Shown here: positions 1 to 64,000 of the stretch, piece after piece
How positions within the stretch are numbered: the first letter of the stretch is position 1
How the letters are laid out: each line of letters opens with the position of its first letter
DNA from: Bifiguratus adelaidae
Taxonomy: Eukaryota > Mucoromycota > Endogonomycetes > Endogonales
DNA length: 64,000 nt
Direction of reading: 5' to 3'
Assembly (NCBI GenBank): GCA_002261195.1
Contig: MVBO01000011.1
Span: 62,001-126,000, forward strand
Translations under genes and position numbers: made by a program
Notes under the pieces: model-generated
What the model saw: only the letters and a program-made list of their open reading frames with translations
The model's database searches: none
What the model was told of the DNA's origin: nothing

Positions 1-74
1 AATAACGAGTATACAAGATGAAGAATCCATCCATCTCGGTTTGAAAGTACTGATTCGAAGCGTTAGCCAATGAC

Positions 75-414
75 CTAGACCATGCCGGAGGCCCGCCGGA
101 TCAAGGAATGTAACGCTATGAGATATGCAACCGCATAACGCGTCACAAGGGCTGAACCTGCGGCGAGCACCATCACCACCAGCGCAATGCCTACCTTGCG
201 AGCATCACTATCATGGACTTGGTTAACAAGTCTATTCAACTCCGCGCGCATAGCCTTTGCATGAGCAGCCGAACTCGCACCTTTAAAGTCCTATAGACAA
301 CGCCAACACTGCACTTCAGCCCGAGTTATCATAAACCTTCGGTCTCCTTACCAAGGTGGAAAGTGTATGAGGGTGAGACTTGTCACCAGTAATGCCGTCT
401 GCCTTTGTCGCCAT
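75..414 (-). CDS. Small single-span membrane protein, unidentified
   Basis: Two-exon gene read directly from the minus strand. Exon 1 (414-352) encodes 21 residues starting MATKAD. A 61-nt GT-AG intron (291-351) follows, and exon 2 (290-75) ends in TAG. Phases agree exactly and give 92 residues. The N-terminal half is hydrophilic with an Ala/Arg-rich amphipathic stretch. Around residues 50-80 there is one hydrophobic span (GIALVVMVLAAGSALV, then a second apolar patch), then a short basic tail (LIRRASGMV). This layout resembles small tail-anchored or mitochondrial outer/inner membrane proteins. I do not recognise the family and assign no function. It is divergent to the chitin deacetylase, 1.28 kb away. 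Confidence 0.6.
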
Positions 415-1690
415 GATATGAAAGAGATAGAGATACGTGAGTGCAAGGATGTGCCCAGGGGTGGTTCTTTTGCGAGGTGAAATGCCAGCGTGACTTGCTT
501 TTAGAGTTGGGGCTGGATTGATGTCGTCATCGTTACTTTTGATTGGTGCAAACCGTCGAGCATTGTTGGAGGCGTTCTTTGCGATTGTGGGGCTAAGGAA
601 CAGATGAGGTGGTGATAGGCGTATGCCAAGGCGGAGATTGATTGCTTAGCATGGTTTTATTTCATCTGTTGATGAAGCAATGCTTTGATTATCCGTTGCC
701 GACGTGGTGCAAAGGAAGGAATGTTGGAGCCGGTGCTGAAGCTCATATGACTTTGAGCAAAGCAGGAGCGAGTGGTGGATACAACCAAAGGGGTAACACA
801 TCTCGACTTTGCTGTTTGGGGTACGGACGGGGCATTGCGTGTCTGAGGTGTCACAATCGGCTGTGCTATTCCGGTCGTGACACAAAAAGAATCCCTCTAG
901 AACTATCGCACAATTCACACATATACACGGCATACTTCTTGTTGGCGGTCATGTTGCTTGAACTCTCTTTGCATTTGCTCAACGAAAGCATTCCAGGGGG
1001 AAGTCAATCCCAGAGTCGCTGTCTTCGATTTTCTGGCCAGCCACATTCCGTGACCCGTTTCGCATGAAGTCTGTGGACGCGTTCGAATGACTGAGGTCTC
1101 GACTGATTAATGCCGCAGCATGGGCCATTTTAATAATACTTGCGGTGGGCCCGCTACGATGCCGTCCCGAAACTTTCTGCATACCGTTTGTCCTACAACC
1201 GTCATGACGAGCAAGCGGGTCATTTCACTCGCACAACTATCGCTTTGGGTACGCTATGCGATAATTCCGTGCTGCGGAGCTTTAGCCTGAGTCATGCAAA
1301 GCCCTGTCAATTCCCAAGTTTCAGATTAATAATTAGCTTATACACTGAGCAATACATTTTGAAAACAAAAGGTCTGATGCGCATCATCAACACATATCGT
1401 AGAATGTGTGGCCTCTGCATGCCTCTGCACTTCATCGATCGGCTCGCTCTAGGTCTTCCCCATGGATATCATCACACGGTTAAAGGCAAAGTCGAATTTC
1501 TACGTTTCCTGGTATGTTACGTTACACAAGTACCACACGGGTGGTGCATCTTCAAGAATAATTGACGGTATATTACAACGTCCTCCCTTCCTCTTTCTCA
1601 TTCTTTCTTCCCCTTCTATCGCACCCTCTGTGCATCCAGCGCCTTTTAACGCGCGCCCCTTCCCTTCCCTGTTACTTTCACTTTTAGAGA
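415..1690. other. Intergenic region, no supported gene
   Basis: Space between the divergent starts of the small membrane protein and the chitin deacetylase. Open frames here (for example 642-1067) have no domain, no codon pattern like the neighbours and overlapping antisense frames of similar length, so I treat them as chance. The last 100 bases before 1691 are rich in C and T runs, a common look for fungal core promoters and 5' leaders. No TATA box stands out. Confidence 0.5.
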
Positions 1691-3262
1691 ATGAAGCAGC
1701 ATCTGTTGTTGGCTGCTGTCAGCGCGTTGTCCTTGTTTGGACTAGGCGCAGCGACTTGTAGCCCCACGTATACTGTGGTCTCTGGCGACTACGCTTGGTT
1801 GATTGAGCAGAAGCACAATATCACTCATGATCAGTTGCAAGGATGGAACCCTGGTGTCAACCTAACCTTGATTTTTCCCGGTGAATTGTTGTGCCTTGGT
1901 CCAAACAGCTCTAGCTCGTCTTCGTCGGCGACAAAGACCACACACATTACCACAACCACAACCACGTTATCTACCGTTTCCTTGCCCACTGGATCTCCCT
2001 ATGTGACGAGGTATTCCTGCACACACTATTCAACCTCGACCTCATCCTTGAATACTTGTGCAAAAATGATGTCCAAGTACTCTGTATCCAGCACCAACTT
2101 CGCTTTGTGGAATCCTTCTATCAATTGTTCTAAGAACCTTCCTACTGGTACTCGCGTCTGCTTCTCGGCTTCTACCGTGGTCTACAAATGCGGTCACTAC
2201 GCTACTGCTACTTCCTCGCTCAATACGTGCGCAAAGATGATGTCCAAGTACTCTGTCTCCAGCGCCAACTTTGCATTGTGGAATCCTACGATCAATTGCG
2301 CAAAAAACATTGCCTCTGGAACTCGTGTGTGCTTCTCTGCTGCTCAGGTCGCCTCATCAGGTCCCTCATCGGCTTCAAGCACCACGAGCACCACGAGCAC
2401 ACCCAAGCCCACTTCAACTAATTCGGCTGATGGATGTTTGGCCTTTTACACTGTGAAGTCGGGTGATGGTATGTGGGCCGTTGAGAACGCGACAGGCAAG
2501 ACTCAGGCTCAACTTTCGCAAATCAATCCTGGTTACGACTTCAATAACATGCAACCCGGCGATATGATTTGTTATTCTTGGGGCCTTGGCGGCAAGCCTC
2601 TTCCTCCTGTACCAATCTTTGGCTGCAACGTTACCGGTTCCTTCTCCATCACCTTCGATGACGGTCCAGGAGCTTATACGAATAGCCTGTTGGATTACCT
2701 TGCCAAGGAACAGGTCAAGACGACCTTCTTCATCAACGGCAACAACACCTTTTACATCTATGACCACGCGGACGCTCTCAGAGCTGCCTACAATGCCGGT
2801 CACCAGATTGCGACTCATGGCTGGTATCACTTGAACAATACTCTGCTAACTGAAGCTCAATTCCGCGAGAACATTCTGAGATTGGAACAGGCGTTTGTCG
2901 ATATTCTTGGTGTCATTCCGAAATACTACCGTCCTCCCTATGGTATCTACAACCCAATGGTATTGGGCGTGCTAGCCGATCTTGGTTACCATCTCGTTAT
3001 TTGGGACATTGATTCGGAAGATTGGCTACTCGAGAACTTTAGCAAGGAGCAAGCCCAATACACACAGCAACTGGCTGGTCAATCGTACAAATCTTCAGCT
3101 CACATCAGTCTGCAACACGATATTCACCCTATTACCGTTCAGCAATTGGCACCATGGGTTATCCCCTATGTCAGAGATACCTTGCACTACAAGTTGATGC
3201 CTGTTGCTAGTTGCTTGGGTGATTCCAATCCCGCCAATTGGTACAGACCTCCTCGTACTTGA
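1691..3262 (+). CDS. Secreted LysM chitin deacetylase (polysaccharide deacetylase)
   Basis: Intronless, 523 residues. An N-terminal signal peptide (MKQHLLLAAVSALSLFGLGA) precedes about four LysM-type chitin-binding modules: residues ~23-73, ~109-162, ~165-218 and ~248-300, separated by Ser/Thr-rich linkers. The C-terminal half is a NodB/CE4 domain with its motifs intact: TFDDGP (motif 1, catalytic base and metal Asp), HGWYH (motif 2 metal His pair), RPPYG (motif 3), a DIDSEDW segment (motif 4) and LQHDIH (motif 5 catalytic His). It should remove acetyl groups from chitin in the wall, making chitosan or masking chitin. No C-terminal GPI signal is evident, so retention probably relies on the LysM modules. 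Start chosen because the signal peptide begins there. Confidence 0.93.
   Translation: MKQHLLLAAVSALSLFGLGAATCSPTYTVVSGDYAWLIEQKHNITHDQLQGWNPGVNLTLIFPGELLCLGPNSSSSSSSATKTTHITTTTTTLSTVSLPTGSPYVTRYSCTHYSTSTSSLNTCAKMMSKYSVSSTNFALWNPSINCSKNLPTGTRVCFSASTVVYKCGHYATATSSLNTCAKMMSKYSVSSANFALWNPTINCAKNIASGTRVCFSAAQVASSGPSSASSTTSTTSTPKPTSTNSADGCLAFYTVKSGDGMWAVENATGKTQAQLSQINPGYDFNNMQPGDMICYSWGLGGKPLPPVPIFGCNVTGSFSITFDDGPGAYTNSLLDYLAKEQVKTTFFINGNNTFYIYDHADALRAAYNAGHQIATHGWYHLNNTLLTEAQFRENILRLEQAFVDILGVIPKYYRPPYGIYNPMVLGVLADLGYHLVIWDIDSEDWLLENFSKEQAQYTQQLAGQSYKSSAHISLQHDIHPITVQQLAPWVIPYVRDTLHYKLMPVASCLGDSNPANWYRPPRT
2017..2343 (+). repeat. Tandem duplication of a LysM module inside the chitin deacetylase
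   Basis: Two copies, starting near 2017 and 2189, are nearly identical in protein. They share SLNTCAKMMSKYSVSS, FALWNP and GTRVCFSA with the same cysteine spacing. DNA identity is also high, including an 18-base exact core (gatgtccaagtactctgt). This points to a recent in-gene duplication, while the first and fourth LysM modules are clearly more divergent. Confidence 0.85.
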
Positions 3263-3571
3263 ACTGTAGAAGAGTAAAAATCTAGAAATTGGAAAACACC
3301 GTCTGTGCGCACATCTACTCTTTTTCGTTTCCCTCTTTTCTCATTTGTTACTGTGTCCTCATTACTGACCTTGACTCACACTGTACGGCACGCCGAGTGT
3401 CGCTGGCTGTTCTTGGCTCTGTCTCTGCTGATTGCACGCCGGGCTGTGTAGTAGTGTGAGCGGGCGCGGATAGTCTGTTGAATAATCTACCGGACGGAGC
3501 GGAAGCGATGACGATTACACTCTTGCCTTGCCGGGTCAAGATACTCCACTTTCCCCGCCACTGCTTATCCT

Positions 3572-5006
3572 ATGCCACTCATGCTATTATCAAAGCTTGC
3601 TTCTTTACCCAACAGTAAGTGGACGCGGTTGTGCTCCGAAGCTGTGCTGCGCAGTCGCCAGGCAGGTGCCGCAGTCATGCTCGACAGCCTCTTTGGTCAA
3701 TGAACATGTATTCATCCCTCTTACTTGCATTCATAGACACGGGCTCTTCTTTAATGTCACGGAAAACGCCCTGGAGATATCGATCGTGGCGGATGCCGCC
3801 ATGATGGATGAGGTGTTTGTGCCGCTGATTGGGCGCGCATGTACTGGCATATCAGTCAGTGGAGAGGTCTTCCGAGCATTCATGATTGATGATGACAATG
3901 GACAAAGTAGGTAGAAAAGCAGGTGCATCGAACCAAGACTTACATCACCTCTAGATGCATCTGGAAAAAGGATCAGTGAGGTGTCGGAACCTTTGGCCAA
4001 GGCACGATTCTCCATCTTTTACATGTCCACGTATCAGACAGATTTCGTATTGATCAAGGAGAAGCGACTAGAACAAGTGGTGGCCTACCTACATCAAAGC
4101 GGTTTCGAGCTTGATCTTGATTCCTTGGAGGAGAACATGCCAGGGTTTGACCTGAACACATTCCAAGTTAGACCGAGTAAAGGATCTGATCCCATACCCA
4201 TCAATGCCCCACAGACACAACCAGCACTCTCACAATCCAGCGGCTTACTTACACAACCCGAATACTCATCCTTTCCCTCTTCTTACGGTAGCTATTCCGA
4301 ACCATCCCAGCCGCTGTCCTCCCTTAAGTCGGATGATCTAAGCGGGAACGAGGCGTCATTACCAGGATTCCAGGATCAAACGCTGGATTTTCTACGCTGG
4401 GAGAGATCCGTCATTGCAAATCAACTCAAATGCGTAGGACTTGACCGAAACTTTGTTGATGACTGGGCGATGAGTGTGATGAAGGTCATGTTCTATCCAG
4501 ATTTGGTGCAAGGCTATCGAACAGATACCCCACGATTTTTCTCATATACCGCTAGCGACGAAGGCATATCGCTTATTACCGACATTGAGGTCTTGAATGA
4601 GTTTCAACCTCACTGGGTCAACCAAAGCATGGATACACCACCAATGCGGCTCATCCAAGTGGATCTATCTACAGGACATAATTTAGGTAATGTCGCTTGC
4701 TGCCTTTGCCTGTACGCACTAACACCTTGAAAAACCAGATCGGTATGGCATTGTAAGATCTATTGCGTACCCATTGGTTGAGAAGGCAAACATCAATCTC
4801 CTGTATCTCTCCACTTTCAAGACCGCCAATGTGCTGGTAAGTGCGTCACACCTGTTGTTCTTACCCCTTGTATAACTATATTTCAGGTCTATGAAACCGA
4901 TTTGAAAGAAGCAGAAAGCATTCTTGAAGCAGATTTGGCAGCACAAGAGCGAAAGTGTGGACTAGGTCAAGTGGATGAAGTGGAAGAAGATGTGAGCATG
5001 AATTAG
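3572..5006 (+). CDS. CASTOR/GATS-like ACT-domain protein
   Basis: Five exons (3572-3614, 3688-3906, 3955-4686, 4739-4836, 4887-5006), all in phase, give 403 residues. The first exon, and so the start, is the least certain part. The segment reading FFNVTENALEISIVADA, the block around FSIFYMSTYQTDFVLIKE, and the late block RYGIVRSIAYPLVEKANINLLYLSTFKTANVLV match the ACT-domain pattern of the CASTOR family. In animals CASTOR1 binds arginine and frees GATOR2 to activate TORC1. A Ser/Pro-rich insert (residues ~150-215) separates the ACT pairs and is longer than in the 329-residue human protein. A role in amino-acid sensing is inferred from the family. Ligand residues cannot be confirmed by eye. 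Confidence 0.72.
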
Positions 5007-5268
5007 CAGTTTGTGTAACCTATATATGGCATTCGGATTCAGATTTATATAACCCTTTCCTCTCGTTTGGTGCATATATACGCGGTTACTTTGCTGGATC
5101 AAAGGCCACGAGTATATCGATACAACCTAGACTGCGAGTGCACTAAGACAAGTTCATTGGATTGCAACGACGGCAATCCTCCTGTGCGATACTGTATTGT
5201 GCGATTGTAACCGACGACGGGTCATCCGAGGTTCGCCGGTATCTACTTTGCAGTTATAACGCTTGACC

Positions 5269-8238
5269 ATGATGATTCAATCTCCAATGAGCGCATATCC
5301 TCAATCGCCGACGTCATCGGCACACTCGCGATCGCAATCTCTTGCATCCACAGCGAATTCCAGTCGAGGTACTCCCTCCGGTCCGCCCATCAACTATGAA
5401 GCAACCGCGGCAGCCTATCATACTGACCTGGAAATGTTTTTGGAGGCGATTCTTGCCAAAGGTAAGTAAGAGCATCGTACGGACGGCCATAACTGATTCT
5501 TTTTTGTTCTCTACAGAGGCCAAGCAAGGACCATCTCCTCAACGGATGGCTGCTCGTGAAAAGCTTGTACGGCTATCACGACAGCAATTTTATGAACTAT
5601 CAACAGACGTTTATGATGAGATGACTCGTCGCATCAAGGATGATAAGCAAGGTACGTAACATGCCGCCTGATGGGATGCGGGAACGCGTGCATAACGGTC
5701 AAACAGTGCCTTTTCTGCCTGTGCGGGAGAATTTTCACCCGAAGAGAAACCAAGCTCGACAAAAGCTAGCTACTCTCCCCAAGTCGCGCTTCAAAGATCT
5801 CGCCAGTGATGTCTTTTATGAACTCAACAGACGATATCCCAATGCAAAAGGATCAAGCGTACCGGTATGTTCCATGTACCGCTTGCCTTGGTGCCATTGT
5901 TCATTTTCATTTCTTGTAGGAACCCATGCCGACATCACGCATACCCATGCCACCTATGCCAAATGACCAGTCAAAAGACAAGGAGGCGTCTAAAGAGGGA
6001 GGTAGTTCGGCAAAGACAACGCAAATTGTTCCAACCACCGGGACGATCAACATTGAGCCAGTGGGACCTGATATGATGGGCTCTCCCGTCATGAATCCAC
6101 CTTCGTCATACGGGCGAACCATGACACCGACATCAAATAGTAACTCGGAGAACAATTTCAAGTCGTCATCACCTCCAAAGCCCAATGGAATTGACATCGA
6201 CAGATCTTATCCGGGATCCCACAAACCGTCGCATAGTCTCTCTGAGAGCCCTTCGTCATCGTCAGGCATTCCTTTACCCTCTCAGTCGACCCCATATAAC
6301 CGAGATTATCCGCCTCAAAGACACGATTTGAACAAGTCGCCTCCGAACAGTTTTGCCGGATCTCCAGAAAACAACTATCGCTCCTTGGATGGCATGATGG
6401 CCGAATTGGGTGGATTAAATCCTCCGCCCTCAAACAGCAATTATCAACCATCGACCGTACCTGACCGTCGGCCTTCAAACGATGATCGAGTGCGTGACCG
6501 TGGTCCAACTTCAGACAATGATAGCCTGCATGGAAGCGATAGTCACGAGGATACGGTCTCTCTTCGGCGGCTCGAAGCTCCAGTAAGCTCCAATAATGCA
6601 CGGAACCAAGTCATGGATGAGAAAATGAAGAACGAATACGAGGAGCGTCTCAGAACGATGAGACTGCGCGTAGAAGAATTGGAGGCAAAGAACGCGGTAG
6701 GTACAAACAATGACCTTGGCTTATTCTCCTCTAATGTGCCTTTCCAGGCGTTGTCATCTGGTTCACGATCGGCCAAGGATAGCTATACGCAAAACCTCGA
6801 GGAGGAGATTGAAGATTTGAAGCAAACCAAACAACAACAGCAGAATCGACTCCAGCAGCTTCAAGAAGCATATAATCGTTTGGAAGAGGAACACAATCAT
6901 CATTTGGAAACGGTCGACGCTGTTCGGAATGACATGAAATTATTTCTCGAGGAAACCAAGGACTTGGCATCCAGGAATGACGAATTAGTCGCATCCAAGG
7001 AGGGATCTGACGCTACTATCAAAACTTTGCAGGCCGAAGTGAGTGCGTGTATTTGATAATTTGCAGTCTGCTGATTGATCTTGACCTTAGGTTGAAGAGT
7101 GGAAGAGCAAATATCAAACTGCCAAAGCAGAGCTGCGCCACATCAAATGTGAGTGCGAAAGACCCTAAAACCCCATGTGTACAATGTAGTGACCTCTGGC
7201 ACAGCAACGTCGTTGTTCCTGCGTGATCCTCCTGTGACGAATCTTGATGAGGATATCATGCGTCCCACTGCCCAAGGTGCGGTGGACCAAGTGCATGTGA
7301 TTCGTTATCAGCATGCTATTGATGAGCTTTTGCGCGTTTCCCGAACCAACAAATTATCCGGTGTATTGACTGCAATGAAAGACGTTGTCGTTGCTTGTAA
7401 GGCAATTACTGTCGATATTGAAAAGGCTGACAGTCGCGGCTCTTTGTCGGCGGAAAAGCAAGCGCAGGTGGACGAGCAAAAGACAGCCTTCTCGAAGGCA
7501 CTTGCTTCATTGATGACGGCCGCAAAGAATCACGCCTCTGGACGTGGCATTACTCCGGTCAGCTTACTGGATGCCTCTGCAGGACAGGTTACAGAAGCTG
7601 TGGTTCGGTTAGTTGAAGTGTTTGGCATGACTGCAAAGCGGGAGATACAGTCTGTCAGTAGCGACGAAGACCGACCCCTCGAGCGTTCGGTGAAGCCCGC
7701 ACCAATGTATCACGAGGAACGCAATATCACTCAACTGAAACGCGACGACTATGGAAGTTTGACACCCCCCAAGACCCCTCGTGATTCAGATCGCGCGGAG
7801 GAAATGGACATTCGCCGTTATAAGGTAAGTTTGACTTTTTCATCGAACGATAAAAGTATCTCAATATCCACGCAGCAATTTCTTGAACGACAAACCGATC
7901 AATTGGTGGAAAGCATACAAGCTGTCTTGACGGCAGTCCGTGCCAACAAGGGACCTCAAGTAACTATGTCGGTAGCCACCATTGACGATATCGTTGGTGA
8001 TATCATTTCCACTTCTCGAAAGGCGTTCCAGCATCCCTCCGTTGCACTCTATCAAAGGGAAGGAGAACCCATTCTTCAAGATCTTATCTCGTGCCAAGAC
8101 GACATGGTTCATTTGAGCAATCAACTCGTCCAACGCATGGATCGTGGTGGTGACGAGACGGCGACACGTAAACTGATTGCTGCAAGTTATGAATTGGCGA
8201 AATATGTCAAGGAACTTATTGGCTTGATCTCACAGTAG
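5269..8238 (+). CDS. SPA2: Spa2/Sph1-like polarity scaffold (SHD domain, coiled coil)
   Basis: Eight exons give about 864 residues. Two Spa2-homology (SHD/GIT) repeats lie at residues ~75-110 (ARE KLVRLSRQQFYELSTDVYDE) and ~125-160 (RQKLATLPKSRFKDLASDVFYE), the hallmark of the family. A low-complexity Pro/Ser region follows, then a coiled coil (from ERLRTMRLRVEELEAK onward), then a helical C-terminal domain. Spa2 is the polarisome scaffold at hyphal tips and binds Bni1-type formins and MAPK kinases. Two candidate introns, 6697-6747 and 7825-7875, are each 51 nt with no in-frame stop, so the reading frame stays open with or without splicing. I count them as introns because of GTAGGT/GTAAGT donors and pyrimidine-rich 3' ends. 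Confidence 0.88.
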
Positions 8239-8476
8239 AAGGTCATCCTCTTTATCTCTTGTTATTCACACTCTTATGTATATATCTAGTGTAAAAGTAG
8301 ACATTGTCTTGACCTTTTTCTCTTGCCGATTGGACAGGCGTGTGGCTCTTCCAAATAAGGAATTACCCAATTTGGACTTTCGGCCTTTGCGGCGAGAAGC
8401 GCCTGGGAACAAGAACAGCACAACTCCGGCTCCACGTTCTCGTCCTGCTACGGCCGACAACACCACTTGTTCAAAC

Positions 8477-9280
8477 ATGGCGCATATAGCAAGCAACTTT
8501 CCCGCGGCCGGTTTACTCGCCGACAAGGTCGTCATCATCACCGGAGCCTCTTCGGGTATTGGCCGAGCCACCGCCATAGAGTGCGCACGACAAGGCGCCA
8601 ACGTGGTGATTGGCCATATTGGCGACGATACAAGTCATGCATCTGTCAAGGAGGTACAAGCGCTCATATCTCAGCTTGGAAGACAGTCGATTGATGTCGG
8701 CGGCAACGTGGCAGATCCTGAAACGGCTCAGCATATCGTGGAGGAAGCGGTCAAGGCATTCGGTAGGGTCGATGTTTTGGTGTCTAATGCCGGGATATGT
8801 CACTTCCACGCCTTTTTGGACATGCCTGGAGATTTTTACCGCAAACACATTGACGTTAATCTCAACGGAGCCTTTTACCATGTTCAAGCAGCTGCCAACC
8901 AGATGAAGCAGCAAGGAGGAGGTGGTGCCATCATTGCGGTATCGTCTATTAGTGCACTCGTTGGAGGAGAGTTTCAGACGCATTACACTCCTACCAAGGC
9001 CGGTTTGTTGTCGTTGATGCAATCCACGGCTATTGCGCTGGGAAAGTACGGCATTCGGTGCAACGCCGTGTTACCGGGAACGATCGAAACAGACATCAAC
9101 AGGGAGGATCTGGCGGATGTCAAGAAGCGAGAGTACATGGAGGGCAGGTGTTGTCTTGGACGACTTGGCGAGCCCGAGGATCTGGCCGGGCCGATCGTCT
9201 TTTTGGCGAGTAATATGGCGCGCTATGTCACTGGAGCTAGTCTGCTGGTAGATGGAGGCATGTTTGTGAACCTGCAATGA
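8477..9280 (+). CDS. L-rhamnose 1-dehydrogenase-like SDR
   Basis: Intronless short-chain dehydrogenase of 267 residues. It has the nucleotide motif TGASSGIG, NAG at the end of beta-4, and the catalytic Ser-Tyr-Lys in SSISALVGG...HYTPTKAG. It ends GASLLVDGGMFVNLQ. The stretches THYTPTKAGLLSLMQSTA, GKYGIRCNAVLPGTI and the FVNLQ end closely match, from memory, yeast L-rhamnose-1-dehydrogenase (Scheffersomyces stipitis RHA1), which oxidises L-rhamnose to L-rhamnono-1,4-lactone. The frame stays open upstream to an ATG at 8276, which would add 67 residues. I chose 8477 because the Rossmann fold begins about 20 residues later, the usual spacing. Substrate is inferred and other sugar dehydrogenases are possible. 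Confidence 0.82.
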   Translation: MAHIASNFPAAGLLADKVVIITGASSGIGRATAIECARQGANVVIGHIGDDTSHASVKEVQALISQLGRQSIDVGGNVADPETAQHIVEEAVKAFGRVDVLVSNAGICHFHAFLDMPGDFYRKHIDVNLNGAFYHVQAAANQMKQQGGGGAIIAVSSISALVGGEFQTHYTPTKAGLLSLMQSTAIALGKYGIRCNAVLPGTIETDINREDLADVKKREYMEGRCCLGRLGEPEDLAGPIVFLASNMARYVTGASLLVDGGMFVNLQ

Positions 9281-9385
9281 TGGTGCACGTGTATGCGTAG
9301 ATACGCTCTTGTATATTAGCAAAATTGAACGTGTAAACCATGTTAAAGATCTATGTGTTCCGGTATTGTTACAATACGTCTACAT

Positions 9386-10880
9386 TTAGGCCAATGGATT
9401 GGCCACGGGGATAACAAGCAGATCAAAGAGCTTGGAGACATCCTCGCAATCCTCCAAATGAGCAATGAGATTGATGACGGCAGCCTGCTGTTCCCGTGAG
9501 ATGAGTCCAAACGTTAGAGTTTCGAACTTGGTGACGATGTCCTCATTCGTTAGAGGCGCTTTGACACCCGTTGGCCGTACGACCGTTGATTGCTTTGCGT
9601 TGCCGTTGCCACAGTCGGTCGTCACTCGCGTGCACAAACGGTCACGAGGGTCAGGCAGACGATCGAACTCTTCTTGGTGAACAACTTGAATCTTGCGCAC
9701 CAAATCCCAGATGGTCTGACGATTGAGTTTCTCGGTCGAAAACGTGCGCATGCCAATGTCGCCGTCAATGAGTTGGGCAGCTGCAATGTAAGAGGCGTTC
9801 ATCTGTGCCCCAATCACGTTGATCGGCTCCTCGGCCTTCCAACCGCCGTGCTTATAGGCCGCCTCTCCCATTTCAATTTTGACGCCTTGGATATCGTCGA
9901 GACTAATGGATCCTGACGCTTGCATTTCCTTGATGCAGTCAACGGTGGCATGTATGCCCGCCATGCAAGCGTACGGTTTGACGTTGATATTTAAGGTTTG
10001 CCAAACCTCGGACAGACCCTTGACGACCTCTTGGACCTCGGGGGGCGCTGCTCCGAGAGTATACACTTTCAGGAACCCGCCGTAATCTCTTTCAAAGACC
10101 TTTCGAATGCCCTTGTACCCAGACTCGGCCATGAGAGCGGCGAAAAGACCATTGCGAGCCGCAAACCCGTGTTGCATACGCTTGACGGAAGACTCGAACT
10201 GTGCAGACATGAGACCACATGCCTGCGTGCAAGCTATACCTAGTGCATCTTCGATTTGTATGGCATTAAGCTTCAAAAGCTTGCTGGAGGCACCTGCAGA
10301 GGCAGCGGGGCCAAAGACTGGACCGCTGTGCCAGCCACGCGAGAGAATCTCGCCTCCGTGAAGGGCTAAACCGACGCGAGGACCAATCTCATAGCCAGCT
10401 AATGTTGCAAGCATAAAGTCTTTGCCAGATATGTTGTGGTTGCGTTTTCCCTTTGTGTGTTCAACAAGCGACATTAGTGCGGGAAGAATGATGGAATTAC
10501 TGTGCAGGGGAGCTACACTGTGATAACTAGTATCATCTCTGAGTGCCCATAGGCAGTCAAGAAGCGACAAGATACACTTACTCGTCTAGCTCAAACCCTT
10601 GAATGAATGTCGAGTTCAGCAACGCGGCAGGTAGCGGTCCGATATTCACGCCCGGCCAACCAACAATTGGACAGGCACCGGGGCTTTCCATCTCCAAGAC
10701 CGCGTGAACAGCTTGCTCGGACCAAGGTAAATGAGAAGCGACAAGAGCGCATGCCAGGCCATCCAGAATAAGGTACCGAACACGTTCCCGAACGCGCTCG
10801 GGAACGCTGTCCCATTGAAGGTTGGCCACCCATTCGGCTAGTTGCACCGTGACGCTTCCAGACGTGGTATTCTCTTCCAT
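9386..10880 (-). CDS. MmgE/PrpD family protein (cis-aconitate decarboxylase-like)
   Basis: Two exons: 10880-10582 and 10538-9386, with a 43-nt intron among the shortest in the window, giving 483 residues. The N-terminus VQLAEWVANLQWDSVPERV...LDGLACALV, the junction region DDTSYHSVAPLHSNSIILPA and the segment LATLAGYEIGPRVGLALHG are typical of the MmgE/PrpD fold. That family includes 2-methylcitrate dehydratase, cis-aconitate decarboxylase (itaconate synthesis; CadA, IRG1) and iminodisuccinate epimerase. Length fits CadA/IRG1. I cannot choose between substrates by eye. It lies tail-to-tail with the SDR (105 bp apart), and the Zn2Cys6 regulator gene lies just upstream of its start on the same strand. 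Confidence 0.82.
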
Positions 10881-11037
10881 ATCGTTGATTTGTTTAAAGT
10901 GATGATGTTGTGTGACGAAGGTCAATGAAGTAAGAATGAGACCCCTGAAGCCAGTTATATATTTGTGGTCCAAGGGAGCGCATGAAATACGGAGTTCGGC
11001 ACCCTAAGCGAAGGTTCCTCGGGATTACCAAATTGGG

Positions 11038-12804
11038 TTACCAGCCATTGTCCAGTGGGAATGGAATGGCCGTCTCCAACTCCGGCCAGGTACCCCAGTC
11101 CCATAGGTTATCGACCGTCATGAGTTCGATAAAGGTTTCAAACGCAATATCGTTACCCATGGATCCATTGGCTGGCATCTCGTCCTTTTCTTGTCTGGCT
11201 TGATGTCTCGACCACTTTTTGAATTCGAGCAAGGCGGTTGCGAATATACCAGCACCAAGCCGCGTCTTGACAATGCAAAGTTCCTTGCTATAGGTTTCCT
11301 GCTTGGCCATGATGCTGAGCGCATCCAAGAGCCGTATGCCACGATCTGCGACATCTCGGTTGACTCTAGTGACTGTTTTCAGAATGGTGTAGGCATCGGT
11401 AACATGGTTGCGTGCTGTGTCTTCGTCAATCATGTCTCTGTAAGGACATGTCGTTAACTTGAAGAGCGCGACAGCCGCCGATATGGTGGAGGTATGGACG
11501 AAATAGGGCCAATATTGATGCGATTTTTGAGAATCCAACATGCTCTTGATCACTTGTATCGTCTGAATGCACACCATGTAGATCGGCACAATGACGTCTT
11601 TTTGATCCTTGACTGGAGTATCGGGACTGAGCAGAAAGGAATGAAGTTGTAATTTCGCTTGTAGGAAGACGAGTTCTGTCATCTTGGCCCATGGCATCAT
11701 TTCGGGCAATAGAGATGCGAGGACTTCCTCGCATGCGCGATGGACGAGATGCCGCGCGTGCGCTTCGGACGAGTCTACGCATCCTAGCTTATCGATACCT
11801 CCTTTGAGAGCATGCAGAAGTCGGGCTTGCTTGATCATTTCGGACACATTCTTGTCCTCATGTTCGACTTTTAGCAACGATGATAAGAAGAGGTTGTCCA
11901 TGGCGGCCGTAGAGGGTATTCCACGTAGATTTGCGGCCTCTTGATTCACTAATACACAGGCTAACCATGTCAGCGCTCGTGCTTGATATTTCTGGGAACC
12001 GTCCTTGCATATGGTATATTCTTCGGTAAAAGCCGATCTATGGAGTCCGATCTGCAGGGCAATGTGTGTCGCTATGCCGGCATACGTCCAAGACACGTCT
12101 TCTTGGAAGGTTTGATGGGGTAAAGGCCAATGACAGAGGAGCACAAGTGCGTAGACATGCGTAAGTGATGTGAATGGTCGAAAAATGTAATGCGTGGTAT
12201 AGGTTGTGTTGATTAAGCTTCGAAGATGCAAAGTAATGACGTCCACCAGTTCAGGTGCACAAACACGCGCTGAAATATTACATATGGCCCAGAACAACAG
12301 CTCGTAATCCGGCCATAGTACTTGAGGATGGATGTGATGGATCGGAAAGGCGGGAAGAAAGGGATAGAATTGCGCAGAGAAGGTTGCAAACATCATGTCG
12401 ACTTGTGCACTTGGGACACTGAGGTTGCCTATGCGATATTCCTTGACATTGTCATTCTTGACCGTTGGCAGATCGACAGGCGTGGCACTACCGGATGGAT
12501 CGGTATTTGAACCCTCTGCAGTCGGTTTTATGTCGAAAGGCGCGTTTAACGCACCGTTTCGCGGTGCGAGTGAAGTGGGCACCTGCATAGCATCCGGCGA
12601 GGCTTGCTGAGGACGCTTTCGTTCCCGCGTAAAGTTCCGGTCCACCTCGCAAAAGGTTCCCTTCTTGGCGCATCTCGAACAAGGTGACGGAAAAGTGTCG
12701 ACACTGTCGCACCGCAACTTCATTTGCCGACATGTCGTGCATGCCTTGGCGGACCTACTCCGGTGAGTGTTTGCCTGCTTGGAAGCCTGCTCAGCCTTGG
12801 GCAT
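11038..12804 (-). CDS. Zn2Cys6 transcription factor (Leu3/War1-like)
   Basis: Intronless, 588 residues. A zinc binuclear cluster lies near residues 22-52: ACTTCRQMKLRCD, then a loop, then PCSRCAKKGTFC, giving the six cysteines in order. A basic stretch (RERKRPQ) follows. The FPSPCSRC loop resembles the Leu3/War1 subgroup. The middle region begins with a block about matching the MHR start (QVDMMFATFSAQFYPFLPAFP) and includes LLFWAICNISAR. Such proteins are nuclear regulators of metabolite or weak-acid responses. The gene is 157 bp upstream of the MmgE/PrpD start, both on the minus strand, so it may control it. Only 14 bp separate its ATG from the stop of RFWD3. Confidence 0.9.
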   Translation of the reverse strand: MPKAEQASKQANTHRSRSAKACTTCRQMKLRCDSVDTFPSPCSRCAKKGTFCEVDRNFTRERKRPQQASPDAMQVPTSLAPRNGALNAPFDIKPTAEGSNTDPSGSATPVDLPTVKNDNVKEYRIGNLSVPSAQVDMMFATFSAQFYPFLPAFPIHHIHPQVLWPDYELLFWAICNISARVCAPELVDVITLHLRSLINTTYTTHYIFRPFTSLTHVYALVLLCHWPLPHQTFQEDVSWTYAGIATHIALQIGLHRSAFTEEYTICKDGSQKYQARALTWLACVLVNQEAANLRGIPSTAAMDNLFLSSLLKVEHEDKNVSEMIKQARLLHALKGGIDKLGCVDSSEAHARHLVHRACEEVLASLLPEMMPWAKMTELVFLQAKLQLHSFLLSPDTPVKDQKDVIVPIYMVCIQTIQVIKSMLDSQKSHQYWPYFVHTSTISAAVALFKLTTCPYRDMIDEDTARNHVTDAYTILKTVTRVNRDVADRGIRLLDALSIMAKQETYSKELCIVKTRLGAGIFATALLEFKKWSRHQARQEKDEMPANGSMGNDIAFETFIELMTVDNLWDWGTWPELETAIPFPLDNGW

Positions 12805-12818
12805 AGCTCTCTATATCC

Positions 12819-14952
12819 TCAACCAGGCTTTATTTCAGGATCAAAGTGAAGGGAATACAAGAGCAGCTGAGTGTCAGTCAAGCAAGCGAGCAAGTTGTCG
12901 CTTTTGGCCGGTGAGAGCCACTTGAGATCCATGACATTGCTGATATCGGGTAGTGTTCGCTGGTAGGAATCGAATTGATCGCAGAGATTGACCTGCAAAC
13001 CGCAATCGTTAGTTGTCCTGTTTCGCAAACATATCCTAATTACACATTTAGCAGCCTCGCAGCCTGCGCAGATAAAGAAGGTGGGTTGTTCATGATTGAC
13101 ACGATCGATATCAAGAGGGAATAGAAGCGTCCGGGATAAAGCTGTTTGGCCGCCAGGATATTCTTTGACGAGCATTCTCTTAAGTCCGCGGGAGCTGGGT
13201 GAATGGCCAATGATGTGAGTTGTTGCAAGGCGTGACCGATAGGATAGGAGATAATATCCGCTTGGCGCATCATAGTTAAACGAGTAGCAAGTTTGGTCTA
13301 TTGAACGTTAGCGATCGTTGTGTGAACATCCGAGTATGTACCTTTCGGATTAGGGCCAATATCTTCCCGGACTGCTTCCGCCCTTATACGGCCTTCTTGC
13401 AGATCGTAGAAATCGGGGAACAGACGGAGCGGTTCCTGATCATATTCATTTGGCCAAAAGTGTATGCGAAATATGCCCACCCAGGTGGTTGCACCTATGA
13501 TGGACTCCTCGTCCCGGTCCGTGGATCCGTCCCGTTCAAGATACCACAAACTATGAACCGGCGTTCCACCGGTCAACGATTGATCTTCCCATATTCCTAT
13601 AGGATGACGAGTGTTTCGCATGTCAAACATGAGCAATGTTCCGTTACTCATGCCACAAAAGAAATAGTCTGGTGTCTTTGTGCTCCAGCAACATGTCCAT
13701 CCAGGTGAAGGTAACTTGTACGAGAGTATTGTTGAATTCTGTCCTTCAGTCAATTTTGTGACACGAATGGTCTTGTCCATGCCCGTTGATAGTAGGTATC
13801 CTCGACCATGCGGGTCCATTTTCACATCGCGAATCGTCTTTGAGTGCAACTCAACGGCTTCTTTGAAGTTGGTATCTCGTAGACTAATCTTCCAGATGCC
13901 ATGGAAGGGCTGCTTGCCTGGTGTGGAGTTCGTGAAGGCAACGATAATCATCTTGGCCAATGGATCATATGCCAGAGCTCTGGCAACGATATTTGACTAG
14001 GTTAAAGAATGAAATTGAGTCACAGGTTGCCACGCCATCACTTTGAACTCACATCATGTCTTAGGTCAATCTTCTCTTCAAGTTGACAGTTAAGAACGGG
14101 AGGTTTAGGCGCACTTACTTCAGTCTCGTGGCTGCCAGCTAACTTCAACCTGAGAGGGCTATTAGCTTGCTTTTCGGCGAGTATCCAAGCAATGCGTGCC
14201 TTTTGTTTTCTCGACGCAATTCCGTACTCTCGTTCTCTAGTCGCATCAATTCGCTCTTGGCCATGCTAAGTGCCAAGCGCATATTCGACAGTTCGGATTG
14301 AAGTAGTCGATTGTCATGCTGCATCTTTGCTGTTTCGGATAATGCGTTTTCGAGTTTGGAGGTGTCGGCTGCGGTGATGAATCTTGCCCATATGGGACGA
14401 ATATCTCTCTTTGTGAATATTTGACTGGGAGATGATGTGAGTTATACCTCAAGAGACGTTTTAAACTAAGCACCTACTTGCACTCTGGACATTTTGCACG
14501 TTGTTCCTTTCGGTCTTTGTGGAGCCATTTCAGGATGCAGCTACCGGAGAAAAGTCAGTAAACGCACGCGTCTGGGTGAATCGCTCATACCTTCGCCCAA
14601 ACATGTGCCCGCATCGAATGGAGACGACTCGATGAGCTCCGTTGCTTGACCATGGTTCTAGACAAACGGAGCATGTATTTGCTTCGAGTATTTGAGATAC
14701 CGTGACTTCCTGAGATAGTTGCTCCTCTTGTGCAATGAATGTGGTAGTGTCTCTGGCTAGCGTGGGTTGGAAAGCATCCTCGTCATCGCTAGATATGACC
14801 TCGGCGATGGCTGCTCGCTCTGGCTGCTCCTCTTCCTGTCGCACGTCACTCCCATCATATTCGCCGGCTGACATCTCGACAACTTCTTGCACCGCAGTCG
14901 GCAAAGGCGCAGCAATGCTTGCCGCACTATTGCCCTCAAGAACGTCGGTCAT
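12819..14952 (-). CDS. RFWD3: RFWD3-like RING/WD40 E3 ubiquitin ligase
   Basis: Seven exons (14952-14591, 14540-14478, 14424-14200, 14149-14053, 13996-13342, 13297-13044, 12992-12819), all in phase, about 609 residues. After an acidic N-terminus comes a RING: CSVCLEPWSSNGAHR, RCGHMFGRSCILKWL, CPECN. A coiled coil follows (ENALSETAKMQHDNRLLQSE), then a WD40-like propeller (YKLPSPGWTCCWSTKT; FFCGMSNGTLLMFDMRNT). This order matches vertebrate RFWD3, which ubiquitinates RPA and RAD51 during replication-fork and crosslink repair. Exon 3 ends at a GC donor, with two possible in-phase acceptors nine bases apart. Intron 12993-13043 is 51 nt and stop-free. Confidence 0.86.
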
Positions 14953-15103
14953 GGCCTACCTTCACCCTCATTCTCGTCCTAAGACGAACAGGAACGCTGG
15001 CAAAACGCGCGAAACACGCGATGTGACCCACGTGATAAGATTCCTTTTATGGTACTCCGTACCAGATCTGCCTGGTTCACTTGCAAGAGGCTCTAAAGAC
15101 AGC

Positions 15104-15488
15104 ATGGTGAGTCCAAATGGCTGCTGCTAGTCGACGGCGCGTGCACATGGATTAACGTATACACTTATAGTCTGCCATTTTCAACTTTCAATCGTTATTG
15201 CTGGTCATCATACTTCTCATCTGCACCTGCACTTACATCAAGGCTCAAGTACCCTCATTACTCGACAAGAACAAAACTGGGTAAGTGCTGCACCCATCAA
15301 ATCCCATGCTACATTGATGTTGACTGTATTGCTTAGTGTACTTGGTCTGTTTTGGAAACTAGCACGGATAGGTAAGTCAAGTCGAACGAGTGTTCTATCC
15401 TGGCTTAAACACTGCCGTAGGGGAACGTCTAAGTCCCTATGTATCACTGGCGTGCATAGCAATGGCTGTCAGCATGATGATCAATTGA
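15104..15488 (+). CDS. KISH/TMEM167 Golgi membrane protein
   Basis: Four exons (15104-15106, 15171-15280, 15337-15371, 15421-15488) give 71 residues: [11 protein letters not shown]..., [39 protein letters not shown]. This aligns almost residue for residue with TMEM167/KISH (72 residues in humans), a two-span secretory-pathway protein. The first coding exon is only the ATG, split from the rest by a 64-nt intron. The conserved second residue Ser at the start of exon 2 supports this model. Too short to be found as a single open frame. Confidence 0.93.
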
Positions 15489-15645
15489 ACAATGTATATA
15501 CATGTAACAGAAGGGAGTTTAGCAGTGCGCCCTTGAAGACAGGGCTGCCATCCTTAAATTGCGTGCAGAATACAAGGTGTGCACCTTTGCGATATGCTGA
15601 GCGTACGGGACGCTAGTGATTCGCTCCCGAGCTCTTCTTCTGCCT

Positions 15646-16909
15646 ATGAACTGTACTTTAATGATAGAGATGTAAGTGTATGAATCGTCGTGAGCGGGGG
15701 GGGGAGGCGGCGGCATTCTCTTTCTTTGAACAACTTCGCGGGGTTCATCGCTTGACGGAACTTTCTACAGGAACCTACGGTGAGGAATTTGACCCGCGAA
15801 GGACGCGCTTCAGGGCAGCTTAGTTTGCCTAGTGGTAAGTTTAGACAGCGAGCACAAGCAGATCGACAAGACTGACAACCTCGTGTTCCTGGATAGCCTT
15901 TGAGAAACGAGACAAAATATCTCGTAGACCGACACCATCCATCGTTTTGAGCGCCGACGTTCGACATGATACGTTAGAAGACCTTCTCAGAGCAAAGTAT
16001 GGGTTTCGAGATGCAGATCCGTTGCAAACAACAACGGAGATGCTACCGCCAATGAAGCAATCTATGTCTGCTCCGACGTATTACCGGGGGCAAAGCGAGA
16101 TCTCTGATGCGATGTTGCGGCAAATAGACGCCTACAGGAGTAACGACGACTACAACTCAACAATAGCAAAAGACGATCCCGATGACCCATCACTCTCGTT
16201 CCGCAAACGCGAAAACACATCCGACGTTAAGCAAGATCTTTTCTCAAGCAAATCACATAGCGCTGAAGTCCAGATGTCATCCGGTAGCACTCCGTACGTG
16301 TTCGAATCTGAGGGAGAGCGTGCGATGAGGAAGGCGATGGAAAGAAAGGCCAGAATTGAACGAGCAAAAGCATCGGCAGGCAAGTGTTGCTGCTCTTTAA
16401 CCCTATTGCGCTCATATCATAATCGTATATTAGCGGCATCTCGAGAGGAAACATGGTCTTCGCCATCCGCTCCCACACACAGTCAGGATGGCCGTGTAGT
16501 TGAAACCGAGCCATCGACCGAGTCATTACCTTCCCAAGGACATGCTAGAGCAAGTCCTCAGAGCCACTACTCATCTAGCCATACATATCCATCGGCATAT
16601 GCAGAGGCGCAAGTAACGCCGAGGTACAGCGTCCTCACATTTCTCTTTTTATCGCTTGTGCTAAGTTTTTCTATATACAGTTCCTACTCAAGATTTGTAC
16701 CGAGCAGCCCAGGGAACGGCAGGGAGTATGCCTCTCCGCAAATATCTTCGCCGCCATCTTCAAGACCGCAGGATGGAAAGAATAGACTTGCTCAAGCAAG
16801 TCCGCATGTTCAGTCCATCGAGATGGGTAGATTGGACACAGAACACTATCAATCATCCCAGATACCACGCGCTGAAAACAAGCGATCAACATGTTGCGTC
16901 ATCTATTGA
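15646..16909 (+). CDS. Unidentified protein with C-terminal Cys-Cys-Val-Ile-Tyr
   Basis: The main body is an open frame from 15897 to 16909. It includes DTLEDLLRAKYGFRDADP, an Arg/Lys-rich helix (GERAMRKAMERKARIERAK), a low-complexity Ser/Pro region and the end STCCVIY. The final CVIY fits a CaaX-like prenylation box, though Tyr is an unusual last residue. Upstream I can join exons 15646-15671, 15771-15779 and 15824-15834 in phase, but these include 9-nt and 11-nt microexons and remain tentative. Two candidate introns inside the open frame (GC-AG 16380-16433, GT-AG 16624-16680) are multiples of three without stops. The second would encode a hydrophobic helix if kept. I do not recognise the family. 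Ends 58 bp from the APC8 stop, tail-to-tail. Confidence 0.55.
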
Positions 16910-16967
16910 GGCCCGAGTCATTGATCGCTTGTGTGACGTTTCAGTACCATGATACCCCTTTTGCATA

Positions 16968-19326
16968 TCACACGCCCTCGAGATCATCTGACGGCTGCGC
17001 GTCTGATGGACCTTCTTGATTGTTCATATCCATATTATCATCCGACTGCTCTGCGCGAGCCGTAGCTCGCAATTCCCGTAACAAAGCCTTCGCGTCCTCT
17101 TTGATCTAAGAGTGCGTTAGACATGTACTTTAAATACAGGCAGGTTCTTGACTTACCGGTCCTGGATATTGAAGAGCATTGTTGGCGTAAATTTCTGCAT
17201 TTTGGGCATTGCCGTGGTCCCGCTCATACATGGCTAGGAATAGCGCCGCCTCACCCACTTGAGTACTTTGATCCTACGACACTGTTAGGCACAATCATCT
17301 CCAGTTAATGACAGGCACTTGCGTTTTCGTCCATCCGCTTCTGCAGACTCATGCGGTAATAGACAGCTGCAGCGTCGTTTTGGCCAATCTTCTCGTACAG
17401 TCTCGCCAGTCGATCAATCGCCAACGTTTCATTTTCGGAGCCTTGCAGCGCACGCTTGTAACATTTGATGGCTTGTTTATCTCGATCCAAGTTTTCATAA
17501 CAAGCAGCCAATGCGCACCACATGCGAGCGTCGTAAGGCCTACACCGTCTCAGTTAGCGAAGACATGAAAACTCGAGTTGATATTTACCGAAGCGAGGCA
17601 GCCTTTTGATAATAGTAGAGAGAGTACATGGGCAGTTTTAGGAACTCATAGGTCTGCCCCAATCCATACCAAGCACGGTAATCTCGTTGATTGATGTCTG
17701 CAAGCCGCATGGTTAACTCGATTAGTGAGGAGCATTGCTTTGTACTGACCGACTGCACGGCGATAGCATTCAATGGCGGCGTTGGTGTTTTTCATCTCAA
17801 CATACTCGTGGCCCATCAGCGTCCATGCAAGTAGATAGGTTCGATTGAGTTGCAACGCTCGCTTGAAATACAATGCTGCTTTTGCGTTCTCTCGACGCAG
17901 ACTGTAGTAATTACCTGTCCTCATCGTCAATCACTCGGCACGATCCTCGATAACATTTCCATTCCTCACCAATCACCACAGCAGTCTCCGGTCGATATCG
18001 ATCAATTTGCACACAGGAATGAGCCAACTCGCTCAACTTGGGTCTCTTCTCCATCACGTATAGAATATTGGAATAGAGATCCATTTGATCAAGTCGATAT
18101 GGATCATTCTCGCGAAGTTCGTCGAATGAGTGCTCCGCTTCATCAAATTCTGACGAACGTATGAGTGTCGCATCGGAAAATTCCCCCTGCCTACCTCTAA
18201 GATTATACGATGCCAATGCCCGTTGGCATTTAATGTGTGTACTGTTTGGGAACATGGGTAGTAGCGGCTGAAGAAGTTCCTCAAGGAGATCGGGAGATGA
18301 ATGTAATTCGAGGGACATGTGGCAGAGGAAGAAGCGTGTCATGACATTGTTCTCGGGTAGATTGGGCATGATTCGGTTGAGCTGCAAGTCGTGAGTCTAT
18401 TGATCCTTTATGGCCAGTCACTCACCGTCTCTTGACTCGTAATACAATTTGCTAGTTCTTGCCACGCGCTCCAGTTGAATGGGTATTCACTGACTGACTG
18501 TATGAGGATTTGTATGGCCCTTTCTTTTTGGTTTCGCTTGTTCAGGACTATTGCATACCTATGCATCTACATAAGCTATTGCCTGGAAACGGTGAGGTAA
18601 CTTACAGATATAGAAGAAAGCCATCCAAATCGTCTTGTTCATAGCCAGCTTCAAGCTCCGTATTCAAGTAAGCTAGTTCCTTATTCGTCGGCGCAGAAGC
18701 CTCGTCCGATATGCCTGAGGTCAAGTTAGAACAATCGGTCTTGCGACAGTCTTGCTTACCCAACAGATCTCCTGGTTCCTCCTCTTTGCGCTTTTCTCCT
18801 GCCTGAACGTGAAAAAAGGTCAACTGCCTGCACTATTCTACGCTGCGTACTGCATACCAAAAATTTGGAGTATAAAGCAAGAAAGCGCCCTTCCATCGAA
18901 TCGCATTCTTTCAACAAATGCCAGGTCCGATCAAATTCCTTCGTGTCGAAATATGTCTTGCCCAGATACACCTTGTCTTGTTCATCCTCGTCTATCGTCT
19001 CTGCTGTCATGATATTTTGACTGTCCACATAGACCTTCTCCCGCGTATTCAAGCCCGCTAATGCTTCTGCTGCCCTAGTGTGCGCAAGTCAACCACTCGT
19101 GTCCCCCGACTCCCGCCACGACTACTTACCACTTTGCAGCGAAATATAACCCTCTCCTGCTACATTGTTGCGTCGCCTCCCGCAACACGAGTCGGAGTTC
19201 CACCATCTCTTGACCATATGCCTCTCCCTTGACCAATGAGTGGCTCTCCGGTGTCGTTTCGCGCCGCGGCATGGAAGAAGCACAGAAGCGCGTCCATTTC
19301 CTTTTTAGGCATCCCATGGCTCTCAT
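16968..19326 (-). CDS. CDC23: Anaphase-promoting complex subunit 8 (Cdc23), TPR protein
   Basis: About ten exons, roughly 600 residues. The N-terminal segment [27 protein letters not shown] and the later blocks [85 protein letters not shown] and [18 protein letters not shown] are APC8/Cdc23 tetratricopeptide repeats in canonical order. The protein is a scaffold TPR subunit of the APC/C ubiquitin ligase that drives mitotic exit. Translation ends with an acidic tail ([20 protein letters not shown]). A 45-nt intron near 18715-18760 is stop-free and a multiple of three. The start codon lies 42 bp from that of UTP22 on the other strand. Confidence 0.92.
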
Positions 19327-19368
19327 CTAAGCCACCAATATTTTTGTTTGACGCTCTTGTTCTTGCTC
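19327..19368. promoter_or_regulatory. 42-bp bidirectional spacer between CDC23 and UTP22 start codons
   Basis: The two start codons face away from each other with only 42 bases between them. It holds one short T-run and no TATA box. Transcription start sites must lie here or inside the opposite coding region. Confidence 0.6.
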
Positions 19369-22300
19369 ATGGTGTCGGCGAAGCGTAAGGCGAACGGTGC
19401 TGTGGTTGACAGGCGGGCCAAGGTAGGAATAAATGAGGCGGTTACCATGCTATGGAGGAAATATCTGACATTCATGGGATAGGCACCTCGAAATGAGGGA
19501 AATAAGTCAAAAGACTTGAATGTCGTAGAGAGCGCATTTTCAGCTTCAGAGGAGAGTGCATCGGAAGGCGATACATCTCTAGAGTATATGGAGTCGAGCG
19601 ACGAGAGCGAGAGAGAATTTGACGAGGAGAATGGTGCTGACGATGGAAACATTGCCATGCAAAACGAAGGATCAACGCCAGGTGATGAACATGGCAAGCA
19701 AAATCATCTATATGCGGCTCCGACTCGTGACGAGATGCAGCAACTATCTGAAGCATCGGAGCTTTTCAAATCAAACATTTTCCGCATGGAGGTGAGTCTC
19801 GATATCACGGCATCACTGCACCAACTGGAATTCTGACTGAACGACGGTCCAGGTTGAGGAACTTCTCACTGAAGTCAGGATCAAGTATGAAAAACACAAG
19901 CCATTGGAGCGACTTTTGCACGAATTGAAGTCTATCCTCGATACTCTACCTTCGCAGCCCGCCAGACCTGTAAGTTATTCTTTACTAAATTGGTCGCAGC
20001 AATAACCTTAGTCCATGTTATAGCTCGCAGACGCACGAAAGGCGATGGCGAAGCAGAAAGTCGCCATTCCTTTTCCTGAACCACAACCTGCTGAAGATTT
20101 GCGCGACCAGTTCGCTTTTGAAAAGCCCGACGCTGTCCACATCGTTGGCAGCTATCCGCTGAAATCCATCGCTAAGGCGACGAAACCTTTCACGGTAGAT
20201 ATGGCTGTTCAAATGCCAAAGGTGAGTACGTCCACCACTAGCGAAATAGCAAAGTGTTGACTTGGAATTGTACAGAGTCTGTTCCTAGAAACAGACTACA
20301 AGAACCATCGGTACTTTTACAAGCGCGCTTATTATGTTGCTGTTCTCGCTGCTGCTTTGCAAAAGAAGGCGAAAAAGATCGGGATCCGCGTGCGCTTCAA
20401 TTATCTTCATTGTGATAGTCTCAAGCCAATCATACAAATATCAGCTCTTGGAGGTAAGACACAAGCAGCGCTGGGTATACGTACGTGGATCTAAGTCACG
20501 TCTCGCTAGACAAATCAGAGTTTGACTTCTCAAAACTCAATTGTATTATTCGCATCATACCAAGCATTGCACCCGATACCTTCATCGCTAGACGACTAGC
20601 CCCGACCCGAAACTGTATTAGACCGAAAGGCATGGATGAGAACGCCACACCCACGAACCTGCCACCTACTCCACTTTACAATGCGTCCATCTTGAGTGAT
20701 GCATCCTACGTATTGAATCTCACATTCCTATATACCCAAGTCAAGAAGTGTGCCGGATTCGTTGATGCCTGCTTGATGGGCAGGGTTTGGCTCCATCAAA
20801 GAGGCTTGGATGAGATTGACCACGACGCGGGAAGAGGTCTTAACGGATTTTTGTGGTCAATGGTTATGGCGTATCTACTTTCCGGCAATGTTCGTGGCGG
20901 TAGAAAGCTTGCGGCCGGCTTTAGCTCCTATCAATTGTTCCGTGGGACGATGGACTTTCTTGGTGAGTAGAGCGAACTGGTCTGCATGCAAGCGTTGCTC
21001 ATGCTTGTCTTTCAGCTACCTTTGACTTTGAAAAAGATGGGCTCATGATAAGCAATGAGGCTCCTGAAGCTGACTTTGCGCTGCAAAAGTTCAAGGAAAC
21101 CAGCGACATTGTCGTTGTGGACGCTAGCGGCAAGGTAAATCTCGCCGCGCATTTGACCAAGTCAGCCTTTGCACAAGTTCAACACGAAGCAAAACTTGCA
21201 ATGCAATATCTATCGGATCCAGTAGACAGATTCGACGAATTGTTCCTGCGCAAAGTCAACGACCCAAAACTACAATTCGATAATGTGTTTAGGTAAGGGC
21301 TGCACAAGTTTATGTGGCTCAGCTAATGTCTTTCTCGTTAGCCTCAACATGATGGCCAAGCCAAGCAGCTCGTACGCAAGCCGCAACCTGCTGGAGAGGT
21401 CAAGCGCTTTTATGCATCTATCAAGAGATGTGCCCGCATTGCTTGCAAAGGCATTGACCAACCGCGTCCATTATGTGGACGTGCACCTCAATCAAATGAG
21501 TGCTTGGGACATTGACGCCTCTCCCTCCGTCCGCGACCTTTCCAATACCTCTGTCCTCATTGGTCTGGTGTTGAACACGGAAGCTGCCCTGCGGCTCGTG
21601 GATCACGGCCCCGATGCGGAGAATACGGAAGCTTGCGCCGAGTTCCGGGCGCTATGGGGCAACAAGGCCGAACTCAGACGATTTCGGGATGGTAGCATTC
21701 TGGAGAGTGTCGTCTGGGAAGCCAAAGGTATCGAGGAACGAAGTCTCATCGTCAGCCGCATCGTGTATCATCTTCTCGCGCTTCATTACGGATTGGCCAA
21801 GGATCATATACAGTACTGGGCACCTCAGCTCTACCGATATATTGACATTGCCAAATCCGTTCCGACCAAAATTTACGATCCTCAACTGAAAGCCGTTGCT
21901 TATCAACCCATCATGAATGCCTTTGATCAGTTGGTTAAGCAGATGAGGGCTCTAGACGATGATCTACCTCTTCCTCTCGCCAATATCAGAGCATCAAGTT
22001 CTTCCCTCCGCTACACGAGCACGTTTCTGCCCATACCCTTTAATCATGCTGCCATCTCCCAATATCCTGACTCTGCTCGATATATTGAACCCGTGGACTT
22101 TATTTTGCAATTCGAAGGCTCGACCAAATGGCCGGATGATATTCAAGCCATACAGCAGGTCAAATCAGCTTTCTTGCTGAAATTGGCTGAAATATTGAAG
22201 AAGGTTGGCATGAAAGCGGACGTTGGACGATCTGTCGAATCCGACAATGACTTCTTTGCTGATACCTACATTGACATTTATCACACCTCTGGCTTCACTT

Positions 22301-23435
22301 TCCGTGGCCGTGTCCAGCAAGATCGAGAAATCACTCTTTTAGAGCGGTTGATCAAGGATACAAAGACAAAGGAACGTCAAAAGGCTCAAGCCACTGCTGC
22401 GTTGCATCAGATCAAAACCATTTTCGAATACCGCCCTGAACACACTTTTTATATGCAAAACCTCTGCAATCGCCATATATCACTGTCGAGTACAGTTCGC
22501 CTCACCAAACGCTGGTTGTCGCAACACATGCTTGCAAATCATGTCAATGATGAGACGATAGAGCTCATTTGCGCTTCGATCTTTTTGTCACCGGCACCTT
22601 ACTACCCTCCCGGCAGTCCACTCAGTGGTTTCTTCCGTGTTCTTGCTTTCCTTTCAACCTGGAACTGGAAAGACATGCCCTTGATTGCGGATATTGAAGG
22701 CGACATGACGGTGTTGCAGCGGGAGGAGATCAATGCTGCGTTCCAAAAGACACGCAAGATTGATCCTCATCTTAAACATAGCACCTGGTTCATTGGTACA
22801 CAAAAGGATGCCAACGGCGAAAGATGGACACGTAGTATGCCGTCCAAGGTGATTGCGTCCCGGATACAGTTCCTTGCAAAGAGTGCGCTTGCTCTGATTG
22901 ACAAGGCACTACGGACGGGCGACGAAAAGGAGCTCAAGGTAGGTGTAGGCAAGAGCGGCCATTGTTCCCGTTACTCACACGTTTAAAGCGTATTTTCGTT
23001 ACTCCTCTCTCGGATTATGATACCGTACTTTCATTGAAGCCGTCCATCTGTACCCGACACTTCCAAAGCCTGCGACCCGATGCTGATCTGGTGGGCAAGG
23101 AACACAAGTACAAGAATCTTGCCTTCACCAAAACCTCTGTATATGGTGACCAAGCTCTGGTAGGATTCGATCCAGCAGAAGCCTACGTCAACGAGCTGCA
23201 GTCCACATACGGCGACACGCTCACATTCTTCTTTGATCGCTACGGAGGTGACAAGGTTGCCATGGTCTGGACAGACAAGGAACCGCGACTTTGGAAAGTC
23301 AATCTTGGTATATCTTCAGAACCTGTAGACATGGAGAAGGGACAGCTCAAATCCAACGCCTCCAAATACGTTGTACCGAACGCCAAAGCTATCCACGCCG
23401 AGATGTTGCGTTTAGGCAAAGACGTTGTGCAATAA
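19369..23435 (+). CDS. UTP22: Utp22/NOL6 (Nrap) rRNA-processing protein
   Basis: Nine exons, about 1,200 residues. It starts MVSAKRKANG and has an acidic Ser/Glu region. Nrap family blocks follow: PDAVHIVGSYPLKSIAKATKPFTVDMAVQMP, DYKNHRYFYKRAYYVAVLAAAL, LGDKSEFDFSKLNCIIRI, GFVDACLMGRVWLHQRGL, NGFLWSMVMAYLL, FVDHGPDAE-type VDHGPDAENTEACAEFRALWG, and RPLSDYDTVLSLKPS late in the protein. Utp22 joins the UTP-C module (with Rrp7 and CK2) of the small-subunit processome in the nucleolus. The fold is a tandem nucleotidyltransferase that has lost catalysis. The stop codon TAA is embedded in AATAAA, so the stop and a candidate polyadenylation signal overlap. Confidence 0.93.
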
Positions 23436-23968
23436 AGAGAATAGAATTGTCTCTTCTGTTTAAGCCTTATGATGGATGATCATCTCTGCTGTACTGTTGC
23501 AATATCTAAGTTGCCCACTCATTGTACAAGCCCAGAGACTGAATATATCGATAATACATGCAAAGTCTAAATACAATGAGTTATTGGGTAAGGAGGAAAT
23601 GCTTTACGCATGTCAGTCGTTGGCCGTGTAATGTGGACTCTACCGAGGCAGTTACGCACAAAAACGCTGCAAACGTATTTCTGGTGTAGATACTCGGGCG
23701 AATTCCCCGTGCTCCAGGCAGGTTGGTTGGGGTGTCAGTACCCGGACATACTGAGTTACGGCGCCCGTCCTGGGAGTCGAAACAACAAACGATGGCCAAC
23801 TCGGGGGAACACCAAGAACATTTTTCTGACTCGGAATTTTCCTTCGTGCGCAAGCCTTTATTTACCCTGCGTGCTTTGTCATAAGATGTGATTGGGTAAA
23901 AGTCATGCTTCCTTCCTGAGCGTACGATAGAGTCAATGTTTGAGGTTTGCGGTCCGAAAACCACTTGA

Positions 23969-24299
23969 TTGACAGTGAGGAGGAAGACGCCGGGGCGGCA
24001 AGACAAAGGCGACCACGTCGGCAGGGCAATCTTATCACGACAGTGAAGACAATGGGATTGACGAAGTGGATGACACTTTTACCGCGGGCTCAGATGGGGA
24101 CTCCGACGATGACGAAATTTGTCCCTACAAAAGGCTGGACGGTTGTAAAGTCAACGCTCTGCTGCCCGAAGAAACAGTTAGTACACAGATGCACAGCGTA
24201 GCAGAGCGGGAGATCAGCTGGCAAGCAGAAAAAAGGGCAAAGCGTCCCCGAACACAAAGGTCATCACCTCGAACGCCAACCAGTGCCAGAAGCGCTTGA
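23969..24299 (+). pseudogene. Possible decayed Rtf1-like fragment
   Basis: Inside the 1.27-kb gap 23436-24705. One frame reads DSEEEDAG and, after a one-base shift, the next reads HDSEDNGIDEVDDTFTAGSD, then SDDDEICPYKRLDG and VAEREISWQAEKRA, ending at TGA 24299. Acidic DSE repeats followed by a PYxLxG motif and an EREI..E.RA motif resemble the N-terminal region of the Paf1-complex subunit Rtf1. The frame change, the lack of a good start and the absence of the Plus3 domain suggest a broken copy. An alternative is a chance acidic open frame. No other gene is apparent in the gap. Confidence 0.3.
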
Positions 24300-24660
24300 A
24301 TATATTTTTCGTCAGCTCCAAGGAAGCAGCTCTGATAGCCCAAGGCTTTGCGGACAACGTATAGGAAGATTTATCGCTACCGCAGACGCAAGGAAAAACA
24401 AGACGACGCCTGTAATGACATTTTCGCGCCGAAATCTGAGGTGAATTAATGCTATCTTTCCGACCTGAGCTTAAACTCGTGTTACCAGTCAGAACTGATC
24501 TTGCAGTGCACAAAACGTCGTGGACATTGTAGGTAGGTTTTCCTCTCATCTGTGGCAGTTGGAAGATCTCTATTTTCCTTTTCGGGAATATTGTCTCTTT
24601 TTGGTAAAATGAGTCGTGCATTCCAAATATGGATATTACCCCGTAGGGAGCTCTCGGCCA

Positions 24661-24670
24661 AGGTATAAAA
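24661..24670 (+). promoter_or_regulatory. TATA box of L-fuconate dehydratase gene
   Basis: aggtataaaa lies about 40 bases before the ATG at 24706. It is among the few clear TATA elements in the window. TATA promoters usually mark inducible genes, which fits a catabolic enzyme. Confidence 0.6.
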
Positions 24671-24705
24671 GTGCGCCGCCTCTCTCGCTCATAACACTCT
24701 CCATC

Positions 24706-26125
24706 ATGGTGACGATAACTGGATACGAAGTACACGATATACGGTTCCCAACTTCTAAGCAGAAGGATGGCTCGGATGCCATGAACCTTGACCCGGACTA
24801 CTCCGCCGCCTATGTGATCCTGCAGACCGACGCGGGTTTGGAAGGCCACGGTTTGACGTTTACGTGCGGTCGAGGCAACGAAGTGGTCTGCTGCGCTATT
24901 GAAGCTCTTGCTCCCAAACTTGTCAACAAGACTCTGGACGAGCTGACTGCAGATATGTTTGCTACCTCTCGCGTGCTGACAGGAGACAGTCAGCTTCGGT
25001 GGATCGGTCCGGAGAAGGGAGCCATCCATTTGGCCACCGGTGCTGTCAATAATGCTATTTGGGATCTCTGGGCAAAGGCCGAGAAAAAGCCGATGTGGAA
25101 GCTTGTGGCCGATATGTCGCCCGAGCAACTTGTGGAGTGCATCGATTTCCGATACATTACCGATGTTTTGACCAAGGAGCAAGCAATCGATATGCTCAGA
25201 AAGAACGAGCCCGCAAAGAAGCAAAGGATTGAAGAGATGAAGGACACTGGATATCCTGCATACGTGACCTCCATCGGCTGGCTCGGTAAGCGGCTTGTCC
25301 TGCATTGAAACGATCCGGTGTAACTCCCACTGACATTATCCTTAGGCTATTCGGACGAAAAGGTCAAGCAACGTTGCGCTGATGCCGTCGCCCAAGGCTG
25401 GACTCACTTTAAGCAAAAGGTCGGCGGTAACCTGGAACAAGATATTCACCGCGCTCGCCTTATTCGTGAAGTCGTTGGATATGATGCCAAGCTCATGATG
25501 GACGCTAACCAGGTCTGGGATGTACCGCAAGCGATTGAGTGGATGGAAAAGTTGCTCGAGTTCAAGCCTCTCTGGATTGAAGGTAGGTGTAAGAGCGCTC
25601 TTTAGGGTGAGGTGATTACGGGCTTATGTTGAATTAGAACCTACCTCTCCTGATGATATCCTCGGTCACGCCGCTATACGCAAGGCTCTATACCCCAGAA
25701 CGGGTGTTGCCACCGGCGAAATGATTCAAAACCGCATTCTATTCAAGCAACTCTTCCAAGCAAAAGCGATCGATTTCTGCCAAGTAGACGCTTGCCGTGT
25801 GGGTGGAATGAGCGAAGTCTTGGCCATCCTTCTCATGGCTGCCAAGTTTGGTGTTCCGGTCTGTCCTCACTCTGGCGGTGTCGGTCTATGCGAGTACACA
25901 CAACACATATCCTTCATTGATTACATTGTGGTCTCGGCCTCCCTCGAGAATAATTTGCTTGAGTATGCCGATCATCTTCACGAGCACTTTGAGGATCCGT
26001 GCGTCGTCAGAAAAGGACGTTACATGCTTCCTTCTGCCCCAGGTTATTCCATCACGATGAAGCGTGAATCTATAGAGGCTTTTGAATTCCCGAAGGGCAA
26101 AATGCATCAGCAAAATGTACACTAG
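24706..26125 (+). CDS. L-fuconate dehydratase (ENOSF1-like, enolase superfamily)
   Basis: Three exons (24706-25285, 25346-25582, 25638-26125), about 434 residues. It aligns strongly from memory with human ENOSF1: DPDYSAAYVILQTD, LRWIGPEKGAIHLATGAV, CIDFRYITDVLT, GYPAYVTSIGWLGYSD and EEPTSPDDILGHA. Catalytic features are present: KxK in THFKQKVGG, metal ligands in MMDANQVWD, WIEEP and VATGE, and the catalytic His in CPHSGGVGL. The enzyme dehydrates L-fuconate to 2-keto-3-deoxy-L-fuconate. Related acid sugars such as L-rhamnonate are possible substrates. Together with the L-rhamnose dehydrogenase-like SDR 15 kb upstream, this hints at deoxysugar use, though the two are not adjacent. Confidence 0.93.
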
Positions 26126-26206
26126 ATATTGTGTGTGCATGTTGTGATTCCCTATTGTACAAGTAGATGGCGAATATACACAAGAAATAGCCCGTGCACG
26201 CTACAT

Positions 26207-27037
26207 TTAGCGATAATAGAGCTCCAAGTTCATGCCGTCATGTAATTCGTCTACAAGGAAGAAGGACAAGAGTCAGTCGTGTGAGACAACAGACAGCCTG
26301 TCTACACTTACAATCCTCCAACGAGATGTGGTCCTTGAATTCCTTATACCACTTTTTGAGCACAACCTTGCTGGGCTCCGTGCCCACTTGAGCAGCAACT
26401 AGCTTTTTGAAATCGCCTACCGTATCGCGAGGACTAGCGTAGAGCGTGAATACGAACAAGAAAGGATGTCAATAGCAAGAGAACGACGACCTACCTTGCC
26501 TTGACGCGTACCTTCTTACCAAGACGATCATTGCATGTCAATTCAATCAGCGAGCCAAAAGACTTGAGCGCTGCCGTCTGTTGCTTGTCTGATCCAGATG
26601 GCTAGAAACCATGTAAGAGTCTTATGCAGAACAGCCGCGCCATGCGGCTGAGCGTCGCTTACCTTTTTGTCACCCCGGTCGCTGTCTCGTTTTCCATCGC
26701 GTGGATAGGGCCGAGCGTCTCTATCCCGTCGGTCGTGGCGAGCCGGTGAGCGCGATCGCCGTCTATCGTCTCGTCTAGGTGACCGTGACCTTGCGCGATA
26801 CCTCTCCCTTCTACCATCCTCCTCGTCCCATCGTCCGCCTCGTCGATCGTCACGGCGACGGTAATCTCGACTATCATCGCGACGACCTCCTCCATCGTCG
26901 TACCGACGACGATCCTCTACACCCTTCCGTCGTCGTTCCCTGTCCTGATCATACTTGGAGTCCTTTTGCTGCAAGTTGTAGCTCTTTTCTTGTTCATCTT
27001 CTTCTTCCACACGTTCTCGTTTCTTGAAGCGTAGCAT
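26207..27037 (-). CDS. HUB1: Hub1/UBL5 with N-terminal RS/RD domain
   Basis: Four exons (27037-26663, 26601-26495, 26433-26312, 26250-26207), perfect phases, 215 residues. The last ~73 residues are Hub1: [71 protein letters not shown]. Like other Hub1 it ends in a Tyr-Tyr plus one residue, with no Gly-Gly for conjugation. Hub1 binds Snu66/Prp38-type helices non-covalently in the spliceosome and helps weak 5' splice sites. The first exon (125 residues) is almost purely Arg/Asp/Ser/Glu: [26 protein letters not shown] and similar. Such RS/RD stretches mark splicing factors and probably add phospho-regulated targeting. The start codon lies 17 bp from that of the divergent PheRS gene. Confidence 0.9.
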
Positions 27038-27054
27038 TGTTTGTCTCACTTGTA
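27038..27054. promoter_or_regulatory. 17-bp spacer between divergent HUB1 and FRS2 start codons
   Basis: Only 17 bases separate the two facing ATGs. An in-frame ATG upstream of the FRS2 start is absent from conserved protein, so the 27055 start is favoured. At least one leader must overlap the other gene's coding exon. Confidence 0.55.
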
Positions 27055-28897
27055 ATGGATCTTCCACTGTGGATACTACAGCGCTTAGATAAGGAGGGAG
27101 AGATTGGAGATTCGTTTGATCTGCAAGTGGATGGAATCACTGTGGAGCAGACGACGGTGCTTGGCATCTTGAATAGTCTCAAGAGCCGACTTGTGAGTGA
27201 TGACATGGTGACATGCATGATCTGATGATTGTTGCTAGATGGTGGATTATATACCCATTACGCGGGAGGTATGGGCCTTGACCAGTGAAGGACAGGATTT
27301 GGCCAGGAACGGGTCTCATGAAGCTGTCTTTTTCAACCTTGTTCCCACTGGATCGGAAGGCATTGCACTAGAGGACCTCAAGGTGCGTTTTTCGGATGCC
27401 TTCGACTCGTTGCTCACTTTTCTTGGGATAGACGGCTGCAGGAGCTAGTGCTGCGGTTGGCCAACGTAATGCCATGAAGAACAAGTGGATCAGACTCGAG
27501 AACGGCCAAGTTTTCCGACAGGTCGATGCCATTGTCGATGAGACACAGAAGGCTCTTCAAGAGATTGATCGTACCGCTTCTCATCCAAACGCAAATGTGC
27601 TCAAGGATCTCAAAAAGAGAAAGTTGTGCGATAAGCAGTACGTAGAGGATGTAACATGTCCATGAACAATGTTTTGCTAAAGATGTTGCTTTGATCTGCA
27701 GAAAAATCACATCCTACAAGATTGTCAAGGGACCCAAATTCGCCACTACAATCACCAAGCAATCCACGGATCTCACGTCCGACATGTTGCAAAGGCAAGT
27801 TAGCAGCAAGTTATTCTTGCTGCGGAGCATTCATTGACCTGATTATCTTTGTAGTGGTGAATGGAAGACGGCCGATTTCAAACCGTACAACTTTAATGCG
27901 ATTGGTTTGGCCCCACCAGGTGGCCATTTGCATCCTCTCATGAAAGTACGAGAGGAATTCCGACGCATTTTCTTCGAGATGGGTTTCGAGGAGATGCCCA
28001 CAAACAAGTTTGTGGAAAGCAGCTTCTGGAACTTTGACGCTCTCTTCCAGCCCCAACAACATCCCGCGCGTGATGCTCACGATACCTTTTTCATTAAAGG
28101 TAAGCCCAGTGGGTCGCTCGCGCAAACCATAAACGTCTAACAGGAACCCGGTAGATCCTGCCACGTCAGATCGTCTGCCCGCTGATCTGATGGCCAAGGT
28201 TAAAAAGACACACGAAGACGGTGGTGATACCGGTTCAACTGGATACCGCTATGAGTGGAAGGTGGAAGAAGCTGAGAAATTGCTTCTTCGAACGCATACA
28301 ACCGCCGTTTCCTCATACATGCTCTACAAGCTCGCTCAAGAGCCCGAGTTCCGACCTGCAAAATACTTTTCTATCGATCGCGTTTTCAGAAACGAGAGCG
28401 TGGATGCCACTCATTTGGCCGAGTTTCATCAATTGGAAGGTGTGATTGCTGATCGCAACTTGACCCTTGGTGATTTGATTGGCTTCATGGATATTTTTTT
28501 CAAGAAGATGGGTATCGAAAAGATCCGTTTCAAGCCTGCATACAACCCTTATACCGAGCCAAGCATGGAGATTTTCTCTTGGCATGAAGGCTTGAAGAAG
28601 TGGGTCGAGATTGGTAATTCGGGCATGTTTCGACCCGAAATGCTTGGTCCTCTCGGTCTTCCCTCGGATGTACGGGTCATCGCTTGGGGTTTGGGATTAG
28701 AAAGACCCACCATGATCAAATACGGCATCTCCAACATTCGTGACCTTCTTGGCCATAAGGTCAACTTGTCCATGGTCGAAGAGTACCCCATCTGCCGTAT
28801 GGACAAGAAGATGGGTAAAGAGTTGGTTGGTATTACTCCAGTGGGCGCCGCGGAGGTAGATGAGACCACGGAAAAGCTTGCAGCTGTGTTCGTGTAA
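27055..28897 (+). CDS. FRS2: Cytosolic phenylalanyl-tRNA synthetase alpha subunit
   Basis: Seven exons, about 500 residues. An N-terminal winged-helix tRNA-binding region ([19 protein letters not shown]) is followed by class II motifs: [43 protein letters not shown] (motif 1/2 region), [20 protein letters not shown] (motif 2) and [18 protein letters not shown] (motif 3). It aligns throughout with FARSA. It attaches Phe to tRNA-Phe as an alpha2-beta2 enzyme. Intron 27795-27854 begins GCAAGT. No GT donor nearby keeps the conserved reading [16 protein letters not shown], so this is a well-supported GC-AG intron. Confidence 0.95.
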
Positions 28898-29117
28898 GTG
28901 AGAACAAGTAGATATAAAGACTAGATGTTGCATTTAGCATTTCTTCGAACCTCTGATCAATGCGTGATAAATCATCCCCTTGTGCGATATAGTACATGCA
29001 TCATGTCACGCCATTTTGCCATCTCTTGGCTGGCTGCTTTACACAACCTTGTCAGGACATGCACCTTTTCTACAGCAGACATCAAAACATTGCTGCGAAG
29101 CACGTCTGACTGGGATC

Positions 29118-29768
29118 ATGTACGTCGGTCCGCGGCAACTCATCCTCATTTTTGCGTTTATCTTTTCTCACCTGCTCATCGCTCTCACCAGACCTGTTCA
29201 GCTATCGGCGCGGTCGCTGAACGGTCTCAATGATAATGCCATTGTGGCACTTTCCAACAAAGTCGGTAACGAGTCTAGCACAGATGCTCACGCAAGCACC
29301 ACGACAGCTAGCGGCTTCATTGCCAAAGACGATCTCGATACCGAGTCGCATGTCCTCTCTATTCTACCCGGTCTTTACGCTCTGGCTCTCGGACAAACCT
29401 ACGACATGAATATTGATTCGGCCACCTTACGAAAGGACAATGATGCCTTTAATGCCGTCGTTCAAGGTGGACAACAAACCACCCTACAAAATGGACAACC
29501 CGATCTATCCGCTTTGTTAGGCCTGCAACGAGGCGACATGGCCAAGATCAACATGGATCAGGATTACGCAGGCATTGAAGCCTATCACGAAAAGATCATT
29601 GTCAAAGAGTACGTCGTCGTGTTCATGGATTGGCGTGGAAGACTCTTGAAGGCCCATGAACTGCAATTCTGGCGTGAAAGTGATTACATTAAGGTAGAAT
29701 TAGAGGTCAAAAATGCCTATGTCGCTGTAGCCAATGCGCAACAACAGCAAGCTGTCGTTCAATCTTAA
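29118..29768 (+). CDS. Membrane-anchored protein of unknown family
   Basis: An open frame of 216 residues from ATG 29118. It begins with a hydrophobic signal-anchor (QLILIFAFIFSHLLIAL). It continues with a hydrophilic Ser/Thr/Asp region, a second apolar patch (VLSILPGLYALAL) and a C-terminal part with EKIIVKEYVVVFMDWRGRLLKAHELQFWRESDYIKVELE, which looks folded. I do not recognise it. The frame is open upstream to about 28980, but that part is Cys/His-rich and unconvincing. It could also be the last exon of a longer gene. It lies between FRS2 and CBP3, all on the plus strand. Confidence 0.6.
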   Translation: MYVGPRQLILIFAFIFSHLLIALTRPVQLSARSLNGLNDNAIVALSNKVGNESSTDAHASTTTASGFIAKDDLDTESHVLSILPGLYALALGQTYDMNIDSATLRKDNDAFNAVVQGGQQTTLQNGQPDLSALLGLQRGDMAKINMDQDYAGIEAYHEKIIVKEYVVVFMDWRGRLLKAHELQFWRESDYIKVELEVKNAYVAVANAQQQQAVVQS

Positions 29769-29921
29769 TGTACCTTCTCTTCACTACACCTCAAATGGAT
29801 TCTTTTAACTCTTCATCTAACCCATTCAAGGGACAAACCACCGCATAATGCAGCAGCAAGAAGCAAAAGGAGAAGAACAATGCCAAGTGGCTTTGACCAA
29901 ATTTTAGTAGTTCCTTGCTTC

Positions 29922-31021
29922 ATGGCAGCATCACGACAGGTAAGCAGTGAATGCTCCGGCTCGGGAGCAAGCAACAGGTGTTCACGACGCGTTGGGATAG
30001 GCACTGCGAACAAGCTTGCGCTTGCAAGTTGCATGCGCTCATGTCGCGCGTCCGATGGCCGTCACGCCTCGATGGCAGCCTCTGGTACAAGTGAGTCAAG
30101 AGCATGCGACCTATGTTGGGTCGTCGTTGGAGGCGTTATCCTTATATTAGCCCCAGAAACGCTATACGACAGATGTAAAACAACCAGAGACGTCTCCACC
30201 GGCAAAGACCTACTCTGAAGGGACCAAAAAGTTGGTGTTTGGACTCGCGAGGCTCATGGGATACTATAGCACCGAATCGACGGCCATCAGAGCATCACAC
30301 AACCTATATCGGATATGTTCGCAACAGGCTGTACACCATCAAGCCTTTTATCAAACAAGTAGGTCCTTGCATCGACGCGATAGACGACGATCGGGCATTT
30401 GATTTACGCCTCTTAGCATGTCATCTACCCGACAATTTTCAGACATGGTTTTCCATCACACATCTACATGTCTGGATGCTCATGGTACGGCTACGAGCCG
30501 AGAAGCATAGCAAAGTTTACATTCAGGAGCTGGTGAACCGGTTCTTCGATGATACAGAGCAGAGAATTCGCGATCATGGGGTGAGTATTTCTCATCAGAT
30601 CCATGCACGTGAAACTGATCCTTGCGTCTAGATTTCGTCTGGTCGTATCGTCTCCACCTACGTCAAGGATCTGTTGGCCCAATTTCATGGTAGCGTTGTC
30701 GCTTACGATGAGGGTATGTGCAAGGATGATCCTGTTCTCGCTGCAGCCTTATGGAGGTATGTCTCAGCACGTGTGTAGTAAGTGGTGATTCATTTCTCGC
30801 CACCTAGGAATCTCTTCACCACCACAGCCGGAAACGCCACAGATCTTGCCTACATTGTGCAGTATATACGGCAACAGTTGAAACACCTGGATCAAATTCC
30901 AACAGAGCATTTGACGGAAGGCAACATTTCCTTCACACCTCCTATGAATGAATTTGAGGGTCCTGATCCGAAGCCCGAACAAGTCTCCAAACCCGAGACC
31001 ATTACGCACGAACGCTCATAG
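29922..31021 (+). CDS. CBP3: Cbp3/UQCC1 cytochrome bc1 assembly chaperone
   Basis: Six exons, about 275 residues. I derive a basic presequence (MAASRQ, then ALRTSLRLQVACAHVARPMA) with no acidic residues, typical of mitochondrial import. The family core follows: LVFGLARLMGYYSTESTAIRAS, LPDNFQTWFSITHLHVWMLMVRLR, LVNRFFDDTEQRIRDHGISSGRIVSTYVKDLL and LAAALWRNLFTT. Cbp3 works with Cbp6 at the mitochondrial ribosome exit to fold new cytochrome b. An upstream in-frame ATG at 29880 adds 14 residues including an Asp. The inner ATG gives the better presequence. Confidence 0.9.
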
Positions 31022-31244
31022 ACTGCATGCATACTTTTGTATCATAATCACCCGAGAATGAACGCATCCTATTGAACGCATGATTTAGGCGATGATGAGA
31101 CCTGATGGATTGGATACAGTATTTCCGAAGCAAGAACGGTGATTGCTCCGCATAAAAGACCTTTGATCTACAGCTGGTATTGACATACTACTCTACAGGA
31201 TGGTGTGGCTGATGCAAGAACGCCAAGGGTGTCCTTAACGATGA

Positions 31245-32030
31245 TCATACCTTGTCTGGCTTTGATGGCAGCGACCATGTCTTTTTGCTTGATGGCTGGA
31301 TCTCCTTGTAGTATGAACTGATAACCAGACCAGTGTACACGGCCCCTGCGCAACTTAATAGCGAAGACGCTAAATAGACAGCCCAGATAATCTTGGTAAT
31401 GAATTCGAAAATGTCTCGCCCATCTTCTTGAATAAGCTCCAGGGCCTCCTTCATGCGCACATTCGTCGAAGGAAATGTCATGTAGGTATAGGCTTCCCAT
31501 ATCACACATTCCAGCAACTCGAGCCAGTAGTAGTAGATGTAGAAGCGCAACTTTGAAGACGCCTAGAAACAAGTTCAGGTCAATGCTGTAATACATGCTT
31601 CCATAAATTTGAGCCAGTAATAATAGATAAATAGGTGCAACGTTGCGGGAGATGCCTGACGGTCTTAAAGACGGATTTGATACATAATTATACGCCACAC
31701 TTCCTTTGACAATGGCGACAGTGCCGAACATGTGGGCAACCGGGTCTGCAACCTAACGAGCGTTTTTGAAAGCAGTCGTCTCAGTCTCTGAGTTCACAAG
31801 GTACGAAACAAAGTAGAGCAGCAAAAACACCTGGGATGATGTTTGTATGAGCGATTGCGTCTGCAGTGAGCTGAAATATCTGCCAGATTGATAACTTGGA
31901 AGAGAACGCTTCCTGCAATCTCTTGGTTAAATGCTGCTAAGACAGGAAGCGTTGCTCAATGCTCACCTGAGCGGAGGGACATGACGCCAAAGCAAGCAGA
32001 TACTGATGGAATATGCGAAATGATCCTCAT
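31245..32030 (-). CDS. Putative multi-span membrane protein, uncertain model
   Basis: Several minus-strand exons can be linked. A start near 32030 (MRIISHIPSV) is followed by TADAIAHTNIIP, then DPVAHMFGTVAIVKGSVAYNYV. The best exon, 31550-31245, has RFYIYYYWLELLECVIWEAYTYMTF, then a hydrophilic helix, then a strong span IIWAVYLASSLLSCAGAVYTGLVI. That is a three- or four-span topology. Family unknown. The exon carrying the Tyr-rich span has a second, partly similar copy just upstream in the gene, so splicing choices are ambiguous. Whether the last codons end at 31245 or splice onward at GTATGA is also unclear. Confidence 0.4.
31503..31642 (-). repeat. Duplicated exon-like segment with Tyr-rich membrane span
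   Basis: Copies at 31503-31551 and 31593-31642 share a gagccagta core and about three quarters of their bases. Translated in the matching frame they read LRFYIYYYWLELLECVI and LHLFIYYYWLKFMEACI. The upstream copy runs into a stop soon after unless spliced. Confidence 0.55.
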
Positions 32031-33002
32031 GGTTGTGTTTAGCGCTTGCTCAGTCGAGAGCATTATATGCGGTTACATGGATACTGTAAACAATGGTGAC
32101 ACAACCGGCTAGCCATGACCTCTTGAGTCAATCTTATTTTCATTGTTGAGTGGGACATTTCGGCTGTGCTGCCTGTTTGACGCTGAACAGGGTTGCATGC
32201 AGTCGGACGTAGGCACACTGCTTCTCCTTGCCCGCTTTGCGGACAAAGATTGGCATCCTTTTAACCGCCACGGCAGGCCGCAGCAAAGATGTAACAAAGA
32301 GTATGAAAGACTCTTTCTGCCTTTTCCTCACACCTTCGTGTATTCCCAGCGTTGCTGCACCTGGCAAGATGTCATGTGTTGTGTGGGTGGTAGGGGACCA
32401 AGTCCCTAACATCAAGCCTCACCGACTTTGCGGCGGCAGAAGCTCTTCTGCTCGCGGTAAGGATCCGTGTGAAAAGCGTGACACATATCATTTGGCCAGC
32501 TCTGCACAAGATGATGGTTGTGCTGCCGAGGCACTACTGGCAGGAGGGCCTCACCACAGTGGACGCTGTTTCTCTCCGGTAATCACAATCAGCAGCGCCA
32601 GGCAACTGACGCTGCATGGTTCCTGTAACCCATTATGTAGTAGGCTGGGGCGCCATCAGAGAGGCACGCAAGCATACTTGCTGTCACTTGGTCTTTGGGT
32701 TTGACGACAGAGCTGGATGTTGGATGGCGACTTTGCTATCCAGTCGATAAATGGATATTTGCCAAGGAGGTCTTGCTTTCTCTGCTAATGAACCCCTCCT
32801 GACTTCTTTACCGCTTCCGAGCAAGTTAGATATAATTAATTTGGGGCATGATGTAGTCTAAAAGCAAGTAGATGTTCGTTGAAACATTGAGCGCTTCTCA
32901 CTGAATCAAATCTTTGTTGCCTTACACTTGCGTTCATTCCAAATTTGGAAATCACTTTCCTTTATTAACACGCGCTTAGACGCGTCTGTTGCTCGCGTAG
33001 AG
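32031..33002. other. Intergenic region, no supported gene
   Basis: Between the uncertain membrane gene and CTF18. Open frames here, including one of 158 codons at 32228-32704, overlap antisense frames of similar size and show no domain. I see no RNA gene. The final 150 bases upstream of CTF18 are T-rich. Confidence 0.45.
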
Positions 33003-36000
33003 ATGACTTATGCCGAGGACGACGACTTTGAGCAACAATATGCAAAGGAGTTTGCAATCATGAGGACTCGGGCTACGGAAGACGAGCCAGCGCTACCCCA
33101 ACCACGAAAGCGAGCACTAGTCAAGGCGACGAAGCAATCACCGCGACCTAGGTCCAACTACTTCGATGGCGGTTCGTTGCATCTCAGCACTCTCTCCAGC
33201 GACTTGAATGACAATGATGATGTGCAAGCTGCAGGTGAGATGTGAATTAGGTAATAAAAGTTGAACCTCGCTGACAGTGTTCAAACGGCTTCAGATGACG
33301 ATGTGCTCCAAAATCTTCCGCCTAAGCATCTCGTGCACGCGTCACGGCCATCAGTTCAGCATACAAGCAGTAAATTAGACTCGGAGCTTTTTGAGGGTGA
33401 TAGCGAGGGTGACATCTCGCAGGCGTCCCCTATTTATGAACACAAATTCGGTGAAACAGATCGGATCCAATCTTCTGACAACGACTCAAAGTTGATGGCG
33501 GGAAGGAAGCGATCGGAGACCCGTGTATTAGATACCATCAGGGAGAAAGAGAATCTGTCTCCTCTCTTTTATGCGAGTGGAGACCGTCACAAGAAACGTA
33601 AGATCAACAACGAGGCAGACGATATGGCACTCGACGACGCTGCGAGTCAGGAAGCGATGACGAAACAAACAATGTCGCCTGATCCTAGGTTAAGTCCCAC
33701 ACCACACGCTATGGAAGACATGTCTGTACTCCAGAGGCAGCTTGAAGGAAGTTCAAAGCAAGACTACTCTCAAATGCCCGAGACAGGCGCTTTTCAACAT
33801 GCCGTATCCTCCACCGGCAAACCATTCTATTTTCCAAAGGTCGTCAAATCAAAGTCCCCGACGTCAACCATCTCGCTGCCAAATCATTCTACACCAAGAG
33901 GATACAATCAACGGTTTCCAAGTCTTCTCGAAAAGCCAATACCACATCTGATTGAGCTATTACGGCTAGAGCGAATTAGTAACTCGGACCGGGCCATAGC
34001 GGAGATAGAAGCAATGAGTGAACACACCCTCACACTAGGCGACGGCAAAAATAACACGAATTTGCGTCTGTGGACTGAAAAGTATCGTCCGCGATCCTTT
34101 TTGGATTTGCAAGGAGATGAGCGATTAAATCGCGAGGTCCTATCTTGGGTCAAATGTTGGGATCAATGTGTTTTCGGCGACGACAGGTTCAACCAGCAAC
34201 GACAAACCACTTCGCATCGCGGCCGCGTGCAACAGACGCGTGATGTGGACGGGAATGTCGCAGATCCATGGGGTAGACCGGATCGCAAGGTAGGCAAACG
34301 ATGAACGGAAGGTGAATAATATTCAAACTCCTCCATATCAGATACTCCTTTTGACGGGCCCACCTGGAGTTGGCAAAACAACCATAGCTCACATAGCAGC
34401 AGCACACGCAGGATACCACACCATTGAGATCAATGCAAGTGACGATCGAACCGGCGAGATTGTCAAATCCAAAATCACCGCCGCCACGCAAATGCAGGCG
34501 ATCGTGACAGGCGACGACCGCAAAGGCGAAACCGTACAGAAACCCAGCTTACTCATCATTGACGAAATTGACGGTGTCAGCGCTGGAGGAGGTGCTGACA
34601 GTTTTATTAACCTACTCACTGATCTGGTAACCGCCGGCAAATCAGGGACCGTCAAGAAAGGCCGCAAGAAGAGAGGTCCACACCGTCCACTTCTCCGACC
34701 CATTATATGTATATGCAATGACCAATTTGCGCCTGTATTGCGCCCGCTTCGTCAAATTGCCCACATTCTCAACTTTCGCAAAACTACCAACAATCACATC
34801 TCTAAACATTTACTGCGAATTTGCGAACTTGAGGGTCTCACGACCGATTTGAGGACATTGTCCTCCCTCACCGAGCGCTCAGGAGGAGACTTGCGGAGCT
34901 GTCTCAATTCACTGCAATTCGTTCGCAACAGAACAACCCAGTTGACACCCGAAATGCTTCTTGACGAATCACTTGGTCGCAAAGATGTTGGTAAATCCAT
35001 TTTTGCCCATATGGAAGAGATATTTTTCAAGGAAACCACCCGAGCGAAACGTAAGATGAAGCAGGCAGGATTAGATACCTCCGAAGGCATGTGAAGAGGC
35101 GGTTCAAGAATACCTTGACCTTGCTAACAATGCGCTTTCAGATGCCGGAGGACTGACAAAACTCAAGGATTCCATTGAAGACTTTGGTGACTTTGGCAAG
35201 CTGATTCAAGGTAAGCTTACAGCTTGCTCCCATAGATCGCAGATAAACCAACTGACCTTGTATAGGGTGCTTTGAAAATTATCCGCAACTCGAATTCCGT
35301 GACTATGCGTGCGAAAAACTTGTCCTCATTGGGGACTGGTTGGATTTCTACGAGCGCGTGGACCATCGCGTATCCAATTTGCACATACATGAACTTTATG
35401 GATACCTGCCGTATGCCATCGTCAATTTCCACCGCTTTTTCGCTGCTTCAATTCGACAAGAACACCGAATGGAGTTCCCAAAGACGGATTATGAGGTACG
35501 GCGACGTAGACCTTGTCTTGGTTGGATACTTATACCAACGTATACAGAACTACATGCTGCAAAAGCAGAATGAACGCCTCTTGTCGATTTTCCAGATGGG
35601 AATGGCTCCACATCTGAGACGAACCTTGACCGCAAGACGCCTAACGACAGAATTCTTAAGTCCACTCTTACGCATCATTTCGCCCAATCTCAAGCCCATC
35701 AATCGACAACTTATCAAACCCCAAGAGAAAACCATCCTTGTGCGAGTGGTCCATCTCATGTTATCCACTGGATTATCCTTTGTGCAAGAGCAGTCTGAGG
35801 ATAGTCAATACCTCTACCGAATGGAACCGTGGGTATCGCGTCATATTTCCAAGTCGTTGTGTTGGCTAATTGCCCCGGCAGTCCAATCGATACATTGATC
35901 ATGTTTCGCAGCATGGCGAATAAGCCGACCTTGGCCAACAAATACGCGGTCCGTCAACTCATATCGCGCGAGGTAAGTTGTCGTCATGGTTCGGCGAATG

Positions 36001-36441
36001 GGAGATTGACCAGTTGTAGATTGAACTCGAACTATTACGTCGACAAGAGGAGGCTGCCGATAGGAAAGTCGGGCTGGCCAAAAACGCCGATCGCAAAGCG
36101 TATCCTCATCGTCACGTTGATCTTGACTTGGCAAAGCAAGGCATCAAGAAGACTGAGGAGAAGGTAAGTTAGGGCGATCATGAAGGTAAGGAGACACATT
36201 GACCTTACTTTGTCGATAGCCGCCAGTGGATTTTTTTGGTAGACCGGTGGTGCAGAACCATTCGACTGAGAAAATAAGCGGTGGCAGTAGAAAAGGTGAG
36301 CCGCCCCTGTCCGTCTCGATGCGCATTGCCGGCTGATGCCATCTCCTAGCGCAAACCATCATATCTCCCATTCGTTACAAATACAATGAAGGCTTCTCTA
36401 ACGCTGTGAGGAAGCCTGTTACTGTACAAGAGCTGTTGTAA
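33003..36441 (+). CDS. CTF18: Ctf18 alternative clamp-loader large subunit
   Basis: About nine exons, close to 980 residues. A long acidic, low-complexity N-terminus is followed by LWTEKYRPRSFLDLQGDERLNREVLSWVK (RFC box II region), Walker A GPPGVGKTT, Walker B LLIIDEIDG, a sensor region IICICNDQFAPVLRPLR, then the collar domain. The C-terminus VDFFGRPV followed by RYKYNEGFSNAVRKPV matches the end that binds Dcc1-Ctf8. Ctf18-RFC loads PCNA at forks and supports cohesion. Intron 35087-35141 must start at GCATGT to keep the conserved GLTKLKDSIEDFGDFGKLIQGCFENY reading. The only nearby GT donor leads to a stop. Confidence 0.93.
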
Positions 36442-36561
36442 ATGGTCGTCAACATTAGAATCCATCCATTCACCTCGCTTCAATCAAGCTATCCATCTCT
36501 GCTATCTTGCTGCGCCATCCATTGTCTTTTTTCATTGCCACTCTTTCCTTGACGTCTGATA

Positions 36562-37421
36562 ATGGTAAGTGAAAGGCGCGCAACAGGTTGCATCAGGTCA
36601 ATTAACACGCTTTCTTTGCATTCGTCGTTGTTCTTTTCGCCCTCTTTCTAGTCGGTAAGTGTCCTCATTGGTCGTTTGTTCTGAATGTAATGAACAAGAG
36701 CGCTGACTTGTGTTTTCTAGTACTTTCTGCCTCATTTGACAAACGGTATGTTATCGTTGCGTCCGCTTAACCATACGTACTGACGCCTTGTTTGCAGGAT
36801 GGCAAGTTGACCAAGCGATCCTGGCCGAGGAAGATCGGGTCGTCGTCATTCGGTTCGGTCACGACTATGTAAGTCTGCAAACAACCATCCCTTGAGCACG
36901 CGCTAATAGGTCATGCTCTTGTAGAACCCCGAATGCATGAAGATGGACGAAACGCTGTACGGTATAGCTGAAAAGGTCAAGAACTTTGCCGTGATATATC
37001 TCGTAAGTCCTTTGGGCATGGCATTGATGTGGATCTCTGCTCACGCATGCACTTTAGGTGGACATTACCGAAGTACCGGATTTTAACAAGGTAAGCGTCA
37101 CCTACAGTCACCTGCGCCCCGCTTTGCAAGAGAATAACCTGACTTGTAGATGTACGAATTATACGATGAGTGCACCGTCATGTTTTTCTTTCGCAACAAA
37201 CACATGATGGTGGATTTGGGAACAGGAAACAACAACAAGATCAACTGGGCATTAGAGGACAAGCAGGAGTTGATTGATATCATTGAGGTAAGGCCGCCTT
37301 TGTGCCCCGTCGACCAAATATCTCACATATCTTCATGCTCTAGGTCGTCTATCGCGGGGCTCGCAAAGGTCGTGGTCTCGTTGTATCACCCAAAGACTAT
37401 TCTACAAAGTACAAGTACTAG
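36562..37421 (+). CDS. DIB1: Dib1/TXNL4A U5 snRNP protein
   Basis: At least eight exons encode the ~142-residue thioredoxin-like spliceosomal protein: MSYFLPHLTNGWQVDQAILA, VVVIRFGHDYNPECMKMDE, NFAVIYLVDITEVPDFNK, CTVMFFFRNKHMMVDLGTGN, KGRGLVVSPKDYSTKYKY. Dib1 blocks premature activation and leaves when the B complex becomes Bact. The first coding exon is just ATG (36562-36564), the second just TCG (36652-36654) and the third 25 nt (36721-36745). The invariant MSY start requires the TCG exon. Sequence conservation with human TXNL4A makes the rest of the model secure. Confidence 0.95.
36652..36654 (+). other. DIB1: 3-nt microexon of DIB1 (Ser2)
   Basis: TCG is flanked by tttctag on the left and gtaagt on the right, both strong splice signals. 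The preceding intron is 36565-36651 (87 nt) and the following one 36655-36720 (66 nt). It supplies Ser2 of the near-universal MSY start of Dib1 proteins. Skipping it would leave the frame intact and give MYFLPH. Confidence 0.8.
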
Positions 37422-37526
37422 ACATAACACTATAATGTAACATCCTACAGCATCCATCTTACACTTTCACTCATTGTCATATGCCAATTTTGAGGCCTTT
37501 GGAACTCTTCTTCGTCACACTTAGAC

Positions 37527-38403
37527 ATGGCGGGTTTTCTTCGAGCGCTTGTTGCATTCCTTGCCAACAGACCGCTCCTGCTCACGTCTAGCAAAGTACT
37601 GGCAGGGACGTACGCCCTCATTCTACTGCTTCACGCCAAGTCACTGCCGTTTGCCTATCATGTTCTCGCAACCTTATACGTTGCCCCGACACGGCTTACC
37701 TTGGAGTATGGCAAGAAACGTACGCTGATAAAACCCCAGCAGAGCACGTCTACCTCATTCCGGGTTGGATTCGACGATCTCGACCTCAACTTGCATATGA
37801 ACAACGGGTAAACATCCCATCATCCTTGCCTGTAACTGATCTCGGCCTTTTAGCGTCTATCCCAAGCAATGCGACTATGCACGATTGATATTTATGACAT
37901 CCTTGTTTGGCTTGCAAGTCTTGCCACTCAATCCCAAGTTTTCACTTAATTTTATCAGCGGAGGAACGCAATTCATCTTTCTCAAAGAGATCCGCCTAGG
38001 TCAAAAGTATACTATCACCACTCGGCTTCTCTCCTTCTCGGAAAAGTGGTTCTATGTTCAACATGTCTTTAGCACTGTCCATCCAAAGACGGGCAAAAAG
38101 GTCATCAATTGCTTGGCCGTGACCAGGTTAATCTTTAAGGAGACGAGGGGAAAGTTGCGTGGAAAGACTGTGAGTTGCCTTGACGCTCTTCAGCGCGCTG
38201 GACACGATATATCCTCACTTGTGGATCAAGAGAAGAAGGGAGTCACGACCTTGGAAAACAGCTGGGTGGTGGACGGAACGGTATCACCTCAACCTCAGAA
38301 TGTGTTTGCTGACAAGCAAGCCTATGCCGGCGTCGGAAAGGAATTCGCACAGACATCCAAGCAAGCCGAGACACTACTCTTAGAACTTCAAGACTCTTTT
38401 TAG
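37527..38403 (+). CDS. THEM6-like hotdog-fold thioesterase-like protein
   Basis: Two exons (37527-37807, 37854-38403), 276 residues. An N-terminal hydrophobic segment (LLLTSSKVLAGTYALILLLHA) probably anchors it. A 4HBT_2-type hotdog domain follows: SFRVGFDDLDLNLHMNNGVYPKQCDYAR, then LNFISGGTQFIFLKEIRLGQKYTI and KWFYVQHVFS. The DLDLNLHMNNG signature is the THEM6/acyl-thioesterase-like motif, where the usual nucleophilic region is HMNN. Substrate is unknown. The gene ends 17 bp from the NIF3 stop, tail-to-tail, so transcripts likely overlap. Confidence 0.8.
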
Positions 38404-38420
38404 ATTATACATTCGCGCGT

Positions 38421-39604
38421 TTAAACGAACTGAAGTGGATCTTTATCATACTTGCTAACTGTTACTTCTACGTGATCTCCGCCGTCCTTGTTCATGATTG
38501 ATGCGAGACGTTCTTGAAGCGCTGCCTTTAAAAAGCCTCGCTCCGTGTTTGAATGTTCACCTAGAGTCAGCTTAGTCTTGTTTTGAGACGCCGTCAATTG
38601 ACGCTTACAGAGGATAACGCTTGTGCCGTTGGCAAGTGCCGCCAAGACATCGTGGTGTCCCATCTCTCCAGAGAGGTACAGATCCGCCTTGACCGGTCCG
38701 AGAAGAGAAGCGCCTACATCATGTCATGAGAGTTGATAAGGCATGGGATATACCTACCTGATCCAGCACAAATGCCAACGGTGGAGATCAATTGGCCGTC
38801 TTCGTGCCGCTGTGCAGTCGCCACGCGTACTATTACGCAGTGAGATCATGTTACGCGATAGAGATACCTACAAGTCGACATGTCTAAATGTTGCTTTACA
38901 TTCTTGATGACCTGTTGGATCGACATCGGAAAAACGTATGTAAACAATCGCCCGGATCCGGCACCTTCTTGACCTATGAGCAATATCGTGAATGGTGATG
39001 GCTTTGATGAGCAGCATGATGCGCTTACCTTCGGGAGGGTTCTGTGCAGCTTCTATGGCCTCCGCTTTACCCTCACCCAAACCACGAGCCAGCCAATCGT
39101 TCACTAGGGATTCCGTCAGTGATCCAGTGACCCCAAGAGTCTCTACCCACCTCCATTGACAGTGTTATCTGCAGCGGTATGTGGGCTAAAGATACCGATT
39201 CCATGCGCAATCGCCCTAAGCACCATGTCTTGTTTGGGATCGCTTGATGTAAGGCGTTTCATGGCCTTAAAGATGGGTGGATGATAGGCAACAATGGCCC
39301 CAATCTATGGCGGTCAGCGGTATTCTGAGTAATATTAGACCTACTTTGGCATCAGAGATGGCCTCTTCGAGCACCTTGGGCGTCAGATCGATGGTCAAAA
39401 AGACATTGTTCGCCTGTGGTCTCGGGAAGGGTGGTTCTGTCCAGCGAATAAAGAAGAGGAGCGCGGTTTAACCTCACGCAACGTCGACTGCAAGTCTACG
39501 CGACACTTACCGACCAGAATACCGACATTGTCCCACGCTGTCTCTGCTAGCTCGAGTGGAGCGATCTTTTGCATCGCACGCGCGACTCTTGTAATCAACG
39601 CCAT
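38421..39604 (-). CDS. NIF3: NIF3 family protein (dinuclear metal-binding)
   Basis: About seven or eight exons, near 285 residues. Family blocks are PLELAETAWDNVGILVG, LTIDLTPKVLEEAISDAK, IGAIVAYHPPIFKAMKRLT, AIAHGIGIFSPHTAADNT, VGICAGSGASLLGPVKADLYLSGEMGHHDVLAA and the end NTERGFL. Metal-binding His residues are present in YHPP, PHTA and the GHHD motif. NIF3 proteins are conserved from bacteria to humans. Activity has been described as GTP cyclohydrolase-like or phosphatase-like and is unsettled. In-frame start alternatives are 39604 (used) and 39574. The N-terminus MALITRVARAMQ is basic and might target mitochondria. Confidence 0.9.
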
Positions 39605-39612
39605 TGAGACTA
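39605..39612. promoter_or_regulatory. 8-bp spacer between divergent NIF3 and methionine aminopeptidase start codons
   Basis: The NIF3 ATG ends at 39604 and the aminopeptidase ATG begins at 39613. Both starts yield plausible basic N-termini. If the inner Met of NIF3 is used the gap is 38 bp, still too short for two separate promoters. Confidence 0.5.
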
Positions 39613-40833
39613 ATGTTTGTCTTGAAGCGCGTCAAAGTCAGTCCTTGTCAACGGCACTTACACGCTAGAGCAGAAGGTCGTTTCGCAAGAGCCAGAAAGC
39701 GCTTCGGCAACTATGATATCCTCACACCTTCTACACTGCGGCTACGAGAGTCTCAACCTAGACGGAGTGTTGGAGACGTTCAGCAACCACCTTATGCCGA
39801 GACGGGGGAACCTCGAGAATGGGACGAGGAGGTTAGGATACTGAGCAAGGAAGAGCAAGACAAGCTACATCGATCTTGTCAGATAGCACGGGATGTCCTT
39901 TTACTAGGCAAAGACTTGTGCAAGGTAGGTCAACAGATGTCCAGCCAATCCCTCTATTGATCTATCATGACGTTTCCTCAGCCTGGCATCACCACCGAAG
40001 AGATTGACCGACAACTCCACGAAGCCATCTTGTCCAGGAATGCCTATCCATCACCTCTCAATTACATGCACTTTCCCAAAAGCATCTGCACCAGCGTCAA
40101 CAATGTGATTGCTCATGGCATACCTGATGGGCAAGTATCCGCCGATGAATCATGCACCAATGACTAATGCGCTGTCAAAAAGTCGCTCATTACGCGATGG
40201 CGATATCATTAACATAGACATCACCGTGTTTCATGATGGATTTCATGGGGATACTTCTGCGACTTTCCATGTAGGAGACGTCGATCAACAAGGGGTAGAT
40301 TTGGTACAAGCGACCCAAGAGAGTTTGGATAGGGCGATCAGTATCTGTGGGCCCGGAGTGCCACTCAAAGAGATTGGTAGAACGATCAGGTAAGTTGCTT
40401 GCGTTACAGCGTTGTCAAAGCCTCATAATACGTCGTTTTGGTATCAGTGAGGTAGCCAACAGACATGGCTTTCAAGTATCCACGGAATTATCAGGCCACG
40501 GCATTGGTCGGGAATTTCATAGCCTACCACTGATATTGCATCATAGTAAGCCTCGTGTTCAAGTTTGAGTTTGACGCTAAGAAGTGTGTTGCTAGTCAAT
40601 GATGAACCCGGTACAATGGAAAGTGGCATGGCTTTTACCATTGAGCCCATACTTTGCCAGGGTTCGAGCATGGGCATGCTGTGGCCGGACAAGTGGACCA
40701 TCTCCACCGTGGATGGCGGTCGAAGTACCCAATTTGAACACACGGTGAGCATTTCAACGCTGTCAACGTCGTACACTCATCTTTCCATCAGATCCTGGTC
40801 CACGATGATGGAGTTAAAGTTCTGACACGCTAG
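39613..40833 (+). CDS. Mitochondrial type-1 methionine aminopeptidase (MAP1D-like)
   Basis: About six exons, near 305 residues. A basic N-terminus ([15 protein letters not shown], then [10 protein letters not shown]) looks like an import signal. The catalytic core has all five metal ligands in context: [36 protein letters not shown] (two Asp), [11 protein letters not shown] (His), AFTIEPIL (Glu) and TQFEHT (Glu). It removes the initiator Met from organelle-made proteins. Intron 40131-40182 begins GCAAGT. The reading [15 protein letters not shown] across the join matches the family, so the GC donor is well supported. Confidence 0.93.
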
Positions 40834-41610
40834 TCCCTGTCTCACCTGGCTTCGTCTCATCGTTATGTACAGGTGCTAAAAGTATCGCGTAGCACGCACA
40901 GTAAAATGCTACTGCAAGGTAACAACTTATTTCCATAAAAGGCAGTACTTCACGTCCCTGTGCGACCCTGATATCCCTCACGTCTCCTCTCGTCCTACGC
41001 TGAACGTGTACAAGACGACAACCTGAGTTTGAAAACATGGACACCCGAGGTAGCGGGAGGTTTGACGTACTGTTCGGGGACAAATTACAGCGTGGGAGGA
41101 ACCGCAATCGTGCCCCATTAGCGGCACTATTTGCACTGCATCGTGTCAAGTGAGATGCCTGACGATGATGACAGTTCCAAGATCTCCACAGGGGCTTTGA
41201 TTTTCATTGAATATCACCTTGGATGACCTTGGATGAGCACGATATTTGTCAATAAACCTGTCAAGCTGTCAACGCAGGATCGGATTCGGAACAGAATGTC
41301 AAGCTCTCCCTCTCTAGAGCGAGGCACCGGTTACACGAGCTGTCAGATCAAGCTTGTGCTACGCGTACCCTGCACGCGTCGAGCCGTAGCTCTTTCCGCT
41401 TTCCGTCTGCAGACCGGGTGCAACCTTGGCGAATTTTTGCATTTTACACTAAGGCATCGTACGACTTGTAGTCAGACGTGAGCCGACAAATGGGCACTTG
41501 CCTTTCACGGTAGTGAAGCAGCAACCCTTTAAATACCTCGTGGATCTGGTCTAATCTGCTCCTGCTGTCTTCCATCTCGTTTATCCTTATCACCTATTTC
41601 TTTTATCAAC
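40834..41610. other. Intergenic region upstream of kinase gene
   Basis: No gene supported. Near 41528 there is ctttaaatac, about 83 bases before the kinase ATG, a possible weak TATA element. CT-rich runs follow up to the start. Small open frames on both strands overlap each other and are taken as chance. Confidence 0.45.
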
Positions 41611-43193
41611 ATGCTTCGAGCTCATGACGCGAAACCGATATCTATACCAGCCTTTATTGAGCAAACGGGAAGATTGACGTTAACGTCCCCCAAGCGTGCA
41701 TCTTTCGATAGACCGGAGCCTTACAAAAAGTTGTCAAGGCACACCTCCTACCAAAACTTGCACTTGGCAACTAAAACCGGCTATGTATCTCACAACGCAA
41801 AGGGCGCGCAGGAAAGGATGGAGGAAGTGCCAGAATCCCCCACGTCAGGCATATCCTACAGTTCTTCGACATCATCAAAAGCACAGGAAACGCGCAGGGT
41901 ACGTGTCCACAGACTGCTAACGCACACGATATGGATACTAAGACGTGGCGTAACAGGAAATTTGGAGACCACCTGGAAAGGCCAACATCCCGGACGTGTT
42001 TAGCAAACTCAAATACGATGTAGACCAGATACCCAACCCACCAAAATCACCCGTCAAGAAGCGGCATTCTAGAGTAAGTCACTTAATCTGCATATTGGCG
42101 CATGCTGACAGCGATGTATAGCCATGGGTACCTACGACTCCCTACGTCAGTATACCCCCGCCTCAAGATACAAAAGAAACCATTCGTTCACGTTTCCAAG
42201 CAACCATTAAAAGGACCATTCCCAACGTCCCTCTTTACACCGTAGATTCAAAGCATTCCAGGTACAAGGATTTCCAACCCATCGGCACAGGAGTGAATGG
42301 AGCCGTCGTCAAGGCTGTCTTGAGACAGAGTCCTGGGGTCACACTAGCCTTGAAAACCTGTCAACTCATGGCCAATACGGGCATCAACGTCGCCATACAA
42401 CGGGAGCTCAAAATCATGTCTTTTAATCATCCCAACCTCATTGCTCTCAAGGAGATCACCCTCAATAACGATCTGGTGTGGATCGGCATGGAGTTGATGA
42501 AGTGCAGTGTCTTTTCCATCTTGATGAAGCGTGCGTTCCCCGAACCCTATGCCATCTACATGGCGCGCGAGGTAAGTCAGAAAGGCAGTCATGCATAACG
42601 GGTACTGACATATGGTTAGGTCTTGGAAGGACTTCGATTCCTACATGCCAAAGGATACATCCATCGGGACGTCAAGTGTGAGAATCTACTCATCAGCCCT
42701 ACTGGACGCATCAAGTTGGCCGATTTCGGTCTTGCCGCACGCGTTGATCGTCTCAATGATGAATGTCTTGGCACGGTCAAATGGATGGCTCCTGAAGTCA
42801 TTGAGGAAAGCACTCCGTATGACTCCAGCATTGACATGTGGTCGCTCGGTATCACCTTGATTGAGATGATGGATCGTGTTCCCCCTCATTACCTCATCAA
42901 GGATGACGGCGAAGCTATGGCTGCCATCGTCGACGCGGAAGACAGTCCAACCTTCACTTATGCCCAAGATGTCACCAGATACATGCGCGGGCTGGTGGCG
43001 TGGTTGCTCGCAAGGAACTGCACCGATAGACCGGCGGCATCAGATTGTCTCTTGGTAAGTCCGGTTTGTGCTTGCCCTGCGTAATACTTACATGGCATCG
43101 CAGGAATTGGATTCGCACATTGAGAAGGGTTTGATGCGCACCTGTACATCACGCCAATTCCTCGAGTTCATCAGCGCTGTATTGCAGCAGTAA
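41611..43193 (+). CDS. STE20/PAK-like serine/threonine kinase without CRIB
   Basis: Five exons, about 455 residues. The N-terminal ~180 residues are low-complexity, with a segment [21 protein letters not shown] and no visible CRIB (ISxPxxFxHxxH). The kinase domain is intact: [12 protein letters not shown] (Gly loop), ALKTCQLM (Lys), [12 protein letters not shown] (catalytic loop), ADFGLAARV (DFG), [11 protein letters not shown] (APE), [12 protein letters not shown]. The activation loop and [10 protein letters not shown] are STE20/PAK style. Without CRIB it is not an obvious Cdc42 effector. It could be a shortened PAK paralogue such as a Skm1/Cla4-derived kinase, or a GCK-like enzyme. Confidence 0.82.
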
Positions 43194-43590
43194 GCATGTA
43201 GAAGATACCCAAAGGCTGCTGACTTACAGCAAAATAATGTACATACTTCAAGGAAAACTAATACATGACAGCAAACATTGCGGCTTCCATTGCACCACAA
43301 TGCCCAAAAACGAGTTCTTGAACCTGCCTAGTGTTCACGGATGGATTATTCATGGAGATGTGCTAAGTGTTATATACATGCAATACAAGTTCTTTGTGAA
43401 GTTTCAGCATCAACAATTGAACAGCTCGGTACATGAGACTGTCGGATCACAAAGCGTTCAGTATAAGTAGAATAGGCAGCCACTAACACCTCCCACAGTC
43501 GAGCGTTCAACGCGACATCGCAAAAGGAACATTGGATCTGGAGATTCCCCTACTTGGAAATTCGCGTCCTTTGTCACGCTGCATCAGTCA
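43194..43590. other. Short intergenic region between two kinase genes
   Basis: About 400 bases with no supported gene. It must hold the 3' end of the PAK-like kinase and the promoter of the Rad53-like kinase. Confidence 0.5.
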
Positions 43591-46500
43591 ATGAGCGAAA
43601 GCTCGGATACCCAGACATTTCCGACGGAGAAGCTAACTCCCACACCACCGACTCAATCCTCATTTCTAAGTCCAAGAGCGCCAGTTCGACGATTTGCTCG
43701 CGATGTCGCATTCACGCAAGAGACACCCACCCTCAGCTTCGAGGTTGCAACCCAGCTCGCGTCTCTGGAAGCTCCAGTATCTTCAATCAAACCAGATGAT
43801 ATCGGACAATTCCTGATGGTGAATGTACCCGAAAGTTATCGACACTATTCCATCAAGCTGACTTCGGCGCAACCTTCGTTAACATTTGGCAGTGACAGTT
43901 CGTGTGATATTGTGATTGCCGGATTGGATTCGAAGCATTGCAGGCTATTTGCGGTAAGACATGCTCTAATGCATGTAAAAGAGTGCTCACATGTGCATAG
44001 GAGGAGCACAGGGACACAAAGGAATGGGCCGTCTACATGGAAGTTGTAGGGTGAGCTTTCGGGACGCATGGATGCAATCATGCGACTGATAATGTCACTA
44101 GTCAACGAGGTGTAAGTTGCGACGGGATCGTCGTCATACCTGGCTCTCGGAGAATCATTGGCAATGATGACATGATTCGATTCGAAGCAAGGTCGAGCTC
44201 GAATGATGGGGCGAAAGAGCAAGAAGTCATTGGTAGGTCTACGTGTTAAGGCAAAGACGCATACGCTTACCGCTTCATGGCAGAGTACAAGTTTTTAAAG
44301 CTTGCGCAGTCTAGGGAACAGCTGGAAGACCAGAAGGCAGAGGTAAGTTACGCATCTGTTGAGAAAGCCGTTGACTTCGAAATATTAGGCACTTCAGAAA
44401 TGGCATCTTATCGAAAAAGTGGGAAGGTAAGTATCATATCGAACCTTTGGGCTTACTGAATGAGTGTCGGCAGTGGCGGATATGGCAGTGTCTATAAGGC
44501 GCAGCGTAAACAGGGAGATTCCAAAGAGATTTTCGCTTGCAAGGTCATTGATCTGCGCGATCTCAAAGTGGTGAAGAACGACAATGAGATACACTTGGAG
44601 CTCACGGGCGATACCTTGCTCAGATTGGATCATGTATGTTGCACCACCAGACAAATAGTACTCACACTAATCTGTTTGTATAGCCTAACGTCGTCAAATT
44701 CATCGAGCATTATTCAGACGAGCGAAAAGTGTGGCTTATCCAAGAGTTTGTCGACGGAGCCAACCTAAGAGAACTTGTGGATGATGGCAAGTTGCAAGCC
44801 GAAAACGACATCAAAAGCATCGCTCGTCAGCTTGCCAGCGCATTGCAGGTATGAGAAACCAAGTTTCAGAGTGAGTTCTAAGCTATCGTAGTACATACAT
44901 CGCATGGGCATCGTTCATCGCGATCTCAAAGCCGAGAATGTGATGCTCACATCCAAGGATAATACGGTCAAGCTAGTGGATTTCGGTAAGGCTACAGCAG
45001 ACGGCAGAGCTTCAGCTAAGCGAACATTAGGCATTGCAAAACAAGACCACGAAACATTTTATATCTGTGGAACACCTCATTATGCAGCGCCAGAATCACT
45101 ACAAGGCAACGCAACACCCTTGACTGCAGCAATAGGTATGTATCAATGGCATGATGGGCAATGTCGCCTCACCTCTATCTGCTTAGATGTGTGGGCGCTT
45201 GGTATCATCACCTACCTGCTGTGAGTGGTTGAGCTCAATCTCGGCTCCACCGTTACTGACATACATATATATCAGTTGCTCGGGAGAGATGCCATTTCCT
45301 CATCGGCCTGACGGTAGTGTATACGAGGCTGAACGCGACGCTGTGCGTACTTCACCAGACTTTGGAAAGATTCGACGACGATTTCACAGTAATGAAGGTA
45401 TGCCAATCAACATGTCTCACAGCTCGTACTGACCACGACATGGGCAGCAATCGATTTCGTGCGAGGGCTCTTGATCAAGGATCCTGATCAGCGTCCTAGT
45501 GTTGATCATGTGTTGCATCATCCATGGTTGAACAACGGACGCTGCAGCGTGGAAGACCTTGCAAAGACCAAGGAGGTCGCCAACAAGGTGATGACTAAGA
45601 TGTCTCGCTATAAGCTCCTTTTGTGCTGAAGCTTGCTTTGCAGATCCAGAGTCAAATCCAGAGCACCCTTTCATTGTCGCAAATTAATTTGACTTGGCAA
45701 GAGCAAGAGACTGAAGACCAAGGTGAGCATAAATCAAACGCACCAGCGACGTGGCCGGCGATTGACACACTCTAGATCAAATATTCTCACAGCACGATAT
45801 TATACATGCCATGCAGCGAGGTGGGGAGGAAGATCAATTCCCAAGGCGAAAGCTATTGGGACCCACGGGACGCAGCCAATTTGATGAACAAAGACCGTGG
45901 GGTTATTTGTTAGCGGAAGAGTCAATACAAGGCGACGTGCGTCCGTCTGTCTTGGCATTGACAGGTGACCGAGAATATATTGTTGGCCGGGGTCAAAGTA
46001 AGTACATTTTGCTGCACACACCTGCCCCGGAGGGTACTCAACGGAACCAAGGTTGCGATGTGCAGTGCAGACCAGATGCGATTGGGGTATCCACTGCACA
46101 TGCCGTTCTGTGTCGTCGGAATAATAATATCGTGTTGACGCAAAAGCAAGGGTAACGTCGCCGAATTATCCTGTCGCCGCGCTAAATTGTGACATTTAGA
46201 GCCAAGCGAACCATCATTCTGTCGGCTTTTGATGGTGGCAAGGAGCGGCAGTTGTTTCCAGACGAGGAGTTTGAGCTTTGGGATGGCGCCTGCATCCGCC
46301 TTGGAGAGAGTGAGCATTCAGAAATTCTCTGTTGGATGCGCATACTCATGCTGCCTAGGATTTGATTTTGTATACCGAGACGCAAGGCTACGTAACCTCG
46401 ACTACAAAACAGAACCATTTGTCAATGGCCATCTCATGCCCATGTTGCCCAAGAGACTGACAAAGGCAAGTTCACTAATAACCATGATATGCAAACTCAT

Positions 46501-46907
46501 CATCTCAGGCAGGCCCCAAGACGACAATGTTGGGCCATTCTTGAGGCTCTTCCCGGTGCGAACTGCCAACATATCGTTGAACTGCGCGATCCAATGCCGC
46601 ACTTTACCGGCCTTGACTTGCAAAAAGCATGCCACAAGAATGTGTCCATCCCAGCGCTTTCTCAATTGACATCCATCCACGATTATGGTACGCTCTTAGA
46701 TGCACAAGCCATCCCCATATTCACCCTTTGCCTTTGCTAGTTTTTTCACTGCATCGTCAAGACGGCAATGTCACTCTGCATCTCATCGCCAATATCTCTC
46801 TTCATGTGGATGAGCAATTGGTGCTCAAAGGCGATACAATCGCTCTCTCTCACAATTCAAGCATTTTTATGCGCAACGACATTGGCTGGCAAATGAAATT
46901 GCTCTGA
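43591..46907 (+). CDS. Rad53/Chk2-like checkpoint kinase with two or three FHA domains
   Basis: About fourteen exons, roughly 860 residues. FHA 1 ([33 protein letters not shown]) is followed by a kinase domain: [60 protein letters not shown] 2 has YIVGRGQS and [10 protein letters not shown]-terminal beta-rich module ([29 protein letters not shown]) looks like a third FHA-type domain. FHA-kinase-FHA is the Rad53 order, whereas most Chk2 proteins have one FHA. It should act in DNA-damage or replication checkpoint signalling. A candidate GC-AG intron (46466-46512) is needed to join the last part. The C-terminal exon model is less sure. Confidence 0.82.
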
Positions 46908-46921
46908 AACATGTCATACTG

Positions 46922-49900
46922 ATGAACAAGGTACGATAGCATATATGCGCTCTGCTTTGCTCACTCTCGTCTAGTTTACCAACAGAAGATCGCAAGAGCG
47001 TCCGCCACCTGAGCTATCCTTGTCATCGCGTTCGAACACCGGGATGAGTGGCATCCGTTCACCAACGAGCCCTACGGGAATGCAGGGTGGGCCATTCGGC
47101 AGGCAGGAACCTGCTCGCTCACCGCCCATGTCATCTGTTCATCCACGAGCCTTCGTACCACAAGCTCATCAGTACGGGTCTCCACCACGGCATCCTCGAA
47201 CCGACGAAGTTCATGCTGGGCAGTATGGTCGAGAACCACCTTCGGCCGGTCAAATGTCCTATGGCACACCTCCATCCTCTCATCCCAACTCTGCTTTTCA
47301 CTCTCCACCTCCGTCGCGAAACACCATGCCTCGAAGCGAATCCAGACCTACAAGTCCCACGAGTCCTATCAGTCCCATTCATCACGAGTTATCACCTCCA
47401 ACGACACGTAGCAGCAACTCATCGCCATGGAGCAATCCTCCTTCTGCTGCATTACAAAAGCAGTCTTGGGACAATTCTAGCACCAAGTCGTTTGGGTATG
47501 ATCCCTTGTCATTTTCGCTTCGCAGTGGGGATGTCGATACGCCGCAGGAAGCACCACTTTCATTCCCAATGATGGGCTCTGCTGAGGATTTGATCATGCA
47601 ATTATTGGTATCTGAAGCTGTCATTGATGCTCGTGACTTTGTTGTCTTGACAGTAGACGAGGTAGAGGAATTGAAGAGGGTAAGCACAGGAACGGAAGAT
47701 GAAAATTAAACATGAAGCTTGATGCTTGTTCCAGGAAAATGCTAGTATCATACAAAAAGTTGAAAGTCTTTCTTCGCGCCTACAGCTGGAAAGCAAAATG
47801 CGCGAAGCTGCACAGTCGCTTACAAGATTACATGCATCAAATAAGCGTCTTTCAAAACAAGCAAATGAGCAGCTGGCCAATGCTAATAAAAAGGTGGACC
47901 AGGTAGCTGCAGACCTGTGGCATGTCACGCAGCGCGGTTCAGATGTACAGCGCAAGCTATTGCAACATACCGCTGCCGTACTTAGCGTCGGGGTAAAGAG
48001 TCTCGAGGATCAGCTAGACGCGGCTCAGGAAGCCTCCTCACGAGCGACCAGTAGCCAACGTGCTTCCGAAACAGATGCACAGTCGGATCGCCTCAACGCA
48101 AAAATTGCACGCCTTCACGCCGAGGTGAACGAGAGTCGAGCAACGATACAAGAGAGAGATCAAGAGATTGAACGACTCAAGGCCCAATTGGCCGACAATG
48201 CGGCCCATAATATTGCAGCAACCACAGAAGCGCGCGATAGGGAGATTAGTGATCTCAAGTCAGAGTTGGAGCAAGTCACCACGCGTTTGGACATGACACT
48301 TCGAAAGCAGCAAGAGGGTCGACGGCAATCTTACAGTGACTCTGGCTATACCGAGAGCAGGACCTCCGATGCCACCTCACGTCGTAGTAAAGTCGTTGTG
48401 GATCAACTGAGCGGAACACTTCAAGCGGTGGAATCACAAATGCGAGATTACCAAAATCAAATTGCTCGCTTAGAGAGTGAACTGGCCGAAGCAAGGAGTA
48501 CAAAGGAAGTCTCTACGAATGCGCAACAAGACGAAACTCGTGCAAGATTGGAGCATTCATTGAAGGAAGCACTGTTGGATACCGAAAGGCTCAAAACGGT
48601 GGCTGAAAGGGAACGGCGCAAACGTGAGGAGATGCAAAGCTTACTTCAAGAGGTTGAAGAGGAAGTCAAGCTTATTGATGAGTTGAAACAAGAGGTGGCA
48701 AAAGGAAGAGATAATGCTCACGACGTGGAAAGATTACGCCAGGATGTGGAGCGCCTGCAAACTGAAAATGCTTCACTCATCCAAACTCTGGATGCAAATG
48801 CTGAAGAGGCCGCAGAGAACTTAAAGAATGTTACACGTCGACATGAAGACGTCATGGATCTCCTGCAAAGGGCTGCAGTCAATGTGCCTGATGTCACGTC
48901 ACCCAAAATGTCTAATCGTACATCGTTCAGCTTGCCACAGTTCGTTGCCAACGTCGCAAGCATGGCGGACGAAAATCAACGTCTGGTTCAGAGAGTTATC
49001 GATCTCCAGACCCAACTCGGCGAATTCAGCTCCAAGGAAGCAGCCTATGTGCGTCGGGTGTCAGCTCTCAACACAGAGCTCCAATCGACAAACAAGGCTT
49101 TGGCCGAGATTCAAAAACGCGCCGCTGATTTAGAGATGAAGCATCACGTTTCCGAATCCGAGACCAAATCGCGTCAGACCAACGAGCATGCGCTTTTGGA
49201 TGAAATTTCATCAATCAGAGAAGAATTGGGAGTTGCCTTGCAAGAAAAGTCGCGCTTGCAGCAGTTGCTGAATCGCCAAACCGTCATGGAAGTGTTGCAG
49301 GATGGTAACAAGAATTGGCGCAAGGACTACGAACAGCGCATCGAGGATATGCATAGGGACCATCTTGCGGAGATGGAAGAGCAGCAATCGCACTTACAGA
49401 AGCTTAAGAGAGAGTTGGATGTCTTGCGGATTGATCGCCAAGAATCCCAGGACTCGGTCAAGCAGCTGGAGGAGGTACTCAAAGAAAAGATGGAAAGGCT
49501 CGATAGCCAGGCGATTGCTCTGGATCGGTTGCAAAATGAGCTTCACGAATCATACAGGAAGCAGGGGGAGACTGAGCGAATGTCACAATCTGCACCCGCG
49601 CAGGTGGATGAATCCATCGAGCGCGAATTGTCCCACCTCAGGACTGTGCGTGAGACTTTGGAGGCCGAACTCGCGTTGACGCAAGATCAGCTGAAAGCGG
49701 AGCATCACCAATTCCTGACTGCACAAGAAGCATTCTCTCGACGGGAACTGGCGATGGAGAGGGAGATGGAGGTCCTGCAGAACGAACTGGACGGTATTTT
49801 GAAGGAGTTTGAAAAGTTGACCACCAACTTTACCGACTTTGAAGGCGAACGTTCAAGATATCAAGGCCAAATCGATACCTTGCGTGAACGCACACAAGTG

Positions 49901-50164
49901 TTGGAAACGCAACTAGCCGATGAAAAGATCAAGACGATGGGATTGACAACCGCCGGCGAATCTGCAACGACCGCCACCTTACGGCGGGAATTCAGAAAGC
50001 TCATGGGTGATTTAAGAACTGAGCAGCAGAAGGTTCTCAGTAGAGAAGTAGAAGAAAAGAAGAAGATTGAGATGCTAAATCGGGAGATGCGGCGAGAGCG
50101 AGATATGGCCAGATGGGAGAAAATCAACAAGGGAACGCAGACTAGCTTTGCAATGAATGTGTAA
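46922..50164 (+). CDS. Uds1-domain coiled-coil protein
   Basis: Three exons (46922-46930, 46975-47679, 47735-50164), about 1,047 residues. The start exon MNK joins a Pro/Ser-rich region of ~220 residues. The Uds1 (up-regulated during septation) domain follows: [32 protein letters not shown], then [22 protein letters not shown]. The rest, about 800 residues, is nearly continuous heptad coiled coil. Uds1 proteins in fungi are linked to septation and cell-cycle-regulated expression, and precise function is unclear. The ATG is only 14 bp after the stop of the Rad53-like gene. If the tiny first exon is wrong, the start would be 47044. Confidence 0.8.
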
Positions 50165-50235
50165 TCAAGGCCGTTATATTACAGATACCCTGTCCATGTA
50201 CATTCGTTTCTCGATGAAACGCATCACATTCATTT

Positions 50236-51000
50236 TCATGACGCTTCAAAGTCAGGCGCCTTGCCAGTCTGTCAATGCACATGAGTACCGCTGCTGTAGT
50301 TTCGCCTTTTGAATCTTTACTCACCGCTAGCAATCCCACAATGAGACCAAAGAGCCCAAGCACACTACCAAAGATCTCCACGACGAGCACTTTGACAAAC
50401 AATTGCGCATCTTGTGCATCTGCCAACGCTGCACTTGATCCTGTGATACCTACACAGATACCACACAAGAGATTGCATACACCGACCGTCAATCCTCCCC
50501 AAAAGAGAGCAAATGCTGTAAAGTAGTTGGCCTTGCTATACGGCAAGTCTCCACTGGACGGCGGTAGTTCCTTGACTTTGGCACTGTATACGATGGATAT
50601 AATGACGCCGTAGATGGCTACCACTTCACAAAAGATGATGGAGATGAGATTGCGTGTCTGAATCCTCGGGGCCTTGACCGATCCTCCAAGGAGTGATGTA
50701 CCGGTGATGAAGATGCCCCTAGGTGTCCAATAGGTTAGCCAAAGTTCATGGTAGGTGCACAGGGTCGCCATAGAGTGACCTCTGGGCTAAACAAAGGCTC
50801 TAAACCGCTCACCATGCTGCCCCAACCACGCTCAATCCAATGCACAATGACATGCCGATGAATGCCCACATGAAAGGCGATGTCTCTACCAGCACTTTAC
50901 CCACATCAAAAGCCTCTCCTGAGCCAGTGAAGAGCATATATAGCCCTACAACGGTCAGGAAGAGCCCCAAGAGAAAGCCTAGATACCGCGTGGTGGACAT
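50236..51000 (-). CDS. VMA16: V-ATPase proteolipid subunit c'' (Vma16)
   Basis: Three exons, about 205 residues. It starts [24 protein letters not shown] and has five membrane spans. The conserved ion-binding region [22 protein letters not shown] contains the essential Glu, and the second proteolipid repeat has [27 protein letters not shown] 56-nt intron (50269-50324) joins VGLLA to [10 protein letters not shown], giving the short C-terminal tail typical of c''. Reading through instead gives an unlikely 40-residue basic extension. It forms the V0 ring of the vacuolar and Golgi proton pump. Start lies 16 bp from the divergent COG6 start. Confidence 0.93.
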
Positions 51001-51016
51001 GAAGAAGGTGTGACTG
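51001..51016. promoter_or_regulatory. 16-bp spacer between divergent VMA16 and COG6 start codons
   Basis: VMA16 begins at 51000 on the minus strand and COG6 at 51017 on the plus strand. Upstream in the VMA16 frame the reading stays open into COG6 antisense, but VMA16 homology begins at the chosen ATG. Confidence 0.55.
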
Positions 51017-53593
51017 ATGTCCAAGAGCACTGATGGACGACCTTTGGCGGTCAAGTTGGCCAAGGTTCTGTCACCGGTGGACGATAAGAAGACAATAGAC
51101 GCTCTAGAGCTACTGTCCAAGTACTATGAAGACAACAACTCGGACTCCAGGAGGCGTTTGCGAGGACATGTAGAGAAGACGTCAATTGAGAACAACAAGG
51201 CCATTCTGCTCGCATTGAGCAAGGTTCACGACGTGAGTGGGACTGGAACGGTGATCTAGGACATATGGCTGAGTCGTTGGTGTTAGAATGTCGTTCAGGT
51301 GGAGCAAGAGGTGGCTGCAATGCAGGCGTGCTGTGAGACAATGACACAACAACTGCAACCGATACAGGAAGAGACCGGCAAGATTATGGAACGCGCGGAT
51401 GCTTTCCGGCTGCGAGAGTAAGTGCAGAACGTGCTTGAATGTGCTTAGAAGGTCTGCTTACGCGAATGGATCAGGTCGACGCTGTCCACCAAAGTAGAGC
51501 TCGCAAAGGCATTTCTGGATCGATTCACGCTATCTGAGGGGGACACCGACATTCTTTCATCGTCTTCTCTCGTCGTAGACTCGCAGTTCTTTCAGGCTTT
51601 GGGTCGACTTCAGCAGGTTCAGTCTAGTTGTGAAGTCTTGCTCACGACCGAGGTGCAAACAGCAGGGTAGGTGAAGGGTGGAAGCTTGAACATGACTTGT
51701 TGGGCTCATGCCGAGGAATATGCAGACTGGACATCTTGGAATCCCTATCACGAGTCCAGGATGTCGCGTTCAACAAGCTACATCGATGGACGCTCTATGA
51801 ATGCCGGTCATTCTCGCAAGATTCGGTGGAAATAAGCCGAGATTTAGGATTAGCCATGAACTGCTTAAAGTTGAGGCCTGTTCTTTTCCAGTGAGTTTGC
51901 TATAGCCTTTGTAGGCTGTAAATATTGACGCTTGACCAGATCCTGCGTGGATGAGGTTGTTCAGATCAGGCGCAGTGCAGTTGTCCGTTCATTCATTGAC
52001 GCACTGACACGAGGGGGACCCGGTGGAGTACCGCGTCCGATCGAACTGCATGCACATGATCCCTTGCGCTACGTCGGGGACATGCTTGCGTGGATACACC
52101 AATGCGTTGCAAGTGAGCGAGAACTATTCGAAGGCGTCCTGGGTATTGCTTTGACAAACACGGGCTCTCCGAGACGAAAAAATTCCATGGATGTCATGCA
52201 ACAAGTTGCACTTCAATCGCAAGAGGAGAACGATCAGACCCTCAAGGGAATATTGGATAGGATTTTGCACGGTTGTTGCCGTCCGTTGAAGGTAGGGACA
52301 TACGTGCTATGCACTCCTACGCTAACATTTCACAGGCTCGCGTGGAGCAAGTACTCTTGTCCCAACTCGGTTCCGTGCTCTGCTTTAAGCTAGCAAACTT
52401 GTTACAATATTACACCTCCACAATCAAGAACGTGTTGGACGAACAAAGTGCATTGATGCATACACTTCAAGAGTACGTGCCTTTGGCCTTGGCTTGTAGC
52501 GTTGTGGCTAACGCACGATTTGCAGTATCACTGACTCCGCATTTTCCATGTTTATGGATTCCATAAACAACCAGTCGGCCAGATTACTTCGTGAAACTCA
52601 GGTGAGGCAATTTACGCGCTGCAGCCTTGGTACAGGTGTTAATGGTTACCTTAGGCCAAACCCATGGATGTCATGCCTCCGCTACAATTCCGTCAAATCA
52701 TTGAGCAGCTGGTAAGTAGATATGACTTACGACATTTCAGAGTCCTGAGATGATTGATGGCATCCTGCAGAAAGAAATCCTTGACGTCTACGAGACAAAT
52801 CTCCTCATGTCAAAGGCGCAGTCGTCCCCTGGGGCCAAAACTCAAAAGTACCTGAATTTCAATGATGTGCTTACCGCTATCATTGATCCGCTTTTGCAAG
52901 TTTGTCGGAACACAAAGGGGCAGCTACGGGGATGGGATGCCAACATTTACTGGATCAATTGCCTCTCACTCATACAGGTAAGCTAAAACGCGCATCCGAA
53001 CGATGCGATTGGGATCTTAAGGGCCATATTGTTTGCTATAGACGGCTCTCAAGGTATCTGCTAACACAGACAGTGCGAATCAGTACGTTCTGCAGCAAAT
53101 CCACGAAAGCGTGGAAGAGCTCATTGAGGAAGATGTAAGCATAGGAAAACACGATACGTGAGACATTGACTGATGGTTATTTAGCTCTCCGTATTGCTAA
53201 AGCAATCTGCATTGGAAAGCATCCTGCAGGGATGGACGACGAGTCAGTCCAAAAAGGTGAGCTAGTCCCATTTAACATGTGGGCCATCGTGCCAATCAAG
53301 ACTTACAGGTCCCCATGGCCACTCTGCCTGGCATGGACGCGAGAAGTATCTCGCAGAAGCTTACCCAATTTGATGAATTTTTGGTCGGTGCCAACGTCAA
53401 TATACCACATGCACTTTCTCGTCTATCATCTACGCGTCTTGCAAGAGACATTCAGACAAAAGCGTTAAAACGCCTCGTCAAGGAGTATACGACTATACAC
53501 AATGCCGTGGAGGATCCTCAAAATGGTTACGATTTCCCGGCGACCATCCTCAATCATACAGCAGAGGAAGTGGAAATGGCGTTGCTTGGCTAG
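51017..53593 (+). CDS. COG6: Conserved oligomeric Golgi complex subunit 6
   Basis: About eleven exons, near 665 residues. It begins [20 protein letters not shown], then [83 protein letters not shown] and [23 protein letters not shown]. All are Cog6 family blocks in order. COG6 is in lobe B of the complex that tethers retrograde vesicles at the Golgi. The C-terminal end ([26 protein letters not shown]) also fits. Its stop is 31 bp from the SNU23 stop on the other strand. Confidence 0.92.
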
Positions 53594-53624
53594 ATATATT
53601 TACACTTGTATAATACACGGGGAC

Positions 53625-54473
53625 TTAGGCTTTGGTAGATCCAAACCCAGCGAATCCCATCATTTTCTGCATCTGGCTCGCTTCGGCATCTTGCGGCTCA
53701 GCTACTGTTTGTAGTTTCCTTTGTCGTTTTGCTTCCTTTCGTCGTTCCTTTTCCTCCTTTTCCTTTTCGACCAGCATCTTTATTCTGTTATCGAGGTCTA
53801 AAACGGCGTAGGACGTGGGTGAGCAATGGTCTATGCCTGATGTCCGATACACTTACTATATTCCTCTTTGGGAGCCAGCTTTTTTCTTTTCAGCATTTCG
53901 AGCCGCTCTTTGACTTGCTCCAAGGTTGATCGCTCCACGCGCATCGAAACACCCAGTGCCAGTTGATCTAACGAACCGTCAATCACCAAACGCAAAACTT
54001 TCAACCTCTTTAGACTCACGTTTTCTGCCATTGATGTGATCTAGCCATGCTACACTGTCCCGTAACGTCGTGTCGCAAACCTTACAGTAATACCCTGCTC
54101 CTTGATTGCTCGCCGCGTTGACTACCTGAGTCTTTCCGAGCATCTCGTCTAAGACCACCTTTTCTTCACGGGCTTTGAGTAACTCTGTAGGCTCCGGTTC
54201 TTTTTCCTTGTCCTTGGGCTGCTTGGGCTTGAGTCCCTTGGCTTTTCGCTCTTCGTTTTCTTCAGCTAATCGATCGCGATTGGCCCGGTCTCGAGCTTTT
54301 TGTTCGTATTCGGCCTTGTCCCATTTCTTTCGGAATGAAGTGTCTGTCTAGAGGATGCAGAGTGATTTATAGTCAGCCACCCAATGCATCAAGGCTCTCT
54401 TGACTGCGAGTGCGCGTCTACTCACCGGTGCTGCCCCGTTCGTCTGCTCATAAAAGCCTCGAGGATCGCTCAT
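53625..54473 (-). CDS. SNU23: Snu23/ZMAT2 tri-snRNP zinc-finger protein
   Basis: Five or so exons, about 205 residues. It starts MSDPRGFYEQTNGAAP and continues FRKKWDKAEYEQKARDR. A matrin-type zinc finger (GYYCKVCDTTLRDSVAWLDHINGRKH) is joined across an intron to QLALGVSMRVERSTLEQVK, and the protein ends MMGFAGFGSTKA. All blocks match ZMAT2/Snu23, a B-complex-specific protein at the U6/5' splice-site region together with Prp38. The intron between the two zinc-ligand His halves has a GTGAGT donor. Confidence 0.93.
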
Positions 54474-54554
54474 GGTTAACAAAGTGGCAATTGTTCTAAA
54501 TGCACTTTTATCACCGTTACAGTGAAATGACCTTGACATAGTTTATACACTACA

Positions 54555-55958
54555 CTAGGCGGTGCCATCAGCCAACAGAGCTTCATTGGATTCCTTGAGA
54601 CGCTTGCTCTCACCGTCTTCCTGCTGTGATGAGTTTCGCTTGGCCGGTACCGAGTTTTCTTCGCTATTCGCGGATTTTTCGGTCTTGTTTGGCGGTCGAA
54701 TGTACGGTTGACAGCGCCAGTGTGGATACCATCGCAAAAGAGACTGCTCGCCTTCTCCAAGCGGTTTGCCCATACCTTCCTCTCCCGACTCTTTCTGTTC
54801 TTTTCGTAACCGGTCGGCCAGTTCCTGCACGGTGGCCTTCATCTCGTCGAAGGATTTGACGCGCGCAAGAGTGCTTCGGATATCCGTGTGCTTGGGTAGG
54901 GCTGCATGAAAGATTTTGAACATGTGAGCTCGTATAGGTCCCATCTTGATCAGCTTCTTGTTGGGTTGTTCGGCTTCACAAATGTCGAGATATTCGAGAG
55001 CCATGTCATAGGAATTAGGATGAATGTCGGCGAAAATAGCTGGATTATAGAGGTTTCCTTCAGCAGACATGACACCGTCTGCACCAGTCTCTGCAAGGCA
55101 GCGCTCAATGTCGCTAAAGTACAGTAGATTGCCATTCGCGATGACGGGTATAGATACGGCATTTTTGACGGCTTTGATCTTTGACCAGTCTGCTAAGCCA
55201 GTGTTGTGGCCTTTTTGCTCCCGCAAACGGCCATGGACTGTTAGCATTTGAGCGCCTGCTCGTTCGATCATTTTGGCGTATTCGATCGTCTTTGATACCT
55301 CCGGAAACACACGGATCTTGACTGTGACGGGGACTTTGAGGTTGATGTGGAGAGTATTGACCATGCGATAGATGAGATCCCATTCATCCTGAAGATAGGA
55401 TCCATAACGGCCCTTCCTCGCAATGTGTTGCGGGCATCCTAGATTGAGATCGACGGCATCGCACTGATCTTCGACAAGTTGAGCTGCCCGAAGCAACGTC
55501 GTCGGGTCGTTGGCACAGAACTAGCGATATTTCGATTCAGCATCCATCCTGATGAAATTACAACCTATCGTTTAGCTTACCTGCACCACTAACGGGCGAT
55601 CCTCTTGGCTTGTGCTCCATACTTCGTCTCGATATTTCTGTCCGTGCTCCGGATCACTAAATAATCGTGCATGAAACATGGGAGTGAAGCAGCATTGAGC
55701 ACCATAGCGTCTAGAAAGCACCCTCCATGCATGTTCTGACTGATCTACCATGGGTGCGACAATGTATTTGGGTGATCGCAGGCACTGCTCGAAAAAAGTA
55801 TACCCGCTCGGCTTTGCATGAATGGGCGTCTGAGATGCCTCTTTGGAGTCTGTATCTTGTATAACCATTCCACCAGCCGCCATACTTGTATACTGTCGAA
55901 TGCGCGCTCTTGATAGTGTCGATAGACCCGTCAAAGTCGTTCGCAGCGCACAACGCAT
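54555..55958 (-). CDS. DUS1: tRNA-dihydrouridine synthase 1 (positions 16/17)
   Basis: Two exons, about 447 residues. A flavin-binding TIM barrel begins [25 protein letters not shown]. The catalytic cysteine is in [21 protein letters not shown]. Later motifs are [21 protein letters not shown] and [30 protein letters not shown]. The C-terminal tail is basic and Ser-rich. Dus1 reduces U16/U17 in tRNA D-loops with NADPH and FMN. The first 40 residues ([22 protein letters not shown]) are Arg-rich with no acids and could be a mitochondrial signal. An inner Met at 55883 would give a cytosolic or nuclear form. Confidence 0.93.
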
Positions 55959-56531
55959 CCAAGTGCAAAAAAGTTCGAAACGTCCAAAAACGGCTTAATG
56001 AATTAAAAAGTGATGACGAAAGCAAAACCGAATTTTGTTCCCTTCTTCGCTGGAACACCTTCCTTGTTCTTTTTCCTCTGCTCGTCATTGGGTCATTGGC
56101 TGGTGTTCAGCACTTTATTACGGGTATTTGTCAAGGTTAGGCTTGTTAAACGGCGCATATACAGGTATGTAGGGAGGATGACCGAGTAGATGACAAGCGC
56201 GAGCGTGTCGCGCCACTTGTCACGGGGTTACCGGAGGCTACCTCGCACTTATAGCCAGCATATAGCCACGCTGTATATACATACAAGCGTCCTTTCGTAA
56301 CGCTTGCACTGGCTATTGCGAGCGAGAGCAGCCAAGACGACTGTGATGCGTTTGTCTGCTTCATACCATTGGGCCTTGGCATACCACTTGGCTCGCATTT
56401 TACTTGACATCTTTAGAATCTTTACTGATGTCTTCTATCGCTTACAGACCTGTTTCACGATCTAGCGATATATTCCGTCAAGGAGCGTGTATGCGGAGCG
56501 AGTAACTGATTATTGGAGACAACTGATTTCA
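55959..56531. other. Divergent intergenic region DUS1 / Hos4-like
   Basis: About 570 bases, the largest head-to-head promoter in the right half. It holds a T/C-rich stretch near 56040-56090. No gene supported. Confidence 0.45.
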
Positions 56532-59500
56532 ATGCAACCGAGCTCAGGCTCGAGCACACATATTCCGGGCGGGAAATCGGACGGTACCTGGTTGGACGAC
56601 AGTGCGGTATCTCTTGCACAACCTCAAGCTCACCATGGAGTTGATGAGTACGAACAAAATTGTAGTCCAGACGATAGCAAAATGGAGGAAGAGTTGTTGA
56701 GGCAGGCTGTAGAGAAGGCTGCTGAACGGAGCGAATTGGCCGATGAGGATTACGAAGAAAGTCACGAGCAGGAGGACGAGGACGATGATGGGGACGACGC
56801 CAGTGAAAGCGCTTCGGGCTCAGATCTTGATTCAGTTGCGCGCAAGCAGGCAGCCGTCGATGACGTCGATAATGTACAAGATGACAGCATACAGCCACGC
56901 AAGCATCTTCGAAAGAGGCGTCGAATAGACGCCGAGTCTGATGCGCAACACTCAGATCAAGATGGGATCGCTCCGAATCAAAGACACTTGTCCCAGGAAT
57001 CAGACGATGAAGGAAGGGATTATCAAGCATTATCAATGTCGCAATCGCTGTCATCCTTGTCCTCCGTCAGCAGTGAACTCAGCGACCTCGAGGAATCGCT
57101 CCACTCCAACACGTCACCCTCCCCACAACCAGCGCACACATATGGTGACAATATAATACCTCTAAAGACACCAAATCCGAATTTCACGACATCTTTGAGC
57201 GCCGAAAAGCCTGAAACTTTTCCCACAATCATCGACCCAAACGCAAAGGATCGTTCAGGACGTCCGCGATTATTCACATTGGCGTCCAAAGGCGACCTTG
57301 AAACCTTCAAGTTATACGTAGCCGCAGGTGCTGATGTGCACGCTCTGGATTCAAACGGAAGGTCGCCTTTACACGAAGCAGCTTTCTACGGTCAGAAGGA
57401 AATCGTCAGATATCTATTGGAGCGAGGCGGAGATCCGACGCCCCGTAGTCGTGTTGGAGATACCCCGTTACATGAGGCTTGCAGCAAAAGTCAAACTGCA
57501 TGTGTGAACTTGCTGGTGGAGCATGGTGCCAATATTTTTGCTGTCAATAACCGAAGGAGGCGACCGTACGACGTATGTACCAATTCGAAATGTCGGAAAG
57601 CCTTAGGGCCACGCGCTCCATTGGCATCAAACATTGATCAAAAGGATAAGGCTGGCCAGACTGCCTTGCATAGATCATCTGGACAAGGCGATCTGGAGGA
57701 GGTCAAGGAGCTTATCGAAATGGGTGCTGACGTTAATGTGCAAGATAATGCATGTTGGGCACCATTACATGAAGCGTCATTGAATGGTCATGCCGATGTG
57801 GTGGAATATCTCCTTCAACATGGTGCAGATGTCAACATCCGCGGTTACGATGATGACACACCACTACATGATGCTTGCCAGAACGAGCACGTCGCGGTTG
57901 TGCGCAAGTTACTCATTTACGGAGCTGATCATAACCTGGTAAATTCGCAGGGAGAGATAGCTGCCGACGTTTCCGATAATGTAACAATACTGAATCTCCT
58001 TCGGAAAGCAGACGATCCCGCTGTCGCAGAGAGATGGAGAAGAAAGCGGACCGACACAGCATCAGCTGCAAGCACAGAAAATAGACGCGAGTCCGAAGCT
58101 CTCAAACTGAACCATGCACGTGAAGACAGCCACGATTCGGTTGCAGGCAATCCTACGGAAAGCGGTGAAAAGCACCTCAGTCGAGAGGAACGTAAGCTCC
58201 AACAGTACATGCGGACTTTTCAAAGATTGGAGCAGCGACAGCAGAAGAAAGCTGTGTCACACACATTGGGAGGCAGACATCGCACGCCATCCAGATCAAA
58301 ATCTTCACCGTCACCAGCTCCAGAGAGCCGTGCGAAAGAAGATCAGGAGGAAGACGAGCAGAAGGATTCGAAATCGAGAAACAAGGGCCTAGATAGTGTA
58401 AGGCTGAACCCAAAACGAAAAGACAAGACCGGACGAACGGATTTGCACAAGTATTCTGCGAAGGGCAATCTCGAATTCGTACGTCGGCTTCTCGACGACG
58501 GTGCGGATGTTAATATAACTGACAATGCTGGGTGGACGCCGTTGCATGAAGCTGTTTTGAAAGGTCATACCAACATCGTCTCTCTTCTGCTGTCTCGCGG
58601 TGCCGATGTCAATGCAAAAGGCTTGGGAGGCGAGTCCCCTCTACATGATGCATGTGAAGAGGGCATGGTAGAAATCGTCAAAGCCCTGTTGCAGCATGGG
58701 GCTGACGTTGATACACGAAACTCCGATGCCCGCACGGCCCTGGATTTGGCCCTGGAGGCTGAAAATGATAACGTCGTCCGTCTTCTCAAGAGTCATAACG
58801 CGCAAGATAAAGATGATGAGCAGAAGCGGCAGACACCATCTGGCAGACGGAAAATCAATCAGTGGAGGAACAGCCCTGCTTCAGGTATGTAAATGCAAAG
58901 GTTGTTTGTGGCGTCAAAATCTTACGTGCCTGGCTCTACAGATTCTGATACGCGTAAAGACGGTGCCAAAAAGCGACGACTGGTATCTGGTAATGATGTA
59001 GAGCGCAAGGTGGAGATGAAACAAGAGAAGCCAGCGGCCGCCAAGATGGCCAATTCTGGAGTTGTCAAGCTCGAGAATCAAGATTTCCTCCCGTCGGACT
59101 TGGACATATTCCAAGTAAGCCTTAAAGGCGATGCCCGCAAGAAAACCTCGCCAAAGAGACCAAAAGAGCAGACGAAATCTGTTCCTCAAGGCATTTCAGT
59201 CAAGATGGAACGTGACGATACCTTTGACGTGTCCATGGCCAGAAACATGCCTTCGAGAACCAACGAGGCTCCCTTTCGAAGTGGGCCGACTTTATCAGAG
59301 GCTATGCGTTATCTTCCTCTCTATACCCTGCAACTCTTGGAACAAAACGGGCCGCGATCTTTCTTCGTTGTCGACCTTCAGGTGCGCCTCTTACTAGGTC
59401 TAACGTCTGCGGAGTTTTCCAAACGATATGGGCATATTTACCGGCGCTTGATCATCGATCACGAGAAGGAACGACTCTGGTCTCCACTTGCATCAATGGT

Positions 59501-59939
59501 GTCTCGACGATGTGTAGCTGCTGTCGAGATATGTACGAAAGCTTCTGAGGAGGCCGACGAGGAAGTTCGTAAGGATGTTACACTATATGGTACGTCCGAA
59601 GCTATCAATCGGTTGAAGCAAAGGGAGAAGCGCAAATTCCTCGACTTGGAGCTATATTTCATCAAATTAGACGACGTGATTAGTATTATTCAGCAAGAGT
59701 ACGAGTATCTTAGCAACAACCTCATCACCATCACGCTCGATATCGGTTACTCCAAGGATCATGAGCCATTGGACCTTCCGAGCCCCTTCAACCAGAGGTC
59801 CCCCAGCCCACATCTAGCTCCGATAAGCCATCTCTACAAATCACAGAGCCCACCAGTACAGAATCGACCACGTGGCTTGCCTCCCAAGTTTGCGCTGAAA
59901 CTCCAAAAAGGCGCCAAGTGTATCACGCCAAAGACATGA
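56532..59939 (+). CDS. Hos4-like ankyrin-repeat protein
   Basis: Two exons (56532-58884, and from about 58942 to 59939), about 1,115 residues. An acidic N-terminus is followed by three ankyrin blocks of about three repeats each, starting near residues 240, 371 and 630. Their openings are alike: KDRSGRPRLFTLASKGDLE, KDKAGQTALHRSSGQGDLE, KDKTGRTDLHKYSAKGNLE. After a basic linker, the C-terminal part (YLPLYTLQLLEQNGPRSFFVVDLQVRLLLG, HIYRRLIIDHEKERLWSPL) matches fungal proteins annotated as Hos4-type Set3-complex ankyrin subunits. That complex deacetylates histones at transcribed regions. Family call is from memory of domain order, moderately sure. Confidence 0.75.
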
Positions 59940-60026
59940 ATATTTAACATCTATATTGTTGTAGTCATAATGTAGCATACCGTCCATTGTATCATACATC
60001 AAAAGCATCTCTGTGGGTTGAGGGTA

Positions 60027-63000
60027 TCATTTGATCCGAAGAATACCGCGTGTGGTCATGAGAAATTGGCCGAGTGCCTTATGAAACTCTGCAGTATCTC
60101 TATAGGATAGTGTTTCGGGCAGATGGGATGGAATGGTCACATCCAACGTATGGAAAGCACTTCCTAATCGTGGTTGAATGGAGGGTGGCTGCGAAGAAAT
60201 GAGGTGATGGGCGCAATGATTGTAGTAGGCTCTCTGCGCGCAGACAAGAGCTATCATGGTTTCGCCAGCAGTGGAGAGCAATGAATAATCGAAATCTTTG
60301 AAGAGCAGCATGTCCAATGTACTCTCGAGGAATTTGTGCAACGACTCGGTCAAGGATTGGAATTCTGTACCTGCACCCATGTCAGGAGGCGTAGTTTTAG
60401 GTCTTGTAGACGTACCAGACTTTAAATGTTCATTGTGTGCAAAAAGAGCCAATTGAGTGACAGCCTGAAGAGCGGACCGTGCTAAATCTGCAATGTCGTG
60501 AGAGAGACCAAACGCCAGACTTTCCATGATCTTTGCAAATAGTTCAGGTGGGATTTGAATGAGACTGTCGGGAAAGAATTCTACGAGATTCGAAATAAGC
60601 CGAATATATTGTGTACAGAGTTGGGGTATCTATTTGTGGCCTTAGTAAATCTGAGTTCGACAATATCTGTATGACTTACCTTGAGCATTTCTAAGTCTAT
60701 TATTGGTATAATGACGTCTAAACCGTAAAGGACAACGCCAGCAACGTTTGAGCTTCCAATACGACCTCCTACATTATTGAAAGAGTCTGGAAAGGAAGTT
60801 AAGAATGAATGTGGACGTCGAACATCAGAGTCCTTACCAACACCATCAAATTCAGACGCCATGACATTAGACAAAATCTCCAAGATTGTTGAAACATCGG
60901 CGTAGGGTTGCTCGGCGACCTCTTCCTGAGCAAAGAAGCGTTTGCGTCCGCTGTTGATTTTGTTGTACTCTTGAATCAATGCATGAGCATTTTGGTACAC
61001 GAATTGCTTTTGCTCAGAGGATAGCGTTGCGAAATTCTTTGTATGCGGTTAGAGAGAGCAAGCGTATTGTCACGCTGATACATACCAAATACTTTACAAA
61101 AGTGCGGTAAAAAATGAGCACGGCCAACTGAACTTCGGGAGCCGTGGAGTAGACAGCCATTACTTGGACAAAGGTGGGCAAGAATCGAGCAAAGAACTCG
61201 TAGAGAGTGCTCGAATTCGTGTCATTGCAGGCTTGAGCAAGTCCATCAAACATATCCAATGCGTTTAAGACACTCTCCATGACTTGTCCTTCTTGATAAA
61301 TCGCATTGAATTGAGGATTGTGCAACACTGAACTCAGTCTGTTTTCCACTGTGGCAGTGATGAAGCCAAAATATTCGGACCTTGCCGACGGATCCATTGA
61401 ATCCGTAGACAAAGACGCCAACACTTGAATAACATCACTGAGAATCGGGGTAAGGGGATCACATCGCTTGGTATGAATTGCCAACCACTGACCTATGAAT
61501 TGTCTCTGGGAAGTACTGCAATTGATCTGTCACAAACTTGACAAAAGCAGGAAAATTGCTGCATTGCAGGACGCCCTCACGCAAATCTATGGATAGGTGG
61601 CATGCTTCGAGTAGACGAACCATCTGTGTCGTGATTCAGACTTAGTCAGGCTACCACACGAACAGCAATGGTGAAGACCGACCTGTTGCAAGACATCCAC
61701 CTCCGCATTCCAAAGCACGAAATTAGCCTGTAGTTTTGAAATCAGGTACTCAAAAAACTCAGCGCCTTGACCTTCCGACGGCAACCGTTTCCCAAAAGCT
61801 TTCGCAAGTCGAGAACTAGAAGGAATTACTTGTTGGATCAAGCAACGTAAGATGACTGTAACTGCAAGGAAAGATTACCTGACTTGACCATAGTCGCTCT
61901 CATCTAGTAGAATGTACGATTGTACCCAGCGTTCAAGGAACCAAAATAATGTTTCAGAAACCTGCGGACTGCAGTAGGAAGCCTCAATGTCATTCGATGA
62001 CCACTGTGACACGAAGTCAAGCAGGCCGAATATGGTTTGGGAAAGTGCCAAAACTTGGCTCGTCGGTTCTGAATCCTAAATAAAAAGCAAACCGAGTCAG
62101 ATGGCTCTAAAAACCTTGCACTCGAATCACAAAATCCAACCTGACTGATTGACAAAGCCATGATCGATGGCGGTATGAGGGCTTTCTCACCAGTGGAATC
62201 ATCTGCCAACACAAAGGCACTGATCAAGACCAGCCAATGGATGTGCTCTTGGACCAGAGCAAGTATACTCCCTACGCAAGCTGGTTAAATGCCAGCTCTG
62301 AGTTATCGCAAGAGGCACAGTACCTGCTTCATTAACTTCATGCGGACTACTAAAATAAGTCTTTAGGCGTGCTATCCGGTCGTCCAGACAATGCTGCAAG
62401 CGTTGAATGACTTGTTGTGCCGCCAATCTACCCAAGGTCGCAATGCACAACAGTTGATCGCCATACGTCTCCCAATCCTTGTATTCATCTTCGAAGTCGC
62501 CTTCATCCTCGGCTGACTGCTTCGCCAACTCCATGCGAGTGTTTATATAAGCCTCTACAATGGTGTAGCCGATGTTACCGAGAAAACCTCTGAGAATTTC
62601 AACCTCGTCTTTGCTCATTTGAAAAGGGTCGGCTGTTCGGTTGTTCCAGTCGAGGCCATGTATGAGATTGCTTCCGCCTGCAGTCTTGTCTTCGCCAACA
62701 CCTTCCGCTAACGGCAATGTTTAGTCGCATGGCCAGAAATATCTTAGAGCACTCACCCAGTTTGCACCAAATTTCGAGACACTCATCTAACGCCGCAGAG
62801 CTCCAAGTATCATCTGGATCAGAGACCAATGCATGCAAGCAACGCAATGTGATCTTTCGGCCGCCTTCCAAGAACTCGAAAAATAGATTTGGTGCAGTAT
62901 CTAGTCGTAATAGAATAGCGTAGGGCATATTATCGAGGAAACATCGCATAACTTGCGCGACGCTTAGAAGCACATAGTCGTCTGAGACCGATGGCGAGCT

Positions 63001-64000
63001 CAATAACCTAAATAATCGGGCATCAACCTCTGCGGTGAAGCCACTCAAGTCACGAACTCACTTGTTGACACTATCCAAGATACCTTGCATCATGTTTGCG
63101 GAGAATATGTTGGCTTGAGCTGTTGTTAGCAGGCAATCCATGGTAACACCGACAACTTGGAGAAGGCATTGCAACAACCGATGATGTAGGGAAGGGTTGT
63201 CTTGTAGAATTTCTTTGACCTAGAAAACAGGTGTTACTTCTCCAGTTTCGGCAGTATCTGCAAGTGCTGACCCCAAATAATGTGCGAATGAGTGCCTCAG
63301 AACCAAGCATATCGCTCCAAGAAGACGGAAAGTTTGTTGGCTTTAGATCTAACCTTTCGGATTCCATTTCTGCGCTTGCTTTGACGGCCGTTTGTGAGAA
63401 TGTCTCCTGCCATCTGGCGTTGCCATTGAGAAAATCCCACTGCAGGATTTTGTCTACAAGCGAAAGTGACTCCTTGAACGAGTCACTTTGTTCCAAGGAA
63501 CTAGCAGCGATCGCCTTGTCCGAGGATGACGCAGTAGCAGCTGCTGCTTCATGGCTCATCCCAGCAAACGCCAGTTCAAACAGGTTTCGAAGGTATTTGC
63601 GCTATACAAGAAGGGCACAATGATGAATAAGGCTACGGATATATGCGTAAGTGGGTAGCAGACCTCAAAATCCATTTTGCAGTTGTAGTGATATTCCAAA
63701 CTCAGTCCCATACTCGAGGACTTGGTACTGGAAAACTCATCGACGATGGCGCCTGCCAAAGCCATACCTAATGTGCTTCCCTGAGGAGAGAAATTTAGGA
63801 CACAGGCCATCAGCACCGACATATCTCTGCTTACAGATCCACCCATCTCTACGAGCTTTCGCACATAGTCAGATATGTTGTCTTTCTCGGAAATTGTTGA
63901 ATCGGCATAGCTCCTTTTGATGATGATTGCCACGGTCACCAACAATTGATCTCGTACATATTTCGGGATGCTATCACATAATATATATATGCCATCAAGC
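60027..64000 (-). CDS. XPO4: Exportin-4-like nuclear export receptor (5' end off window)
   Basis: Many exons. The protein's N-terminus lies beyond base 64000 and its stop is at 60027 (ends TTRGILRIK). Diagnostic blocks are SLVDKILQWDFLN, FPSSWSDMLGSEALIRTLF, YVLLSVAQVMRCFLDN, DWETYGDQLLCIATLGRLAAQQVIQRLQHCLDDRIARLK and EYFGFITATVENRLSSVL. The acidic stretch before a YGDQLxxIATLGR segment is the exportin-4 pattern. XPO4 carries eIF5A and some other cargo out of the nucleus with RanGTP. It is lost in common yeasts, so its presence supports an early-diverging fungus. Exportin-7 is the main alternative. Confidence 0.8.

What the first reader, a model, noticed from the sequence alone, without database searches (positions are those of the whole stretch)
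36562..36745. 3-nt microexon and ATG-only exon at the start of DIB1
The near-invariant MSY start of Dib1 is split into ATG | TCG | TAC..., with GTAAGT donors after both ATG and TCG and TTTCTAG acceptors before TCG and TAC. A coding exon of three bases is at the lower limit of what spliceosomes are known to handle. It sits in a gene for a core spliceosome protein, so self-feedback on splicing fidelity is conceivable. Skipping would be frame-neutral and remove Ser2.
Basis: partly seen in the sequence, partly recalled or inferred. Interest (0 to 1): 0.8.

Follow-up and report, generated by a model that had tools for sequence, protein, structure and literature searches.

The report
Three-base exon in fungal DIB1 gene
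In a fungal gene for a core splicing protein, the first and second amino acids appear to be coded by separate exons, the second exon being only three bases long; it is a rare but known kind of gene structure that no RNA data have yet confirmed here.

Summary
A complete Dib1 gene (142 aa) lies at 36562-37421 (+), and its conserved start Met-Ser-Tyr reads ATG | TCG | TAC across two introns (36565-36651 and 36655-36720), each with a GTAAGT donor and a TTTCTAG acceptor. Tyr3 can only follow the acceptor at 36720. Upstream (36000-36720) no one-intron parse supplies Met-Ser; two two-intron parses do, both using TCG at 36652-36654, and only one has a consensus donor. In simulated sequence such an arrangement appeared in 0 of 50,000 trials at strict splice signals and in 5 and 13 of 50,000 at relaxed signals, under two models. 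The bare motif is not special genome-wide (11 matches against 8 for the reversed control). The 'ATG-only exon' is simply a 5'UTR exon ending in ATG; a KSH1-like gene in the window starts the same way. I read TCG as a constitutive 3-nt microexon, joined by two separate intron-definition splicing events. It is not at the size limit: 1-nt exons are published in Arabidopsis and Fusarium. Nothing found supports self-feedback on splicing. No RNA was available, so inclusion is inferred. Verdict: real, rare, a new member of a known kind.

The parts
36562..36564 (+). start codon ATG, coding part of exon 1 (the rest of exon 1 is 5'UTR upstream)
   Evidence: A at -3; the in-frame upstream ATG at 36442 runs into a stop before 36562
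36565..36651 (+). intron 1, 87 nt, GTAAGT...TTTCTAG; only YTNAY branch-like site TTAAC, 46 nt from the 3' end
36652..36654 (+). 3-nt microexon TCG (Ser2)
   Evidence: MS in 130 of the 136 relatives with that stretch recognised, of 167 fetched
36655..36720 (+). intron 2, 66 nt, GTAAGT...TTTCTAG; branch-like CTGAC 14 nt from the 3' end
36721..36745 (+). exon 3, 25 nt, YFLPHLTN + first base of Gly11
36798..36868 (+). exon 4
36925..37002 (+). exon 5
37058..37090 (+). exon 6
37150..37287 (+). exon 7
   Evidence: matched in the six-frame search
37344..37421 (+). exon 8 with stop TAG

Best explanation
The gene encodes Dib1 (Dim1/U5-15kD). Its mRNA is made by removing two short introns that flank a constitutive 3-nt exon, TCG, giving ATG-TCG-TAC (Met-Ser-Tyr). 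Shown in sequence: each intron has its own donor with a run of seven matches to U1, its own branch-like site and its own acceptor. Inferred: three bases cannot carry two assembled complexes at once, so the introns are recognised by intron definition and leave one after the other. Either order yields the same product; intron 2, with CTGAC 14 nt from its acceptor, is the likelier to go first, after which skipping is no longer possible. Skipping (36564 to 36721) is expected to be a minor error giving a protein without Ser2. Retention of either intron gives an early stop.
For: Complete Dib1 only if both tiny pieces are used. Only consensus-donor parse for Met-Ser; chance 0/50,000 strict and 5 or 13/50,000 relaxed. 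Both donors GTAAGT with a run of 7 U1 matches, equalled in this gene only by introns 6 and 7. MS precedes Tyr, Phe or Cys in 130 of 136 relatives with that stretch recognised. A single 156-nt intron would be nearly three times the gene's other five introns (52-59 nt). Retained introns carry in-frame stops. The window's contig is in the protein database (P0121, contig 259,967 bases = C13), yet no own Dib1 is among the best 120 rows of either search, as expected if gene finders miss the tiny exons (not proof: calls made without splicing would do the same).
Against: No transcript was available. Intron 1 has no strong branch site near its acceptor (only TTAAC at 46 nt). By total U1 matches intron 1's donor (7) is not the best of the gene (introns 2, 4 and 6 have 8). 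MA- starts occur in 4 of 136 relatives, so Ser2 is not absolutely required. The bare motif is near its chance rate in the genome. The microexon is not universal in fungi: the mis-framed Mortierella alpina model fits a contiguous ATG-TCN-TAY start.
Confidence: 0.85

Rival explanations
1. The 3-nt exon is alternatively used: a regulated share of mRNA skips TCG and makes Dib1 starting Met-Tyr.
For: Skipping is in frame and has a strong donor and acceptor. An in-frame 3-bp alternative exon exists elsewhere (Drosophila hth, PMC7392893, passages).
Against: Ser2 near-invariant; both donors strong. Regulatory elements were not searched for.
Confidence: 0.1
2. TCG is not an exon: one 156-nt intron (36565-36720) is removed and this species' Dib1 starts Met-Tyr.
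For: 36564 to 36721 keeps frame; the 3-nt-exon motif alone is near chance genome-wide (11 against 8); of the 8 of 11 sites looked at, Dib1 is the only convincing 3-nt exon, with one ambiguous (L008).
Against: It needs chance to place YAG-TCG-GTAAGT, coding exactly the conserved Ser, between ATG and Tyr3; 156 nt is atypical for this gene.
Confidence: 0.04
3. Met-Ser comes from a different, more distant upstream exon, or the gene copy is not expressed.
For: Two broken, partial Dib1 copies exist elsewhere in this genome, one of them still bearing introns.
Against: Within 720 nt upstream the only other parse uses GTCGTC as donor; this copy is the only intact one that one search found, and Dib1 is expected to be essential (recalled).
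Confidence: 0.03

Closest known systems
Single-nucleotide exon of Fusarium CYP621A P450 genes (PMC12940212; passages)
   Same: fungal ultra-short exon inside a conserved motif; an over-long intron was one clue; confirmed there by SRA reads
   Different: 1 nt and frame-essential; here 3 nt, frame-neutral, at codon 2, and no reads yet
Single-nucleotide exon of Arabidopsis APC11 (PMC4674806; passages)
   Same: constitutive; authors favour intron definition combined with one-after-another removal
   Different: plant, 1 nt, tested experimentally
3-bp micro-exon 8 of Drosophila homothorax (PMC7392893; passages)
   Same: same length, in frame
   Different: alternatively spliced from a 48-bp exon by donor choice, internal to the protein
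Trichoderma virens Xlr2 20-nt microexon (PMC11121469; passages)
   Same: fungal microexon
   Different: 20 nt, glucose-regulated
Microexons of Phanerochaete chrysosporium P450 genes (PMC1184071; passages)
   Same: fungal microexons between short introns
   Different: shortest reported there is 6 bp

Membership tests
Microexon (internal coding exon of up to about 30 nt) | length within range | tested here: met
   3 nt, 36652-36654
Microexon (internal coding exon of up to about 30 nt) | consensus acceptor before and donor after | tested here: met
   TTTCTAG|TCG|GTAAGT
Microexon (internal coding exon of up to about 30 nt) | each flanking intron complete (donor, branch site, acceptor) | tested here: met
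   intron 2 clear; intron 1's only branch-like site is far, TTAAC at 46 nt
Microexon (internal coding exon of up to about 30 nt) | codes a conserved part of the protein | tested here: met
   supplies Ser2 of MS[YFC], 130 of 136 relatives with the stretch recognised, of 167 fetched
Microexon (internal coding exon of up to about 30 nt) | present in mature mRNA | not testable with these tools
   no RNA reads held
Microexon (internal coding exon of up to about 30 nt) | exon conserved in related species | tested here: inconclusive
   no near relative's DNA was reached (none; only two contigs filed under bacteria, both with a contiguous start); annotated fungal proteins give hints only
Recursive-splicing exon (definition from the abstract start of PMC6224609, listing) | splicing to the preceding exon creates a donor at the junction | tested here: not met
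   exon begins TCG; the donor is 3 nt downstream
Dib1/Dim1 (PF02966) | full-length match to the family | tested here: met

The most novel reading that the evidence does not exclude
The 3-nt exon works as a built-in fidelity sensor: when tri-snRNP or Dib1 function falls, either flanking intron is retained (early stop) or TCG is skipped (Dib1 without Ser2), tuning Dib1 output and so the spliceosome itself.
Probability: 0.04. Interest if true: 0.75.

Novelty: new member of a known kind. Interest (0 to 1): 0.36.

Why it matters
If confirmed by RNA, it adds a 3-nt constitutive fungal exon at codon 2 of a core spliceosome gene, a natural substrate for asking how intron definition copes when two introns are three bases apart, and a clear case of a conserved gene that automatic annotation is likely to get wrong. 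I met no report of it: 'DIB1' with 'microexon' and 'microexon' with 'fungi' and '3-nt' returned no paper; among the papers listed for wider microexon searches no title or abstract start names DIB1; for 'microexon' with Mucoromycota, Mucor, Rhizopus or Umbelopsis, 5,928 papers held at least two terms and the 10 listed did not hold 'microexon', so a lower-ranked paper could have been missed. The library lacks most subscription journals.

Tried and rejected
Relatives' DNA: the viral-contig scan found none; genome contigs gave two eukaryote-like contigs filed as bacterial MAGs (L009, L010), both with a contiguous start (ATGTCGTTT and ATGAGCTTT) and introns elsewhere. They are distant and do not bear on the lineage.

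Pseudogene comparison: I hoped the C57 copy would preserve the microexon; the strong alignment begins in exon 4, recognisable similarity by eye reaches only into the 3' half of intron 2, and the alignment further upstream is gap-ridden and not convincing.

Other 3-nt exons in the genome: of the 11 motif sites (Dib1 included) were held as loci and scanned. Of the 7 others, 5 (L002, L004-L007) had no donor-like GTRNG 45-110 nt upstream. L003, L007 and L008 were also read by eye, without a family search: L003 (transporter-like) and L007 (membrane-protein-like) are open reading frame up to a normal donor; L008 (it resembles, from recall, the C-terminal end of a PP2A B subunit) has intron signals on both sides of CGA, but CGAGTAA also reads as a normal last exon with a stop. 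None is a convincing second case. The remaining 3 of 11 were not examined.

Invalid or replaced outputs: one search's one-intron column is invalid because of a script error, and one search replaces it; one search left minus-strand loci unturned and is replaced; one search placed exon 4 one base late and is corrected; one search stopped before L010, done. The in-window count of intron-like pairs did not exceed its controls (33 and 30 against 37 and 42) and supports nothing beyond a cluster of 50-59-nt lengths on the + strand (16 of 33).

Full report
What is there. The letters described are exactly at the stated coordinates. Exons 36562-36564, 36652-36654, 36721-36745, 36798-36868, 36925-37002, 37058-37090, 37150-37287 and 37344-37421 join to 429 nt and a 142-aa protein. 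It is Dib1: PF02966 at E 9e-69, and human U5-15kD 1qgv aligned from residue 1 to 142. The genome search finds exons of this copy plus two broken partial copies on other contigs.

Is the microexon needed? The codon in frame before TAC is TAG, the end of intron 2's acceptor, so Tyr3 can follow only the acceptor at 36720. I listed the ways to reach Met-Ser from 36000 to 36720 (one intron, GT or GC donor; two introns, GT-AG, 40-400 nt each): no one-intron way, and two two-intron ways, both with TCG at 36652-36654; one starts at 36442 with the poor donor GTCGTC, the other at 36562 with GTAAGT. The reading frame from 36442 hits a stop before 36562. Skipping TCG keeps frame but loses Ser2; keeping intron 1 or intron 2 introduces stops.

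Is it more than chance? The bare motif is not: 11 matches genome-wide against 8 for the reversed control, and 3 in the window against 1.42 expected, with 16 of 100 shuffles reaching 3. The full arrangement is: with a 280-base stretch drawn from first-order models of the region or of the window, ending in a fixed acceptor, a two-intron route to Met-Ser or Met-Ala appeared in 0 and 0 of 50,000 at strict signals and in 5 and 13 of 50,000 at relaxed ones. One-intron routes were commoner (13 and 16 strict; 168 and 227 relaxed), but the real sequence has none.

Signals. Both donors have a run of seven matches to U1 (G-1 to T+6), equalled only by introns 6 and 7; total matches are 7 (intron 1) and 8 (intron 2) against 6, 8, 7, 8 and 7 for introns 3-7. 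Intron 2 has CTGAC 14 nt from its last base. Intron 1 has only TTAAC at 46 nt, a weak point. Introns 1 and 2 are 87 and 66 nt; the other five are 52-59 nt. A single 156-nt intron would be out of line, the same kind of clue that the Fusarium 1-nt exon paper gives (PMC12940212, passages).

Conservation of Met-Ser. From the best 120 rows of two searches (4530 and 3852 hits in all) I had 167 Dib1-like proteins. My pattern did not recognise the start region in 22 (of which at least P0106 and P0146 visibly begin MSY or MSF), 9 were modelled from a later Met (M-L-P-H-L or alike), and 136 had three residues before it: 130 MS[YFC] (120 MSY, 7 MSF, 3 MSC), 4 MA[YF], 1 His-tagged construct and 1 chytrid model with an apparent retained intron. 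No own-species Dib1 was listed (best identities 90% and 91%), although the database holds this contig (P0121). This fits a missed or broken gene model but does not prove it.

Hints from other fungi, all inferred from protein models, not DNA. Mortierella alpina's model is out of frame in a way that fits a contiguous ATG-TCN-TAY start over the whole stretch of about 21 residues tested, while 0 of 40,000 random trials stayed compatible past 30 nt. Powellomyces hirtus fits an intron inside the Ser2 codon, 111 nt long. Rhizomucor pusillus's model starts Met-Val-Ser, as ATG|GTNAGY would read, and lacks MSYFLPHLTN; that is one case, noticed after the fact. So introns around codon 2 probably vary among fungi; whether the TCG exon is shared is unknown.

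The ATG exon. The pattern ATGGTRAGT occurs twice on the window's + strand and not on the other strand or in two control sequences. The other case, 15104, opens a gene whose spliced product begins [11 protein letters not shown], matches PF06842 and which I recognise from recall as KSH1/TMEM167. It too is ATG | 64-nt intron | TCT. An intron right after ATG is therefore not peculiar to Dib1 here.

How it works. The model in the literature for a 1-nt exon is intron definition with the two introns removed one after another (PMC4674806, passages); plant microexon work argues likewise that both sides cannot be assembled together (PMC8831610, passages). I adopt that; the order (intron 2 first) is my inference from the branch sites. 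It is not a recursive-splicing exon, since joining ATG to TCG does not create a donor at the junction.

Limits. No RNA, no near relative's DNA, and the species is not identified.

Noticed in passing
15104-15488 (+): KSH1-like gene (PF06842) with the start codon alone before a 64-nt intron: ATG|GTGAGT...TAG|TCT, plus a 35-nt third coding exon.
   Followed up: yes
L017 (G000:C57:138500-141500, minus strand): Broken, intron-bearing second copy of Dib1, highly similar in exons and introns alike from exon 4 on (DNA-level duplication, not retroposed); intron 3 and parts of exons 3 and 4 are missing, and similarity fades within intron 2.
   Followed up: partly
L018 (G000:C1:444000-446500, minus strand): More decayed 3' fragment of Dib1 (76% identity over residues 76-117).
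   Followed up: partly
L008, around 1501-1516 after turning: 3-nt-exon-like site (TTTTTAG CGA GTAAGT) with intron signals on both sides at the end of a gene that resembles a PP2A B subunit (recalled resemblance); an ordinary last exon with a stop explains it equally well.
   Followed up: partly
L009 and L010: Contigs filed as Verrucomicrobiaceae and Crocinitomicaceae MAGs carry an intron-containing eukaryotic Dib1 gene, so probably eukaryotic contamination of bacterial bins.
   Followed up: partly
36442-36564: Upstream ATG in frame with the Dib1 start, ended by a stop; a possible short upstream ORF if transcription starts that far out.
   Followed up: partly
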